The notes under the pieces: generated by a model
The model's input: only the letters and a program-made list of their open reading frames with translations
The model's database searches: none
Told to the model about the DNA's origin: nothing
Program-made: the position numbers and the translations under genes
Part shown: piece by piece, positions 1 through 64,000 of the stretch
How the letters are laid out: the number at the start of each line of letters is the position of its first letter
Numbering within the stretch: position 1 is the stretch's first letter
Source of the DNA: Methanothrix sp.
GTDB taxonomy: Archaea; Halobacteriota; Methanosarcinia; Methanotrichales; Methanotrichaceae
Direction of reading: 5' to 3'
Assembly: GCA_026394555.1 (NCBI GenBank)
Contig: JAPKXZ010000051.1
Span: 59,096-123,095 of the forward strand
DNA length: 64,000 nucleotides

Positions 1-1
1 C

Positions 2-202
2 AGCTTCGATGCCTTGGTAAGTGCGGGCAAGACACCGCTCAGCTATCGCTGGAGTTCGAGCATCGACGGAGAACTCTCGACCAGTCGCAAATTTATGCAA
101 AATCCCTCTCTTCTGAGCAAAGGCGGCCATGTGATCATCCTAAAGGTCACTGATGCGGCCGGCAACTCCGCCCAGGGAAGCGTCTTGATCGAGGTGATGT
201 AA
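2..202 (+). CDS. C-terminal end of a PKD/Ig-like secreted protein (partial)
   Basis: The reading frame is open from the left edge of the window and stops at 202, so only the last ~66 residues are seen. The ORF-track start (TTG at 14) is an artefact of the edge. The tail has the look of a PKD/Ig-like beta-sandwich: a YRWSSSIDG strand, then GGHVIILKVTDAAGNSA, the usual late strands of such a domain, and no trailing membrane anchor. Such domains are common in archaeal surface proteins, which fits the many others in this window. What the whole protein does cannot be told from this piece. Confidence 0.6.
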   Translation, partial: SFDALVSAGKTPLSYRWSSSIDGELSTSRKFMQNPSLLSKGGHVIILKVTDAAGNSAQGSVLIEVM

Positions 203-271
203 GGATCTAATTAATATGAGCAACCATGGGACGCAAAGTATTATAATCCCGTTTGGCAAAGCTAAAACGGT

Positions 272-739
272 ATGACAGACGTCCCTGATATTCCCCTGGA
301 ACAGATTCAGCAGCGTGTAGTGGCCATGTGGATGGGCAGCTTCTACGGCAGCAGCGGCTACGTGGCTCGCAAGCTCGGCAAAAAGGGTCTGCGCGAGTTT
401 CAGGGCAACGGCGCCCGCCAGGTGGCGGCCACCTTCAAGCAATTGGGCCTGGAGAAGCCAGAGGATGTGGCCCTGGCCATGGCAACCAACGACAAAAACC
501 TCTTCGGAAGCGTGGTGGTGGTTACAAAGGAAGATGGCTATGTGGAGATCAAACGCAGTCGTTGCGGCTTGATGGATGGTGCCAAATCCTTTGCTCGGGT
601 GGGGGCCAGCCTGATCGCCAAAGAGCACTGCAAGACCTGTGTGGAAAGCCACTGGCGAAAGGTCTTCTCCGACCTGAAGATGAAGCTCGATGTAGAGCAT
701 ACACAAGACGGATGCATCATGAGGATTTCCAAACAGTAA
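272..739 (+). CDS. Conserved-looking protein of unknown function
   Basis: A 155-residue soluble protein with good codon structure, starting at ATG 272. The N-terminal half is helical and Gly/Ala-rich. The C-terminal third contains CGLMDGAK and CKTCVESHW, giving three cysteines (one CxxC) and a histidine that could bind metal or act in redox chemistry; that is inference. No signal peptide or membrane segment is seen. It stands alone between the PKD-protein tail and the convergent Ser-rich gene. I do not recognise a family with certainty. A remote relation to the small cysteine-bearing hydrolase/DUF6125-like proteins of archaea is possible but unproven. Confidence 0.6.
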   Translation: MTDVPDIPLEQIQQRVVAMWMGSFYGSSGYVARKLGKKGLREFQGNGARQVAATFKQLGLEKPEDVALAMATNDKNLFGSVVVVTKEDGYVEIKRSRCGLMDGAKSFARVGASLIAKEHCKTCVESHWRKVFSDLKMKLDVEHTQDGCIMRISKQ

Positions 740-836
740 ATTTGAAAAAAAGCGGACGCATTCCTTTAATGCAGATCCGCCTTGCCGAGGACTCTTTGCA
801 GAGTTTGATCTAGGAGCAGACAGGTTTTTGTCAAGG

Positions 837-1724
837 CTATTTTTTGGTAGCTTTGGCCCGCGATTCAGCCGCTTTTTTCTTCATGTTCGCCACAATCCTA
901 TCTCTATTGGCTTTCTGCTTAGCTCTGGCTTCCTGTGTTCTCTTGACTTGGCTGGAGGCTGTCACTTTGCTCTTTTGCGAAGAAACGCTCTTCGTTCCTA
1001 CATCTTTTGAACTTTGAGCGTTATTACTATTACCTGAGACGGTCGCGCTAGCGGTATTTCCCCCGTTATCCGGATTTTGGCCTTGATCAGATTTCGGGCT
1101 AAGAGTCGCTTTTGTTTTGAACTTAATTATTGATACAGGCTCTCTTGCAGGGGTGTCCTTGGATGGATTGGAGATACTGCTGACGGCAACTGATGATGAG
1201 GATGAAAGAGTCGAGTCATTGGATACTTGAGATTTGTTCATTGATGCCGTCTCATTTGTCAGGTTGTTCTTGTCGTTGCTTTTTTTTGCCGACTTTGCAG
1301 AAGAGGACGATGATGAACTATGATGTTTTACAATAAGGGATGATTTGCTTGCAGCAACGCCTCCTTTTGCAGCCTGACTGGATGACAGCGAGGTATTCAT
1401 CTTCGATAGGTTGGCAAAGCTTTGTTCCTTGGTCTGGCGGCTCAGGTTCTCAGAATTGGCGCTAATATTTCCGCTCTTCTCCGTAACGTTCGTCATGGAT
1501 GTGATGCCGTTTTCCGGACCCTTGAGATCAAGGCCGAATAGAACGCCATTACGATCCGAATTCGAGGCAAAAGAAACGAGATCGGATATGATAAATAAGG
1601 CCAGGCCAATCATGCAGATCAAAGATAGTATCACGAGTACGCTGATCAGCCTGGGATATTTATTCATCAATCTTTCGCGAGCCAGACCGTAGTAGGTAAT
1701 GCTCGACCCTGCAAAGTCCTTCAT
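837..1724 (-). CDS. Ser/Lys-rich single-pass membrane protein, unknown
   Basis: A 295-residue protein with one strong hydrophobic segment at about residues 27-48 (ISVLVILSLICMIGLALFII). It is preceded by a basic stretch, so it is likely an N-in signal anchor. The rest is low complexity: Ser, Asn, Thr and Lys runs (SSSSSSSAKSAKKSND, STLSSSSSVAVSS), ending in a strongly basic Lys/Arg/Ala tail (KKKAAESRAKATKK). The composition suggests a disordered, possibly glycosylated extracellular stalk, or with opposite topology a nucleic-acid-binding tail. No catalytic motif is visible. Database hits would be dominated by composition, so homology should be judged only on the first 60 residues. Confidence 0.55.
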   Translation of the reverse strand: MKDFAGSSITYYGLARERLMNKYPRLISVLVILSLICMIGLALFIISDLVSFASNSDRNGVLFGLDLKGPENGITSMTNVTEKSGNISANSENLSRQTKEQSFANLSKMNTSLSSSQAAKGGVAASKSSLIVKHHSSSSSSSAKSAKKSNDKNNLTNETASMNKSQVSNDSTLSSSSSVAVSSISNPSKDTPAREPVSIIKFKTKATLSPKSDQGQNPDNGGNTASATVSGNSNNAQSSKDVGTKSVSSQKSKVTASSQVKRTQEARAKQKANRDRIVANMKKKAAESRAKATKK

Positions 1725-1820
1725 ACATAAACAGATATTTTTTGAAGTTTATAACTTTTACGATCGAAAAAAAAATTATTGAGTGATAGCCCACTCATGC
1801 AGTAATGCTTTGGAATTAAT

Positions 1821-2435
1821 CTAAGTGACTACAGGCATCCCTGCGGCCTGCCAGGTAACAATTCCGCCCGAGAGGACAAATGCATCGCGACCACCATAGA
1901 CCCTCAGCGTCTGAACGGCAAATGCGGCATTGGTATCAATCGCGCAGTAGACGGCAACCTTCTGGCCGGCAGGAATCATGCCCATCTGTGATATCAGATT
2001 TTCCAAGGGGATGTTCAATGCTTCTGGAATGTGGCCGCCTAGGTATAGCTGTGCCGGCCGAACGTCCACAATGGCCCAGTTCTTATCCGTGCTGGATTTG
2101 TTAAGGAACTGTGCAACGCTCAGGAGATAGAAACCATTGTTCGTTGCCTCCTTAAGGAAGGAATCGGCCTGGCCCAGGTAGTCGGATGACTGGCCTAATA
2201 CGGAAGTGACCGGGACGGCTGAGATAGATTCTATCTTATTGGAATCATTAAGCGATGAAGTAGCCCAGGGCTGGCCCCGATAGCTGTTTGCATCTGTTTT
2301 CTTTTCACTAAGGATCTGCTTATTCATTTGATCCACGTTGTTTTGATCCAGCTCCGGGGTCTGTCCCAGCGCACAGGCTTGAACCAGAATGCAAGCCAGC
2401 GCCACTAAACCGATAAGTAAATAGCTTGATCTCAT
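1821..2435 (-). CDS. Secreted rhodanese-domain protein
   Basis: A 204-residue protein with an N-terminal signal peptide (hydrophobic run LIGLVALACILVQACA; the VQAC could act as a lipobox). A ~90-residue linker follows, then a rhodanese domain at about residues 115-204. Rhodanese hallmarks are visible: VDVRPAQLYLGGHIPEALNIP (the usual D-R...GHI.GA.NIP), an active-site loop starting with the catalytic Cys in VYCAIDTNA, and the closing strand VLSGGIVTWQAAGMPV. Family role: sulfur transfer or persulfide handling, here outside the membrane. The active loop is C-A-I-D-T-N-A, not the canonical C-x4-R, so substrate preference is uncertain. It is monocistronic by spacing. Confidence 0.8.
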   Translation of the reverse strand: MRSSYLLIGLVALACILVQACALGQTPELDQNNVDQMNKQILSEKKTDANSYRGQPWATSSLNDSNKIESISAVPVTSVLGQSSDYLGQADSFLKEATNNGFYLLSVAQFLNKSSTDKNWAIVDVRPAQLYLGGHIPEALNIPLENLISQMGMIPAGQKVAVYCAIDTNAAFAVQTLRVYGGRDAFVLSGGIVTWQAAGMPVVT

Positions 2436-2620
2436 TTACAAACACCTTTTTCCATCACAGTAATCTGCCCCTACTAATAATGTTGGGCTAGCAGTCCTTC
2501 TTATGTGTGGGATCCAACAGGAATCTTTAAGCCGTATCAATTATTTCTGCTCAATAATATCATAATCAGTATTCCTATATAAAAAATGATGGAGCCGCAA
2601 TTAAAATATTTGTTAAGTAA

Positions 2621-2630
2621 ATTATATATA
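2621..2630 (+). promoter_or_regulatory. Probable TATA box
   Basis: The stretch attatatata lies 25-34 bases upstream of the ATG at 2655 in an AT-rich spacer. This is the distance expected for an archaeal TATA box driving a transcript with a very short leader. Confidence 0.4.
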
Positions 2631-2654
2631 CTGTTATGGACTTATTAAGCTGAT

Positions 2655-3020
2655 ATGAAGAAGTTCATCTGTAGAAACTGCGGAGTTGTAAATCAGGCAT
2701 CCAAAGAAGATCTGGAAAGCAATAGCGATTGGCTGCAATGTGCACTTCCTCAGGGTTTCGAATGGATTTTGCCCGCTGGAAAAATTACCCCAATTATCGG
2801 TGATCCGATATACATTTCCGGGATGGGGGAGCATCTCTCCCGCGATGCATATTTGAATAAGCATGGAATTGATCCGGAGATTGCCTACAATCTGATGCGA
2901 GGAAATTCCGGCTACCGATCCGCATCGCTTAATTTTTCGGGACAATCTCAGATAAAAAGCCCGGTAAGCTCAAAGAAAAAGGCCCAAAACTGGCTTGATG
3001 AGGACGACTGGACCTCCTGA
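2655..3020 (+). CDS. Small protein with N-terminal zinc-ribbon-like start, unknown
   Basis: A 121-residue protein beginning MKKFICRNCGVVNQA, which resembles the first knuckle (CxxCG) of a zinc ribbon. Only one further cysteine (LQCALP) follows, so a complete four-ligand site is not evident. A middle segment DPIYISGMGEHLSRDAYLNKHGIDPEIAYNLMR looks folded and helical; the tail is Ser/Lys-rich and acidic at the end (DEDDW). No signal peptide. It is flanked by a TATA-like element upstream and is not obviously co-transcribed with the downstream regulator (180-base gap). Function unknown. Confidence 0.6.
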   Translation: MKKFICRNCGVVNQASKEDLESNSDWLQCALPQGFEWILPAGKITPIIGDPIYISGMGEHLSRDAYLNKHGIDPEIAYNLMRGNSGYRSASLNFSGQSQIKSPVSSKKKAQNWLDEDDWTS

Positions 3021-3199
3021 GGCTTAATTAGTCTCTGCAATTAACACATTCTATTTTTGCCGCGAAGCCGGTTTACCCTGTTTTATCTGTGATCCTGGCG
3101 TTTCAATTCTTCAATATTTTGAATTTCAGCAATCCCGGCATGAAATCGCTCATGGATAGATTAAAATATGCATGTGAGGCAGTCACAATGCGCTGAGGA

Positions 3200-3754
3200 A
3201 TGAGTATGAAGGAGAGGCTTGATGAAATAGGTTCACGTCTTCGTGAGCTGAGGGAGCTAAATCTGGTATCGTCCGAGGAGATGGCAGAGCACCTTAATGT
3301 GCCTGTGGGGACATACAACTGCTATGAAGATGGAAAGCTGGACATTCCGGCCAGCATTCTCATCGGCATTGCGCGAAAACTCAACGTAGACACAGGCCTG
3401 CTGCTCACAGGCGAAGAGTCCAAGATGAGCATATTCACCATTACAAGAAAGGGCGAGGCAGTGGAAGTGGAGCGCAGAAAGCAATACCACTACCAGAGCC
3501 TGGCCAGAAAGTTCGCTCATAAAAAAGCTGAGCCGTTTATAGTCACGATAGATCCTCGCAAGGGCAGCCCATCATTCTACAGTCATCCGGGCCAGGAGTT
3601 TGAATATGTGCTCGAGGGGTCTCTAAAGATCACTATTCATGACAACGATGTAGTGCTAAACGTTGGAGACTCCATATTCTTTGATTCGTCTTATGATCAC
3701 TTCATGCAAGCCCTAAACGACAAGCCGGTGAAGCTGCTGGCTGTGGTCATGTAG
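3200..3754 (+). CDS. XRE-family regulator with C-terminal cupin domain
   Basis: A 184-residue protein. Residues ~8-65 form a lambda-repressor-like helix-turn-helix ([37 protein letters not shown]). Residues ~110-184 form a small cupin barrel ([44 protein letters not shown]). This architecture belongs to small-molecule-sensing regulators, with the cupin as ligand-binding part. It sits 21 bases upstream of the acyl-CoA synthetase and reads in the same direction, so it very likely heads and regulates the operon, perhaps sensing the carboxylic acid or CoA ester handled by the pathway (inference). ATG 3200 is used; ATG 3206 is two codons further in. Confidence 0.85.
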
Positions 3755-3775
3755 GTAGGAGAGAGGATTGGAAAA

Positions 3776-5674
3776 ATGACGTCATTATTGTCCAAGTTCG
3801 TCTCTCGGGTAGATTACAAATCATACGAGGATTTTAAAGAAAATCTGAAGATCCTGGTTCCCGAGAACTTCAATTTTGCTTACGATGTAGTTGATGCCTA
3901 TGCAGCGGAAAATCCTGATAAGCGCGCCTTAGTCTGGTGCAATGATCACGGTGAAGAGTTGATCATCACCTTCAAAGATCTGAAGATTCTGAGTGATCGG
4001 GCCGCCAATCTCTTTTCTAAATATGGACTGCAAAAAGGGGATACGGTCATGCTCACCCTCAAGAGCCGCTGGGAGTTCTGGGTCTGCATGGTGGGCCTAA
4101 ACAAGATTGGGGCCGTCTCCATTCCTTCCACGCATATGCTCAAGGCCAAGGACTTTGTCTATCGCATCAAGAAGGCCGATCTGAAGATGATCATTTGCAT
4201 AGCAGAGAACGGGGTGCCCGACGAGTTCGATGCGGCCCAAAAGAGTCTGGGCAATATTTCCCTGGTCAAAGCCTTTGCAGGAAGTGCGGACGGGGCGCGC
4301 GAGGGCTGGATCAATTTCAATAAGGAGCTAATGGAATCATCGGCAGAATTCGTTCGCCCGACAGGTGAGCGGGCGACGAGAAATGAGGACATCCTCCTCG
4401 GCTACTTTACCTCTGGAACTACCGGATATCCTAAACTGGTCAAACACGATCAGACCTATCCCCTGGGCCATATCCTCACTGCCAAGTACTGGCAGAATGT
4501 GGAGGATGACGGGCTTCATTACACCGTGGCGGATACGGGATGGGCCAAATGCGCCTGGGGCAAGATCTATGGCCAATGGCTGGCCGGCTCGGCGGTCTTC
4601 GTCTACGACTATGATCGATTTGACGCTGGAAAGATGATGGACGAGATGGGCAAATATGGAGTGACGACCTTCTGCGCGCCGCCGACCATCTTCAGGTTCA
4701 TGATCAAGAGCGACATGTCCAGATACGACTTCTCCCGGCTTAAATACGCGGTCACGGCAGGAGAGCCGCTCAATGCATCTGTGTATGAGAGCTTCCTCGC
4801 GACCACGGGTCTAAGGCTCATGGAAGGATTCGGCCAGACAGAGACTGTGGTCTGCATTGCCAACTATCCCTGGATGAATCCCAAGCCCGGCTCCATGGGC
4901 AAGCCTGCACCGGGATTCGAGATAGTACTGGTGGGCAAGAACGATAAATTATGCGAGGTGGGCGAAGAGGGCGAGATTGTGATCAAGACGGACAAGGGAA
5001 AGCCCGTCGGCCTTTTCACCGATTACCATTCCGATCCGGACAAGACCAAGAGCACCTGGCATGACGATTACTATCATACCGGAGACACCGCCTGGCAAGA
5101 CGAGGACGGATTCTTCTGGTTCATAGGCCGAACGGACGACATGATCAAGAGTTCCGGCTACCGGGTAGGCCCATTCGAGGTGGAAAGCGCCCTCATGTCT
5201 CACCCCTCCGTAATGGAGGTTGCCATTACCGGTGTGCCGGACTCCATTCGGGGACAGGTGGTGAAGGCAACCATTGTTCTCGCCCGCGGTTATGCCGCCA
5301 CCGAGCAGCTGAAAAAGGAGCTGCAAGACCACGTAAAGTTGGTCACTGCACCCTACAAGTATCCGAGGATCATCGAGTTTGTAGAGGAGCTGCCCAAGAC
5401 CATAAGCGGAAAGATCCGGCGGGTGGAGATCAGGGACAAAGACAAGCCCTATCCGATAATCAATGCCCTGGAATGCAAAGCCTGTGAGCGGTGTATTGAG
5501 GCTTGTCCTGTGGATGTATTGAAGATGGGCGAAGAGCTCAATTCCCGTGGCTATCACTATGTGCTCTATTCCGGCGACGGCTGCATTGGCTGCGCTGCGT
5601 GCTATTACACCTGCCCTGAGCCGCTGGCCGTTGAGGTTCATGTGCCCCAGAAAGAAAAAGCTGAGGAGAACTGA
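3776..5674 (+). CDS. AMP-forming acyl-CoA synthetase fused to a 2x[4Fe-4S] ferredoxin domain
   Basis: A 632-residue two-part enzyme. Residues ~1-560 are an ANL-superfamily acyl-CoA synthetase: ATP loop [14 protein letters not shown] (~212-225), GFGQTETV, the hinge region [23 protein letters not shown], and the C-terminal catalytic Lys in KTISGKIRR (~546). It most resembles the medium/branched-chain acyl-CoA synthetase group. From ~566 a bacterial-type ferredoxin domain follows with two cysteine clusters, [12 protein letters not shown] and [12 protein letters not shown]. Separate synthetases lack this domain; ferredoxin oxidoreductases usually carry it as a delta subunit. The next two genes encode alpha, beta and gamma parts of such an oxidoreductase but no ferredoxin part, so the fused domain probably serves as its delta subunit. 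Substrate unknown; an aryl- or branched-chain acid is likely. Confidence 0.88.
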
Positions 5675-5678
5675 AGAA

Positions 5679-6722
5679 ATGGCGTCTCAATTAGTGGCTG
5701 GAAACAGCGCCGTTATAGTTGGCGCTCTTTATGCAGGATGTGACTGCTTCTTTGGCTACCCCATTACTCCTGCCAGCGAGATATTGCACGAAGCCTCTCG
5801 CTATTTCCCGATGGTTAACCGCAAGTTCGTGCAGGCGGAATCGGAAGAAGCAGCAATCAACATGGTCTACGGGGCGGCAGCCGCAGGACACCGTGTGCTT
5901 GCGGCCTCTTCCGGCCCCGGTATGAGCTTGAAGCAGGAGGGAATAACCTACATTGCGGGTGCAGAGTTGCCCTGCGTTATTGTCGATATCTGCCGGGCGG
6001 GGCCGGGTCTGGGCAACATCGGGCCGGAGCAGTCGGACTACAATCAGGCCTGCAAGAGCGGCGGGCATGGCTGCTATCACAACATCGTTCTGGCACCGGC
6101 AAGCGTGCAGGAGATGTGCGACCTGACCCAGAAGGGCTTCGACCTGGCTTTTAAGTACAGAAATCCCGTGGTGATTTTGGCGGACGGAGTGCTGGGGCAC
6201 ATGGTCGAGCCCCTGGAGTTTCCAAAAGAGGCGCTCCTGCCTGGCATTGACACCACCTGGGCTGTGAATGGTCGGGCTGAGACCAGAGGAAATCTGGTAA
6301 CCTCAATTATGCTCAACTTCGATGATTTGGAGAAACACAACTACAAGCTGCAAGAGAAGTATGAGCTCATAAAAGAGAATGAAGTGGCATGGGAGGGCTA
6401 TCGGCTGGAGGATGCCAGCGTTGTGCTGGTCTCCTACGGCATCAGCAGCAGGATCGCGAGATCTGCCGTGGATGCCGCTCGAAAGGAGGGCATCAAGGCA
6501 GGTCTCTTCCGGCCCATCACGCTCTTCCCCTTCCCGGAAAAGGCCGTTCGCGCCCTCGCCGAGCGCGGCTCTAAGTTCATATCCGTGGAGATGAGCAACG
6601 GACAGATGCGTGAAGACATTCGCCTGGCCAGTGGCTGCAAGCCGGTAGAGCTGGTCTGCCGCTACGGAGGAAATTTGATCCGGCTGGATGCAATCTTGGA
6701 GAAGATCAGGGAGGTGGCTTAA
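5679..6722 (+). CDS. 2-oxoacid:ferredoxin oxidoreductase, alpha subunit (VOR/KOR type)
   Basis: A 347-residue protein from ATG 5679. The ORF track extends upstream to 5547, but that would overlap the synthetase by 128 bases; ATG 5679 lies four bases past the synthetase stop and follows its purine-rich end. Signature segments: [39 protein letters not shown] and [10 protein letters not shown]-like [16 protein letters not shown] (pyrimidine-binding domain), and the central [13 protein letters not shown]. The C-terminal part ([16 protein letters not shown]...[15 protein letters not shown]) is the transketolase C-terminal-like domain. It matches the VorB/KorA-type alpha subunit. It pairs with the downstream beta-gamma fusion. 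Reaction: 2-oxoacid + CoA + oxidised ferredoxin to acyl-CoA + CO2, reversible. Confidence 0.9.
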
Positions 6723-6724
6723 AA

Positions 6725-8170
6725 ATGGCAGCTATTGAAAAAGTGATCGGCGGGCATCCCGGCATATATGAGACGTTTCCCAGGAAAGGCGGAGCTGCAA
6801 TCACTGCCACCCATTACTGTGCCGGTTGCGGACACGGCATTTTGCATAAGCTCATCGGCGAAGCCATGGCAGATCTAGGCATCCAGGATCGGTGCGTCGT
6901 GATCAGTCCGGTGGGCTGCGCCGTTTTCGCCTACTACTATCTGGACTGCGGTCATGTGCAGTCCGCTCATGGCCGCGCTCCGGCTGTTGCTACCGGCATA
7001 TCCCGGGCTGAGGACAACGCCGTTGTCATCTCCTATCAGGGAGACGGCGATCTGGCTTCCATTGGCCTGAACGAGACCATCCAGGCGGCCAACCGGGGCG
7101 AGAAGCTGGCAGTATTCTTTGTCAACAACAGCGTCTACGGCATGACCGGTGGCCAGATGGCGCCCACTACCCTGATTGGAGAGGTCACAGCCACCACGCC
7201 CAATGGGCGCAATGCAGAGGAGCAGGGCTATCCCATTCACATCTGCGAACTGCTGGATACTCTGAATGCGCCGGTATTTATCGAAAGGGCGTCGCTTTCA
7301 GACATCGAGCATATCAGAAAAGCACGCCGGGCGGTCAAGAAGGCTCTGGAGATCCAGAGGGACAAAAAAGGCTACGCCTTCGTGGAGCTGCTCTCTCCCT
7401 GTCCTACTATCCTGAGGATGGATGCAAAGGCCGTTGCCAGGTTCATCAATGAGCAGATGGAAAAGGAATTTCCATTAAAGCGATTCCGGGACAGATCCGC
7501 GGAAGCGGCGGCCATAACCAGGCCGAAGAGCGACTTCTCCCGAGGAACGCTGGATAAGATCTTCGGCTGTGAGAGCGGGAGATGCGTGCTGTTCCAGGAG
7601 GATCCGGAGTTTGTGGTCAAGGGCGTGAAGATTGCCGGCTTTGGAGGACAGGGGGTGCTGAGCATGGGCCTGGCCCTGGCCCAGGCGGGCTTTGGCAGCG
7701 GACGCTATGTGTCTTACTATCCCGATTATGGGCCGGAGCAGAGAGGCGGAACCTCGAACTGCTCCGTGGTCATTTCCGGCCAGCCCATCGGCTCGCCAGT
7801 GGTGGATCATCCCGATGTGCTGGTAGCCTTCAACCGCCCGTCTCTGGAGAAGTTCGCGCCCACCGTCAAGAAGGGCGGCCTGATTCTCTATGACTCCTTA
7901 GCCGGACAGTTCCAGGCACCGGAGGGCGTGAGAGTCATATCCGTCCCGGCCACGGGGATCGCCACGGAGCGGGGAACAGCGCAGGCGGCCAACACGGCCA
8001 TGTTCGGGGCCTTGATGCAAGCGGGGAATCTGGGCCTGCCCAATGAGGCTTACGGGAACGCTTTTCGCGTCACCTTTGCCAAGAAGCCCAAGCTTGTTGC
8101 CAAGAACCTGGAGATTCTGGAGGCAGGGGCGCAGGCGGCAAGGGTGCTGGAGATGTCGGCGAGGAAGTAA
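6725..8170 (+). CDS. 2-oxoacid:ferredoxin oxidoreductase, beta-gamma fusion
   Basis: A 481-residue fusion starting two bases after the alpha stop. Residues ~1-250 are the thiamine-diphosphate-binding beta subunit: [12 protein letters not shown] near residue 36, then [12 protein letters not shown] and [16 protein letters not shown] (Mg/ThDP binding). From ~297 a complete gamma domain follows: [57 protein letters not shown]. In many archaea these are separate genes, so the fusion is a notable layout. With the alpha subunit and the ferredoxin domain of the synthetase, all four modules of a VOR/KOR/IOR-type enzyme are present in one operon. Cytoplasmic, oxygen-sensitive by family. Substrate is not decided by sequence. 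Confidence 0.9.
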
Positions 8171-8175
8171 ACCCA

Positions 8176-8184
8176 TTTTTTTTT
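8176..8184 (+). terminator. Oligo-T terminator of the synthetase/oxidoreductase operon
   Basis: An uninterrupted run of nine T starts six bases after the oxidoreductase stop codon, flanked by CCCA and GGG. Oligo-T tracts are the normal archaeal termination signal. Confidence 0.55.
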
Positions 8185-8261
8185 GGGCCCTTCGCATTTT
8201 CCAATGGCCTCGAAACATCTATATCAAGAAAATTACAGTACTTTAATTTGAGGAAATTTCA

Positions 8262-8507
8262 ATGCAGGCGAATCCGTTCCAATATGATGACTCTTGCAAG
8301 TATTGTGGTGTTTGGCCAATCTCAGAGGGGCCACATCACAAAGAAGATTGTCGTAGATATCAATCGCAGATGGCTTATGAATCTGAACTAAGTCGTAAAT
8401 ACCCCTGTAAGTTCTGCGGTGCGCTTCCGTTTATTGCAGGTGCTCATCACAAAAGGGATTGTTTGCGTTGGATTTCAGAGCAAGGTCAGCAGGGCAACAG
8501 TACCTGA
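8262..8507 (+). CDS. Tiny protein with two tandem CxxCG...HHKxDC fingers
   Basis: An 81-residue protein made of two copies of one motif: CKYCGVWPISEGPHHKEDC and CKFCGALPFIAGAHHKRDC, about 36 residues apart. Each copy has three cysteines and two histidines in the pattern CxxCG-x8-HHKxDC, so each could bind one zinc; this is a C2HC-like knuckle by appearance. No signal peptide, overall charged, so likely cytoplasmic. Start ATG 8262 follows AGGAAATTTCA. It stands between two terminator-like elements, so it is probably monocistronic. I do not recognise a named family; a nucleic-acid-binding role would be a guess. Confidence 0.7.
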   Translation: MQANPFQYDDSCKYCGVWPISEGPHHKEDCRRYQSQMAYESELSRKYPCKFCGALPFIAGAHHKRDCLRWISEQGQQGNST

Positions 8508-8530
8508 GTGTCTATACGACGTCATGCCTG

Positions 8531-8578
8531 TGGCCGGGCCCTCCGGGCAACTCCCTGCCGTCGCCTTCGGCCCGGCCA
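8531..8578. repeat. GC-rich perfect inverted repeat between convergent genes
   Basis: TGGCCGGGCC at 8531-8540 is matched exactly by GGCCCGGCCA at 8569-8578, a 10-bp stem with a 28-base loop. It lies between the ends of the converging zinc-finger gene and the redoxin-CcdA gene. It could be a bidirectional transcription barrier; no oligo-T follows on either side. Confidence 0.5.
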
Positions 8579-8680
8579 GCTTTCCAACATGAATTATGCT
8601 ACCAGAGTCAGGAGGCGCTAAGCCCGAGCTGACCCGGTAGTGGCTGGCAAAGCAGTCCTCCCATTGCCAGGACACTTTTC

Positions 8681-10105
8681 TCACCACAGCAAGAACCCGG
8701 CATACCTCGACGCATACACCACGCCCACCACTATCACCAGCAGCCCGAAGAATTTGGTGGTCCAGGCCCCGATGGAGACATATTTCTCTCCGATCCTTCC
8801 CCCCACTGCCCGAGAGAAGGTGGCAATGGGAATGATGGGCACGCCGTGGCCAATTCCGAAGATAAAGAGCATCACGCCTCCCGCCAGGGGGGTGATATTT
8901 TGCGAGGCCAGCCAGATCAATACCGGCAGAACCATGGAGAGAGCACAGGGTGCCCAGCCCAGGGCAAAGAATATACCGAGGGTAAAGGCGCCAAGGAAGG
9001 AGGAGTGCTTAAATAGAGCAACGCAGGTCTCAACCGACCTTTGCAGCAGGCTCTTCCTGGTCTCACAGTACTCTCCTTCTCCTCGATAGCGTCTAATTCG
9101 TGATCGCACCGGCTCCAGGATCTCTTCCAGAGGCTTGAGGTTGCTGATGCCAAGCGTGATCATGATCAGGCCGGCCATCAGGTCGAAGACCCTGGAGTCT
9201 CTTATGAACAGGCCCACCTGAGAGATGAACAGCCCCAGCACAAAGAAGACGGCCGCCATGCCCAGGGTAAAGGCAACTCCAATCATGAAGCCCTCTCTGG
9301 AGGTGGAGACGCTCTTTCTCAGATATTCGTCCTTCTTCCTTATGGTCATAACATAGGAGAATACGGCGATCATAAGAGCTATGGAGCAGGGAGCAAGCGA
9401 CGTTAGTATGCCCAGCAAGAACATGCCGAATGCCGAGACCTCTTGCCGGAAGACCTCTCCCTCCAGGCCCTTCCACTTTCCGCCGTCCACATCTTGCAGC
9501 TTCTGGTAAAGCTTCTCGGCACTCTGCACGCCCTCCAACACGCCTTCACCCACCCGGTAGACGTGATAGACTGCGGCGATATTGCCCTCTTTGTCGATCA
9601 GCAGGAGAGTGGGGTTGGAAGAGCCGCCTCTCACATTCCAGTAATCTAGATATTTGCGGGCGATATTGTAAGGCTCAATATCCTCCGCCCAGGGCCAGGT
9701 GACATTGACCTTCCACCACTTCTCCGCCAGGGACTTGCCGTCTCGCGAGTAGGAATTCTTCCTCATGTTCAATGTGACTATCTGGACGGCGGGGTGCAAG
9801 GCCTTGAGTTTTGCCAGCTCCTCTACCTGTCCTTTCAGGGACTCTTCGCATTCCACGCAGAGCGGAATCTCGATGTTGGTGATATGCAAGATAAGGGGCG
9901 CACCTAAAAAGTCGGAAAGGGAGAAGTTCTTGCCGTCCACTCCTACTGCCGTGAACTCTGGGGCCTTTATGGCATCGGCGGCAAAGGCAGGGCTGGAAAA
10001 AAGAGAAAGGCAAGCCAGGGCTAAAATGAGAAGAAAAGCTGCCAATTGCAGCTTATTTTTGCAGGTATTGGCAATTATAGTATCACTCTCAGATCCAGGC
10101 AGCAC
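8681..10105 (-). CDS. Redoxin-CcdA fusion, extracytoplasmic thiol redox protein
   Basis: A 474-residue protein. An N-terminal signal segment (LAAFLLILALACLSLFSSPAFA) is followed at ~46-200 by a thioredoxin/redoxin domain with CVEC as its CxxC. From ~230 comes a CcdA/DsbD-like membrane core of about six helices, each half carrying one conserved cysteine in an APC motif (LTSLAPCSIALM and FALGWAPCALSM). Family role: CcdA carries reducing power from cytoplasmic thioredoxin across the membrane to outside thiol proteins; the fused redoxin is the likely receiver. The start is GTG 10105, overlapping the upstream thioredoxin gene by 17 bases, so translation is probably coupled. Confidence 0.85.
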   Translation of the reverse strand: MLPGSESDTIIANTCKNKLQLAAFLLILALACLSLFSSPAFAADAIKAPEFTAVGVDGKNFSLSDFLGAPLILHITNIEIPLCVECEESLKGQVEELAKLKALHPAVQIVTLNMRKNSYSRDGKSLAEKWWKVNVTWPWAEDIEPYNIARKYLDYWNVRGGSSNPTLLLIDKEGNIAAVYHVYRVGEGVLEGVQSAEKLYQKLQDVDGGKWKGLEGEVFRQEVSAFGMFLLGILTSLAPCSIALMIAVFSYVMTIRKKDEYLRKSVSTSREGFMIGVAFTLGMAAVFFVLGLFISQVGLFIRDSRVFDLMAGLIMITLGISNLKPLEEILEPVRSRIRRYRGEGEYCETRKSLLQRSVETCVALFKHSSFLGAFTLGIFFALGWAPCALSMVLPVLIWLASQNITPLAGGVMLFIFGIGHGVPIIPIATFSRAVGGRIGEKYVSIGAWTTKFFGLLVIVVGVVYASRYAGFLLW

Positions 10106-10670
10106 TATTCTGCTTGTAATAGTAGATGGAGTCCTTCACGTAAGAATCGATTCTTTCCTGGCTCATGGCATCGATTTCACTTCGCCAGGCCACATCCACC
10201 GTTCCATCCGGGCCCTTGGCCAGGGTGATGAAGATGGTCGTTGGAACATACTGGGCTCCTCCGGTTGGACTGTAGACATCCAGTATCTCAATGGCCTTTT
10301 CGTAACCGCTTCCTTCCGCCAGAATATCGTAGTAGGCAAGATCGCCGCTAAAGCTCTCTGCAGCCGCGCTGATTCTGGGCATCTGGGTCAGGCAGGGCAC
10401 GCAGTTGCTGCTGTGAATGAGGATGAGCAGCGGCTTCTCCTTGAGAGCTTTCAAGACCCAATCCGGATGTTTTGCCGCCGAGCCGGAGTTTTCATGCTGA
10501 TCGGGATATGTCGTCCACCAGTCGTCATCGCCTGAGCCTACGGCATGCGCCGGAGTGTAGCTATTCCAATCCTGGCAAAAGGCCGTGTCCGCCGTTACGA
10601 ATCCGGCAACTGAAAAAGCCGCCATTGCCGTCAATATCAATAATGCGAAATTCTTGAACTCACTCTGCAT
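10089..10670 (-). CDS. Secreted thioredoxin-fold protein
   Basis: A 193-residue protein with an N-terminal signal peptide (FALLILTAMAAFSVAGFVTA). A thioredoxin fold follows from ~75: LLILIHSSNCVPCLTQMPRI holds the CxxC (CVPC) after the first strand and YVPTTIFI holds the cis-Pro loop. Between signal and fold lies a Trp/Asp-rich segment (GDDDWWTTYPD). Stop overlaps the start of the redoxin-CcdA gene, so the two form an operon. The likely role is a surface thiol reductase or oxidase kept reduced by the CcdA partner; direction of electron flow is inference. Confidence 0.8.
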   Translation of the reverse strand: MQSEFKNFALLILTAMAAFSVAGFVTADTAFCQDWNSYTPAHAVGSGDDDWWTTYPDQHENSGSAAKHPDWVLKALKEKPLLILIHSSNCVPCLTQMPRISAAAESFSGDLAYYDILAEGSGYEKAIEILDVYSPTGGAQYVPTTIFITLAKGPDGTVDVAWRSEIDAMSQERIDSYVKDSIYYYKQNSAAWI

Positions 10671-10961
10671 GATTTAACCCCCGAAATATCGTCTGCTCTT
10701 TAATATTTAGAGCTTGTCTTCAACTAGCCTGAAAACTCGTGAGCATTCAGTTTGGCGAAAGATCGATAAAAGACCTGGAAAAATTGCGCCTGCTTCCGGC
10801 CTCTTGCATCCACAGCATAGAAACATTAACAGGTACCAGGATGTTATGATCATATTTATCGTTTTTGGGCGAAAATATTCGAAAAAAAAGAAGGAACGAT
10901 TAAGAGGAATAGATTCATGTAGTTTCATTAGCAATAGAATAATTTTAAGAGGTAAGTAAAA

Positions 10962-12413
10962 ATGGCGGAAGAAAAAATGACCACAAATCAAGGTTATCCG
11001 ATCTCCGACGACAACAGCTCCCTGACGGTCGGAAATCGCGGTCCCACCTTATTGCAGGATTTCCAGTTCATTGAAAAGATCGCCCACTTCGACCGGGAGC
11101 GCATTCCGGAAAGGGTGGTGCATGCCAAAGGCGCTGGGGCATTTGGCTACTTCCTGGTCTACAAATCAATGGCCAAATACACAAAGGCCCAATTCCTCCA
11201 GGACCCAAGCGCTAAAACCCCGGTCTTTGTCAGGTTCTCGACCGTTGCCGGAAGCAGAGGCTCAGCCGACACGGTCAGAGATGTGAGGGGATTTGCAACC
11301 AAATTCTACACGAAGGAGGGCAATTACGACCTGGTAGGCAACGACATCCCAGTTTTCTTCATCAGAGATGCCATGAAGTTCCCGGACCTGGTTCATTCCG
11401 TGAAAGCGGAGCCGCACAACAACATCCCTTCCTCTTCTACCGGCCACAACAACTTCTGGGATTTCATATCGCTGACCCCCGAAGCTACCCATATGCTCAC
11501 CTGGGTATTCTCGGATCGGGGAACTCCGGCCAGCTACAGAAAGATGGAAGGCTTTGGAGTAAACACCTACAAATGGGTTAGCAATGAGGGCAAGACGACT
11601 CTGATCAAGTACCACTGGAAGCCCAAGCTTGGTGTGAAAAACTTCGATCGCGAGAAAGCTACCCGCATCGCCGGAGAGGACCCTGACTATCTCACAAGAG
11701 ACCTGTGGGAGGCTATCGAAAGAGGCGAGTATGTGGAGTACGAGTTTTTCGTGCAGATGATGGACATGTCGGAAGAGCAAAACCAGAGCTTCGATCCCCT
11801 GGACCCGACCAAGACCTGGCCGGAGGACAAGTTCCCCTTGATGCCGGTGGGCAAGATGGTGCTGGACAGAAATCCTGAGAACTTTTTCACCGAGGTTGAG
11901 CAGGCAGCCTTCTGCCCGGCCAACCTCGTTCCAGGCATCGAGTTTTCCGATGATAAGCTCTTGCAGGGCAGAACCTTCTCCTATGTGGACACGCAGCGCT
12001 ACCGCCTGGGCGCCAACTTTCATGAGTTGCCCACCAACCGACCACTCTCGCCCACAGCGAACAACCAGCGTGATGGAGCCATGCAGTCCCAGGTGTTCCA
12101 GGGGCCGGTGAACTTTGGGCCCAGCAGCCGGGGCGGGCCGGTGACGACTCCCGTGGAGGGCACGCCCTACAGTCCCCATATTCAAGGGAACCTGGTTCGA
12201 GAGAAGATCAAGAAGACGGACGACTTCAGCCAGGCTGGGGAGAGATATCGCTCCATGAGCAAGACGGAGATAAAGCATCTGGTGGAAAACCTGGTGGCCG
12301 ATCTAAGCCACGTCACCGATCCGGCCATCCAGAAGCGAGCTATCGAGAACCTGGCAAAGGCGGATGAGGGGCTGGGAAGAGCGGTTGTGGCAGGGTTCGG
12401 GCTGGAGAAATAG
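10962..12413 (+). CDS. katA: Monofunctional haem catalase
   Basis: A 483-residue clade-3-sized catalase that decomposes hydrogen peroxide to water and oxygen in the cytoplasm. Visible marks: distal His in ERVVHAKGAGAFGYF (~55), RFSTVAGSRGSADTVRDVRGFA, GNDIPVFFIRDAMKFPD with the distal Asn, and the proximal haem-ligand Tyr in FSYVDTQRYRLG. Full length compared with the family. Preceded by the consensus-like leader TTTTAAGAGGTAAGTAAAA. The 291 bases upstream hold no gene; an AT-rich CATATTTATCG near 10852 may be part of the promoter. For a strict anaerobe it fits oxygen defence and complements the neighbouring thiol-redox pair. Close kinship with bacterial enzymes would imply transfer; this is not tested here. 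Confidence 0.95.
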   Translation: MAEEKMTTNQGYPISDDNSSLTVGNRGPTLLQDFQFIEKIAHFDRERIPERVVHAKGAGAFGYFLVYKSMAKYTKAQFLQDPSAKTPVFVRFSTVAGSRGSADTVRDVRGFATKFYTKEGNYDLVGNDIPVFFIRDAMKFPDLVHSVKAEPHNNIPSSSTGHNNFWDFISLTPEATHMLTWVFSDRGTPASYRKMEGFGVNTYKWVSNEGKTTLIKYHWKPKLGVKNFDREKATRIAGEDPDYLTRDLWEAIERGEYVEYEFFVQMMDMSEEQNQSFDPLDPTKTWPEDKFPLMPVGKMVLDRNPENFFTEVEQAAFCPANLVPGIEFSDDKLLQGRTFSYVDTQRYRLGANFHELPTNRPLSPTANNQRDGAMQSQVFQGPVNFGPSSRGGPVTTPVEGTPYSPHIQGNLVREKIKKTDDFSQAGERYRSMSKTEIKHLVENLVADLSHVTDPAIQKRAIENLAKADEGLGRAVVAGFGLEK

Positions 12414-12432
12414 ATTGGGAAAGGGGACGAGT

Positions 12433-12458
12433 CCGGGCAGCCATTTGTGGCAGCCCGG
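12433..12458. terminator. Hairpin downstream of catalase
   Basis: CCGGGCAGCCA / TGGCAGCCCGG forms an 11-bp stem with one mismatch and a four-base loop, 20 bases past the catalase stop, followed by TTCGTTCT. It lies between two convergent genes and may end transcription from both sides. Confidence 0.5.
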
Positions 12459-12528
12459 TTCGTTCTCAGCCTACTGGAACGACGAGGTACTACGTGGAAG
12501 TTAGGACTTGGTTATATCTTAGACTTAG

Positions 12529-14196
12529 TTATCCCATCATGATTTCTTCTATCAAACCCAATTCAACCAACTTCTCGTTAATCCTCTGATCAACTATCCT
12601 GGCTATATCTTCGTCACCATTAATCAGGCCTGTGGATTTCGTTCCTTCCTTCGGAACGGGAGCATCTTTCTGGAAGATCCGCAAAGGATGGATGAAGAAG
12701 GGCTTGTCTTCCTTGCGTCCATCCCTAAGCCTTTTTCTGGCCTCCGTCAGCTCGAAGACAAAACCGCTTTTTTGGCCGGAGCCATCCGGGCCGAAGAAGA
12801 ACATCTTAAGAGCCTCCTTGGAGGCCTCCGTCAGCTTGACCTGCTCGGCCGGCTTGCCATCTTTTTTGCCCTTTTCTTCTTGTTTGCCTTCATAAAACAG
12901 ATCTTCCGGCTGCTGGCTCATGTACTGCAAAGCCTGAGATATCACCATGCAAAATCTATTTTCCAGCGTGCCCACCTTCTGGTAGGCCTTGGGATCGCCT
13001 CCATAGGGATTTCTTAGCAGAATCAATATCTCATTATTTCCCTCACCCATCTTCCTGGACGGCCATATGCTTTCCGGCGCGATGCCCGTCTCCCTGGAGA
13101 GAATCTCTCTTATCTTCTCCGAATCGATGAAACCGCGGCAGAAGACCATGGCAAAGTCCGCCTTTTCCGGAGAGCAGCCAAAGAGCTTTCCCTCTTCGCT
13201 CAGCGCTTTCTTGATAAGGGCCTCCTCAGGATCGGCGCTCCTCGGCAGGGATGCAAAGAGGGGCACAAATATAGGTGGCCGGGAGAGGCCGCCGGATGAG
13301 TGCTGGGCTACAGCCTGGCTGGGGGGTATCTCTCCGGGATAGTCACGTGCCGCCACAAGGGGCTGCATCATCTTATGAATGAATTGGTTGGCTGCAACGT
13401 AATCATTTCCATATCTTTCCAATAAAATCTCATTATCGACGATGATGACTCCATTGGCCCCGCCACCCTTGGTGAGAAGATCGTAAATGGCGCTTATCGC
13501 TGCCAGGTTCCTTCTTGCGCTCTTTGAAAACTGAGCCTTGTCTGCATAGTCACCAGGTTCGGTCAATATGCCCAGTGCAAAAACAGGGTAATCTGCCTTG
13601 CCTTCATTTCGGATATGGTTAATAATAGGATTAATAAATCCTGTTCCTGTTCCTCCGCCAAAGGAGACCACAAAGAGGATGCCATCGCACTCTCCTTTTC
13701 CCAGTGTTGTGAAGTCTCTTATGGCATTCCAGGCACTGTCGAATATGGGATTGGGGGCCTGGTTGGCATTTCCACCCATTGATTCAACCATTTCTTTATT
13801 CATGGTTTGGGCAACGAGGGCCTGGATCTCTTTATCCGTATCAAAGATTTCAAATACGGCCTTAAGATACTGGGCATCTCTAACAAAGCCTTGCTTCTTT
13901 ACATCATATCCATATTTTTCCTTGACGGCGACATGAACAGCACAGCCATCAGCCACCGCGTCATGAGGGATGTAAAAGCAGGGGTAGCATCCTTCCTCCA
14001 TGTCCCCGAAGAAATGCTGGATATTCTTAGCATCATTCTTATCAGCTTCCAGCCATATTCCCTGCATCTTGCCAGGAGAAAGATACTCAGCTCCTGTTAT
14101 GTGAGAGAGAAGCTGGAAATCCAGATCCTCATTTCCCAAAAACTCCTGGGTTATTTTTCCGCCGGCTCCGCCAATGCCAACAATGCATAGTCTCAT
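12529..14196 (-). CDS. Tubulin/FtsZ-like GTPase (Tubulin_2-type)
   Basis: A 555-residue protein. It starts MRLCIVGIGGAGGKITQEFLG, an FtsZ/tubulin-like first glycine loop. At ~180-186 it has the tubulin signature GGGTGTG inside DGILFVVSFGGGTGTGFINP. Regions around 220-260 (ALGILTEPGDYAD, GGANGVIIVDNEILL) match the later strands of the nucleotide domain. It is larger than FtsZ (~360) and CetZ (~400), with an extra C-terminal region of Lys/Glu-rich sequence, so it is neither a standard FtsZ nor a standard CetZ; it fits the Tubulin_2-like group. It is the last gene of a minus-strand operon; its start overlaps the membrane-protein gene by four bases. Likely cytoplasmic, perhaps polymerising below the membrane partner (inference). 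Confidence 0.8.
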   Translation of the reverse strand: MRLCIVGIGGAGGKITQEFLGNEDLDFQLLSHITGAEYLSPGKMQGIWLEADKNDAKNIQHFFGDMEEGCYPCFYIPHDAVADGCAVHVAVKEKYGYDVKKQGFVRDAQYLKAVFEIFDTDKEIQALVAQTMNKEMVESMGGNANQAPNPIFDSAWNAIRDFTTLGKGECDGILFVVSFGGGTGTGFINPIINHIRNEGKADYPVFALGILTEPGDYADKAQFSKSARRNLAAISAIYDLLTKGGGANGVIIVDNEILLERYGNDYVAANQFIHKMMQPLVAARDYPGEIPPSQAVAQHSSGGLSRPPIFVPLFASLPRSADPEEALIKKALSEEGKLFGCSPEKADFAMVFCRGFIDSEKIREILSRETGIAPESIWPSRKMGEGNNEILILLRNPYGGDPKAYQKVGTLENRFCMVISQALQYMSQQPEDLFYEGKQEEKGKKDGKPAEQVKLTEASKEALKMFFFGPDGSGQKSGFVFELTEARKRLRDGRKEDKPFFIHPLRIFQKDAPVPKEGTKSTGLINGDEDIARIVDQRINEKLVELGLIEEIMMG

Positions 14197-14837
14197 CTTC
14201 TCGCCTCCCAGGCCTCTCTATAAATAGGCATGACAAGTACTCCGGTCGATACAACCAAAAGCATCAGGCTCAAAATTTCGGCAGGCTGCGAATGAGCCGG
14301 ATAAATGGTGCCGATATAGGCCGACAGCAATACTGAGGTGCACAAGGCAATAACCGTCATGCTGATCATCTTCTTCACGGTTTTGGAGATGGAATAGAAG
14401 CTATACAATTCCATTAGCTTTAATTCTCTGTGATCTTCAGGAAGCTTATCGAGTAAGAGAATAATCGTCGCGGCAAGACAGGCTACAAGAATGCCGAAGA
14501 TAGCAAATCCCCAGTTACTGGAGGCCAATTCGGCGATATTCATGTAGCTATAGGGAAGGATGGTCGGAACCAGCAGGTAAAGATAGGCTACGGCCACAAA
14601 GAGCATTATCCACGATGCTAGGGCTAAAGCTGTGAAGTTTGAGCCCTGGGAAACAGTCATCTCTTTGTAAAGAAGCTCTTTAGAGACTTCTTTTTTATGC
14701 TGCAGGACAGCCATAAGCTTGTGGACCCTATTTAAGTTATTGATATGCAAAATCGCTGCAATAATCAGCAATAATGCCAGCAGCAATGTACCTGCGGGAA
14801 ATAGGATGTTTATTACGGTTGAGATATCTATCTCCAT
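14193..14837 (-). CDS. Polytopic membrane protein of the tubulin-like operon
   Basis: A 214-residue protein with about five hydrophobic segments: ~10-30 (LFPAGTLLLALLLIIAAIL), ~70-95, ~108-128 (FAIFGILVACLAATIILLL), ~155-175 and ~190-208. The loop between the first two is Lys/Glu-rich. There are no catalytic motifs. The stop overlaps the GTPase start by four bases and the start lies three bases after the upstream surface-protein gene, so co-translation is likely. Position and topology suggest a membrane platform linking the cytoplasmic GTPase to the exported partners. I do not recognise the family. Confidence 0.7.
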   Translation of the reverse strand: MEIDISTVINILFPAGTLLLALLLIIAAILHINNLNRVHKLMAVLQHKKEVSKELLYKEMTVSQGSNFTALALASWIMLFVAVAYLYLLVPTILPYSYMNIAELASSNWGFAIFGILVACLAATIILLLDKLPEDHRELKLMELYSFYSISKTVKKMISMTVIALCTSVLLSAYIGTIYPAHSQPAEILSLMLLVVSTGVLVMPIYREAWEARR

Positions 14838-14839
14838 TC

Positions 14840-16384
14840 CTAGCCCCTCCTCAACATTTTGAGAACTTTGCCGGCAAAGCTTCCACCAGATTTGCCCTTG
14901 CGTTCTTGTTTATTGCTCTTCCTGTCCCCTGCTTTGCCTGATGCGCTTTCATGAGCCTCAATTCCTTTTTTAAGCTTTCTTTCGATGAAAAAGCTACCCA
15001 TTAGTATCAGGAAAAGCATCGGTACTAAATTCAGGACCATTACCGGATTATAGATGCTATAGGGCACGATCTTGCCGTTGATCAGAACACCCGTCTGCTC
15101 CATGTCATCCTTGCCGCTCTGATCGTATTCCGAGTACTTAACTCTGTAATAAAAGGTCTCGCCCGCATCGGTAACCTGGAAGGGTTTAGTGTTATTGAAG
15201 TTCACCTCGACGGGATCGGGTCCTATTCTGACCGTCTTCGTCTCCACAGTCTTCCATTCATTGTTGCCGGTCCTTGTGCTCAGAGTGAAGGCTACGTCGT
15301 ACTCTTCAGGGTTCAGATTCTTTGCCCTCACGTTGAATCCATACTTCTCCCACCAGTAGTAATTCTCGCTGGTAAAAGAAAAGCCCAGCTTATCCACAGA
15401 GAGCTTTGGACCTTTGCGGATATTGGGTCCGTTTAATGGATCTGCAGGATCTTTGCTGATAAAATCAATGCCATCATCATAGCTGTAGTAGTAGGTAAAG
15501 TTCCTACCTGCGTCAGCCTCTTTAAAGAATCCATATTCGTTGGCCTTGAAGCTAACAGGGCCTGGTTTCATGTTCAGTGTTTCATTCTTCAGCTCAACGC
15601 CGTTCTCATCCAGAATGTGCAGTGTCACATTGAGCAAATCTCCATCTGCATCGGCGATATTAGCCTTGTACTCGATGGGATCATTGTACCTCACGAGGCC
15701 TGATGGAGTAACATTGAAGTCGCTCATGACCGGCAGGCTGTTGGTTACATTGAAGACCAGCTCGCTGTAATAGGGGGGCATCAGCCCGGAGTAGCTTGCT
15801 GTGCTCCATTTATTGACTCCGTCGCTCACATTGGCGCGCACCTTTACCACCCCCACATTCTTGAGGTAGGCAAAAGACGGCAGCATGCCCCATACTCTCA
15901 AGGTGGTATTGGTCTTTTCACTATACTCGTTGGTCTGAATCTTCTCCGGCCAGGAGTTGAGACGCTCGTATTTGTTCGAACCTGGGTTCTTTACCTCCAG
16001 ATAGAGGTCGAGCATGCGGCGCATCTCCAGCGGATTGTTATTGGTGGCAACCGTTATGATCTCCAGAGGCTGGTTTCGGCTGACTGTGGTATTGTTCCCT
16101 TTGTAGTACATGAGCACAGTGGGCATTTCGTAACTTTCGTTTGTGATCGGATTCTTCCAAAGTATGGTTTTCAACTCTTCGAACATCGCAGGCTTGTTCT
16201 TCTTTCCATCCTGCACAGCTTTAAGCAATCCACTGATATCGATCTGCTTGCTGCCGCCTCCGCCGCCTCCGCTGCTACCACTGCCACCCGATGATCCCGC
16301 GGATTTAGTGGCCGGGCCTATCACATTTTGCACCGACAGCAAAAATGCAAATATGACCAGGATGCAGATCAATTTCCGATTCAT
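14840..16384 (-). CDS. Surface-exposed, membrane-anchored Ig-like protein
   Basis: A 514-residue protein. Residues ~4-22 are a signal peptide (ICILVIFAFLLSVQNVIG), followed by a Gly/Ser linker (SGGSGSSGGGGGGS) and a large beta-rich ectodomain. That ectodomain carries many N-x-S/T sites and fibronectin/Ig-like strands such as RYNDPIEYKANIADADGDLLNVTLHI. Near the C-terminus one helix (~453-473, VMVLNLVPMLFLILMGSFFI) is followed by a very basic cytoplasmic tail (KSNKQERKGKSGGS). Type I topology puts the tail on the GTPase side. It overlaps the upstream large surface gene by four bases and precedes the membrane protein by three. The function is unknown; a transmembrane link between envelope and cytoskeleton is inference. 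Confidence 0.7.
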   Translation of the reverse strand: MNRKLICILVIFAFLLSVQNVIGPATKSAGSSGGSGSSGGGGGGSKQIDISGLLKAVQDGKKNKPAMFEELKTILWKNPITNESYEMPTVLMYYKGNNTTVSRNQPLEIITVATNNNPLEMRRMLDLYLEVKNPGSNKYERLNSWPEKIQTNEYSEKTNTTLRVWGMLPSFAYLKNVGVVKVRANVSDGVNKWSTASYSGLMPPYYSELVFNVTNSLPVMSDFNVTPSGLVRYNDPIEYKANIADADGDLLNVTLHILDENGVELKNETLNMKPGPVSFKANEYGFFKEADAGRNFTYYYSYDDGIDFISKDPADPLNGPNIRKGPKLSVDKLGFSFTSENYYWWEKYGFNVRAKNLNPEEYDVAFTLSTRTGNNEWKTVETKTVRIGPDPVEVNFNNTKPFQVTDAGETFYYRVKYSEYDQSGKDDMEQTGVLINGKIVPYSIYNPVMVLNLVPMLFLILMGSFFIERKLKKGIEAHESASGKAGDRKSNKQERKGKSGGSFAGKVLKMLRRG

Positions 16385-19300
16385 TGTTTTGGCACCTCAG
16401 TCTTTCTCTTAATATCGAAATCGTAGTAAGGCGACGTTTGAGACTCTGGGATTTGCCATTTAAACGCCTGCTCACCTGTCCCGAACCGGTAATCACGGCA
16501 CTTGTCCGTAATCTTCCAGGTCTTGATAAGCTCAGGGATGCTATTGTCTCCACCCATAAGGCATACGGTCAGGTTCTCTGAGGAATTGACCGATGCCCAG
16601 AAGTCATGTACTTTGCCGTTTAAGTTGTCTCCTGCATTGGATATTACAGCGATGATGTCCGGCCCTTCAAATTGTGTTGTTTCTTTCCGATCAATTATGA
16701 ACTTGTATTCAGCCTTACCAAGGAATGGTGTCTTCCAGAAGGGCTTGAGGGCCCAGCTTACGCTTCTCGTGACAGGATTGAGTTGCTTTGTGCCTTCTAC
16801 AATCTCCCAATTTGATCCGTATGCCCTTACCGATAGCCCAATCCATGGCATCTCTTCGGAACTCCAGTTCAGAAGCTTCAGGGTATAGGTCAATGTATGA
16901 AGCGGGTCTTTCTCATCCCAGGCCTGTATGACACCTACTGCGGGCGTTACATTGCCGATTACCGTCACCGAACTGTCGTTGAAGAGTCCACCATCATCGA
17001 GCTTTGGAGACACCGGTGTGGTTGATACCAACTTCGGCTTGCCTCCGCTGATGGTCGGCCCGGGATAGACCTCAGATTCATAAGTCTTATCGGCAAAACT
17101 GGCAGTATATCGGAATTTGGCCTGCACTCCTTCCGAATCAGCGCACCTGCTCTTAAACGGTGTAGCATTTAGATTGAGAGTCGTTTCGCCTGCCAGGACC
17201 TTTCCGGAGGCTCTCTGCACCCACATGAAGCTGCAGGGATTATAGACCTCCAGTGCCACCTTCATCTCCACGCTGCTCTTCACAGGCACCGAGTAGGCAT
17301 AGGTTTCATTCCATTTGCCTTTTACAGGCGCTACGGTCGCATCGCCAAAGTTGATTGATATTGCTTTAACATCAATCGACTTTTCTGCCAGCAGCATTTC
17401 CGCGGCAAGACTGGAATGCTTGTAGCTGATCGTGTAATTAAAGCTCTTGCCTATATCTGTCTCCTCGAAGGGCAGGCTCCAGTCGTACCGATATTGATTG
17501 CCGCCCAGAGCTATTCCCTGGCTTGTCTCATCGATACTCTTTTCCGGCCCATTTAGCCTAAGGACGGCCTGGCCCTGGCCAGCTCCATATTCTACCACAG
17601 CCGCAATGCTGCTGGAAGATTCGCTGCCCTCGGAGACATAGACCACGGGATCGCTGTCCAGGGAGATGAGGACTGGCTTACCACCTTCGAAGGTCGGGCC
17701 CTGGTAGGGCTTTGAGGAGTAATCATTTCCAGCAAAGCTGGCCTTGAAACGATACTTAGCTCCTTCCTGCTGCATCTCTTTGCATTCATAGCCAAAAGGC
17801 GAAAGTGTCCAGTTGATCCATGACGACTGAGCCGTCGCTTTCTTTGCACCCTTATCCGTCCATTCGCTGCTGCAGGGGTCGTAAGTCTGGAGCCGGACTT
17901 CGAGAGGGACGATGGTAGTGTCGATCTTCAGGGAATAGGTGTAGCTGTCGTTCCACAGGCCCGCAGTTGGGGACACAAGTCCTTGGGAAAACTGCACGGA
18001 AAGAGATGCCACTCTAATGATTTTGTCCCCGAAGGCATAACTGCCGCCTTCGAGGGTAGGGTGGACAAAGGATAATGCGAGAGTGTAGTTGTTATTGATA
18101 TGGCGGTCGTCGAAAGCAACCTGCCACTTGTACTGATACCTGTTACCTCCCAGAGGCACTCCCTTTTCCGTCAAGTTCAGATCCTGATCAGGGCCAGACA
18201 GCCGGAAATTCATATCACCTAAACCCTTTGAGAATGTAACTGTGGCAATTATGTCCTGAGTGGTGCTCTCACCGGTGCGGACGTAAACGACTGGTGGATA
18301 TTGCAGATCCAGTTTTGGTATCTCTTCCACTACTTTGAAGCTGATGTTGGACTTCTCTGCCTGATAATTCCAGTTTTCATTCTTGTACACAACTTTGGCC
18401 AGGAAGGGCGCATTCTTGGCGAGCTGCACATCACTCCGGTTGAAGAGAGCCGGGATGTTATCATTGGTCCACTCGTAGACCAGGCTGCCGCCCCGCACAA
18501 CGGGCTCAGATGAGTCATAAGTCATCTCGCCTTTCTGGGGGTGGCTGATTATCAGGCTGGCCACGCTGCCGTCCGGCGTGCCGCCCACCATCTTGGCCCC
18601 CGCGTCCTTGACGTAGGCCTGAATGGTAAAGTTGGTATAATCCAGCAGCTTAGGAATGGCAACTTTTTCCAGAGAGGGGTTATAGGGCTGAAGTGAAATG
18701 TTATATGGTCCATAGGTCAAGGGATCGACCTTGAGATTGTTGTAGACCAGCTTGAAAGTGAAATCTCCGCCGTTTCTGTAGCTGGATAGATCCTCAGCCA
18801 CAATGCAGGAGTAGGTGCTCTTTCCTGAGGACTGGCAAGAAACGTCGGCTGTGGTCCAGCTCCTGGATTCCGCGGTGCCCAGCGGACCTGTGATCTCCAG
18901 ATGGCATGTCGGCTTGGGGTTTAGCCCGTCCATGTCCTTGAATCCCGCTGAGACTGCGATTCCCTGGAAGAAATAGGGCTTCTTCTCAAATTGTGTGCCG
19001 GTTAATGTGGGCGGCTGGACGATGGGGCCTTTTATTCGGGTAGTTTTTGCGACCTGCTGACCGCCCGCTAAGAATATGAATTCGAAGGTGGCGTTGCTGG
19101 TTTCAGCTATGCCGAATCGATCCTTGAAGCTGTAGGGGCCGAAGGTGAAAGAGGTTTTGCCCATGCCCGTTTGGCTGGGTGAAGAATCTGAGTAAACCAA
19201 CTGACCTTGGTCGTAGATATTAAGTTTCATGCTGAATTTTGTAACGGCAATCAAGCCTACTTTGCTGGCTGCCTCCTCGCTCATCCACACCTGAGCGGAG

Positions 19301-19512
19301 TAGGTGAAATCCTCATAGCCATATTCTGGAGTTACCACAGCGCTTCTGATTTCATAGCCGCTCTGGGCCGCGCATGGTGCGGCAAGGGATAAAGCAGAAA
19401 TTAAGCACAGGCATATTAGAAACAGTATATGATTATATCTCAATTTTTCCATCTTCTTGCGTAATAATCCATTTATATTTATTTCAGCTTTCGTCCCTTT
19501 CAAGTGGTTCAA
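16381..19512 (-). CDS. Large secreted protein with tandem Ig-like modules
   Basis: A 1043-residue secreted protein. The ORF begins at TTG 19512; ATG 19452 (MEKLRYNHILFLICLC) gives a more normal signal peptide and is an equally good start. The ectodomain is beta-rich. Two copies of a ~220-residue unit are clear, beginning PVVYVRTGES and PVVYVSEGSES, each with LGGN(R/Q)YxYxW in the middle and ending GPT(F/I)xGGKP. Paired cysteines recur at matching places (YDPCSSEW / YNPCSFMW), suggesting disulphides. There is no C-terminal membrane helix or sorting tail, so it is released or held by the anchored neighbour. First gene of the four-gene operon, with a TATA-like box at 19549-19558. Confidence 0.75.
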   Translation of the reverse strand: MNHLKGTKAEININGLLRKKMEKLRYNHILFLICLCLISALSLAAPCAAQSGYEIRSAVVTPEYGYEDFTYSAQVWMSEEAASKVGLIAVTKFSMKLNIYDQGQLVYSDSSPSQTGMGKTSFTFGPYSFKDRFGIAETSNATFEFIFLAGGQQVAKTTRIKGPIVQPPTLTGTQFEKKPYFFQGIAVSAGFKDMDGLNPKPTCHLEITGPLGTAESRSWTTADVSCQSSGKSTYSCIVAEDLSSYRNGGDFTFKLVYNNLKVDPLTYGPYNISLQPYNPSLEKVAIPKLLDYTNFTIQAYVKDAGAKMVGGTPDGSVASLIISHPQKGEMTYDSSEPVVRGGSLVYEWTNDNIPALFNRSDVQLAKNAPFLAKVVYKNENWNYQAEKSNISFKVVEEIPKLDLQYPPVVYVRTGESTTQDIIATVTFSKGLGDMNFRLSGPDQDLNLTEKGVPLGGNRYQYKWQVAFDDRHINNNYTLALSFVHPTLEGGSYAFGDKIIRVASLSVQFSQGLVSPTAGLWNDSYTYSLKIDTTIVPLEVRLQTYDPCSSEWTDKGAKKATAQSSWINWTLSPFGYECKEMQQEGAKYRFKASFAGNDYSSKPYQGPTFEGGKPVLISLDSDPVVYVSEGSESSSSIAAVVEYGAGQGQAVLRLNGPEKSIDETSQGIALGGNQYRYDWSLPFEETDIGKSFNYTISYKHSSLAAEMLLAEKSIDVKAISINFGDATVAPVKGKWNETYAYSVPVKSSVEMKVALEVYNPCSFMWVQRASGKVLAGETTLNLNATPFKSRCADSEGVQAKFRYTASFADKTYESEVYPGPTISGGKPKLVSTTPVSPKLDDGGLFNDSSVTVIGNVTPAVGVIQAWDEKDPLHTLTYTLKLLNWSSEEMPWIGLSVRAYGSNWEIVEGTKQLNPVTRSVSWALKPFWKTPFLGKAEYKFIIDRKETTQFEGPDIIAVISNAGDNLNGKVHDFWASVNSSENLTVCLMGGDNSIPELIKTWKITDKCRDYRFGTGEQAFKWQIPESQTSPYYDFDIKRKTEVPKQ

Positions 19513-19548
19513 CCCCTATTAATTCCGGAGTTTGTTTCTCCCAGCCAA

Positions 19549-19558
19549 ATATATATAG
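19549..19558 (-). promoter_or_regulatory. TATA box for the tubulin-like operon
   Basis: Read on the minus strand the stretch is CTATATATAT, 36 or more bases before the first possible start codon of the large secreted protein. It lies in the 417-base divergent spacer (19513-19929), where I see no other gene; the 72-codon ORF at 19679 has no support. Confidence 0.5.
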
Positions 19559-19867
19559 CCCTTTCCCTCAATCCAATTTATGTCGAGATCTTTAATATCA
19601 TGCTTTCTCAAGAGCATATAATTTTCTTTTGCTGATGCTTTAAAGCAGCGCTATGAACAAGAATTTAAAAACACAATAGTGTCTGAACTTATGGATATGA
19701 AGGCACGATTATATCTGAAGGCCATCGCGATCTACCTATATCATAGAGATAGTATCCGCCAAATTATCATTCATCATAGTATTCTCAAAATGTCAATGAA
19801 GCGACCTCGACACTTCACAGCAGGGACTTTTGCAAGGTTTATGCAAAGGGTGACATCGCATCGTGGT

Positions 19868-19880
19868 AAATCTTTTATAT
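19868..19880 (+). promoter_or_regulatory. BRE/TATA-like element for the VWA adhesin
   Basis: AAATCTTTTATAT lies ~50 bases upstream of the TTG start at 19930. A strong Shine-Dalgarno stretch AGGAGGG (19916-19922) stands seven bases before that start, which is why the TTG is accepted. Confidence 0.45.
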
Positions 19881-19929
19881 CAATGAAATGTAAGTGAAAA
19901 GAAGCTTTTAAGAATAGGAGGGATTTTGC

Positions 19930-22900
19930 TTGAAAAAAGAAGTATGCAATAGACCACTATTTAATGGTCGCAGTCTGGTTTTTTTACTATATATATTTGT
20001 AGCCATATCCGGATTATATATAACTATCTCAGAAAGTACTGCTCAACAAGGAAAGGATTGGACTTGGTCTGTAATAACAGGAGATATTGAGGGTTATGAT
20101 AAAAATTATCCCTCTGATTCTTATCGCTACATGATAAATGATAGCGTAAACATATCCTGGAACATCATACCTTCTAATAGTTCTAAAATTATAAATACAA
20201 CGTTAAAGGTATACCCCAAGGATGACGATGAATCGAAATATAAACATTATGCAATAACTATTCCCCCATATACGGGTTCTGTTTATGCGCTATTGGTAGA
20301 TCCATCTCTTTTCGATGGTATTTTAGCAGAAAATGAAAATATATATAACGTAGAGGTAAATGCTACTGCGATAGATAATACCTCAGAAAACACAACGCGC
20401 CCTAATGAATGGCACACACATAAAATAGAGATAACAGTAACCAAGCCAGGAATACTGGTGATTCGAAAGAAGGTGCCAGGATGGAATGATGCCGACCTGT
20501 CTGGTTGGCGATTCCGAGTTGCAGGACCCGTCGATACGGTACTCACGAAAACTGCAGAAAAGGTCACGGACAACTCTGGAATGGTCGTCTTCTCAGGACT
20601 ACGACCGGGGATGTATAGTGTTGAAGAGGTTTCGAGAGACGGTTGGCTTTCAATTCCGCCTCGGAATGTGGAAGTCAAACCCGGACTGAGCAAGCCAATA
20701 GGTCCGAATGAACCACAGGAATTCCTCAATACGCCCAATACACTGACAATAATTAAGAAGGATTCTGTCGGTCATCCTTTATCCGGCTGGGCGTTCAAAG
20801 TCCAGGGATCGAAAGTGACTGAAATCACAAAGCCCACCGACGGCTCAGGAATTACAGTGGTTAAGGGATTGCCTTCGGGAGAGTACAACATCCAAGAAGA
20901 ACCCTCAAAGGCGGGATGGAGGCAGATCTCAACCGAACCGGATCTTCCATTAATATTTGGATCGGGCGAAAGCAAGTCGGTCGTTATAACTAATGCCAAC
21001 GAGGGATCTATAAAGATAACAAAGAAGGACTCTGAAGGAAATCCTCTTGCCGGATGGAGCTTTACCGTGGCCGGACCCGACAGCGCAACTGTGGTTACAG
21101 ATATTTCTGGTGTAGCTGTGGCTCGGGGGCTGTTGCCTGGAGAGTACACAGTCAAAGAGATTCAACAATCGAGATGGGTTAATGTAACGGATATTGCAAG
21201 AGCAGTTACATTAAATCCTGGAGAAAATAAGCAATTAGAGCCATTCATCAATGCGCCAATAATTCCCTTAACCATCGTTAAATTTGATGACAAAAATAGA
21301 AACGGACGACTGGACAGGGATGCAAGCGGCTCGCCAGTCGAAAGCGGGCTTTCCGGCTGGATATATATTGTGGAGGGACCAAGGGGTTTCAAGACCACAG
21401 TGGGACCGACAAATGCCGCGGGAATTGCTGAAGTAGATCTGACTCCGGGAGAATACAAGGTCACAGAGGAGATATCCTCATCTAGCAAGCCTGGCTGGAT
21501 TTGCACAACATCGAATCCACAAACGGTTAAGATATCTCGCAGTGCAGCAAATAAGGTTGAGTTCGGAAACAAGGTGAACAAGCTCACTCTAGTTGCGTTC
21601 AATGATACAAGCATGGATAGAAAGAGGGAAGGCAATGAGAGTGGATTAGCGGGATGGACATTCGTCATAAAAGGCCCTAATGATATAAGTAATCCTCCTG
21701 AAACCACTACCGGACCTACGGGTGCCGATGGCACGGTTGCTATAGATGGATTAAAGGCTGGATCGTACACCGTTACTGAGAACCTAGCAGGTGGCTGGAT
21801 AAATACTACACCAATCTCAACATCGGTCCAGATTCTGGCAGGAGAAGAAAAACAGGTGGAATTTGGCAATATCAAGCCGAGCAGGATCGAGATTTTCAAG
21901 TTCAACGATACGAACCGGAATGGTAAGCTTGATACTGGCGAAAATGGCGTACCTGGATGGTCTTTCAACGTTACAGGCCCAGGTGGGTTCGTCGATACCA
22001 CCAATCCGACCAACGCCGAAGGAACTACTGTTATCGAGGGACTTTTCCCGGGAAATTATATCATAACCGAGCCCCAAGTAGATCGCTGGCTAAATACAAC
22101 TCCCCGCATAGAGAGTGTGATGATTGGATTTGGAGATAGTCAAATAGTTACCTTTGCAAATTACTATTGTCAGAGGTGTCATAGAATCAATGATCAACCA
22201 AAGATCAACAATAGCATAGATCAGGATCTGGTCGTGATCAAAGAAGTGAGCAGTATCTCCGCAGAGAACATAAACAAGAATGGATACCCTGTGAACTACA
22301 ACATCAAGCTCTGTCCATCCGGAAGTCTTGAGCGGATCGCAGCTATTCCAACTGACATTGTGATCGCTGTAGACAATTCACGAAGCTTAAGCAATCTCAG
22401 TGAGTCGGCAATTTCAGGAGTTTCAAATCTGGTGGACGGGATATCGAAGAACGATAAGCAAAAGGTAACCAGATTGGGACTTGTTTCATGGAGCGATAAG
22501 GACTTCAGCAAAACTCAGGTTCCACTGACAGATGATTACAATTCAGTTGCATCGGCAGCAAAGAACATAATCTTCCCTGAAGGCAATTACACCGACTATC
22601 AGGAAGCAATCAATTCCGCTCTCCTGCCGTTCCAGGGGATAAAATCGGATACAAGCAGGACCAAGAAAATCGTGTTCATAACCGATGCAAACGACAGTGG
22701 ATATATTGCGCCTTCTAGTATGCCTGGGCGTGATTATACGATTTACGCCATTGTGGTAGGAAACAACAAGGGCATAAAGCCATATGAGATGCTGGACAAG
22801 CTAACAAGGGATCATCAGGGATACATAAGATCCATAAACAACATCTCTGAGCTGCAAGATGCACTCATTCAAATGGCTACGGCAGGATCGAGGGTCAAGA

Positions 22901-23331
22901 ATGTGCACCTAGTTGAAACTTTGCCTAACTATTTGATCTTGAATAACGGTACCGCTGAAGACGACTTCGGCAAGATAAAGCTCAACGGAGACAGCAAGGA
23001 ATGGACTACCACTACCATCTCCTGGGATGTGGGCGATCTATCTGGATGCTGGAACACGACTTTCGAGGCGTTCTTCTGCTGGAAGCTACCCGCGGATGTG
23101 AATCAACAAAAGTTGACATCTTACGTCAATTACACAGATGATACGGGAGTTGAGAGAACAATTCTGCTGCCTGAGTATGAGATTAATATAGTGCCGGCCT
23201 CAAGGCAAGAATCTCAAGGGGGGCCAGTGAAGACGGAAGAAAAGAAGCAGCCCGGATTCGAGGCATTGTTCGCAGCGATGGGGCTTTCCATTGCAGGATA
23301 TCTCTATCGCAGGAGGAATGCAGGAGATTGA
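19930..23331 (+). CDS. Adhesin-like surface protein: six Cna-B/SdrD-like modules plus VWA
   Basis: An 1133-residue protein starting at TTG. Residues ~12-38 are a signal segment. From ~174 to ~740 there are six copies of a ~95-residue prealbumin-like module of the form (T/K)I.K.D..G.PL.GW.F.V.GP...T...G...(V)GL.PG.Y.V.E....GW, starting near 174, 270, 359, 445, 550 and 651. The last three carry SdrD-type Asp/Asn loops (DDKNRNGRLDRD, NDTNRNGKLDTGENG) typical of calcium binding. A von Willebrand A domain starts near 806; its MIDAS-like motif reads DNSRSLS, close to DxSxS. The C-terminus has a short hydrophobic helix and RRR (~1105-1130), a plausible membrane anchor. Role: adhesion or surface layer (inference). 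Confidence 0.8.
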   Translation: MKKEVCNRPLFNGRSLVFLLYIFVAISGLYITISESTAQQGKDWTWSVITGDIEGYDKNYPSDSYRYMINDSVNISWNIIPSNSSKIINTTLKVYPKDDDESKYKHYAITIPPYTGSVYALLVDPSLFDGILAENENIYNVEVNATAIDNTSENTTRPNEWHTHKIEITVTKPGILVIRKKVPGWNDADLSGWRFRVAGPVDTVLTKTAEKVTDNSGMVVFSGLRPGMYSVEEVSRDGWLSIPPRNVEVKPGLSKPIGPNEPQEFLNTPNTLTIIKKDSVGHPLSGWAFKVQGSKVTEITKPTDGSGITVVKGLPSGEYNIQEEPSKAGWRQISTEPDLPLIFGSGESKSVVITNANEGSIKITKKDSEGNPLAGWSFTVAGPDSATVVTDISGVAVARGLLPGEYTVKEIQQSRWVNVTDIARAVTLNPGENKQLEPFINAPIIPLTIVKFDDKNRNGRLDRDASGSPVESGLSGWIYIVEGPRGFKTTVGPTNAAGIAEVDLTPGEYKVTEEISSSSKPGWICTTSNPQTVKISRSAANKVEFGNKVNKLTLVAFNDTSMDRKREGNESGLAGWTFVIKGPNDISNPPETTTGPTGADGTVAIDGLKAGSYTVTENLAGGWINTTPISTSVQILAGEEKQVEFGNIKPSRIEIFKFNDTNRNGKLDTGENGVPGWSFNVTGPGGFVDTTNPTNAEGTTVIEGLFPGNYIITEPQVDRWLNTTPRIESVMIGFGDSQIVTFANYYCQRCHRINDQPKINNSIDQDLVVIKEVSSISAENINKNGYPVNYNIKLCPSGSLERIAAIPTDIVIAVDNSRSLSNLSESAISGVSNLVDGISKNDKQKVTRLGLVSWSDKDFSKTQVPLTDDYNSVASAAKNIIFPEGNYTDYQEAINSALLPFQGIKSDTSRTKKIVFITDANDSGYIAPSSMPGRDYTIYAIVVGNNKGIKPYEMLDKLTRDHQGYIRSINNISELQDALIQMATAGSRVKNVHLVETLPNYLILNNGTAEDDFGKIKLNGDSKEWTTTTISWDVGDLSGCWNTTFEAFFCWKLPADVNQQKLTSYVNYTDDTGVERTILLPEYEINIVPASRQESQGGPVKTEEKKQPGFEALFAAMGLSIAGYLYRRRNAGD

Positions 23332-23365
23332 TGGGACGAAAATCCCATCATTATCAATCCTTTTT
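23329..23365 (+). terminator. Hairpin terminator after the VWA adhesin
   Basis: TGATGGGA / TCCCATCA gives an 8-bp perfect stem around a CGAAAA loop, overlapping the adhesin stop codon, and is followed at 23361 by TTTTT. Confidence 0.6.
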
Positions 23366-23429
23366 GCGATTATATTCTGAATTTGTGTAGTCCCGAAACC
23401 TTTGACTTTATATACCCACCAATGGGGCA

Positions 23430-23526
23430 TGGGAAAGAAGAATAAAGTCGTAACCTGGATAGCGACGCGAGTGCCACCTACAATTTCCCCAACCGGTCAT
23501 ATCCAGGCCAATGTATTGGCTATTTT
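23430..23526 (+). ncRNA. Possible small RNA transcript
   Basis: A TATA-like ACTTTATATACCC (~23405-23417) is placed so that transcription would start near 23435. The following ~90 bases have no credible ORF, contain an exact 8-bp inverted pair CCTGGATA (23454-23461) / TATCCAGG (23500-23507), and end in a short hairpin GCCAA-TGTA-TTGGC followed by TATTTTT. The arrangement resembles a short structured transcription unit. It does not match an RNA family I recognise. It could also be debris from the adjacent IS remnant. Confidence 0.25.
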
Positions 23527-23569
23527 TCTCATTAACTCCAATTAGAAAATTATACACATGTTGCTATAA

Positions 23570-24028
23570 TTATGTACTTGTAGGTGTTATATGACCTACA
23601 AAGAGCCAAAATGCGTAATTCAATTTAAATATTGTTGGAGTTTCATTCATATCGTCGATATATTGACTCATGCGATCCTTCAACTCTTCATTGGATGATA
23701 CACGAATCCCTCTCAGCATGCTTCGAGTCATTTTGCTGAATAGGCTCTTGATTATATTTAGCCATGAGGCATGTTTTGGTGTAAAGACAAAATGAAAGCG
23801 TTGCGGAACTGTTTTGAGATAGCTCTTAGTTTCCTTAGATGTATGTACGCTAACATTCTCCAGAATAATAATTATTTTTATATCTTTTAGATAGGCTGAA
23901 TCGACACATTTTAAGAATTCAATGAACTCCCTACTTCTATGCCTATCGAATATCCTATAATGAACTGTCCCGGTTAAGAGATCAATTCCTGCAAGCAGAG
24001 ATATTGTGCCATGCCTGCACGAGGCCAT
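23570..24028 (-). pseudogene. IS630-type transposase remnant (C-terminal DDE half)
   Basis: A 152-codon ORF that corresponds to the C-terminal catalytic part of an IS630/Tc1-like transposase: IIIILENVSVHTSKETKSYL takes the place of the usual LDNAxxH strand, and FTPKHASWLNIIKSLFSKMTRSMLR is the typical P.(Y/H)(S/A)..LN.IE..FS segment carrying the last acidic residue. Here the canonical D and E positions read E (LEN) and K (IKS), so catalysis is probably lost. The N-terminal helix-turn-helix part is missing; sequence beyond ~24015 is unrelated and GC-rich. Low GC against its neighbour tyrA. Inactive relic. No intact terminal inverted repeats were found. Confidence 0.75.
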
Positions 24029-24212
24029 ACGGCTGGCGCGGGGCCGGGTGGAAGCGAGAGAAGAATAATCGGGGTTTCGCGTCTTCGCATGGTGCCCTGG
24101 ATCTCACGCGAAGCCACGAAGAAGCCATGATCGCCAACCTCATGACCAATGCAAAGCCTTACTAAGTTTAGAGACATTTTCATAGCCAAAAGGGATGGAG
24201 AGCGAGGGCGCA

Positions 24213-25094
24213 ATGGTGAGCATACTGATTTTGGGAGGCACGGGCGAGACTGGTTCTTGGTTTGCCCGCTACTTTAAGGAGAAGGGCTTTGACGTGGCGG
24301 TCTGGGGGCCGAGCGGCAAGGTGGAGGTGGCCGAGCGGCTGGGGGTGCGCTATGCTTTGGACAAGATGGCTGAAGTGGAAAAGAGCGACATCGTCCTGGT
24401 CAGCGTAACCATCGAGAAGACGGTGCAGGTCATCCGGGAGGTTGCGCCTCACATGCATCCCGGCAGCCTGATCATGGATGTGACCTCCATCAAGTCCGGG
24501 CCGGTAAAGGCCATGAAGACCTATGCCCCCAAAGGCGTTGAAGTTTTAGGCACTCATCCCATGTTCGGGCCCACCATGGCCTCTCTTGCCGGTCAGACCA
24601 TCATCCTCACGCCCGTGGAGGGAAAGACGGGAAAGTGGCTCTCCATCATGCAGTCGCTCTTCCAGTCGGACGGAGCGCACGTGGAAATACTGGATGCGGA
24701 GGAGCACGACGAGATCATGGCTGTGGTGCAGGCCCTCACTCACTTCGCCTACATCGGCATTGGGGCGGCGCTGCGTACTCTGGACTTTGATGTGCAGAGG
24801 TCGAGGAAATTCATGTCTCCGGTCTACGAGATCATGATCGACTTTGTGGGCCGAGTCCTAGACCAAAATCCCGAGCTTTACGCCTCCATTCAGACGAATC
24901 CCAAGGCGGCAGCCGTTCGCCAGACCTTTGTGGCCGAATGCATGCGGCTTTGCGAAAAGGCGGATGCGGGAGATCTGGAGGGATTCAAGCAGATCATGAG
25001 AGAGGCAGCCGAGCACTACGGAGGAACGCATGCGGCGTTGGAGAGGTCGGATCGGGTGATCAACGCGCGGATCGAGGAGAAAGAAAAAAGCTAA
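24213..25094 (+). CDS. Prephenate dehydrogenase-family protein (TyrA-like)
   Basis: About 293 residues from ATG 24213, preferred over the in-frame ATG 24195 because GAGGG precedes it at normal distance and the Rossmann strand follows at once. The NAD(P) loop is ILILGGTGETGSWFARYF. Further marks are IVLVSVTIEKTVQVI, LIMDVTSIKSGPV and LGTHPMFGPTMASLAGQ with the catalytic His, then an all-helical C-terminal half containing EEHDEIMAVVQALTHF. Role: oxidative decarboxylation of prephenate (or arogenate) to the tyrosine precursor. Its end abuts a convergent permease gene (25094/25095). Upstream lies the IS remnant, so any original partner is lost or elsewhere. Confidence 0.85.
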   Translation: MVSILILGGTGETGSWFARYFKEKGFDVAVWGPSGKVEVAERLGVRYALDKMAEVEKSDIVLVSVTIEKTVQVIREVAPHMHPGSLIMDVTSIKSGPVKAMKTYAPKGVEVLGTHPMFGPTMASLAGQTIILTPVEGKTGKWLSIMQSLFQSDGAHVEILDAEEHDEIMAVVQALTHFAYIGIGAALRTLDFDVQRSRKFMSPVYEIMIDFVGRVLDQNPELYASIQTNPKAAAVRQTFVAECMRLCEKADAGDLEGFKQIMREAAEHYGGTHAALERSDRVINARIEEKEKS

Positions 25095-26348
25095 TCATAG
25101 AAACAGCCAGTAAACCAGCACGTTCAGCACCGTCAGAGGTACCCCTACCCTGGCAAACTCCAGGAAAGTGAGCGTCTCGCCGCTCTTCTCCGCATTTTGG
25201 ATGATTATCACGTTGCTGGCCGCTCCCAAAATAAAGAGATTTCCAGCGATGGTGCTTCCCGCGGCCAGGGCCATGAGCGCCTGGGGGGAGGGATTGATCA
25301 GCAGCGGCTGGCAGAGGGCCACCAGTGGCACATTGGAGATGAGCTGGCTTAAGAGGACAGAAAGCGCCAGAATGGTGGGAATGGAGGCCAGATCGGCATT
25401 TGATCCGGCCAGAAGAGACTGAAAGATCCCCGACCTCCAGACCGCGTCCATGAGAACGAACATGGCGGCAAAAAAGATCAGAGTGCACCAGTCGATGTTT
25501 CTCAGAACCTCGTATCTTTTGCTGCTGAAGAGAAGGATGGGCAACGCCGAGATGAGGGCGATGTAGGTCAGCCGAAACTCGCCGCCCATGCCAAAGATTA
25601 CCGCGCCCATCTTGGCCAGGATCAATGCTATGAGCAGAACGAAGGATACACGGGAGAGACGAGCTAATGCCGGGTCCGAGATCTCTTCTTGGCCGATCTG
25701 AAGCGTTGTGTTCTGAAACTGCTCTTTGTAGAAAAATCGGAGCACCAGATAGGCCAGCAAAAGGTTGGCAACCGTAGGCAACAGCAGATACTGCAAAAAG
25801 ACGAGAAAGGGATTGGATAGGTTTGCATTGACGGCGATGAGCAGATTTTGCGGGTTGCCGATGGGGCTCATGGCGCTGCCGATGGTCACGGCAAAGGCCA
25901 AAGTGAGGAGCAATAGCTTGGGGGCGATCTTGAGCGTCCGGGCAAAGTAGAGCATGAGCGGCGTGCCGATGATAGCTATTGTGTCATTCATGAGCAGAGC
26001 CGAGAGAAAGCCCATGGCAAACAGGATGAGAAGCAAAAGCTGATCCAGATTGCCGGCCGGGCGGAAGAGTCGATTGAACAGATATAGAAGATAGCCGCTC
26101 TCCTGCATGCACTCGCCAATTACGAACATCGCTCCCAGAAAGATCATCACATCCAGGTTTACAGCGCGAGCAGCATCCGCAGGCGAGATCTGGCCGGTGA
26201 AGAGTACCGTCAGGGCGCCCAGCAGCATAATCTGCCAGATGGCAAGGCTATTCTTGCCCACCTGCCGGACGGCAATGAGGACGAAAACCGCAGCTAAAGC
26301 CATGACAGAAATATTGGCATAATTGGCATAATTTACGGCTTCGAACAT
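25095..26348 (-). CDS. ArsB/NhaD-superfamily ion permease
   Basis: A membrane protein of ~417 residues with about 11-12 hydrophobic segments. The ORF track begins at 26492, but the extra 48 residues are not membrane-like; ATG 26348 (MFEAVNYANYANISVMALA) starts just before the first helix and is preferred. Typical family segments: NLDVMIFLGAMFVIGECMQESG, LLMNDTIAIIGTPLMLYFA, SAMSPIGNPQNLLIAVN (the conserved P-x-GNPQN loop of the ion transporter superfamily), and near the end AAGSTIAGNLFILGAASNVII. Members move arsenite, sodium/protons or dicarboxylates; sequence alone does not decide. No arsenic or stress genes adjoin it. Confidence 0.8.
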   Translation of the reverse strand: MFEAVNYANYANISVMALAAVFVLIAVRQVGKNSLAIWQIMLLGALTVLFTGQISPADAARAVNLDVMIFLGAMFVIGECMQESGYLLYLFNRLFRPAGNLDQLLLLILFAMGFLSALLMNDTIAIIGTPLMLYFARTLKIAPKLLLLTLAFAVTIGSAMSPIGNPQNLLIAVNANLSNPFLVFLQYLLLPTVANLLLAYLVLRFFYKEQFQNTTLQIGQEEISDPALARLSRVSFVLLIALILAKMGAVIFGMGGEFRLTYIALISALPILLFSSKRYEVLRNIDWCTLIFFAAMFVLMDAVWRSGIFQSLLAGSNADLASIPTILALSVLLSQLISNVPLVALCQPLLINPSPQALMALAAGSTIAGNLFILGAASNVIIIQNAEKSGETLTFLEFARVGVPLTVLNVLVYWLFL

Positions 26349-26616
26349 TTCCGTTGTCCAGTGTCCCTTTGCGTGACTGATTCTCCACTCCTCAAAGATA
26401 AAGTTCTTCTTTACAGGCAAGAAAACACCAATCCCGTTTTTCGAAACGGATGCCGCGTAGTGATAATTGTAATATATATCCCTGACCGACACCCTTATAG
26501 CTTGCTATAATGCTACATGCTACCACACGCCACGGCTTTCCCCGGGAAAGCTCGCAATATGAGTGTAGGCTGGCAGAATAGACTGCAATCAGGCAGCATT
26601 ATGGTTGGTGATAATC

Positions 26617-26805
26617 GTGCTAGGCATTGATGATCCTTGGATCTGGGGAGTCTATCTTCTTTGTATTCTTAGCGCACTTTTGTGCGTGATTTACGGCTTA
26701 TTAAACTGGAATCGAGAAGGAGAGCTTGAGGCAATGGAAATAAAAGAGGAAGCCGACTGGGAAGCCGGTGAAGAAGATATGCAGGAAAAAGAGCTGGGAA
26801 TGTGA
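26617..26805 (+). CDS. Small accessory membrane protein of the symporter
   Basis: A 62-residue protein read from GTG 26617 (MLGIDDPWIWGVYLLCILS), since GGTGAT lies just upstream; the ORF-track TTG at 26605 adds four residues. One transmembrane helix (~8-30) is followed by NWNREGE and an acidic Glu-rich tail. It matches what I know as the symporter small accessory protein group, short archaeal and bacterial proteins starting with a GI(D/E)DPW motif and found directly ahead of SSS symporters. The next gene starts five bases after its stop, so the two are surely co-translated. It is probably a helper or stability subunit of that transporter (inference). Confidence 0.75.
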   Translation: MLGIDDPWIWGVYLLCILSALLCVIYGLLNWNREGELEAMEIKEEADWEAGEEDMQEKELGM

Positions 26806-26810
26806 TCTAA

Positions 26811-28397
26811 ATGAATCTTACTCTCCTTTATATTATTATTCTGATCTACCTTCTTGCCACCCTCTATCTGGGTTACAGAGGCTGGAAATCAACCAAGGAC
26901 TCAGAGGGCTACCTGGTGGCAGGTAGAACGACCCACCCCTACATCATGGCCATGAGCTACGGGGCTACCTTCATCAGCACCTCGGCCATCGTCGGCTTCG
27001 GCGGCTCAGCCGGCCTCTTCGGCATGGGCCTGCTGTGGCTGACGTTGCTCAACATATTCGTGGGCATCTTTTTGGCCTTCATTGTTTATGGCAAGCGCAC
27101 CCGGAAGATAGGCCACAACCTCAATGCCATGACCTTTCCCGAGCTATTGGGGAAGAGATTCGACAGCAAATTCATCCAGTATTTCAGCGGTCTTGTCATC
27201 TTCTTCGGCATGCCGCTTTACGCCTCGGTGGTTCTGATCGGTGCTGCGCGCTTCATGGAGACGACTTTAGCCATCGACTTTAAAGTGGCACTGCTTATTT
27301 ACTCCCTCATAATCACCGCTTATGTGTTCTGGGGTGGCATACGCGGTGTCATGTATACCGACGCCATGCAGGGAACCATTATGTTCGTGGGCATGCTCTT
27401 TCTTCTGATTATGACCTACCACAATCTGGGTGGAATTACCGCCGCCCACCAGGCGCTAACCGATATGGCTCATCTGGTTCCGGCAAAGCTCGCCGCCATG
27501 GGCCACACGGGATGGACATCTATGCCCGCCTTCGGCAGCACCTGGTGGTGGACACTGGTATCAACCATTGTCATGGGCGTGGGCATTGGAGTCTTAGCCA
27601 TGCCGCAGCTTGTCGTGCGGTTCATGACGGTAAAATCCAACCGGGAGCTCAATCGGGGCGTTCTCATCGGCGGCATCTTCATATTAGCCATGACGGGCGT
27701 GGCCTTCGTGGTAGGATCTCTTTCTAATGTCTTCTTCTATCAGAACATGGGAAATATATCCGTAAACATAGCCAAAGGCAATGCAGACAGCATAATTCCC
27801 CTATACATCAATGCTGCAACTCCGGAGTGGTTCGTCTACCTATTCATGCTCACCCTTCTGGCCGCAGCCATGTCTACATCCAGCTCCCAGTTTCATGCTC
27901 AAGGGAGCGCGATTGGCAGGGATATCTATGAGACATTGACTAATAAAAAAGGCGGCGAATCGATACTGATTACGAGGGCAGGAATAGTAATAGCCGTCAT
28001 AATTGCCGTCACTCTGGGCGTAATTCTTCCCGACAACATAATCGCTCGCGGCACGGCTATTTTCTTCGGCCTGTGTGCAGCTGCCTTTTTGCCCATGTAC
28101 ACCAGCGCACTCTACTGGAAGGGAGCTACCAAAGCCGGAGCCATTGCAGGCCTCGTCACCGGCACGTTTGTGACCCTCTTTTGGTATCTGTTCATCCATA
28201 AAGCCGAGGCTGTGCCTCTGGGGATATGCAAGATGCTCCTGGGCAGGGACGTCCTGATCGCTCAGATGCCCTGGCCGGTGGTAGACCCGATATTAGTGGC
28301 CCTACCGCTGGCGATACTGGCAACAGTGGCTGTAAGCCTGATGACAAAGAGACCGAGCGATAGACATCTGGAGGAATGCTTCAAAGGAATTAAATAA
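26811..28397 (+). CDS. Sodium:solute symporter (SSS family)
   Basis: A 528-residue transporter with ~13 hydrophobic segments. Early signature DSEGYLVAGRTTHPYIMAMSYGATFISTSAIVGFGG is the SSS start, with the Na-site helix, and the middle segment GVGIGVLAMPQLVVRFM matches the family G.......PQ...R.. pattern. Later, LAAAMSTSSSQFHAQGSAIGRDIYE is the classical Na2-site S-S/T helix followed by the G..RDIY motif. The substrate is not decided; acetate, pyruvate, proline and pantothenate transporters all belong here. In an aceticlastic methanogen an organic-acid substrate would be attractive, but that is inference. It is translated with the small accessory protein just upstream. A long T-run follows at 28401. 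Confidence 0.88.
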   Translation: MNLTLLYIIILIYLLATLYLGYRGWKSTKDSEGYLVAGRTTHPYIMAMSYGATFISTSAIVGFGGSAGLFGMGLLWLTLLNIFVGIFLAFIVYGKRTRKIGHNLNAMTFPELLGKRFDSKFIQYFSGLVIFFGMPLYASVVLIGAARFMETTLAIDFKVALLIYSLIITAYVFWGGIRGVMYTDAMQGTIMFVGMLFLLIMTYHNLGGITAAHQALTDMAHLVPAKLAAMGHTGWTSMPAFGSTWWWTLVSTIVMGVGIGVLAMPQLVVRFMTVKSNRELNRGVLIGGIFILAMTGVAFVVGSLSNVFFYQNMGNISVNIAKGNADSIIPLYINAATPEWFVYLFMLTLLAAAMSTSSSQFHAQGSAIGRDIYETLTNKKGGESILITRAGIVIAVIIAVTLGVILPDNIIARGTAIFFGLCAAAFLPMYTSALYWKGATKAGAIAGLVTGTFVTLFWYLFIHKAEAVPLGICKMLLGRDVLIAQMPWPVVDPILVALPLAILATVAVSLMTKRPSDRHLEECFKGIK

Positions 28398-28548
28398 TCC
28401 TTTTTTTGCAATCGTTCCTTTTTTATTTTTATTCTTGTCCGGCATAGATTGTCAAGATTCTCCATCATCGAAAATGTTATAACTATAAACCGATCTCTAA
28501 TCAAACCATAAGACAGAAACCGGTTGATCCAATCGTTGGAGGGAGATT

Positions 28549-31500
28549 ATGGATTATTATAATTATAAACAAGGGACCTTACGAAAGGGTCTATTCATTC
28601 TCATTCTGCTCGTGAATTGTGCCGGGGCCGCGACCCTGAACGTCCCGGGCGACCACCTCACCATCCAGGCCGCCATCAACGCCGCCTCCTCTGGCGACAC
28701 CATCCTGGTGCAGAGCGGCACCTATTATGAACACGTCTTCGTGAACAAGCAGCTCACTCTGCGGGGCGTCGGCTCGCCGGTGGTGGACGGCAGCGGATCG
28801 GGGCACGTCATCACCCTGAATGCAGGCAGCTGCATCCTGCAGGGATTTGTGATCAGGAATGCGGGGGGCGGCAGCAATACGGGGATCCGAGTAAATTCAA
28901 TCGGCAACATCATCTCGGGCAACACCGCCACTGGCAACTATTACGGCATCGGCCTCTATTACTCCAGCGGCAACAACATCTCGGGCAACACCGCTACAGG
29001 AAACATCTACGACATAGACCTCTATTATTCCAGCGGCAACACCATCTACCTCAACACCCTCCGCTCTGGCTTGTCCAACGGGGCCAACACCTGGAACTCG
29101 CCCACAAAGATCGTGTACGCAGGCGCCACAACTTACGTCGGTAACCGCTGGTCCCGCTACACTGGCTGGGACTGTGACGGCGATGGCATCGGCGATACGC
29201 CCTACAACATCCCACCCGGATCGGAGAGGGACAACTACCCTCTAACAACCAACTCAGGACCGAGAACCCTCACGGTCTGCAGCACGGGCTGCAACTACAC
29301 CAGCATCCAGGCGGCCATCAATGCCGCCTGTCCTGGCGACACCATCGTGGTCCTGAGCGGGACATATCACGAAAACGTTGTGGTGAATAAAACCCTCACT
29401 CTGCAGGGCGTGGACACCGGCTCCGGTATGCCGGTGGTGGACGCGGGCGGCTCCGGGGACGCCATCAGCCTCACCGCCAACGGCTGCACCCTGCAGGGGT
29501 TTGAGGCCAGGAATTCACAGTACTCCAAGTCGGGGATCGACGTAACTTCAAGCGGCAACACCATCTCGGGCAACACCGCCACAGGCAATTTTTATGGCAT
29601 CGATGTCTTGGGCGGCAACAACTACATCTCGGGCAACACCGCCACAGGCAATTATGTTGGCATAGTTGTCTTTGGCGGCAACAACTACATCTCGGGCAAC
29701 ACCGCCACAGGCAGTCAAAATGGCATCATTGTCGTGGGCGACAACAACAACATCTCGGGCAACACAGCCACAGGAAACAGCGGTGCTGGCATCATGCTCA
29801 CAGGAAGCAGCGGCAACACCATCTCTGACAACACCGCCGCAGGCAATGCGGCCGGCATCGAACTCTATCCCGACAGCGGCAACAACAACATCTCTGGCAA
29901 CACCGTCACGAGCGATGATATCGGCATCTATGTCTATCGCGGCTACAACAACAACATCTCGGGCAACACCGTCACAGGCAACCGAACGGGCATCCGCCTC
30001 GAAATTGCCAGCGGCAACACCATCTACCTCAACACCTTCAACTCTGGCTGGTCCAGAGGGGGGGCCAACACCTGGAACTCGCCCACAAAGATCCAGTACG
30101 GAGGCACCACAACTTACGTCGGGAACCGCTGGTCCGACTACAGTGGCTGGGACTGCGATGGCGACGGCATCGGCGATACGCCCTACCTGATCGGAGGCGG
30201 TTCTGACAAAGACCTGTATCCCATCGGCGGCAAGCAGTGCGCCAGCGGACTGGAGGTGGAAAAGCTCGCCAATAGATCTGAGGCCGAGGTCGGTGACTGG
30301 ATCAGCTACACCATCCATGTGAACAACACCGGCAACGTCAGCCTCACCGGCGTTCGGGCCGAAGATAACCTGACCTCGGCCGGCTGGACGGTGGGAGATC
30401 TCGCGCCCGGCCAGAACTACACCAGCACCACCAGGTACCAGGTAAAGTTATCCGACCTGCCCGGCCCACTGACCAACAAGCTTTGGGCCAACGGAACCGA
30501 CCCCTGCGGCTTCGAGGTCAACAATTCGTCCCTCGAGACTGTGGACATCAGTTATCTCCCGCAGATCATAGTGAACAAGACAGCTAACCTCACCGGTGGC
30601 GCGCAGTCCACCGTTCTCTGCTTCAACATCGAGGTCAACAACACCGGAAACGCCGATTTCGACTCGGTCGATGTCGAAGACCTTCTGCCCGTGGGGCTTG
30701 ATTACCTCTCCGACGACTCGGGGCTGACCCCTGCGAGGGCAGGCAACAGGTACACCTGGGACCTGGGCAGGCTGAACTGCAGCGATTCCTTCAGCTTCAA
30801 CCTCACCGCTCGCATCAATGGCGACAGGTTCGGAGATCTGGTCAACGTGGTCAACGCCACCGGCGATACCGGCTACGGCGATCCTGTCAACTCCAGTGCC
30901 ACGGCAAGCGTTCTGGCAAGACAAGCCAAGATGCTGGTCACAAAATCCGCCGATCCCGCATCCGGCTCGATGGGAACTCCAATCAACTTCACATTGATCG
31001 TGACCAACAACGGTACGGCCACGCTCTCGCAGGTCTTCGTGAGCGACCTTATGCCCGCGGGCCTGAAGTACGACTCTTCCAACGGAGGGACGAACAACGG
31101 CCAGCACGTCAACTGGACGAACGTCGGACCACTGGCAGCGGGCGCAGCTCACGTTCTATGGGTTAAGGCCGCAATCGACGGTTCAGCCTACGGGGCGCTC
31201 ACCAACCAGGTGAACGTCACCGGTACACCCGAGCACGGCGATCCTGTCAAGTCCAACGCAACTGCAAGCGTGCTGGCAAGACAAGCCCGCATCCTTGTCA
31301 CTAATACCGCCGATCCCACATCCGGCTCGAAGGGAACTCCGATAAACTTCACGCTGACAGTGACCAACAACGGCACCGCCCCGCTCTCGCAGGTCTTCGT
31401 GAGCGACCTTCTGCCGGACGGACTGACCTATGACTCGTCTGACGGCGGGATGAAGAGCGGCCGCTTCATCAATTGGACGAACGTCGGCCCGCTCGCGCCC

Positions 31501-34215
31501 GCCGCATCCCGCGCCCTCTGGCTCAAGGCTACAATCGACGGTTCGGCCTACGGGACGCTCACCAACCAGGTGAATGTCACAGGCACTCCTGAGCACGGCG
31601 CTGATGTCCGGTCCAGTGCCACGGCAAACGTGCAATCGAGCAACATCTGCTTATCCGGGCATAAGTTCCTGGCCAGCACCGGCGCAGGTCTGGCAGGCTG
31701 GAACATCACTGCCACAGACAGCACGGGCAACGCCACTAATGCCACAACTGATTCCGCAGGCTACTGGGAGATCTGCAATATTTCGGTGGGCTCCTACACC
31801 GTCTCTGAGCAGCTCAGAGATGGCTGGACCCAGGTCTCGCCCAAAGGCAGTTTCAATGTAGTTTTAGAAAACGAGAGCATTTCGCACCTGGACTTCTCCA
31901 ATGATCTCGCCTGCAACCTCACTCTGACCAAGACGGCAAACGTGCCGGTTGCTCACCGGGGTGAAGAGATCACCTACACCATCGACCTCTCCAATCCCTG
32001 CGGTTGGGGCAGCTACACCAACGTCACCCTCTGGGATATTCTCCCCCAGGCGGTCGAGCTGGTTTCCGTCTCCCCAACGCCATCATCGTCTTCGTCCTCC
32101 AACCTGACCTGGGACGTCGGCACTCTTGGCCCTGGCCAGAATTTCCCGGCAACGATCGTGGTGCGCGTCCCGATAGTCGATATCAACTACGACATGTCCC
32201 AGGCGGTGCGGGGAACGGGATTCGTCAATGTCCATAACGACTATGACACCCACCAGGGCCCCGAATCGGTAACCAACTGCGCCTACGCCAAAGCCGACCT
32301 TGTCGAGACCTTATCCAGCTGCGCCTCCACCCGCATAGTCGATCCGGGAACACAGCTGCAAAGCCGCGAGTCCGGCAGCGGCTCCTATGAGAGCGAAGAG
32401 CTGACGCGAATGCGTACGGAGAACAAGTCCATCCGCTCGATTTCCAACCTCTCCGCGTCCCATCGGCCCACCACATTCACCCTGCCCCAGAACCGGTCCA
32501 TAGACTATGGCACAAAATGGACAGAGAAGTCCAGGGGCATCAACACCATAACCGGCGCCAACATCAACGAGGAGTACACATCCGCCAACAAGATCGAAAA
32601 GGATCGGTCCATAGAGCTGGACCGTAACGGCTCGACCATGAAGACCGAAGTCGAGTTCGAGGGCACCGGGCATATCGGCGTCCTCAAGAAGGAGAGCCCC
32701 GACGCTCACCCCAAGGTCAAGCCGATCTTTGAGTCTTCTGAGGACTTTGTGGGCAGCTTCAAAGCGACAGAGATGGTGGACGAGTACGGCAGCAGCGTCC
32801 AGTCCAACAAGTCCATGACCGGCTACGGCTATGTTGCTGTTGACAAGAGGGTGCGTGACAGCCAGAGGACTTACGAATCAGGAACGGGCTCCTACAAGAT
32901 CGATGAGATCATCGACACGCCTACCAACTACATAGCCAAGGACATCAGCCTGGTGCACGGGCCGACCAACTACAGCTACACGCCACGGTTCAACGTCAGC
33001 CAGGACATGAAATGGAGCGAAGGCATGTGGTCGAGGAGCGGCTACCTGGCTGGCGGCGATATATTCAAGGATAGCAGCAACTGCGGCCTTCCAGTCGCAA
33101 AAGTTGACAACAACTCACCTCCAGCTTCCTACATCAGCGAGAGATATTCCTCATTGGACTATCTCAAGAAGGATAGCGTTGCCCTGGGCCTCAATGAGAT
33201 GAAGACCAATGCCAGCTTCAGCGGCCAGGCAGACTTCAGAGTGAAGGCAGTAGGAGACAACCGCAGCGACCGAGTCGATAATGAGGAACGCTACGTAGGC
33301 CAGTACAACATCGCCAGGAAGGTTCTCCTAACGGGTGTCTCCAAGTACGACCGGCCTCATTTAACTGTGAAGAAAGAAGGCAGCATGACTACCAGGTGGT
33401 TCAATAAAACCAATGCCCAGGTTGCCAAGTACGTCATAACCATAACCAATGACGGCAACGTGGCTCTGGCTCCCATAAATGTCCGGGACATCTTCCCAAC
33501 GGGCACGGAGTACATAGGCTCGTCCATCCGGCCTGCCAGCCTCTCCAAGACCGATGCGAACTGGACTCTGGTTCATATCGGTATAGGAAACACCATTGAG
33601 ATAGAGCTGGAGTTGAATGTAACCGATTACGCGCCTGGCAACATTGTCAACCGCGTCATGGTTTGCGGCATGAATGGAGACGCCTGCGTATCAGGAGCGG
33701 CTTATGCGGCATTAGAATCCGCCGAGCTGCCCTGCTGCCTGCCCGAGGTTAGGCTGGACAAGAGGGCAGTGCTGGATGCCACCGATCCCACGCTGGTCCA
33801 TTTCACCATCGAAGTAAGCAATAATGCGGACAGCATCGTGGCCGCTACACTCACGGACATGCTGCCAGCCGGCCTGACTTTCCTGAACGCCTCAACCGAG
33901 CCGAGTCGCCAGGAGGGCCAGTTCCTGCAATGGATTGTTCCCGACCTGCAGCCAGGCGGCGCGGCAACTATCCAATATCTGGCCAGGGCAACCATGGATG
34001 GCAGTTATGTCAACTCTGTGCATCTGGATGCAACTGCCGTGGATGGAACCGGTTCTGACACTGCCGATGCCGCGGCCAGAGTTGAGGTGTGGAGCAGCGG
34101 GGTGGCGCCCAGGACCACCAGGTACGGAGGCTGGCAGACTCCCAACTGGAACATGACCTCGCCGGACGAGGGAATCACCATACAACTCTCGCCGGACGAG
34201 GATCTGGCGGAGTAG
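28549..34215 (+). CDS. Giant surface protein: beta-helix (NosD-type) modules, DUF11 repeats
   Basis: An 1888-residue exported protein; the signal peptide ends near 27 (LILLVNCAGA). Residues ~28-235 and ~239-560 are two right-handed beta-helix modules, each opening with TIQAAINAA..GDTI.V.SGTY.E.V.VNK.LTL and running through many ISGNTATGN turns to a shared GNRWS.Y.GWDCDGDGIGDTPY cap. From ~565 come DUF11-type modules (starting near 565, 670, 793, 913, 1122, 1603 and 1733), one SdrD-like insert (~1034-1115), and an unusual 350-residue segment (~1250-1600) with YESGTGSY-type motifs. There is no C-terminal anchor. Probably an S-layer- or sheath-associated structural or glycan-binding protein; the function is inferred from architecture only. 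Confidence 0.8.
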   Translation: MDYYNYKQGTLRKGLFILILLVNCAGAATLNVPGDHLTIQAAINAASSGDTILVQSGTYYEHVFVNKQLTLRGVGSPVVDGSGSGHVITLNAGSCILQGFVIRNAGGGSNTGIRVNSIGNIISGNTATGNYYGIGLYYSSGNNISGNTATGNIYDIDLYYSSGNTIYLNTLRSGLSNGANTWNSPTKIVYAGATTYVGNRWSRYTGWDCDGDGIGDTPYNIPPGSERDNYPLTTNSGPRTLTVCSTGCNYTSIQAAINAACPGDTIVVLSGTYHENVVVNKTLTLQGVDTGSGMPVVDAGGSGDAISLTANGCTLQGFEARNSQYSKSGIDVTSSGNTISGNTATGNFYGIDVLGGNNYISGNTATGNYVGIVVFGGNNYISGNTATGSQNGIIVVGDNNNISGNTATGNSGAGIMLTGSSGNTISDNTAAGNAAGIELYPDSGNNNISGNTVTSDDIGIYVYRGYNNNISGNTVTGNRTGIRLEIASGNTIYLNTFNSGWSRGGANTWNSPTKIQYGGTTTYVGNRWSDYSGWDCDGDGIGDTPYLIGGGSDKDLYPIGGKQCASGLEVEKLANRSEAEVGDWISYTIHVNNTGNVSLTGVRAEDNLTSAGWTVGDLAPGQNYTSTTRYQVKLSDLPGPLTNKLWANGTDPCGFEVNNSSLETVDISYLPQIIVNKTANLTGGAQSTVLCFNIEVNNTGNADFDSVDVEDLLPVGLDYLSDDSGLTPARAGNRYTWDLGRLNCSDSFSFNLTARINGDRFGDLVNVVNATGDTGYGDPVNSSATASVLARQAKMLVTKSADPASGSMGTPINFTLIVTNNGTATLSQVFVSDLMPAGLKYDSSNGGTNNGQHVNWTNVGPLAAGAAHVLWVKAAIDGSAYGALTNQVNVTGTPEHGDPVKSNATASVLARQARILVTNTADPTSGSKGTPINFTLTVTNNGTAPLSQVFVSDLLPDGLTYDSSDGGMKSGRFINWTNVGPLAPAASRALWLKATIDGSAYGTLTNQVNVTGTPEHGADVRSSATANVQSSNICLSGHKFLASTGAGLAGWNITATDSTGNATNATTDSAGYWEICNISVGSYTVSEQLRDGWTQVSPKGSFNVVLENESISHLDFSNDLACNLTLTKTANVPVAHRGEEITYTIDLSNPCGWGSYTNVTLWDILPQAVELVSVSPTPSSSSSSNLTWDVGTLGPGQNFPATIVVRVPIVDINYDMSQAVRGTGFVNVHNDYDTHQGPESVTNCAYAKADLVETLSSCASTRIVDPGTQLQSRESGSGSYESEELTRMRTENKSIRSISNLSASHRPTTFTLPQNRSIDYGTKWTEKSRGINTITGANINEEYTSANKIEKDRSIELDRNGSTMKTEVEFEGTGHIGVLKKESPDAHPKVKPIFESSEDFVGSFKATEMVDEYGSSVQSNKSMTGYGYVAVDKRVRDSQRTYESGTGSYKIDEIIDTPTNYIAKDISLVHGPTNYSYTPRFNVSQDMKWSEGMWSRSGYLAGGDIFKDSSNCGLPVAKVDNNSPPASYISERYSSLDYLKKDSVALGLNEMKTNASFSGQADFRVKAVGDNRSDRVDNEERYVGQYNIARKVLLTGVSKYDRPHLTVKKEGSMTTRWFNKTNAQVAKYVITITNDGNVALAPINVRDIFPTGTEYIGSSIRPASLSKTDANWTLVHIGIGNTIEIELELNVTDYAPGNIVNRVMVCGMNGDACVSGAAYAALESAELPCCLPEVRLDKRAVLDATDPTLVHFTIEVSNNADSIVAATLTDMLPAGLTFLNASTEPSRQEGQFLQWIVPDLQPGGAATIQYLARATMDGSYVNSVHLDATAVDGTGSDTADAAARVEVWSSGVAPRTTRYGGWQTPNWNMTSPDEGITIQLSPDEDLAE
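28900..30020 (+). repeat. Coding repeats of the beta-helix (ISGNTATGN units)
   Basis: Units of ~60-70 bases built on AACATCTCGGGCAACACCGCCACAGGCAA occur about a dozen times in two blocks (28,900-29,040 and 29,545-30,010), separated by the shared DGDGIGDTPY cap and the second beta-helix start. The near-identity at DNA level suggests recent expansion by slippage or unequal recombination. Confidence 0.7.
30925..31640 (+). repeat. Tandem near-identical DUF11 modules
   Basis: Two consecutive ~360-base units, starting at ~30925 (MLVTKSADPASGSMGTPINF) and ~31285 (ILVTNTADPTSGSKGTPINF), share long identical stretches such as CGCTCTCGCAGGTCTTCGTG (GAGCGACCTT follows) and ACCAACCAGGTGAA. They are a recent internal duplication. 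Confidence 0.7.
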
Positions 34216-34221
34216 GCAGGA

Positions 34222-34258
34222 GGGAAACAGCTTCTGCACCTCACGTTTCCCTTTTTTT
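34222..34258 (+). terminator. Hairpin and oligo-T after the giant surface protein
   Basis: GGGAAAC (34222-34228) pairs with GTTTCCC (34245-34251), directly followed by seven T. It ends the surface-protein transcript six bases after its stop codon. Confidence 0.65.
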
Positions 34259-34364
34259 GATTTAGAGTCTGGGGTCGAGTAATGAATAGCTCTCTTTCTT
34301 CCTCATACAATAGAAAAGCTAAAAGCTTATGCCATATTGCAGATGTCCTGGAGATGACACAAGA

Positions 34365-34781
34365 ATGAAGTTGATCGCGGCAATAGCCGTTTTAATTATG
34401 CTCATAATAGCCGTTACTTTCGCTCTCGGGGATATGACCGACTATCAGAGAGGAGTGGCCAATGGGCTGAAGATCGGACTGTTCATGGGCGAATATCATG
34501 GAAAAGGCCAGTACGTAATGGAATCTGCAGGACAGTTTAATACCTATCTGGAAAACTATAATAAGTTCATTTGGGCGTCTTTTGCCAACAACCAGAGCTT
34601 GATTAATGAGTTCATGCTCTCACCCATTGCTGTTGCGCGACGATCTTCAAGCACTGGAGTATTGAGACCGGATGCAAGCGGTAGAGTTCTTGGCTATCCG
34701 GCCGATTCTTACTTCACATGGATTGGGGCGGTTCCAGGAACGACACCCCTAAATCCAGGAGATGCGCTCCCCGGTGTGTAG
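34365..34781 (+). CDS. Secreted or membrane-anchored small protein, unknown
   Basis: 138 residues from ATG 34365; the ORF track starts at 34329, but the extra 12 residues contain cysteines ahead of a clear signal/anchor (MKLIAAIAVLIMLIIAVTFALG), so the later start is preferred. The remaining ~115 residues are polar: GVANGLKIGLFMGEYHGKGQYVMESAGQF suggests a small folded domain, and the end is Pro/Gly-rich (GTTPLNPGDALPGV). There are no known motifs. The following PerM-like gene starts within two bases, so they may be co-transcribed. Confidence 0.6.
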   Translation: MKLIAAIAVLIMLIIAVTFALGDMTDYQRGVANGLKIGLFMGEYHGKGQYVMESAGQFNTYLENYNKFIWASFANNQSLINEFMLSPIAVARRSSSTGVLRPDASGRVLGYPADSYFTWIGAVPGTTPLNPGDALPGV

Positions 34782-34782
34782 A

Positions 34783-35820
34783 ATGCAACTTGATCTGCCA
34801 ATACGTCTGGGCAAGAAAAATTGGCTGATAGTCTTCACATTAGCCCTTGCCATCCTGCTTTGTTACTACATCTGGCCGCTTCTCGACGGCCTGGTCCTGG
34901 GCCTCGTCTTCTCCTACGTGGGCCGACCGGTGCGTGATCTATTCGGAAAAAACCGGCGCATCGGTTCCTTGGCCGCCATCATCTGCATTGTCGTTCCGCT
35001 CTCTGCGATCTTTGCCTCGGGAGTTATCGAGACTTCAAACCAGATCAGGTGGCTGGAGAGCCACGAAAGGGAGATCGTCACCCTCATCTTTGAATTTGTC
35101 TCCCGGGTCCATATTCCGCAAGCGATATTCGATGAAATCTCGCGGGGCATGGCCAACCTGATGGGAATGGGCATCAATCTCTTAGCCAGCCTGCCCGTCT
35201 TCAGCCTGGGCTCAACCATAACCCTTGGCATTGTCAATTTCTTGATCGCATTTTGCGTCTGCTACTTTTTATTGCTTGATGCAGATCGAATCTCAGAAGC
35301 CGTAAGGGAGCTTTTCCATCTGGAAAACGACAGCTTTGAGTTGCGCTGCCTGGCCAGAATAGATAGCATTCTTTGCGGAGTTTACATGGGCAGCATCTAC
35401 ACCGCCATAGCGGGCGGGATTACCTCTGTGGCCATCTTTTACATATTTGCCGTTCCCCGGCCCTTTGCCATGGCCAGCATCGTCTTCTTGGCCGGTATGG
35501 TGCCTTTTCTCACCTGGCTGGTCTTCATACCCACGGCTGTAGGCAGGTACATTGAGATGGGGCCCATGGATGCCGCTCTCTTCTTCCTGGCCGCCTCGAT
35601 TCTGGTTCATATCGCGGAGCTGGTCATCCGGCCTTACATCGTCTACACCAAGTCCTCGCTGCATCCGCTACTGGTGCTGCTTGCCTTTCTGGGTGGAGGC
35701 CTTGTCGCCGGAATCTCCGGCTTCTTCTTGGCTCCGGCAATGGTTGGCGTGGTGACCGGTATCTTTCGGGTGATGAGGGAAGATCGGGCGAAAAGGAACA
35801 CGGAAATGCAAAATCCTTAG
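34783..35820 (+). CDS. AI-2E family (PerM/UPF0118) membrane protein
   Basis: A 345-residue membrane protein using ATG 34783, one base after the previous stop; the in-frame ATG 34762 would overlap that gene. Pattern: two to three N-terminal helices (FTLALAILLCYYIWPLLDGLVLGLVFSYVGRPV), a long soluble middle section (~75-130), then about five helices including GSIYTAIAGGITSVAIFYIFAVPRP and FLAGMVPFLTWLVFIPTAVG, a family-typical G..P..(G)....P loop. Family members export small molecules or ions (AI-2, Na+/H+), but archaeal ones are mostly uncharacterised; no substrate is implied here. Confidence 0.8.
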   Translation: MQLDLPIRLGKKNWLIVFTLALAILLCYYIWPLLDGLVLGLVFSYVGRPVRDLFGKNRRIGSLAAIICIVVPLSAIFASGVIETSNQIRWLESHEREIVTLIFEFVSRVHIPQAIFDEISRGMANLMGMGINLLASLPVFSLGSTITLGIVNFLIAFCVCYFLLLDADRISEAVRELFHLENDSFELRCLARIDSILCGVYMGSIYTAIAGGITSVAIFYIFAVPRPFAMASIVFLAGMVPFLTWLVFIPTAVGRYIEMGPMDAALFFLAASILVHIAELVIRPYIVYTKSSLHPLLVLLAFLGGGLVAGISGFFLAPAMVGVVTGIFRVMREDRAKRNTEMQNP

Positions 35821-35824
35821 GACG

Positions 35825-36022
35825 GCCAGCATAAATGGCGAGAACCTGTCTATTCAAGGCAACCTCAGTGAGTTTAGTGACGGCGGCGTGGATACCATCG
35901 GGTACGAGCTGCAGAATATGGCAGCAAGCGCAAAAAAGATAGTCGATGAGTATCCGGATAGGTTCCATCAATTGGATTTTAAGCTGTTCGATTTTTCGGG
36001 CAACAAAATCACATTCGCTTGA
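35825..36022 (+). pseudogene. Possible C-terminal gene remnant
   Basis: In one frame the spacer after the PerM-like gene reads as credible protein, SINGENLSIQGNLSEFSDGG followed by a helical segment with KIVDEYPDRF, stopping at 36022, but has no good start codon and abuts the PerM-like stop. It could be the tail of a lost gene. The minus-strand ORF 35624-36070 over the same DNA has less protein-like composition and is probably a shadow. Either way no intact gene lies between 35821 and 36114. Confidence 0.25.
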
Positions 36023-36114
36023 AAAATCCACATTTTCAACAAAGCTTTTTTTAATGTCAATCAGGGCCAATTAGGAGCAATCCTTATACCTTGCCTATGT
36101 CAACATAATTTTGA

Positions 36115-36789
36115 ATGGAAAAATGGAGCCGCCTTTCCCTTGTTGCAGAAATGATCCGTGATCACATCTCCCTGGACGGAATCGACCGATATCTAGCCGA
36201 AACCGGGGTTCAAGGCTGCGATTTCGTGCTCGTGCAGCCCAGTGACTTTGCCGGAGAGATATTCGCTGTGGACGGCTCCAATGTCTCCATCTGCAACTGG
36301 TCGACTGCCAATGTGAACCTGATCCGGGCAGGCTATGCCGTCTACCGGGGAAGAGATTGGAAGCGCACGGTCATCACCTTTGACGATGTCTTCGTGGCCG
36401 ATGCGAAGTTATGCAGAAACATGTTCGACCCTTATCTGGAGCAATTCTTCGGCCTGAATGGAGTCGATCTCAAGGAATCGGATCTGGATCGACTCTCCAG
36501 CTACTATCGAGAGCTACAGGAGTATGTGGCCATAAATGAAGCCCTGGGTGAAGCCCATGCCGGAGACATCGTCCTTTACGACGGCAGCTTTGACGTCTTT
36601 GAACTCTTGAGGGATGCACTTGCCGTCATCTTTGCCCGAGCAGAGGAGAAGGGCGTCGCGCTTCTGGCCGTAGCCAAGTCCAGCTCCCTCTTTTGGGGTG
36701 AGGAGATCACGCTTCCCTTTGTGCAGCATACCAGCATGGCCGGCAGCCGGCTTACAGCCAGAATGAGATACATTTGGATTATGAATTAA
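36115..36789 (+). pseudogene. nurA: Truncated nurA (resident copy, 3' third missing)
   Basis: A 224-codon ORF whose first ~212 residues align along their length with the complete NurA at 39409: FAGEIFAVDGSN / FEGNIYAVDGSN (active-site Asp), LDRLSSYYRELQEYVA / LDRLSTYYRELQEYVA, GDIVLYDGSF / GDLVLYDGDF, HTSMAGSR / HTGYAGSR. After GSR (36750) similarity ends; the last 12 residues (LTARMRYIWIMN) are read-through into AT-rich DNA. The C-terminal third with the remaining NurA metal-site residues (the DAPPHV region of the full copy) is absent. GC-rich like the host. Probably the original nurA, cut by arrival of the AT-rich segment. A stable N-terminal fragment cannot be excluded. Confidence 0.8.
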
Positions 36790-36829
36790 AGGAAATATGA
36801 TAATTAAAATTTAGATAGGAGACTCCGAT

Positions 36830-39382
36830 ATGGGATTACTTGATTGGTTTAAAAAGCCCAGCAATAAAGTCACGGATATATCAACAAAATTAGAAAAAGC
36901 AATTTCGTATCCATCAACTCCTTCGGACCAATCGCGTTCTGGAGCCAGAGAATTTATATCATTTATTGAATCTCCTTTATTTAAAATCGTGGGTTCTTTT
37001 CAATTACAAGTTGATGGGTACAATGGTTGCGATGATTTTTTTATAACAGGAAAGCAAACAGAAAAATTGCCAGGTTTTGATCTTAGATCAAGACGCAAAT
37101 TTAAGCTACACTATCATGGATTTAACTGTTTTATAGTAGAGGCTAATAAAACGCTTTTTATTATTAGGCCGACTAGCAGTAATAAAATTAGTCTTGAACA
37201 TTCAGCACTTGAATCAATGCAAATTCTGGACTTAGACGAAAAATGTGCGATTTTATCCTCAGAAAACACATTAGCCTATCTTGATCTCAATACAGGTTTG
37301 GTTATGCTATATCAATTCAGTTGGCATCCATTTAGAATTGCAATTGGTAAGGAGTTTTGGTTGGTTAGCACAAGAGAGACTACTGAAGGTCCAGGAGAAC
37401 TTTATAGTTTTTCTCTAAAAGGAGAATACTTGTGGGGAATTCAATTTAGTGAGGAATTTGAAACTGCGTTTGGAACTATCAAGGCAACAGCATATCATTT
37501 ACTTATCTCAAGAGATGACAAGCATATTGTTGTTTCCACAATGGATCGAGTATATCGCCTAAATCATAATGGAACATTGATTTCTCGAATAGCACTCGCG
37601 GATTTACGTGAGGCCGAGATTAAAATAGAAGAAGCTAAACGCAGAGAGAATCTCCCCAAGAATCCGAAAACCAAAGAAGAGCTAATTCAAGTACGGGCTC
37701 ATGAGATGTCTGAACAGCTAGTAGGTGGAATGATAAGGGCCACCTCGCTTAATACTCCACTAGCAGGTTTTATTCTAGGTCCGATAATAGATAATATATT
37801 CATATTAGAAGATAAAGGTCGATTAACATCATGGAATTCCCAAGGTAATCTTGTTTGGGCTTATTCATTTAATGAATCTGGAAATTACATCGGACTCTTA
37901 GATGACTCTCTTGTTGTGTCCCTTAAAACAGGCAATATCTTTTGGCTTAACCAGCGAGGCGAGACTCTATTTTCTGCAAAGCTACCTAAGCAGGCAAAAG
38001 CTGTCTTCACAATTCCTGAGCAAGATAAATATTTGATTGCTTGCGAAGACGGACGCCGCTATGAATTAGATAGACAGACCAGCGAGTTAATTCAAGGCCC
38101 AGAGGGTGATAGAGACATGGAATTATTTATGTTCCAGGATCGAATCATATTCTACGACAATTATCTGTGGGCGACATCACCAGCTTCTCCCTGGCAAACA
38201 TATCAACCGAAGAAGACGGATCATGCGGCTCTAGCCGAAGGACTCTCTTCAGATGATTTTGCGCCGCAGGTAAAAATTTGTAAGGGATTTCAAAAAACGT
38301 CAATACTTAGCGATCTAAACGAATATCCATTTTATTACTATGCAATTGATAAGAAGAACCGACGTATATGCATAGGAAGAAGAAAGGCAGAACTCTCCAA
38401 AAAAGAGATGGAAATGCAGGAAAAACTTTCTAGGAATAACAGTTTTTCTACATGGAATGATGTGTTATGCTATGATTTTTCATCAAGGCTGCTATGGTCA
38501 ACTTCATTTCTATCTGAAATTACATCAATCGCAGTATCACCTGAGGGAGATGCAGTGTTTGTTGGGTTATGGGGCGAGGGGTTGGCTTATGACCCAGGAA
38601 AGCTTATTGTTTTGGACACAAATGGAAAGGAAAAACTCGCGTTAGTCACTGTGGCAAATCCTACTGCATTTAATTTTAAAAACCCAAATCAAGGAAAAAT
38701 GCATGTATTTCAAGGATCTTCATATTTGGTTCAACGTATAAATATAGGAAAATGGAAAATAGAACAAGATTCAAAATCCTGTGATTCAGAGACGTCTATG
38801 GATTATGGAGCGGGGTTAGACGAAGCCACTTTAGGTAATTACAAGATAATCCGAGTAGGTAAAAAGAGTTATCAAATAGCCTATAACGAAATGCAACGTG
38901 ATCTTAAAACTAGTGCAGCTATTTATGAAGCAGTATCTATTCCAAATTCAGATAACTTATTATTACGTATTGGAAATAAAACTGTTAGGGGTATCTCCCC
39001 TAGAATCGACACACTCTGGGAGATAAAGGCCAAAGGGAATATTAAGTCAATAACAATAGGCGACAACGGATTCTTAATTTTATCTAGAGAGGAAATAGTA
39101 TTTTGTAATTCAGATGGAACTACTAAATGGAGGTTGGGATGCCCCCCAAACTCAGAATACAACATTGCAGTCTGGTTGGAGATGCATAAATCGTTTTTCT
39201 GGGGAGCTGGAGATCGGAACTATTTCCAAATTTGCCTAATATCGTCAGACGGTCTAATAAAGAAGAGTCAATTATTCAAAGAAGTAACCATAGACTCTCG
39301 TTTTCCCAGTATAGACGTATTAGAGGATGAAACACTATTCGTTTTGAGAATGGCTGGATCAATAGTCAGTTATGAAATTTAA
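36830..39382 (+). CDS. Large propeller-like protein at the head of the acquired HerA-NurA cluster
   Basis: An 850-residue protein with no signal peptide or membrane helix. It begins MGLLDWFKKPSNK, a short amphipathic start. Much of the rest reads as PQQ/WD-like beta-propeller blades: repeated hydrophobic strand, Asp/Gly turn, Trp strand, for example LTSWNSQGNLVWAYSF, GNIFWLNQRGETLFSA, KYLIACEDGRRYELDRQT, VFCNSDGTTKWRLG. A Lys/Glu-rich helical insert occurs near 255-305. Low GC. It lies 26 bases ahead of nurA and reads in the same direction, so it is probably the first gene of the acquired operon. Function unknown; a scaffold or regulator for the HerA-NurA machine is inference from position only. 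Confidence 0.7.
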   Translation: MGLLDWFKKPSNKVTDISTKLEKAISYPSTPSDQSRSGAREFISFIESPLFKIVGSFQLQVDGYNGCDDFFITGKQTEKLPGFDLRSRRKFKLHYHGFNCFIVEANKTLFIIRPTSSNKISLEHSALESMQILDLDEKCAILSSENTLAYLDLNTGLVMLYQFSWHPFRIAIGKEFWLVSTRETTEGPGELYSFSLKGEYLWGIQFSEEFETAFGTIKATAYHLLISRDDKHIVVSTMDRVYRLNHNGTLISRIALADLREAEIKIEEAKRRENLPKNPKTKEELIQVRAHEMSEQLVGGMIRATSLNTPLAGFILGPIIDNIFILEDKGRLTSWNSQGNLVWAYSFNESGNYIGLLDDSLVVSLKTGNIFWLNQRGETLFSAKLPKQAKAVFTIPEQDKYLIACEDGRRYELDRQTSELIQGPEGDRDMELFMFQDRIIFYDNYLWATSPASPWQTYQPKKTDHAALAEGLSSDDFAPQVKICKGFQKTSILSDLNEYPFYYYAIDKKNRRICIGRRKAELSKKEMEMQEKLSRNNSFSTWNDVLCYDFSSRLLWSTSFLSEITSIAVSPEGDAVFVGLWGEGLAYDPGKLIVLDTNGKEKLALVTVANPTAFNFKNPNQGKMHVFQGSSYLVQRINIGKWKIEQDSKSCDSETSMDYGAGLDEATLGNYKIIRVGKKSYQIAYNEMQRDLKTSAAIYEAVSIPNSDNLLLRIGNKTVRGISPRIDTLWEIKAKGNIKSITIGDNGFLILSREEIVFCNSDGTTKWRLGCPPNSEYNIAVWLEMHKSFFWGAGDRNYFQICLISSDGLIKKSQLFKEVTIDSRFPSIDVLEDETLFVLRMAGSIVSYEI

Positions 39383-39408
39383 AATATTATAACAAATATG
39401 AGGTTAAG

Positions 39409-40446
39409 ATGATAGATAAGACTTCACTCGGAGCGATCGCCGAACAGGTTAAGAATTATCTCTTAATGGACAATATAACTCAATATTTTGAGGAAACTGG
39501 TGTTAAAGATATCGATTTTAAAAAGATAATTTTACACGATAAGTTTGAGGGAAATATTTATGCAGTGGATGGAAGCAATGGTGTTATTTTTGATCTGACA
39601 TCAGTTAGTTTCAACCTAATAAGAGCAGGATATGTTTCCTATATTGGGAAAAAATGGCAAAAGACCGTCCTTTTCGATAAAGTTTTTAAGGCAGATACTG
39701 AGCATTATATGTATCAGTTCGAAAATGACTTACGTAATAATTTTGATATTAATAGCAGTTTTATTTTAGCTAAAACAGAACTTGATCGACTTTCAACTTA
39801 CTATAGAGAACTCCAAGAGTATGTGGCGCTGTACGAAGCTATCTCTGAAGCGGAAACAGGAGACCTTGTGCTCTATGATGGGGATTTCGCATATTGGACG
39901 GATCCATTTAGAGAAGTCCTTAAGATCATATTCGACAAAGCAGAGGACAAAGATTTGGATTTGCTTGCGATCAGCAAATCTAGCACATTCTCATGGGGCA
40001 AAGGTTTTTCAAAGCCCTTTGTTCTTCATACCGGCTACGCTGGAAGTCGAATAATACCAAATAATCCATGGTATATAGAATTGAGTGGAAAAAATATAAA
40101 ACCAAAGCCAAAAGGTAAGAACTGGAAAGGAAAGATCTACGTAATAAAATTGCATCCAGATTCCGAATTTGTCTTCCGGCTTGATGCGCCGCCGCATGTT
40201 GCAAGCCGAATTGATAAGGCTTTAGGACATTTATCTATGTATTCAAGTTCGTCGGAATGCTTGGGTTATCCACATGCTCTATTTAGAGCGCACCGAGATC
40301 TAAGCATAAAAGACTTGGAAAGGGTGCATCTCAATAATCTTCTAATAGATGAATTAAGTGACAAAGGTGTAAATGACAAACACATCCGTAGCTCGTTAGA
40401 CTATCATACGATATTAGAAATGAAGCAAGGGAGGAGAATAATATGA
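39409..40446 (+). CDS. nurA: NurA 5'-3' nuclease
   Basis: A 345-residue full-length NurA. Metal-binding residues sit in YAVDGSNG (~52-58), the YDGDF motif (~163), and downstream in the conserved C-terminal region (FRLDAPPHVASRIDKALGHLS, SECLGYPHALFRAHRDL) with Asp and His. NurA works with the HerA ATPase as a hexamer-dimer machine that resects DNA ends for homologous recombination together with Mre11-Rad50. Its stop overlaps the herA start by four bases. AT-rich codon use differs from the truncated GC-rich nurA 2.6 kb upstream, so the two are not recent duplicates but different lineages (inference). Confidence 0.88.
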   Translation: MIDKTSLGAIAEQVKNYLLMDNITQYFEETGVKDIDFKKIILHDKFEGNIYAVDGSNGVIFDLTSVSFNLIRAGYVSYIGKKWQKTVLFDKVFKADTEHYMYQFENDLRNNFDINSSFILAKTELDRLSTYYRELQEYVALYEAISEAETGDLVLYDGDFAYWTDPFREVLKIIFDKAEDKDLDLLAISKSSTFSWGKGFSKPFVLHTGYAGSRIIPNNPWYIELSGKNIKPKPKGKNWKGKIYVIKLHPDSEFVFRLDAPPHVASRIDKALGHLSMYSSSSECLGYPHALFRAHRDLSIKDLERVHLNNLLIDELSDKGVNDKHIRSSLDYHTILEMKQGRRII

Positions 40447-42083
40447 AGGATTTCATTACGACGAATCAATTATCAATTATGGACGATGACGCAAGTTCGC
40501 ATGTATTAGAGAGAAAGACAATAGATAGAACCAAAACAACTACGTATAAAATTATATCAAAAGATGTTAGGGAATTTCATTTTATAATTCCGTATAACGA
40601 AAGGGTTGAACTGGGCCAAATATTCTCTATCAGAGATTACGGCGTGAAAGATGATGAAATTACGTTCCTGGCAAGGGTTACGGATATTAAACATGATTCC
40701 AATTATGAAGGAAAATGGGATACGGCACTTAAAGGGACGGAATTCTATGATGAGGACCAAATATTCAATAGGATCGTGGCTGAGCCGCTTGGGTGCATAA
40801 TATTTAATGAAAAAATTAACAAAAAAGAGTTCAAGAAATCAAAGACTATCCCATCAAAATTCTCGGAAGTAGAAAAGGCGAGCTTTGATGAATTTGAGTT
40901 TCTAACAGAAAAGATGGGGGACTTAGAAGTCGGGTATTTGAGGAATGGAAGTCAGGTTGTTGAAGAAATAGGAGTGAAGCTAAACAGTGAGATCATGGAT
41001 CATCACATGGGCGTTTTTGCGACTACCGGAATGGGAAAATCCAATTTCATGAAGGTCTTTGCGGCCTCATGTATGAAGAAAGCATCAATGGGTGAATCCA
41101 AGTTGGGTCTTCTTCTTGCAGATCCTCATGGGGAGTATCTTCTAGGAAGCGCCAAAAATAATACAAAAGGCTTACTTCATTTAGGAAAATATAGTGATGG
41201 TCTTATATGTTATTCCACTAATAAAAAAAATGCAGAAAAAAATGGAGAAGTCGAGGACTTAAAGATAGGATTAAGAGATATAAAGCCAACGGATATATTG
41301 CCACTAGTGGGGGAATGGAGGACTGCCCAAGTTGAAGCTATTGAATCTTTGGATTCGGAAATAACGAGCGATTGGTTGAAGAGCTTCAAAGAAGATGGAA
41401 AGTTGGTCATAAAAAATTTTGATCCCAGAACGATTAATGTCATTGAAAGAAGACTAAAAAGGCTTCTTGGATTCAGTTATATTGATGAGAAAATCTCAAG
41501 TATCGATAAAATCATTAAATCCCTCCAAGAAGGGAAAGTTGTTTTAATCGATATGCAAGGAATTAACGAAAGAGAAGAACTATTCCTTCTTTCGCTTCTT
41601 TCGCGCCATATTCTCGACAAATACAGAGAGGAGAGTCTGGATGAATGTAAAAAGATCTGCCTTATAACAATTGAAGAGGCACAGAGGGTCCTAGGTGGAA
41701 AGGATAGTAGTATATCTAGATTCGAAATTATAGCCAGAGAAGGAAGGAAGTTTGGTGTGGGCCTATGTGCAATAACTCAGCAACCTAAATTAGTTGACAA
41801 GCAGTTGTTATCTCAGTTCAATACATTAGTTGTAATGGGTCTTGGCGATAGAAATGATAGGAAATGCTTAGAGGAGTCTGCAAAACAAGATTTAACGACG
41901 CTTGATGTAGAAATACAGACGCTAGAAAAAGGCGAAGCAATAATAAGTACGCTCAAGGTACCTTTCCCCATTCCAGCCACCATCCATTTGTATGAAGATT
42001 ACATAGAGCAGTTGAAAAAGAAAGATCAGACAGATGGGAGTCCCGTTAGCAAAGCCAAAAAGCTAAGTCGACCACCTGATTGA
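40443..42083 (+). CDS. herA: HerA bipolar DNA-translocating ATPase
   Basis: A 546-residue protein of the FtsK-HerA superfamily. Residues ~30-125 form the HAS barrel. Walker A is TTGMGKSNF (~194-201); the Walker B region is CLITIEEAQRVLGG, the two acidic residues of the HerA type. The later REGRKFGVGLCAITQQPKLVDKQLLSQFNTLVVMGLGDRND is the sensor/arginine-finger region found in HerA. Role: hexameric motor that feeds DNA to NurA at break ends. Overlap with nurA upstream and a 21-base gap to mre11 place it in the operon. Codon use is AT-rich like nurA and mre11. Confidence 0.9.
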   Translation: MKDFITTNQLSIMDDDASSHVLERKTIDRTKTTTYKIISKDVREFHFIIPYNERVELGQIFSIRDYGVKDDEITFLARVTDIKHDSNYEGKWDTALKGTEFYDEDQIFNRIVAEPLGCIIFNEKINKKEFKKSKTIPSKFSEVEKASFDEFEFLTEKMGDLEVGYLRNGSQVVEEIGVKLNSEIMDHHMGVFATTGMGKSNFMKVFAASCMKKASMGESKLGLLLADPHGEYLLGSAKNNTKGLLHLGKYSDGLICYSTNKKNAEKNGEVEDLKIGLRDIKPTDILPLVGEWRTAQVEAIESLDSEITSDWLKSFKEDGKLVIKNFDPRTINVIERRLKRLLGFSYIDEKISSIDKIIKSLQEGKVVLIDMQGINEREELFLLSLLSRHILDKYREESLDECKKICLITIEEAQRVLGGKDSSISRFEIIAREGRKFGVGLCAITQQPKLVDKQLLSQFNTLVVMGLGDRNDRKCLEESAKQDLTTLDVEIQTLEKGEAIISTLKVPFPIPATIHLYEDYIEQLKKKDQTDGSPVSKAKKLSRPPD

Positions 42084-42104
42084 AGTTACGAGGTATTGAG
42101 AAGA

Positions 42105-43253
42105 ATGAGGATAATCCATATGGCAGATTCGCACCTAGGCTTTTCTGCCTACAATAAGGTCGATCAATTCGGGAGAAACATCATTGAAGAAAAAGTCTAT
42201 GAAGGCTTTAAGCAGACCATCGACAAGATAATTGATGACATACATCCCGATGCGATTATCCATGCGGGAGATGTCTTTCATCATGTAAGACCAAGAATAA
42301 GAACGCTATATGTATTTAAGAAAGAGATAGAAAAGCTAAATAGGAATAAGATCCCCACTATCATTATTAGTGGTAATCACGACGCTCCAAAGTCGTCATC
42401 AACCACTAGTCCGTTTTCTATCTTTGAAGGTCTAGAGCATATTCACATAGTACATAATAACGAGTATCAAGGCATCCCAATTGAAGACTACGTTTTTCAT
42501 TGTATACCATTTTGCCTTAATAATGACGCCTACTTAGACGAATTTAGCAAAATAAGACCTACCGGATCAGATGTTCTCGTTATGCATGGCCTTATCGAAT
42601 CAATAAGAGATAAGCGCCTTAGAACTGTTGGTGAACACGAACTTAGTGATAGCTTTCTGAAAAGATATTTTTCATATATCGCATTGGGACATTATCATAA
42701 TCAGGCCCAAGTTGCAGGGAATGCATGGTATAGTGGATCTATTGAATATTTTAATTTTGGCGAAGCATCCGATAGGAAAGGAATTCTTCAAGTTGACCTT
42801 GATACTCATAAAGTGGAACAAATAGATATAATATCCAAATATATGATTGATCATCCTCCAATAGACTGCAGTGGATTCTCCTCAAAGGAATTAGCAGAAA
42901 AACTCCTAAATTTATGCGATGAAGAAGAAATTAAAGATAAAATTATCAGGATAAATCTAGTAAATGTATCTAAAGCTGCGTTTAAGGGCATAGATCAATC
43001 AAACAAAGCAAAGCTTGGATCGTCTGCATTATTTTTAAAAATAAAAGTCGAATATATTGATGAAAAAGACAAGTATGATAAGCAATTGGATTCTACAAGG
43101 CTCGATGAAGCTTTTTCTAGGTTCCTTGACGAAGAATCACAAAAAGATCGTATACGCAAAGCAATAACTAATGATGTTGTTGCCTACGGGACAGATGTTA
43201 TGAAAAAGGCAGCTTCAGTGCATAACACAAGGAGTCTTAATGCTTCTGGATAG
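42105..43253 (+). CDS. mre11: Mre11 exo/endonuclease
   Basis: 382 residues from ATG 42105 (MRIIHMADSHLG); the ORF track uses TTG 42096, but GAGGT stands at proper distance only from the ATG. All phosphoesterase motifs are present: DSHLG, GDVFHHVRP, SGNHDAPK, VLVMHG, ALGHYHNQAQV. The C-terminal ~130 residues are the Rad50-binding part. Role: Mn-dependent nuclease that, with Rad50, opens and trims DNA breaks. It overlaps rad50 by 14 bases, so translation is coupled. AT-rich throughout. Confidence 0.92.
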   Translation: MRIIHMADSHLGFSAYNKVDQFGRNIIEEKVYEGFKQTIDKIIDDIHPDAIIHAGDVFHHVRPRIRTLYVFKKEIEKLNRNKIPTIIISGNHDAPKSSSTTSPFSIFEGLEHIHIVHNNEYQGIPIEDYVFHCIPFCLNNDAYLDEFSKIRPTGSDVLVMHGLIESIRDKRLRTVGEHELSDSFLKRYFSYIALGHYHNQAQVAGNAWYSGSIEYFNFGEASDRKGILQVDLDTHKVEQIDIISKYMIDHPPIDCSGFSSKELAEKLLNLCDEEEIKDKIIRINLVNVSKAAFKGIDQSNKAKLGSSALFLKIKVEYIDEKDKYDKQLDSTRLDEAFSRFLDEESQKDRIRKAITNDVVAYGTDVMKKAASVHNTRSLNASG

Positions 43254-46200
43254 GCTTATTTTGCGTAATTTCAAAAAATATAAACGTGCAACAATTGGTT
43301 TTCAAGAAGGACTGACAGGCATCATTGGGAGTAATGGCTCTGGAAAAAGCACAATAGTTGAAGCAATAGCATGGGCGCTATATGGCAACAAAGCATCTTC
43401 TATCAAAAGAGAGCTTATAAAAAACATTCATGCTAATGATAATGAACCTGTAGATGTAACTTTATGTCTTAGACAAGATAATAAAGATATAAAAATAATC
43501 AGGAGCATGAAGGGGAAGAATCTCAGTCCGGATGCGACGTTGTATTTAAACAATGATATAATATCTTCTGGAACACGAGATGTAGACCAGAAGTTAGAAG
43601 AAATTCTCAATATCAATTATCAGGACTTCATGAAGACCTTCTACGCCCGGCAAAAGGACCTGGACAATCTGCTCAAAGAGGGCGGAATGGGCAAGAGAGA
43701 ATATCTGCTCAAGCTCCTGGGCCTGGAAGACATCAAGGAGTATGCAATCGAGCTGATCAAGTCCGACCGCGCCACACTAGAGGAGCAAAAGAGCCGTCTG
43801 GCTGGAGCGCTGTCTGAGATTGGAGATGTATCTTCCCGGCTTGAGAAGGCTTTCCAGGACATTGCAGCAGAGAGAAAGGGCCTGGAGGAGGCAGAGGGGA
43901 ACCGGGCAATGCTGGCACAGGCCTATGAGCAAAGCCGACAGGAGCTGGAGGCCATTGCAGAGAAGATGCGCAGCCATGGCCTTTTAGCGGAACGGGCAAA
44001 GAGCCTGGAGTCTCAGGACAAGGAGATGAAAGAGACGATAAAAGCCGCAGAAAAACGGCTCTCTCTGATCGATGCCTCCAAAAAGAGGCTCTCTGATCTT
44101 GCGCCGATGCTTGAGAGGCTTGCCGCCGTAGGGGAAAGGCTTGAAATTTTGCAGCCCATGAGAGAAGTTTATGAGGAGACAGCGCGCCGCCTGGCCGCCC
44201 AGGAGGCAGCTATCCAGGGCGAGAGAAAAGCGCTCTCTCTAAGCCAGAGAAGGCTCCTGGAGCTGGACAAAGATGCCGCAATGCGAGAGGATCTCCTGCC
44301 CCGAGAAGAGGAGCATACAACGCTGCAGGCCAGGCTACTTTCCCTGGAGGATCTCCGGGATAAGCATAACGAGATGCAGGCCCGGCAAAAAGAGGAGGCC
44401 ATCCGAGAGCAAGCAATCGTAGCCAGCATCTCCCGCACGAAAACATTGATTGATGATCTCCACAAAGCTCATGCCAGGCGAGAAGAGATTGCATCCTGCC
44501 CGGAGGAAGAAAAGAGGCGCAAGAACCAGCAGGCGGAGCTTGTCCTGCAAAGGGAGCTACAAAAGGAACGGGACGGACTCCTGGCCAGAAGGAATGCTCT
44601 GGAAGAGCGCCTGGCCCGGTTGAAGGCCGAGGCTGCGGGAGCGCAGGCTGAGATGGAGGGCCTTGGCAAAATCGAGGAGAGGGAGGCGCAGCTACGCCGC
44701 CAGGATAAGGATCTGGATATGCTGGGCAGCGAGCTAGCCCTCGTTCTGGCAGATCTGAGAGGAAGCTACAAGGTAGAGGAGAGCGCCTTTGCCGAGGCGC
44801 AACGCTCTCTGAAAAAGGTCGCAGCGCTGGGGGCGGAAGGCCTCTGCCCTACCTGCGAGAGGCCGCTAGAGGACCAGCGCTATCTGCTCATCAATAAGTA
44901 TGAAAAATCCGCAACGCTCGCAAAAGCAGAGAAGGAGAAGCTTGCCGCCCTGATCGCTGGACAAACTGAGAAGATTGAGGGGGCGACCAGGTCTAGGAGC
45001 AGTCTGAGTTCGGCCTTCGATGAACTAAATGCCCAAAAAAGCCGCCGCTCGGCTTTGCAGGCCGATTTGAGGAATCTGACCTTGCAGATGCACGAGTCCC
45101 AAACCGAGCAGAAGGATCTCTCGGCTAAAATTGAGGGCCTCGGATTGGTCTGCTTCGAAGCCGGAAAGTTAGCCGAGGTTGAAGCGGCTCTAAAAGCTCT
45201 TGGACCTCTGATAACGGAATACGCCAGCCTTTCCCAGCGGCTTGAGGATCTGCCCGGCCTGGAACGCGAGATTGGCCTGCGGCAAAAAGAGCTGGCGGCT
45301 TTAAAGGAGCGACAGGAGCAGCTCCTGGGGCAGATAGAGGCACTGGGCTACGCCGAATCGGACTACATCAATGCCAGAGCGCGCTTGGCCATCCTCAAGC
45401 CGCTGCACGATCGTTTTCTTTCAATTTCGGAGCGGGCTGCGCAAATTCCCGCCCTAAAAGAGAGGATGAAAGGGCAAGAAAAGGAGATAGTGCGGCTCGA
45501 CCTTGTCTTGAGGGCTCTACAGATTTCGCAAAAAGAGCTGGGCTACAATTCGCAGGAGTACGAGGCTCTTTTTAAAGAGAAGAAAGACCTCGCTGCAGCG
45601 GAAAAGGAGAGCCAGAAGATTCGCCTGCTGGTCGCGGGCGAGATCGAGGAGAGAGAGAGGCTGGCAGCAGCCTTGGCCACGTTGGAAAAGCTCAACCTGG
45701 ATCTGAGCGAGTGCAGGCAGCGCCTCTTTGCTCTGGCATACAGCAGAGAGGAGCACGAGATGGCAAAAGCCCTTTTGGCGAGAGCCGAAGGAGAGCTGGA
45801 AGCGGCCAGGAAGGCCGTTTCAGAGCGGCAGGTGCAAATGGGCGTTTTGCTGGCCGCACGGGAGCGACATGCCCGGGAAGCGCAACGGAAGGAGGAGTTG
45901 GAGCGAACTGCCGCCCAGGTGGGCCTGAGAATGGAGGTTGTGGAGGTGACTCGCAGTCTGGTCAACAGCTTCATGGACCAGGTATTGATCCGAGTCAAGA
46001 ACGAGATCGCTCGCACCGCAGGAGAGATCTTGGAGGAGGTATCCGGCAAGTACAGTCGACTGTGTATCGATGACGACTTCAATATCCGAGTCGAGGACGG
46101 GGCCAACTACTATCCCATCTCCCGCTACTCAGGCGGCGAGATCGATATGATCGCCGTTTCCGTGCGCGTGGCCATCAGCGAGTACCTGATGCGCTTTGGA

Positions 46201-46419
46201 CCCGACGGAGAGAGCTACTCCTTCCTGATTTTGGACGAGGTCTTCGGCAGCCAGGACCAGGAGCACCGGGAGAAGATGATCCAGATGCTGAGAAGCCTGG
46301 AGGAGCGCTTTCCCCAGATCATCGCCATCAGCCACATCAGCGACGTGCAGGGGCAGTTCGACAACACGCTGCTGGTGGTGGAGGACGAGCAGGGCAACAG
46401 TAGAGTGGAGGCTCTTTAG
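43240..46419 (+). CDS. rad50: Rad50 ATPase (mosaic gene)
   Basis: A 1059-residue SMC-like ATPase. N-terminal Walker A GSNGSGKSTIVEAIAWALYG (~30-50); a long coiled coil rich in Glu/Lys/Arg/Leu; zinc hook CPTC (EGLCPTCERPL, ~538); return coil; C-terminal ABC signature SRYSGGEIDM, Walker B SFLILDEVFGSQD and the H-loop IIAISHISD. All parts are complete, so it should work. Odd: the first ~128 codons are AT-rich, as in mre11, whereas everything after FMKTFYARQKDLD is GC-rich with host-like codons. The gene is therefore a recombinant of a foreign 5' part and the resident 3' part. AAGGAG precedes the ATG. Confidence 0.93.
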   Translation: MLLDRLILRNFKKYKRATIGFQEGLTGIIGSNGSGKSTIVEAIAWALYGNKASSIKRELIKNIHANDNEPVDVTLCLRQDNKDIKIIRSMKGKNLSPDATLYLNNDIISSGTRDVDQKLEEILNINYQDFMKTFYARQKDLDNLLKEGGMGKREYLLKLLGLEDIKEYAIELIKSDRATLEEQKSRLAGALSEIGDVSSRLEKAFQDIAAERKGLEEAEGNRAMLAQAYEQSRQELEAIAEKMRSHGLLAERAKSLESQDKEMKETIKAAEKRLSLIDASKKRLSDLAPMLERLAAVGERLEILQPMREVYEETARRLAAQEAAIQGERKALSLSQRRLLELDKDAAMREDLLPREEEHTTLQARLLSLEDLRDKHNEMQARQKEEAIREQAIVASISRTKTLIDDLHKAHARREEIASCPEEEKRRKNQQAELVLQRELQKERDGLLARRNALEERLARLKAEAAGAQAEMEGLGKIEEREAQLRRQDKDLDMLGSELALVLADLRGSYKVEESAFAEAQRSLKKVAALGAEGLCPTCERPLEDQRYLLINKYEKSATLAKAEKEKLAALIAGQTEKIEGATRSRSSLSSAFDELNAQKSRRSALQADLRNLTLQMHESQTEQKDLSAKIEGLGLVCFEAGKLAEVEAALKALGPLITEYASLSQRLEDLPGLEREIGLRQKELAALKERQEQLLGQIEALGYAESDYINARARLAILKPLHDRFLSISERAAQIPALKERMKGQEKEIVRLDLVLRALQISQKELGYNSQEYEALFKEKKDLAAAEKESQKIRLLVAGEIEERERLAAALATLEKLNLDLSECRQRLFALAYSREEHEMAKALLARAEGELEAARKAVSERQVQMGVLLAARERHAREAQRKEELERTAAQVGLRMEVVEVTRSLVNSFMDQVLIRVKNEIARTAGEILEEVSGKYSRLCIDDDFNIRVEDGANYYPISRYSGGEIDMIAVSVRVAISEYLMRFGPDGESYSFLILDEVFGSQDQEHREKMIQMLRSLEERFPQIIAISHISDVQGQFDNTLLVVEDEQGNSRVEAL

Positions 46420-46447
46420 GATTTAGATTAGTGGAGGCCTTGATAAA

Positions 46448-47788
46448 ATGGATAAAAGTTTGTTTCTTCAGAGAAGTTCCGACCCGGCCTATGCCACTCT
46501 CGACGATTGGATCCTGCACGAAGCGATTCCGTTCTCCGTCGATTCGTCCCAAACCTTAAACGCCTCTGTGGACAGGGTCATGGCCTCACTTGGCGCCTCG
46601 GTGAAGCTGTTGGGCTTGGGAGAAGCGCTGCACGGCGGCGAGGACATTCTTCTGCTCCGTAACCGCCTCTTCCAGTGCCTGGTGGAGAAGCACGGCTTCA
46701 GCGCCATTGCCATGGAGAGCAGCTTCCCCCGGGCGCGCGCCGTGAACGAGTACGTGGCCGGTCGCGGCCCGGCATCGTATGACGCCCTGCGGGAAGCGGG
46801 ATTCAGTCACGGCTTTGGCCGGCTCGAGGCCAATCGAGAACTGGTGGAGTGGATGAGGGCCTACAATGCCGATGCAGCGCACAGCGTCAAGCTCCAGTTC
46901 TACGGCTTCGACAGTCCGACCGAGATGATGTTCAGCGATAGTCCTGCCCAGGTTTTGCATTTTGTTCTCGATTACCTGGCCTCGATTGATAGCGCCAGCG
47001 ACGAGGAGCAACGCTTGCGTATCGACCAGCTTCTGGGCCAGGACTCCGATTGGGAGAACCCCGCTGCAATGATGGACCCGACCAAGTCCATAGGCCTCTC
47101 GCCAGCCGCCACTGCGCTGCGCATTGAGACCGAGGATCTCATTGCACAGCTGCAAATGCGCCGTCCCGAGCTGGTGGCTAAGAGCGATGAAGCCAGCTAT
47201 TTGGAGGCCATGCAGTATGCAACGCTCGCTCGATGGTTGCTGAACTATCACGCCGCGCTGGCACGAAAATCCAACAACCGGATTGTCCAAGGTCTCGGCC
47301 TTCGTGACGCGATGATGGCGGATAATCTGGCGTATGCCGTGGCCCGTGAGGGTGGCCGGGGGAAAGTGTTGGCCTTTGCTCACAACAGCCATCTACAGCG
47401 CGGAAAGGCAGAGTGGCAACTGGGCACTGACCTGCTCACGTGGTGGCCGGCGGGAGCGCACCTCGATGAGATCTTCGGCCCGGGCTATGCCGTCTTCGGA
47501 ACTGCTGTGGGCGTTTCTGATGCCAATGGCATAAGCCAGCCAGAAGCAGGCACTCTTGAGGCGCTCCTGACCGCCGGCCCAGGGTCGGCGCGCTTCATTC
47601 CCACACACAAAGGCCAGGGGCTTCCAACATCAGCAATCGTAGCTCTTCCGGCTCGCTCGGGAAGTATGATGAACCCAACCCACTTCGCACTGACTCCTCA
47701 AAGCTTCACCGATTTCGACTGGCTGGCGGTCCTGGATAAAACGGCATACAGCCGCGGCGGACCACAGCTGGAAAAAATGGGGTGCTAA
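46448..47788 (+). CDS. Erythromycin-esterase-family hydrolase
   Basis: A 446-residue soluble protein of the EreA/EreB fold group. Marks: LGLGEALHGGEDILLLRNRLF with the Glu-His pair (~55), FSAIAMESSFPRARAVNEYV, ARWLLNYHAALA, AMMADNLAYAVAREGGRGKVLAFAHNSHLQRG with the catalytic-type His. Known members hydrolyse macrolide lactones, but most of the family are uncharacterised hydrolases, so resistance should not be assumed; methanogens are naturally insensitive to macrolides. It starts 29 bases after rad50 with GGAGGC upstream and could be co-transcribed. GC-rich, host-like. A terminator follows at 47873. Confidence 0.8.
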   Translation: MDKSLFLQRSSDPAYATLDDWILHEAIPFSVDSSQTLNASVDRVMASLGASVKLLGLGEALHGGEDILLLRNRLFQCLVEKHGFSAIAMESSFPRARAVNEYVAGRGPASYDALREAGFSHGFGRLEANRELVEWMRAYNADAAHSVKLQFYGFDSPTEMMFSDSPAQVLHFVLDYLASIDSASDEEQRLRIDQLLGQDSDWENPAAMMDPTKSIGLSPAATALRIETEDLIAQLQMRRPELVAKSDEASYLEAMQYATLARWLLNYHAALARKSNNRIVQGLGLRDAMMADNLAYAVAREGGRGKVLAFAHNSHLQRGKAEWQLGTDLLTWWPAGAHLDEIFGPGYAVFGTAVGVSDANGISQPEAGTLEALLTAGPGSARFIPTHKGQGLPTSAIVALPARSGSMMNPTHFALTPQSFTDFDWLAVLDKTAYSRGGPQLEKMGC

Positions 47789-47861
47789 ATCTAAACAGTA
47801 AAACCCGTCCACGTTCTGGGAGTCGACTGTACAGCGGGAAGTTCGGAACGAGGGTATGGGC

Positions 47862-47970
47862 GAGTGAAACAGAGGGCTTTGCTCGGATGCACACTGTCCA
47901 GGCAACAGCCCTTTTTTTAAGCGCAATATCCTGCAACTTGCTGCGAGGGTGCTCCGCCGCTGTTTCACTC
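47862..47970. repeat. Perfect 11-bp inverted repeat enclosing a terminator
   Basis: GAGTGAAACAG (47862-47872) is exactly complementary to CTGTTTCACTC (47960-47970); with two mismatches the match extends to 16 bp. The right copy overlaps the 3' end of the DUF262 gene. The two arms enclose 87 bases. Confidence 0.55.
47873..47917 (+). terminator. Terminator after the esterase-like gene
   Basis: AGGGCT (47873-47878) pairs with AGCCCT (47907-47912), followed by a run of T. It sits 85 bases past the esterase stop. Confidence 0.5.
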
Positions 47971-49761
47971 ACTATAAATCTCACTGGCGCTCAGCTGTCT
48001 ACCTTCTGCCAGCAGCTTTGCTGCCTTAAGTACAAGTTCTGCACGTCTGCGGGTGAATGCCTCAAAATTTGCTGCAAGTTTTATGTTCTTTTCCAAATCC
48101 GATAGATTTTCATACCCACCGGTTTCAAGTTCTTTGATGGGTATTAGGTGCGACTGCAGACGCTCTGAAACGATAGTTTCTGTGGTCCATTTATACCGAT
48201 CTATCAGGTATTGCTTTGGGTCTTTCCTACCGATAACCGTGTTTGTCTTATCGTCGATGAGTGCGCAGTTCATAGCGAGAAAGCTGTTGATTCCAGCTCC
48301 TTTCAATAGAGCATCGGGATATATGTGGTGATAGTGCCGCCCTTCGATATTGTCAGCGTTGAGTTGCTTACCTGATGCGAAGTCGTGGGCTCCAAGGCGG
48401 CAAGCGACAGCTAACACACCACGACCACGAATTGTTGCTCGTTTGGGCCAATCGGCTGTTATTAGCTCTTCGACTTCTGCGAGACCTTGCTCTGAAAAGA
48501 TGGGTACATCTTCGATGCCATAATTTGAGCCATCCAGCTTGCATTCACTGAGAATTATTCGTTTTAATGCATTGAAATCGGCAAATGCGTGGGTGGCAGC
48601 TGAGTTTTCATAGCGCTCTGTGAAAAAGGCGTACCATAGGTACTTTTTTAGCAAAAGTTCGTCCTGTCCCATTTTGTCCCCTGATTCCGGAATATATGCA
48701 TACAGGGCAGCAATAACGGCTAGCACAGCATTTGTAGGAAGACGCTGCTTATCATAAATGCCTTGGCTCTCTAGGAAGATGGCCATTCGGTGCAGCCCAT
48801 TTTCCATTTTATCCCAGTTTTCCACCATGCGCCTCTTATCCATATCCCATGAGCCGCGCTGGTTCGGCAGATTACCTTGCAGAAGTGCAGAAGTCGTGAG
48901 AATTTGATCTGAGAGTGGCGAATACCTGATAATTTCGGGATATTTTCTGTTAAGATCTGCTTCGAGATCGTGAATGGATTGCTCCATCGCGCTCTCCACT
49001 TCTGCGACAATGATATCATAGGTTGAAAGTGGCTTGCTGTTGGTGTTCATGTTTATGAAAACGTTCAGGGCGACGGTCTTCTCGGTACAGGAGGGTAGTG
49101 AGAGATATGGAAGATTGTAATTGGCGACAATTGAACGAACGTCCTTGATCCGATCGCTTACTTGTTTTTTAAAATTATAGAACTGGCTTAGTTCCTCTTT
49201 TCCTTCATTTGGCTCAATGGGCTTTGTGGCTGCATCAATCCAGTTATCTATTTCGTTCTGAATGTCTTCTGGTCGCAGTAGGTCGGTTGGGATCATGCCC
49301 CTCTCAAGACATTGAGGTGGGCTATCACACCAAAGAGGATAACGATCGCCTCTTTTATCATAGTAGCGGCTTCGGCAAAACACGGAAAGGTCTTCGCGAT
49401 CTATGTCACCTTCGTATCGATCGAATTCCTTGAAATATATGAAGTATGTCTCATTCTCATAATTATTGTGAAATGTTCTCCATAAAGCAGTGAGTCGTTG
49501 TTGTCCGTCAAGCAGGTGCTCAAAGACGCGACCACCAACCCTTTCAGGAGCAGTACTTAGGAAACGCGATACAAACTTCTCTTGGTCACCGACTTCTAAG
49601 ACTAGAGTTATGCCTAACGGCAAGTTATGAATGACCATCTCGTTCAGACTGCAGATGCGATGTCGATCCCAAGCTTCAAATCGTTGAAAACGTGGGAGCT
49701 TGATCTCGCTGCGTTTTATCTTTCCGTACCATTCGTCAAGATTCCGGTTCCTAGCTTCCAT
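47965..49761 (-). CDS. GmrSD-like DUF262 protein with HNH-type C-terminal domain
   Basis: A 598-residue protein. The N-terminal ~150 residues are a DUF262 (GmrS-like, ParB-fold) domain: IKLPRFQRFEAWDRHRICSL and the hallmark DGQQRLTALWR (~85-95). The C-terminal part carries the DUF1524/HNH-like site GRHYHHIYPDALL...NCALIDDKTNTVIGRKDP, where His and Asn residues match the usual H..P...N...I pattern. Such proteins are modification-dependent restriction enzymes that cut phage DNA with glucosylated bases, or NTP-dependent nucleases of defence islands. Base composition is lower in GC than the flanking esterase and reductase genes, suggesting transfer. The motifs appear intact. It stands alone, with its own upstream AT-rich spacer (49762-49967). 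Confidence 0.8.
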   Translation of the reverse strand: MEARNRNLDEWYGKIKRSEIKLPRFQRFEAWDRHRICSLNEMVIHNLPLGITLVLEVGDQEKFVSRFLSTAPERVGGRVFEHLLDGQQRLTALWRTFHNNYENETYFIYFKEFDRYEGDIDREDLSVFCRSRYYDKRGDRYPLWCDSPPQCLERGMIPTDLLRPEDIQNEIDNWIDAATKPIEPNEGKEELSQFYNFKKQVSDRIKDVRSIVANYNLPYLSLPSCTEKTVALNVFINMNTNSKPLSTYDIIVAEVESAMEQSIHDLEADLNRKYPEIIRYSPLSDQILTTSALLQGNLPNQRGSWDMDKRRMVENWDKMENGLHRMAIFLESQGIYDKQRLPTNAVLAVIAALYAYIPESGDKMGQDELLLKKYLWYAFFTERYENSAATHAFADFNALKRIILSECKLDGSNYGIEDVPIFSEQGLAEVEELITADWPKRATIRGRGVLAVACRLGAHDFASGKQLNADNIEGRHYHHIYPDALLKGAGINSFLAMNCALIDDKTNTVIGRKDPKQYLIDRYKWTTETIVSERLQSHLIPIKELETGGYENLSDLEKNIKLAANFEAFTRRRAELVLKAAKLLAEGRQLSASEIYSE

Positions 49762-49967
49762 AATCCCTCCTAGATAAATTATTAAGAACGCTCCGGGTTG
49801 ATTTTTTATTATCCTATTATCTGTCTTCTCTACTCCAGTGCTGAGCTAGATCTATTGGAGTTGTATCTTTCTTGATTTTGAAAAGGTTTTCCATATCTAG
49901 AGCTAAAACCCAATCCGCAAAAAACCTAGAACCAACTGTGTTAAAATTAGCAGAATAATATTAATAA

Positions 49968-51140
49968 TTATCCCAAGGCGTATCCCAGCAGCCTGGCCAG
50001 CCGGATGGCATCCCAATCGAGGTGGCGCAGCATGCGGCCCATGAGGCGACTGGGTCGGTCGATATCCCCGTGCTCCTCTATGGCTTTTATGAGCCGGGGC
50101 TTGCCGGCCAGGTAGCCCACCAGCTCATCCAATTCAGCATCGCTCATTTTGCCCAGCATGCGGTTCGCCCTCATGCCGATCTCCAGCTCCCGGCCCAACG
50201 CCGCCCTCCAGAGCCGGTCGTACTCCATGAGCCGCTTCGCGGAAAAGTCGCCTTCCATTGCCGCAGCAGCCGTCACGCCGCCCGCGATCTTGGCCGCTAC
50301 CAGCCCTGGATAGATTCCGCCGCCTGAGGTAGGCTTGACCTGGCCTGCCGCATCGCCCACGGCCAGCAGGCCCTCCACAGCAGTGGCCGCAGGCGGGCCC
50401 AGGGGCAGACCGCCCACATTCAGGGCCACTGGTGAGCCCTGTAGCCTCTTTTTGATAACATCCGTTTTCAAGAACGCCCGCAAGTGCTCGCACCCCTGAT
50501 CGCGAGCGCACAGACCGATGCGGGCCGTTCTCTCGTCCAGAGGAATCACCCAGGCAAAGAGGCCCGGCGCGGCACCCAGGTGCACCTCCACCTTCTCAGC
50601 ATCTTCCACGGCAAAGGGCACCTGCACCTGGGCCCCGGAGAGGATCATCTGAGGCGGAGCAATGCCGGCCCGGCGGGCGAGAAGGGCAGAGACGCCCTCC
50701 GCAGATATTACTATCTTTGCATAGATCTCTTGGCCCCCGCCCAGGGTGAGGACGCTTGTCCCTTTTTCCCGTCTGATCTGTCGCACAGCCGCACGAAGGC
50801 GAAGATTCGCTCCTTCCTGCACGGCCCGGCCAAGCAGCGCCTGGTCAAAGAGCCTCCTGTCCACCACCCAGGCCTTGCAGGATTTGGCTTTGAAGTCCAT
50901 GCGCTGGCCGCCGGGCGAAAAGACCGACGCTCCCATCATGCCGCGCAGAATGTGGGAGCCCTGCGACAGCTCCGACTCGGCCATAGCCTGCTCACCCAGC
51001 AGGCCAGCGCACTGCACCGGCCATCCTGCTGCGGCATGCTCCTCCAGCAAAATTGTGCAGGCACCGGCTTTGGCGGCATACTTGGCGGCCATAGAGCCAG
51101 CCGGCCCGGCGCCGATGACGGCCACGTCGAATATGTCCAT
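49968..51140 (-). CDS. Geranylgeranyl-reductase-family flavoprotein
   Basis: A 390-residue FAD enzyme. It starts with the dinucleotide loop FDVAVIGAGPAGSMAAKYAAKAG and the second part of the FAD site CAGLLG (~45-50), typical of this family (GWPVQCAGLLGEQ); the GD motif is GLLAVGDAAGQVKPTSGGGIYPGLVAAKIAG. In archaea such enzymes saturate the geranylgeranyl chains of membrane lipids; other members act on menaquinone or related isoprenoids, and methanogen genomes usually hold several paralogues. Full length compared with ~390-400 for the family. It is strongly GC-rich and monocistronic, with a 230-base divergent spacer before the DUF1828 gene. Confidence 0.85.
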   Translation of the reverse strand: MDIFDVAVIGAGPAGSMAAKYAAKAGACTILLEEHAAAGWPVQCAGLLGEQAMAESELSQGSHILRGMMGASVFSPGGQRMDFKAKSCKAWVVDRRLFDQALLGRAVQEGANLRLRAAVRQIRREKGTSVLTLGGGQEIYAKIVISAEGVSALLARRAGIAPPQMILSGAQVQVPFAVEDAEKVEVHLGAAPGLFAWVIPLDERTARIGLCARDQGCEHLRAFLKTDVIKKRLQGSPVALNVGGLPLGPPAATAVEGLLAVGDAAGQVKPTSGGGIYPGLVAAKIAGGVTAAAAMEGDFSAKRLMEYDRLWRAALGRELEIGMRANRMLGKMSDAELDELVGYLAGKPRLIKAIEEHGDIDRPSRLMGRMLRHLDWDAIRLARLLGYALG

Positions 51141-51370
51141 GTTCGAGAAGAGAGATGAAAGGCAATGATGTTAACTTTTTCTTTCGAGGCTTGGCAAGTC
51201 GGCCTGAGCCGTCCGCCCGGCTGGCCGCCCGCCTGCACGCGCGCCCGCATGAGACGAAACTTTATTTCTGTTGAGAGTAAATCAAATTAATTGGAGAACG
51301 CTGCAAGATGGCGGATATTGATCTTACGTAATATAACTAAACCGCCAAATATACAAAAGGGGATCGAAGG

Positions 51371-52132
51371 ATGGAAGAGGTACAAAGGTTAATGGACCAG
51401 TATGTCGCGTGGCTGAGAAGCAAAACCACACTCCGACAGGTAGATGACTGGATTGAAGTAACCACACCGTATCTCGACCGGAACAACGACTATCTTCAGA
51501 TATATGCCCGAAGACAGAACGGGAGCTATATCCTTACGGATGACGGTTATATCCTCGGCGAGTTAGAACTGTCAGGCTGCAAACTGGAGAGCCCGAAGAG
51601 ATTGGCTCTTCTTCAGATGACCTTAAACGGTTTCGGGGTGAAACAGGTCGATGGTGCTCTTGAGGTAAGAGCCTCAAAAGAGGATTTCCCGCTGCGCAAG
51701 CATAACCTTGTTCAAGCGATGTTAGCGGTAAACGACTTGTTTTATTTAGCCACGCCTATGGTGTCCAGTCTGTTCCTGGAAGATGTTGTCGCTTGGCTTG
51801 ATGAGAATGAAATTCGCTATACTCCCAATGTAAAGTTCACTGGAAAGAGCGGATATGATCACCTATTCGACTTTGTGATACCGAAATCAAAGAAGCAGCC
51901 TGAAAGGATTATCCAGGCAATCAACCGCCCGAGCCGAGATGAAGCCCAGGCGACGGCCTTCGCATGGTTTGATACCAAAGAGGTTCGATCACCTGAGTCC
52001 AGGGCCTACACCATATTGAACGATTCTGAGCGAGATATTCCACTAACTGTTATGGATGCTCTTCAAAGCTACGAAGTGAGACCAATACCTTGGAGCAAAA
52101 GGGATTTCGTGGTGGAGGAGTTGACGGCGTAA
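51371..52132 (+). CDS. DUF1828/DUF1829 domain protein
   Basis: A 253-residue soluble protein. The N-terminal part ([50 protein letters not shown]) matches my memory of DUF1828, and the C-terminal part ([40 protein letters not shown]) that of DUF1829. This pair is found in bacterial prophages and defence-rich loci, and the C-terminal part resembles a nuclease-like fold with conserved D/F/K residues, but no activity is established. Preceded by GGGGATCGAAGG. GC content is moderate, below that of neighbouring host genes, so horizontal origin is likely. It lies between the reductase and the NHEJ genes. Confidence 0.7.
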
Positions 52133-52189
52133 CATCTTCGGGCGCTGTCCGGGAATTACGAATTATGGCGTTTTAGTGCGTACAAATAT

Positions 52190-52537
52190 TCACGCAAAGC
52201 ACCTCTCCAGGAAAGCCGCCATATCCTCGATGCTCTCCACCGTCTCTTCGATGGGCGTGCCTTTTGAGATGCGCTCGTAGACCACATCCCATGTGGAGTA
52301 CCCGCGCAGTCTCATGACAAGCTCGCCGGCTGGCGTTGTGGCCAGATCGGTCTCAAAGCGCATCCACCGGTCGCCTTCCCGCTCCACCTCGAAATTCTGC
52401 GAGGCTCCGCAGGTGCCACCGTAAAAAACGCCATGCACCACATCGATGTACAGCCTTATCCAGGAGATGCATTTCGAGTAGCGATAAACTCCCTCTGTGA
52501 TGCAATCGGGCCCATCCCATCCGGTTAGAGGCTTCAT
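52190..52537 (-). CDS. Small protein of unknown function, divergent from ku
   Basis: A 115-residue protein, host-like in codon use. It has Trp/Tyr-rich beta-like strands (YSKCISWIRLYIDVVHGVFYGGT) and ends with an amphipathic helix (EETVESIEDMAAFLERCFA) with the (T/S)PIEE pattern. Four cysteines are scattered without a motif. The start is 104 bases from the ku start in the opposite direction. Its closing segment GTPIEETVESIEDMAAFL loosely recalls the NSIEETVKKLQ segment of the DUF1699 protein at 54740, though this may be chance. Function unknown. Confidence 0.5.
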   Translation of the reverse strand: MKPLTGWDGPDCITEGVYRYSKCISWIRLYIDVVHGVFYGGTCGASQNFEVEREGDRWMRFETDLATTPAGELVMRLRGYSTWDVVYERISKGTPIEETVESIEDMAAFLERCFA

Positions 52538-52640
52538 GGATGGTAGAATATCCTGGCAGCTTTATGCATCTTATGGGTGGCGTGGATCATAACCTCAGAG
52601 CGTGCAAAAGAATTAGTAGAATCCAGTCAGAATATTATCC

Positions 52641-53474
52641 ATGCCCGATGTTGTGCAGCTTGCCGAGGAAAAGCCGGAAAAGACTCCAGATGGCCCTACT
52701 GCCGACGCTCCCCCCAGAACCACCTGGTCCGGCAGCCTGCGGATCGGTCTCGTAAACATCCCTGTCAAGGCCCTGCTCATGACAAAAGATGTGCGCATCA
52801 GCTTTCGCATGCTTCATCGGAGCTGCAAGACGCAAATCTCCTTCAAGCGTTTCTGCCAGGAGGGCGAGGAGGTCACGTTGGCCGATATCGTCTATGGCTA
52901 TCCTCTGGGAAAAGATCAGTACGCAGTACTGGAAAAAAAGGAGATCGAGGCTGCCAGGCCCGAATCGAAGAACACCATAGCTCTCGATCGTTTTGTGAAC
53001 TTCTTTGAGATCGATCCTCACTACTTCGAAAAAACCTATCTGCTTTTGCCGGATAAATCCGAGGAGGCCTACTCGCTTCTAAGAACCGTCATGGAGAAGA
53101 CGGCAAAGGCGGCCATCGGCCGGATTTCCCTTCGCTCGCGAGAGAGACCGGTCCTGGTCCACTACTACCGGCAGGCTGTGGTGGCCACCACTCTCCGCTA
53201 TCCGGAGGAGGTATTAGACCCAGTGAACTATCAGGCGATCAGAGATCTTCCACAGCCCCAGGAAAAGGAGCTGGAACTGGCCTTGGAGATCATAAAAAGC
53301 CTGAGCGGAGAATTGGACCTTTCTAGCTACCACGACCAGTACAAAGAGAGGATCGAGGCGCTGGTCAGGTCCAAGATGGCAGGGACCGTGGCGGTCCCGG
53401 AGAAGAAGAAGACAAGGCCCGCTGCCAAGAGCCTCATGGAGGCCCTGCGCCTGACCGCGGAGTCGTTGAAGTAA
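52641..53474 (+). CDS. ku: Ku-like DNA end-binding protein
   Basis: A 277-residue protein with the size and order of prokaryotic Ku: after a ~28-residue polar N-terminal extension comes TWSGSLRIGLVNIPVKAL, then ISFRMLHRSCKTQISFKRFC, YAVLEKKEIEAARPESKNTIALDRFVNFFEIDPHYFEKTYLLLPD, and IGRISLRSRERPVLVHYYRQAVVATTLRYPEEV, all standard Ku core segments. The C-terminus is Lys-rich (KKKTRPAAKSL), often used for DNA or ligase contact. Role: homodimeric ring binding broken DNA ends in non-homologous end joining and recruiting the ligase. Ku is rare in archaea, so it was probably acquired from bacteria. The ligase gene follows 272 bases downstream on the same strand. Confidence 0.92.
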   Translation: MPDVVQLAEEKPEKTPDGPTADAPPRTTWSGSLRIGLVNIPVKALLMTKDVRISFRMLHRSCKTQISFKRFCQEGEEVTLADIVYGYPLGKDQYAVLEKKEIEAARPESKNTIALDRFVNFFEIDPHYFEKTYLLLPDKSEEAYSLLRTVMEKTAKAAIGRISLRSRERPVLVHYYRQAVVATTLRYPEEVLDPVNYQAIRDLPQPQEKELELALEIIKSLSGELDLSSYHDQYKERIEALVRSKMAGTVAVPEKKKTRPAAKSLMEALRLTAESLK

Positions 53475-53539
53475 TGGACTTATGCGATGTAATTTTATTC
53501 CATAAACCACCAGGGTATTATTATCCAGCTATGATTATT

Positions 53540-53677
53540 AACCACAGAGGCACAGAGCTCACAGAGACGCGCAATTTATCTAATTACCAACACTTGAAGA
53601 GGAAAGCATCTTAATTCCAAGCAAATAGTCGTCTCCGTCCGCTCGTCCTCTGTGCGCTCTGTGACTCTGTGGTTTAT
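53540..53677. repeat. Inverted-repeat element with ACCACAGAGGCACAGAG ends
   Basis: AACCACAGAGGCACAGAGCT (continuing CACAGAGACGC) near 53540-53570 is matched in inverted form by GTCCTCTGTGCGCTCTGTGA (continuing CTCTGTGGTT) at 53645-53674, enclosing ~75 bases. CACAGAG-rich inverted repeats of this sort are dispersed in many bacterial and archaeal genomes as non-coding palindromic elements. It sits in the ku-ligase spacer. Confidence 0.7.
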
Positions 53678-53746
53678 TCCCGTAACTGTCTGTGTTTGAT
53701 TATTCAGCAATTCCATTAACCATTCGATACAACGAGGTGCCAGAAA

Positions 53747-54685
53747 ATGAATCTCGTAAAGCCCATGCTCGCGGTCTCCGGTCAGCCCTTCAACTCGCCA
53801 GAATGGATCTATGAGCCCAAGATCGACGGCACTCGCTGCCTGGCGGAGGTTACCTCAAGCGGCGTGCGCCTCTACAATCGCAGGCTTTTCAATATCACAT
53901 ATCGCTATCCAGAGCTGGCTCTTGCCCTGGCCCGGGGGGCTTCCGGCTGCGTCCTGGATGGAGAGATTGCCGTCTTCTCGAATGGCCGGCCAAGCTTTGC
54001 GAAGCTTGCCGAGCGCGACCACCTGAGCGACAGGCTCGCCATAGACTACCTCGCCCGCGTCCTTCCAGCCAGCTATGTTGTCTTTGATATCCTCTTCGCC
54101 AAAGAGATGAGCGTCATGGGTCTACCTCTTCGCGAGCGAAAGCAGATTTTAAGAGAAGAGCTGCAAGAGAGCGAGGCCGTAAGCATCGCCGACTCATTTC
54201 CGGAAAAGGGTGAGGACTATTTTCAGGCGGCACAAAAGATGGGACTCGAAGGAATCGTAGCCAAGAGGCTGAACTCCGTCTATGAGCCGGGCACAAGAAG
54301 CCCCGACTGGATAAAGATCAAGAAAAGCATCAAGCTCGATCTGGTGATCGGAGGCTACATTCCAGGAAAGGGAGGGCGCGTTTCTTACTTTGGCGGCCTT
54401 CTCCTGGGCGCCTACCACCACAGCCTGCTGCATTACGTTGGTCGGGTCGGATCAGGATTTACTGACAAAGAGCTGGAAGAGATTGCCGCAGGCTTTTCGC
54501 CCCTGGACAGTTCTCCCTTCACCAATGAACCGGCAACGCCCGAGGTAAGATGGGTCAAACCCTTACAAGTAGTGCAGGTCTCTGCCCTGGAGGTCACGTT
54601 GGACGGCCACCTTCGCGCACCGGTATACCTGCGTACCAGAGATGACAAAGAGCCGCAAGAATGCACACTGGATCAGCTCAATTGA
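53747..54685 (+). CDS. ATP-dependent DNA ligase, LigD ligase-domain type
   Basis: A 312-residue ligase holding only the catalytic core. Motif I with the adenylated Lys is YEPKIDGTR (K25). Motif III-like YVVFDILFA, motif IV GLEGIVAKRL, and motif V WIKIKKSIKLDLVIGGY follow, and then the OB-fold (YFGGLLLGAYHHSLLHYVGRVGSGF, ending with EVTLDGHLRAPVYLRTRDDK). This is the bacterial LigD ligase module without the polymerase or phosphoesterase domains, much shorter than the archaeal replicative ligase (~560). Together with Ku it forms a minimal end-joining pair. No polymerase gene is in the window. ATG 53747 is preceded by ACGAGGTGC. Confidence 0.92.
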   Translation: MNLVKPMLAVSGQPFNSPEWIYEPKIDGTRCLAEVTSSGVRLYNRRLFNITYRYPELALALARGASGCVLDGEIAVFSNGRPSFAKLAERDHLSDRLAIDYLARVLPASYVVFDILFAKEMSVMGLPLRERKQILREELQESEAVSIADSFPEKGEDYFQAAQKMGLEGIVAKRLNSVYEPGTRSPDWIKIKKSIKLDLVIGGYIPGKGGRVSYFGGLLLGAYHHSLLHYVGRVGSGFTDKELEEIAAGFSPLDSSPFTNEPATPEVRWVKPLQVVQVSALEVTLDGHLRAPVYLRTRDDKEPQECTLDQLN

Positions 54686-54739
54686 TTGCAAAAAAACTGA
54701 GGGCTTTCCTACAGCCGGCTCCTTAAGTCTGCGTCCACT

Positions 54740-55147
54740 TTACGCCATCACCTGCTCTTTGAGAATATAGCGGATCAAGTCTTCCGAGAGTTTGGTCTCC
54801 CTTTGCAGCTTCTTTACAGTCTCCTCGATGCTGTTGCCTTCTGTCATGAGGTTTGATATTCGTCCCACAATCTTCTCGCCAATGGCATAATACTCATCAA
54901 TATCCTTCCTGTGGCCCCAAACATCACCCCGCAGGAGCTGCACTCCCTGAATCTCCAGGAATTGCTGGGCGGCCTTGGACATGGTCTCATGGTAGGACGG
55001 CGGAATCTGTACGGCTCTTAGACGCGGGCAGGACTGGACCAGGTTCATTACATCCATATTGGAGGCTCGGAAAGCCAGATGAACCAGCTGCTCGTTCCTG
55101 TTTAGATCGGTTATCTCTTTCTTAGAACTAACTACCCTCAGTTTCAT
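54740..55147 (-). CDS. DUF1699 family protein
   Basis: A 135-residue protein from ATG 55147 (MKLRVVSSKKEITDLNRNEQ); the track start at 55159 adds four residues. It resembles a family I know from Methanosarcina-like methanogens (DUF1699): EQLVHLAFRASNMDVMNLVQSCPRLRAVQIPPSYHETMSKAA, then LLRGDVWGHRKDIDEYYAI. No enzyme motif; the C-terminal helices (EETVKKLQRETKLSEDLIRYILKEQ) look like a dimer or DNA-binding bundle, which is inference. Its restricted occurrence supports the methanogen assignment. It converges with the ligase gene; 54-base gap. Confidence 0.7.
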   Translation of the reverse strand: MKLRVVSSKKEITDLNRNEQLVHLAFRASNMDVMNLVQSCPRLRAVQIPPSYHETMSKAAQQFLEIQGVQLLRGDVWGHRKDIDEYYAIGEKIVGRISNLMTEGNSIEETVKKLQRETKLSEDLIRYILKEQVMA

Positions 55148-55159
55148 GCCACTTACCAA

Positions 55160-55475
55160 TGCTCTTAAAATATTTATAGATAATGGTAATCATAGTAATC
55201 CTTAATTAGATATACTGAGATCAGTAACTGAATCGGTGAAATATTATGCATGGGCGCTAATGCTCAGAGATATTTGCAGAGTTATGTCAACGATTTGAAT
55301 ATGTTTATATGATACATTGATATTTATATTAGATAAGCTAGCACTTAACTAGTTAGCAGTAATACTGCAAACCAGGCCCAGCTAGTTATGTCAGGCTTTC
55401 GGGGCCCGACTTTTCAGGATACCTCTGTATAAAATCAGACCGCAATTTGTCGGCAATTAGTCCGGTGTCGCCAGC
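55160..55475. other. AT-rich spacer without a gene
   Basis: About 316 bases between the DUF1699 start and the metE stop. The half next to DUF1699 is AT-rich (GATAATGGTAATCATAG, TTTATATGATACATTG) and may hold its promoter. The half near metE contains GGGGCCC within GCTTTCGGGGCCCGACTTT. I see no ORF, tRNA or clear hairpin terminator. Confidence 0.4.
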
Positions 55476-56453
55476 CTATGCGCCGTCCTGTCGGAATGAT
55501 CTCACTGCTGCGGCGCAATTCGTGAGAAGCCTGCCCGCCAGATCTTGACTGGGCCAGGAACCCAGGCCGCAGTCGGGACCTGTCGCCCTCAGCCTATCTC
55601 CAAATTGGGCATAGACTTTGTCCAGCCTTTTCCTCATGACCTGGGGGGATTCCAATTCCAGTATCTCCCTTTCCAGCCTTGGCATATCCTGCCAGAGGTT
55701 GGTGCCGAGCTGTTCGTTCAAGCGGGCGGACATGGACAAAATATCGGTGCGTGCGATGCCTGCGCGAAGATAACTGTCCGTCTCCTCCAGGACCTTCTTG
55801 TCTATCAATTGCAGATAGTCAGGATGCGCCGCCGACTCAATGCCCACGATGCTTATGCCGGGAACGCGAGCACAGGCCTCGGCATAAAGAGGCGAATGCA
55901 AATGCACTTCACAGTCCATGCCCAGACAGGGCGCGCTCGCGATCTGTAGGGCATCAAGGATCTCATCCTCTGAAAAAACAATGTTGGAGTTCAAACCAAG
56001 GCTCGGCTCATCCAAAGACGCCACAGACATCTTTCCTTCCTCCAATGCCAGAGAGAGGAACCTGGATACGCTCTTCGCCAGGGTTTTGAGAATATCCGGA
56101 TAATGCGTAGCCCCGAAAGCGGAGATATAAAGCTCCACCGGCCCGGTGACGCAGACGCGCACATCCTCGCCCGCCGGCACCGCCTCCAGCTCCATGATCC
56201 TGGCATGCTCTTTCTTGATCAGGTAGGGGCTCTTTGCTTTGGCCGGGTCCTCGATCTCGTCCATGAACATGCGGATCATATCTCGAAACTGGGGGTAGGT
56301 GGGAACCTCTACGCCGGCACAGCTCTTTTGAGCCAGAACATCGCGCACCATTTTTAGATACTGATCGCGAGAGAGGCTTGGCAGCCTGACTCCTTTGGGC
56401 AGGGGAAAGCTGCCGATATCATCGAAGAATAAGCCCTCAATTTGCCGCGCCAT
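55476..56453 (-). CDS. MetE-core methionine synthase-like methyltransferase
   Basis: A 325-residue protein equal in size to the archaeal MetE core, the C-terminal half of bacterial cobalamin-independent methionine synthase. It begins with the GSFPLP motif (DDIGSFPLPKGVRLPSL); zinc ligands appear as His in VHLHSPLY and Cys in GPDCGLGSW, the family pattern, with SAAHPDY between them. In methanogens this short form takes the methyl group from methylcobalamin (or a corrinoid protein), not folate, to make methionine from homocysteine. The start lies 13 bases downstream of the thrC stop, so the two share an operon; both belong to the aspartate-family amino acid branch. No sign of damage. Confidence 0.85.
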   Translation of the reverse strand: MARQIEGLFFDDIGSFPLPKGVRLPSLSRDQYLKMVRDVLAQKSCAGVEVPTYPQFRDMIRMFMDEIEDPAKAKSPYLIKKEHARIMELEAVPAGEDVRVCVTGPVELYISAFGATHYPDILKTLAKSVSRFLSLALEEGKMSVASLDEPSLGLNSNIVFSEDEILDALQIASAPCLGMDCEVHLHSPLYAEACARVPGISIVGIESAAHPDYLQLIDKKVLEETDSYLRAGIARTDILSMSARLNEQLGTNLWQDMPRLEREILELESPQVMRKRLDKVYAQFGDRLRATGPDCGLGSWPSQDLAGRLLTNCAAAVRSFRQDGA

Positions 56454-56466
56454 TCCTTAATCACCT

Positions 56467-57813
56467 CTAAAGAAAGCGCCTCAGGTAATCCTTTAAAGAG
56501 GCGTACTGTCCATCCATCATCTCGAAGTTCTCCTCCAGCTCATCCAGCCTTGCCATGGCCGCAGGCAAAGGAGGATTTATGCCGGTGGCTCGCACGATCT
56601 CCTCAGGGAACTTGGCCGGGTCGGCCGTCTCCAGGGATACGCAGGGACTCGCGTCCCCGCACTCTTTCAAGTACTTCATGAGCCCGGCAAAGGCCACGGC
56701 TCCGTGCGGCTCCAGAAGGACCTTGTACTGGCTGTATGCCTCTTTGATGGTCTGGCGGGTCTCCTCGTCCGTGATGGAGACGGCATAAATATCCTTTCGC
56801 ATAGCCTCCAGATCCGGTTGCAGGCTTACCTGGCCGGTCTCATCCATCTGACCGCCGTAAAGGTTGAAGAGTCGAGCCAGGTTACTGGGGTGGCCCACGT
56901 TCATGGCATTGGAGACGCAGTTCTTGCTGGGCCGGATGGGCTCGTAGATGCCTGTATTCATGAAGCGGGGGAACTCATCGTTCTCATTGGTCGCCACCAC
57001 GAACTTTTGCACAGGAAGGCCCATCTTCTTGGCCAGAAGTCCGCCCATGAGGTCTCCGAAGTTACCGCTGGGCACCGAGAAGACGATCTCCTCGCCCCGT
57101 GGGGCGACGCGCGAGTGAGCATAGAAGTAATAGACGGCCTGAGGCAGCAGTCTGCCGATATTGATGGAATTGGCCGAGGAGAGATTGAGAGCAGACAGAT
57201 CTGCATCGGCAAAGGCCTGCTTGACCAGAGCCTGGCAGTCATCAAACTTACCATCTACAGCGAGCGGGAAGATATTTTTGCCCAGGGTGGTCATCTGACG
57301 GCGCTGCCTCTGTGTTACCTCCTTCTCCGGGAATAATACAACCACCAATACGTTATCCAGACCATAGAAGGCATGGGCCACAGCAGAGCCCGTGTCTCCC
57401 GAGGTGGCGGTGAGGATGAGTATGCTTCTGCCTTCTTGTTTCAGGAAGTACTGGATCAGCCGCCCCATGGCCCGGGCGGCATAGTCCTTGAAAGAGCAGG
57501 TGGGGCCGCGATCCAGCCGCATTACATACTTTTCGTCATAGACCCGTTCCACAGGAACATCGAAATTATAGGCGTCTTCCAGCATTGCCAAGAGGTCGGA
57601 GTCGGAGACGAGATCGCCCAAATAAGGTTTGATGACCTCATAGGCGATTTCTGGATAGCTCATCCTGGAAAATTGCTCTATCCTAATTTGGGGGATCTGC
57701 TCAGGCATATAGAGCCCTTTGTCCGGGGCCTGGCCCATCAAGAGCGCCGTTTTAAAGTCCACACGCTCGGTTTGGCCGTTGGTGCTGAAGAATTTGATCA
57801 GAGACATGGTCAT
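56467..57813 (-). CDS. thrC: Threonine synthase
   Basis: A 448-residue PLP enzyme converting O-phosphohomoserine to threonine. The N-terminal cap (LMGQAPDKGLYMPEQIP) is typical of the ThrC type with N-terminal extension; the PLP Lys is in PTCSFKDYAARAM (~110); the phosphate-binding loop is TATSGDTGSAVAHAF; NSINIGRLLPQAVYY and SVPSGNFGDLMGGLLAKKMGLP follow. It is first in the operon with metE. Start is ATG 57813; ATG 57807 is two codons in. The enzyme competes with methionine synthesis for the same precursor branch, so pairing with MetE is metabolically coherent. Confidence 0.93.
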   Translation of the reverse strand: MTMSLIKFFSTNGQTERVDFKTALLMGQAPDKGLYMPEQIPQIRIEQFSRMSYPEIAYEVIKPYLGDLVSDSDLLAMLEDAYNFDVPVERVYDEKYVMRLDRGPTCSFKDYAARAMGRLIQYFLKQEGRSILILTATSGDTGSAVAHAFYGLDNVLVVVLFPEKEVTQRQRRQMTTLGKNIFPLAVDGKFDDCQALVKQAFADADLSALNLSSANSINIGRLLPQAVYYFYAHSRVAPRGEEIVFSVPSGNFGDLMGGLLAKKMGLPVQKFVVATNENDEFPRFMNTGIYEPIRPSKNCVSNAMNVGHPSNLARLFNLYGGQMDETGQVSLQPDLEAMRKDIYAVSITDEETRQTIKEAYSQYKVLLEPHGAVAFAGLMKYLKECGDASPCVSLETADPAKFPEEIVRATGINPPLPAAMARLDELEENFEMMDGQYASLKDYLRRFL

Positions 57814-58030
57814 AAGAAATAAGGTAGAGCTGATCTTTAAGGCTTTTCCATGCCAAGACCGAAATCCTTATATTCGATTATTGTCTAAGACGGGTTCGTC
57901 TAACATCGAAAAGATTGGGAATGGGATCACATTCCCTCGGTTGAAAGACCGTAGATGCCTGCGATTTTATTCGTGGGAGTGGTCACACTGCATAGCAAAC
58001 CTAAATATTCCCATTAATCGGGAGGAAACC

Positions 58031-58171
58031 TTGTTCAGATTCGAAGCAGACTACTTGTTTGAAGATGCCGCAGGCATCTGCACAGGCATGAGACCGGCGA
58101 ATTGGGATCTGCCCCAGGGCCCGGAACCCGGACCCCAGTGGCCCAAGAAGAGAAGACCGCAAATCCTTTGA
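58031..58171 (+). CDS. 46-residue ORF upstream of hdrED
   Basis: Within the ~600-base spacer between thrC and hdrE, TTG 58031 stands five bases after a strong GGGAGG site and opens a 46-residue reading frame with host-like codons: MFRFEADYLFEDAAGICTGM, a Pro/Gly-rich stretch (PANWDLPQGPEPGPQWP), and a basic end (KKRRPQIL). No signal peptide. The open frame runs further upstream (track 57719) without a credible start. Downstream of its stop the T-run CCTTTTTTTAG (~58237-58246) may end transcription before the hdr promoter. I do not recognise it; its closeness to hdrED may be coincidental. The rest of the spacer holds nothing else I can support. Confidence 0.45.
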   Translation: MFRFEADYLFEDAAGICTGMRPANWDLPQGPEPGPQWPKKRRPQIL

Positions 58172-58327
58172 AGCTAGACTGGGCCGACAGATGGCCTTCG
58201 CGGCCCTAGGCTCAAAGACGTTCCAGAAAGACTAACCTTTTTTTAGCGCCATGCACGAAGCATTTTTGCAGTATGATTTCTCATGAGCCTTCCTCCCTTT
58301 GCAGCAATTTCAGGCTGCGCTGAGGGA

Positions 58328-58338
58328 ATATTTAAGTA
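58328..58338 (+). promoter_or_regulatory. TATA box of the hdrED operon
   Basis: ATATTTAAGTA (preceded by GAGGGA) lies ~80-90 bases before hdrE, giving a leader of ~55 bases that ends in the strong ribosome-binding site TAGGAGG at 58403-58409. Confidence 0.4.
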
Positions 58339-58417
58339 TTAGTTGTCAGGTAAGTTGGAGACAAATGATGGTCGTATCGCCCCGATATAGTGATAAATAT
58401 AACTAGGAGGAAATGAG

Positions 58418-59170
58418 ATGGCGTTCTACACGTTGGGCCTCACTTTTAATCTTGTGATATTCCTGACAGTCATTGTACTGGCTGTTTGGATATATGGTAT
58501 ATATTTCAACTTTAAGAAATGGGGCCTCGGATCCACCGGCTACCACGACCAGTTGCGCAATAGCTTCTGGCTCTTCCTTGCCACCTGGATTCACGAGGCA
58601 TTTAAGGATGGATTATGGGTATTTTTGAGGACAGTTGTGCTTGATGTCCTTCTTTTGCGAAGGACCCTGGCCAGAAGCCCGGTGCGATGGGTTATGCACA
58701 TGTCCATGTTTTATGGATTTTTGATGCTGGCGGCTCTTTCCGGCCTGGGACTTATGATCGATATCGTCGAGCATTTCAACCTGCTCGGGCTCTCTGCAGA
58801 AGCTGAGACTGCCAAGGAACTCCTGTCGCTGCCTTTCGATATCTTCGGCTACCTGCTTCTCATCGGAGCCACCATTGCCGTATCCAGGAGAATACTGCTC
58901 AAGTTCGTCCGGGACAACACCAGCGCCTATGACGCACTGTTGATCGGTGCCGTGTTCCTCATCACAGTCACCGGATTTTATGCTGAGTGGATGCGCGGCA
59001 ATTCCTTCCTCATCGGGAATGCCTTTGAATATCCCATCTATGCACCCCACTTCGCAATGATTCACACCGTCCTGGCAATTGGTCTGTTCGCCTTGATCTT
59101 GCCATGGAGCAAATACATCCACGTCATAGCGACACCCATGACCCTTCTGGCCAACAGAGGAGGAGAATAA
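58418..59170 (+). CDS. hdrE: Heterodisulfide reductase cytochrome b subunit HdrE
   Basis: A 250-residue membrane protein with five hydrophobic segments: ~7-28 (FNLVIFLTVIVLAVWIYGIYF), ~85-110, ~135-160, ~165-190 and ~205-235. Haem-ligand candidates are the His residues in VMHMSMFYG, IVEHF and APHFAMIHTV, in the membrane or at its edge, as in HdrE/NarI-like cytochromes b. Length agrees with the ~250-260 expected. It accepts electrons from methanophenazine and passes them to HdrD. The next gene follows after two bases. This subunit is limited to methanogens with cytochromes, so it is one of the strongest taxonomic markers in the window. Confidence 0.93.
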   Translation: MAFYTLGLTFNLVIFLTVIVLAVWIYGIYFNFKKWGLGSTGYHDQLRNSFWLFLATWIHEAFKDGLWVFLRTVVLDVLLLRRTLARSPVRWVMHMSMFYGFLMLAALSGLGLMIDIVEHFNLLGLSAEAETAKELLSLPFDIFGYLLLIGATIAVSRRILLKFVRDNTSAYDALLIGAVFLITVTGFYAEWMRGNSFLIGNAFEYPIYAPHFAMIHTVLAIGLFALILPWSKYIHVIATPMTLLANRGGE

Positions 59171-59172
59171 AA

Positions 59173-60543
59173 ATGGCTGATCAAAAAGGCTCCAAGCCCT
59201 TGATGACGGGCTATATGATGTCCACCCAGCTCATGGAAGTAGACGGCTGCAACAGATGTCAGGAGTGCATGAAGTGGTGCCCGACCTTCGCGGTGAGACC
59301 GGACCGGCCAGGCATTACTCCCATGTATAAGAACGCAAGGTGGAGAGAGCTGCAAGCCAAGAGCCAGAGCCTGCGCGCCAAGATCTTCGGCCCCAAGCCC
59401 CTCACCGATGATGAGATGAAGGTCTTCACCGAAGATACATACAGTTGCACCACCTGCGGCGTCTGCGGCACGGTCTGTGAGGCAGGAATCAAGACCGTTG
59501 AGCTGTGGGAGGCCATGCGGCCTAACCTGGTAAAGCGTGGCGACGGACCCGTGGGAAAGCAGCCCTTCTTCCCCAAGCTCATCAAGGGAGATAGAAATCC
59601 CTACATGGCCAAGCAAGAAGAACGACTGTGCTGGATACCCAAGGATGCCAAGGTACAGGAGTCAGGAGAGCTCGTTTACTTCGCAGGATGCACTGCCGCA
59701 TACAGGCAGCAGGCCCTGGGAGTAGCTACCGTCAGGATCCTGAATAAATTGAACGTGGACTTTGCTATGCTTGGCAAGGACGAATGGTGCTGTGCTTCAG
59801 CACTGATCAGAACCGGCCAGCGCGAGGTCATGGCCGAGCATGCCGTGCATAATATCGATGCTCTCAAAGACGCGGGAGCGAAGAACGTGCTCTTCGCCTG
59901 CGCCGGATGTCTCCGGAATGCCGCCATCGATTGGCCCATGTGGTACGAGGGCTACATCCCCTACGAGACCATGCCCCTCTCCGTATTCCTGAGGGACAAG
60001 ATAAGGAATGGCGAGGTTGAGTACAAGATACCTCTGAATTACAGATTCACTTACCACGACCCCTGCCACAACGGCAGGCATCTCATGCACTCCAAGGGAA
60101 AAGATTGGGCCTTTGAGGCACCCAGAGATGTCGTCCAGTCCATCCCCGGCGTCAAGTTCCAGGAGATGGTAAGAAACCGGGCTCTGCAAAGATGCTGTGG
60201 AGCAGGCGGCGGTGTGAAGGCTGGTATTCCCGACCTGGCCATGGACTGCGCTATGGCCCGAGTTCAGGATGCAACGGATATTCAGGCAGAGGTAATCTGT
60301 TCCACCTGTCCGTTCTGCAGGCTGAACCTGATCGACGGAAGAAACACAGCAAAGTCCCCCATTAAGATGGTGGATATTGTTGAGATGATGGCCGCCTCCA
60401 TGGGCTTGGACACGACCATACCCGAAAATCCGTACACCAAGTTCCAGTCCCAGGATGTCCTGGTCTGCACACCAACCGAGTGCAAGCTCGATACGGTGGA
60501 GCGCAAGGAACCCGGCAAGGATCTGGTGGGCGAAGCTCACTAA
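59173..60543 (+). CDS. hdrD: Heterodisulfide reductase catalytic subunit HdrD
   Basis: 456 residues from ATG 59173, two bases after the hdrE stop with GAGGAG in front; the ORF-track start (59104) lies inside hdrE and is wrong. Two [4Fe-4S] ferredoxin sites are CNRCQECMKWCP (~31) and CTTCGVCGTVCEAG (~95). Two CCG domains follow, with CC motifs in EWCCASALIRTG and RCCGAGGGVK and partner cysteines in FACAGCLRN and CSTCPFCRLN; the second carries the noncubane [4Fe-4S] active site. It reduces CoM-S-S-CoB, the last electron-transport step of methanogenesis, giving the thiols back to the cycle. Cytoplasmic side of the membrane, bound to HdrE. Confidence 0.96.
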   Translation: MADQKGSKPLMTGYMMSTQLMEVDGCNRCQECMKWCPTFAVRPDRPGITPMYKNARWRELQAKSQSLRAKIFGPKPLTDDEMKVFTEDTYSCTTCGVCGTVCEAGIKTVELWEAMRPNLVKRGDGPVGKQPFFPKLIKGDRNPYMAKQEERLCWIPKDAKVQESGELVYFAGCTAAYRQQALGVATVRILNKLNVDFAMLGKDEWCCASALIRTGQREVMAEHAVHNIDALKDAGAKNVLFACAGCLRNAAIDWPMWYEGYIPYETMPLSVFLRDKIRNGEVEYKIPLNYRFTYHDPCHNGRHLMHSKGKDWAFEAPRDVVQSIPGVKFQEMVRNRALQRCCGAGGGVKAGIPDLAMDCAMARVQDATDIQAEVICSTCPFCRLNLIDGRNTAKSPIKMVDIVEMMAASMGLDTTIPENPYTKFQSQDVLVCTPTECKLDTVERKEPGKDLVGEAH

Positions 60544-60544
60544 A

Positions 60545-60575
60545 AAGAATGCCCGCTGCGGCGGCCATTCTTTTT
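60545..60575 (+). terminator. Terminator after hdrED
   Basis: AAGAATG (60545-60551) pairs with CATTCTT (60566-60572), with further pairing across CCGC / GCGG, and TTTTT follows. It lies immediately after the hdrD stop. Confidence 0.65.
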
Positions 60576-60645
60576 AATATTTTATTTTAAAGATTTATAT
60601 AGCTCCGATACTTTTATCATTTCCGCCGTCTGGCCTTAGGGCAAG

Positions 60646-63864
<3,219 letters not shown>

Positions 63865-64000
63865 CTATTCAGCCACCCAGTCAAAACCCTATTTTTCGTC
63901 CGATACTCCATGAATCATAATGTGCTATAATCGACCAAAAATTTAAAATATTAATAATAATCATATGCGCGTTATAATGGAGGGACGCAAATTTCATCAA
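63865..64000. other. AT-rich end of window, no gene seen
   Basis: The last 136 bases are AT-rich (AAAATTTAAAATATTAATAATAATC). No frame continues the restriction enzyme. TAATGGAGGG near 63977 may be a ribosome-binding site for a gene beyond the edge. Confidence 0.3.

Follow-up and report, generated by a model that had tools for sequence, protein, structure and literature searches.

The window analysed here (64,000 nucleotides of Methanothrix sp., contig JAPKXZ010000051.1 of assembly GCA_026394555.1; the genome is called G000 below) contains a row of plus-strand genes that begins with an AI-2E family permease (34762–35820; PF01594, E 1.4e-34), the left neighbour of nurA in intact Methanothrix loci. 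It is followed by the 5′ stump of a GC-rich resident nurA (36115–36753) and then by a foreign AT-rich block (36754–43595, ~37% GC, range 36–38%). In this block, an 850-codon gene that we call PROP (36830–39382) precedes donor-type genes for an intact NurA (39409–40446; PF09376, E 1.2e-10; DGSN, YDG and GYPHALFRAH motifs), HerA (40443–42083; PF01935, E 1.2e-22; Walker A GMGKS, with Walker B read from the translation as ITIEEAQ) and Mre11 (42096–43253; PF00149, E 6.8e-14; all phosphoesterase motifs), and the block ends with the first 118 codons of a donor-type rad50, including Walker A (43240–43595). From codon 119 onward rad50 is resident (43596–46419) and carries the zinc hook CPTC, SGGE and Walker B. 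Operons of nurA, herA, mre11 and rad50, which encode the HerA–NurA end-resection machinery, are well known in archaea (PMC2288612, PMC12977600), and the present locus has the same four adjacent, co-directional genes, with catalytic motifs kept in the foreign NurA, HerA and Mre11 and in the chimeric Rad50; it differs in being mostly foreign, in having an extra orphan gene in front and in ending with a chimeric rad50. Farther along the window there are a GmrSD_N/DUF262 gene (47965–49761, minus strand) and a PDC-M24B (DUF1828/DUF1829) candidate defence gene (51371–52132, plus strand), with GGR between them, and neither of the two was found in the flanks of the compared relatives. An NHEJ-like pair of Ku (52641–53474) and ATP-dependent DNA ligase (53747–54685) genes lies ~6 kb from the resection operon, as a Ku/ligase pair also lies near the nurA–rad50 locus in the Methanothrix genomes G013 and G009, and a Type IIG restriction enzyme-methyltransferase-like gene occupies 60646–63864.

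Both edges of the foreign block fall inside resident genes. On the left, the stump (codons 1–213 of ~339) has 91% DNA identity to the intact nurA of the near relative G021; this homology ends at 36753 (codon ~213), and the open reading frame of the stump continues to 36789 within foreign sequence. The join is non-homologous, and the stump is presumably dead, since it is without the C-terminal GYPHALFRAH motif. On the right, the donor-type part of rad50 (GC3 0.05–0.55) has 37–72% DNA identity to the resident rad50 genes of G021, G020 and G001, and at ~43595 identity to resident rad50 rises from 45% to 90–95% while GC3 rises from ~0.25 to 0.70; the stretch 43600–43719 is 90–95% identical to G021, with GC3 0.70. 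No part of rad50 is more conserved than codons ~118–160, where this junction falls; the frame is kept, leaving a Rad50 that is chimeric but complete. GC3 is 0.30–0.36 in the foreign block and 0.65–0.69 in resident sequence. These observations establish that a foreign block of PROP, nurA, herA, mre11 and rad50 codons 1–118 overwrote the resident nurA–herA–mre11–rad50 operon, replacing the nurA 3′ end, herA, mre11 and the rad50 5′ end, and they bear out the original prediction that PROP sits in an acquired segment, resident homology ending at 36753 and returning at ~43595. The overwritten operon itself, with its broken nurA (36115–36789) and chimeric rad50, was absent from that prediction and is a stronger story than PROP. 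The locus is laid out as homology-facilitated illegitimate recombination would leave it: one homologous join, one non-homologous join and a displaced gene left as a remnant.

We were aware that AT-rich DNA of another organism could have been joined to a Methanothrix contig during assembly or binning, and the G000 assembly does consist of 75 contigs. Such an artefact is scarcely credible and largely refuted, because the joins fall inside genes with the rad50 frame kept, and because two other genomes show the same architecture: G004, which is 99% complete in two contigs, and G024, whose block is of a different donor type. The G004 block is of the same type as that of G000 (NurA 82%, HerA 82% and Mre11 77–78% identity), yet resident nurA is cut there at codon ~201 and the 3′ part of rad50 is G004's own resident sequence, which argues for an independent event rather than an assembly error.

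The usual layout in the genus is the AI-2E permease, then nurA–herA–mre11–rad50 (mostly GC 0.51–0.60), then EreA and/or GGR, and the near relatives G021, G010 and G001 have retained the resident operon after the permease. Among 26 Methanothrix genomes compared, the nurA–rad50 locus was resolved in 18, and five of these 18, counted at this locus alone, carry AT-rich replacements, which represent at least three donor types and at least four species besides G000. G024 holds a complete block of its other donor type and still shows remains of the resident nurA and of the resident rad50; in G007 the breakpoint lies within herA; and in G013 (99% complete) AddB–AddA genes (L150, 426–7085; GC 0.40–0.43) stand at the place of nurA–herA and, with an inverted mre11–rad50, fill the interval between the AI-2E permease and GGR. 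Like NurA–HerA, the AddAB (RexAB) helicase-nuclease acts in end resection, but it is of bacterial type; elsewhere in the genus AddB was absent save for a weak match in G020, and it was not found in G000. In phylogenetic trees the G000 and G004 proteins group together (100%) outside the resident Methanothrix clade, and Mre11 of G007 groups with that of G013 (100/99), also away from the resident clade. The resident nurA stumps of G000 and G004 share 63% protein identity and their rad50 3′ parts 52%, so these are not sister species, and together with the different cuts in nurA this makes independent acquisition of the two blocks the simplest reading of the sequences. The permease and GGR flanks have no such foreign composition, and the exchange was therefore local. 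Site-specific insertion was ruled out by the differing left cuts (nurA codons ~213, ~201 and ~138, and herA in G007). We also noted a DDE transposase (DUF4277) gene directly downstream of the chimeric rad50 in G004 (L056, 16156–17769), and in G020, on contig C3, a second, partial nurA-like frame at the contig start (L057, 2–619) as well as genes that by eye resemble type I restriction-modification. We found neither nurA nor mre11 in G022 (96% complete), whose assembly is interrupted to the left and right of the nurA–rad50 locus (contigs C131 and C112); the locus is perhaps another replaced or strain-variable copy.

The PROP open reading frame runs from an ATG at 36830 to a stop at 39382 and is open throughout. 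It has a GC content of 0.37, compared with 0.54–0.60 in the flanking resident genes, with values at the three codon positions (0.45/0.38/0.30) that resemble those of coding DNA; the frame is genuine coding sequence. The nurA start at 39409 leaves a gap of 26 bases on the same strand. Size, coordinates, composition and distance to nurA thus agree with the original prediction, as does the absence of a signal peptide: the highest 19-residue hydrophobic window has a mean of only 1.37, from which we also conclude that the protein, predicted to be cytosolic, is without a membrane helix. Synonymous codon use in PROP correlates at 0.86 with the rest of the AT-rich block, compared with 0.19 for resident rad50 and r = 0.12–0.31 for host genes, so PROP arrived with the block or from a similar source.

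The PROP product is an orphan in which an N-terminal helical stretch probably precedes two tandem beta-propellers, a propeller assignment drawn from weak sequence matches at the level of single blades. Profile searches matched residues 327–407 to DUF5711 (E 1.5e-4) and residues 544–606 to the EML propeller (E 1.3e-3), both below the curated cut-offs, and residues 692–769 matched a designed propeller among PDB sequences (E 1e-5). In several places PROP also resembles, weakly and at blade level, PQQ-like and WD40-like propeller proteins, including those of relatives. No curated family profile was matched above its cut-off, and lag autocorrelation for internal repeats gave no excess over shuffled sequences. 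AlphaFold2 models built without an alignment reached pLDDT values of only 36.6 (whole protein) and 41.9 (residues 488–850), too low to be informative; the strand pattern in these low-pLDDT models would fit two propellers, and Foldseek with the model of the C-terminal half returned mostly beta-propellers at the top of its list, with no E value below 0.001. The propeller reading, first proposed from a recurrent Trp/Asp-Gly pattern, is thus weakly supported, by blade-family profile matches below cut-off.

We found no full-length homologue of PROP in 238 genomes of the class or 394 of the phylum, in the genomes of relatives, in scans for close relatives across an 84,980-species genome collection and viral collections, or in plasmids and phages; PHROGs, NCBIfam, PADLOC and PDB sequences gave blade-level matches at most, and the class-wide relatives retrieved with PROP are other propellers rather than orthologues. 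The proposal that homologues might repeatedly precede nurA–herA was not upheld by a neighbourhood survey, in which PROP was absent from 38 named Methanotrichaceae nurA loci with flanks of up to 10 kb and from the class and phylum genomes (nurA itself was detectable in 71 of 388 phylum-sample genomes). The usual Methanotrichaceae arrangement has no extra partner ahead of nurA; the genes preceding it differ between genera, those identified being AI-2E permease, rad50 or herA genes and a gene that we take to be ThiC-like. G000, with PROP, and G004, with a remnant, depart from this arrangement.

In a plain BLASTN comparison of the G004 block with the window the alignment begins at 39398. In G004 the stump of resident nurA is separated from the foreign nurA by a 160-bp spacer, 63 bp of which resemble PROP at 38799–38861 of the window (plus strand, ~codons 657–677). 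The match has 44/63 DNA identities in the same frame, a score reached by 0/500 dinucleotide shuffles and by none of the control pieces of the G004 block, and at the protein level 10/24 residues are identical (0/5000 shuffles equal this). Compared with the 155 long frames of the window, the remnant scores 55 with PROP and 39 with the next best; the G024 spacer and right junction gave no PROP match. Short as the remnant is, a PROP homologue thus preceded nurA in both blocks of the G000/G004 type, and its in-frame position before nurA in an independently acquired block indicates that the linkage predates G000; the linkage is real but narrow. All four resection genes of G004 are open although PROP has decayed, which suggests that PROP is dispensable to them and not an obligate scaffold.

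The functional link that the original prediction had read from gene position therefore fares unevenly, the linkage to nurA recurring in G004 while four intact genes do without PROP. We regard as doubtful the possibility that PROP belongs to the donor machine as a genuine accessory subunit or regulator (a scaffold, clamp or sensor) and was transferred with the other genes because the operon functions as a whole: the 26-bp gap, shared strand and matching codon use are consistent with it, as are the linkage to nurA in the independently acquired G004 block and the intact frame in G000, but PROP was lost in G004 with its four partner genes retained, occurs at none of the 38 other family nurA loci and has no homologue in the 394 phylum genomes. 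We give appreciable weight, if somewhat short of even chances, to PROP being a pure hitch-hiker, an unrelated gene that stood ahead of nurA on the chromosome of the donor; its decay in G004, its absence from all other nurA loci and the variability of upstream genes among Methanotrichaceae genera fit this, whereas both acquisitions took PROP sequence though nothing would select for an unrelated gene, and G000 retains the full-length frame. The 850 fully open codons argue against simple decay in G000, where PROP may remain functional.

A defence module using the HerA–NurA motor had also been proposed. In the form considered here the whole block would serve defence, PROP sensing and HerA–NurA/Mre11–Rad50 acting as effector, in the manner of SIR2–HerA or DUF4297–HerA. 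The GmrSD_N/DUF262 and PDC-M24B genes near the block are of defence type, and HerA matches PADLOC HerA profiles and shares its translocase family with the HerA anti-phage systems (SIR2–HerA, DUF4297–HerA, Mads). It reaches 48 bits, however, where the anti-phage HerA cut-off is 800 bits, PADLOC assigns nothing to PROP or NurA, no known effector is present, and the genes, mre11 and rad50 included, are allelic to a housekeeping repair operon. We consider the module very unlikely and see no support for PROP acting in defence.

We think it fairly probable that PROP is an orphan accessory or passenger of a foreign resection operon that displaced the resident one and integrated through rad50-anchored recombination. 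The incoming operon would have recombined within conserved rad50, with the left join made illegitimately within nurA. Sequential displacement of Vibrio cholerae T6SS effector-immunity modules has been proposed to occur by homology-facilitated illegitimate recombination (PMC5361080), and that system shares with ours one conserved anchor, one non-homologous join and remnants of the old locus; unlike it, core archaeal DNA repair genes are displaced here, and the recombination route is read from the anatomy of the locus. NurA, HerA and Mre11 of this cell would then all be donor-derived and would carry out end resection with the chimeric Rad50, the donor genes being transcribed, we presume, from the resident nurA promoter. 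PROP would most likely be a protein-binding scaffold and not a needed part of the HerA–NurA motor. A search for the donor among viral contigs, plasmids and phages found no record with the NurA, HerA or Mre11 of the block. It is a good deal less likely, and in our judgement improbable, that PROP is a new propeller subunit or regulator of HerA–NurA/Mre11–Rad50 carried in mobile, swappable cassettes that circulate among Methanothrix because the resident machine is attacked by viruses or plasmids.

HerA–NurA and Mre11–Rad50 are usually regarded as core archaeal repair genes, essential in some thermophiles, and the limited, open-access literature that we searched yielded neither a propeller partner nor repeated replacement of nurA–herA–mre11–rad50. 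The recurrent operon swapping suggests a pressure for change even on repair machinery this basic. The phage protein gp5.9 blocks RecBCD and not the orthologous AddAB (PMC9836394), so exchanging the machine can allow escape from an inhibitor, and the Methanothrix locus may have been swapped again and again to escape virus- or plasmid-coded inhibitors of end resection, although antagonism as the driver is something we infer purely by analogy. That a single locus has been replaced wholesale several times within a genus, on one occasion by AddAB, suggests that end resection in these archaea either meets antagonistic pressure, as RecBCD does in bacteria, or is far more replaceable than its core status implies. 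Both ideas can be tested in the related species, which differ naturally in the alleles of an entire resection machine and in whether the propeller gene accompanies it.
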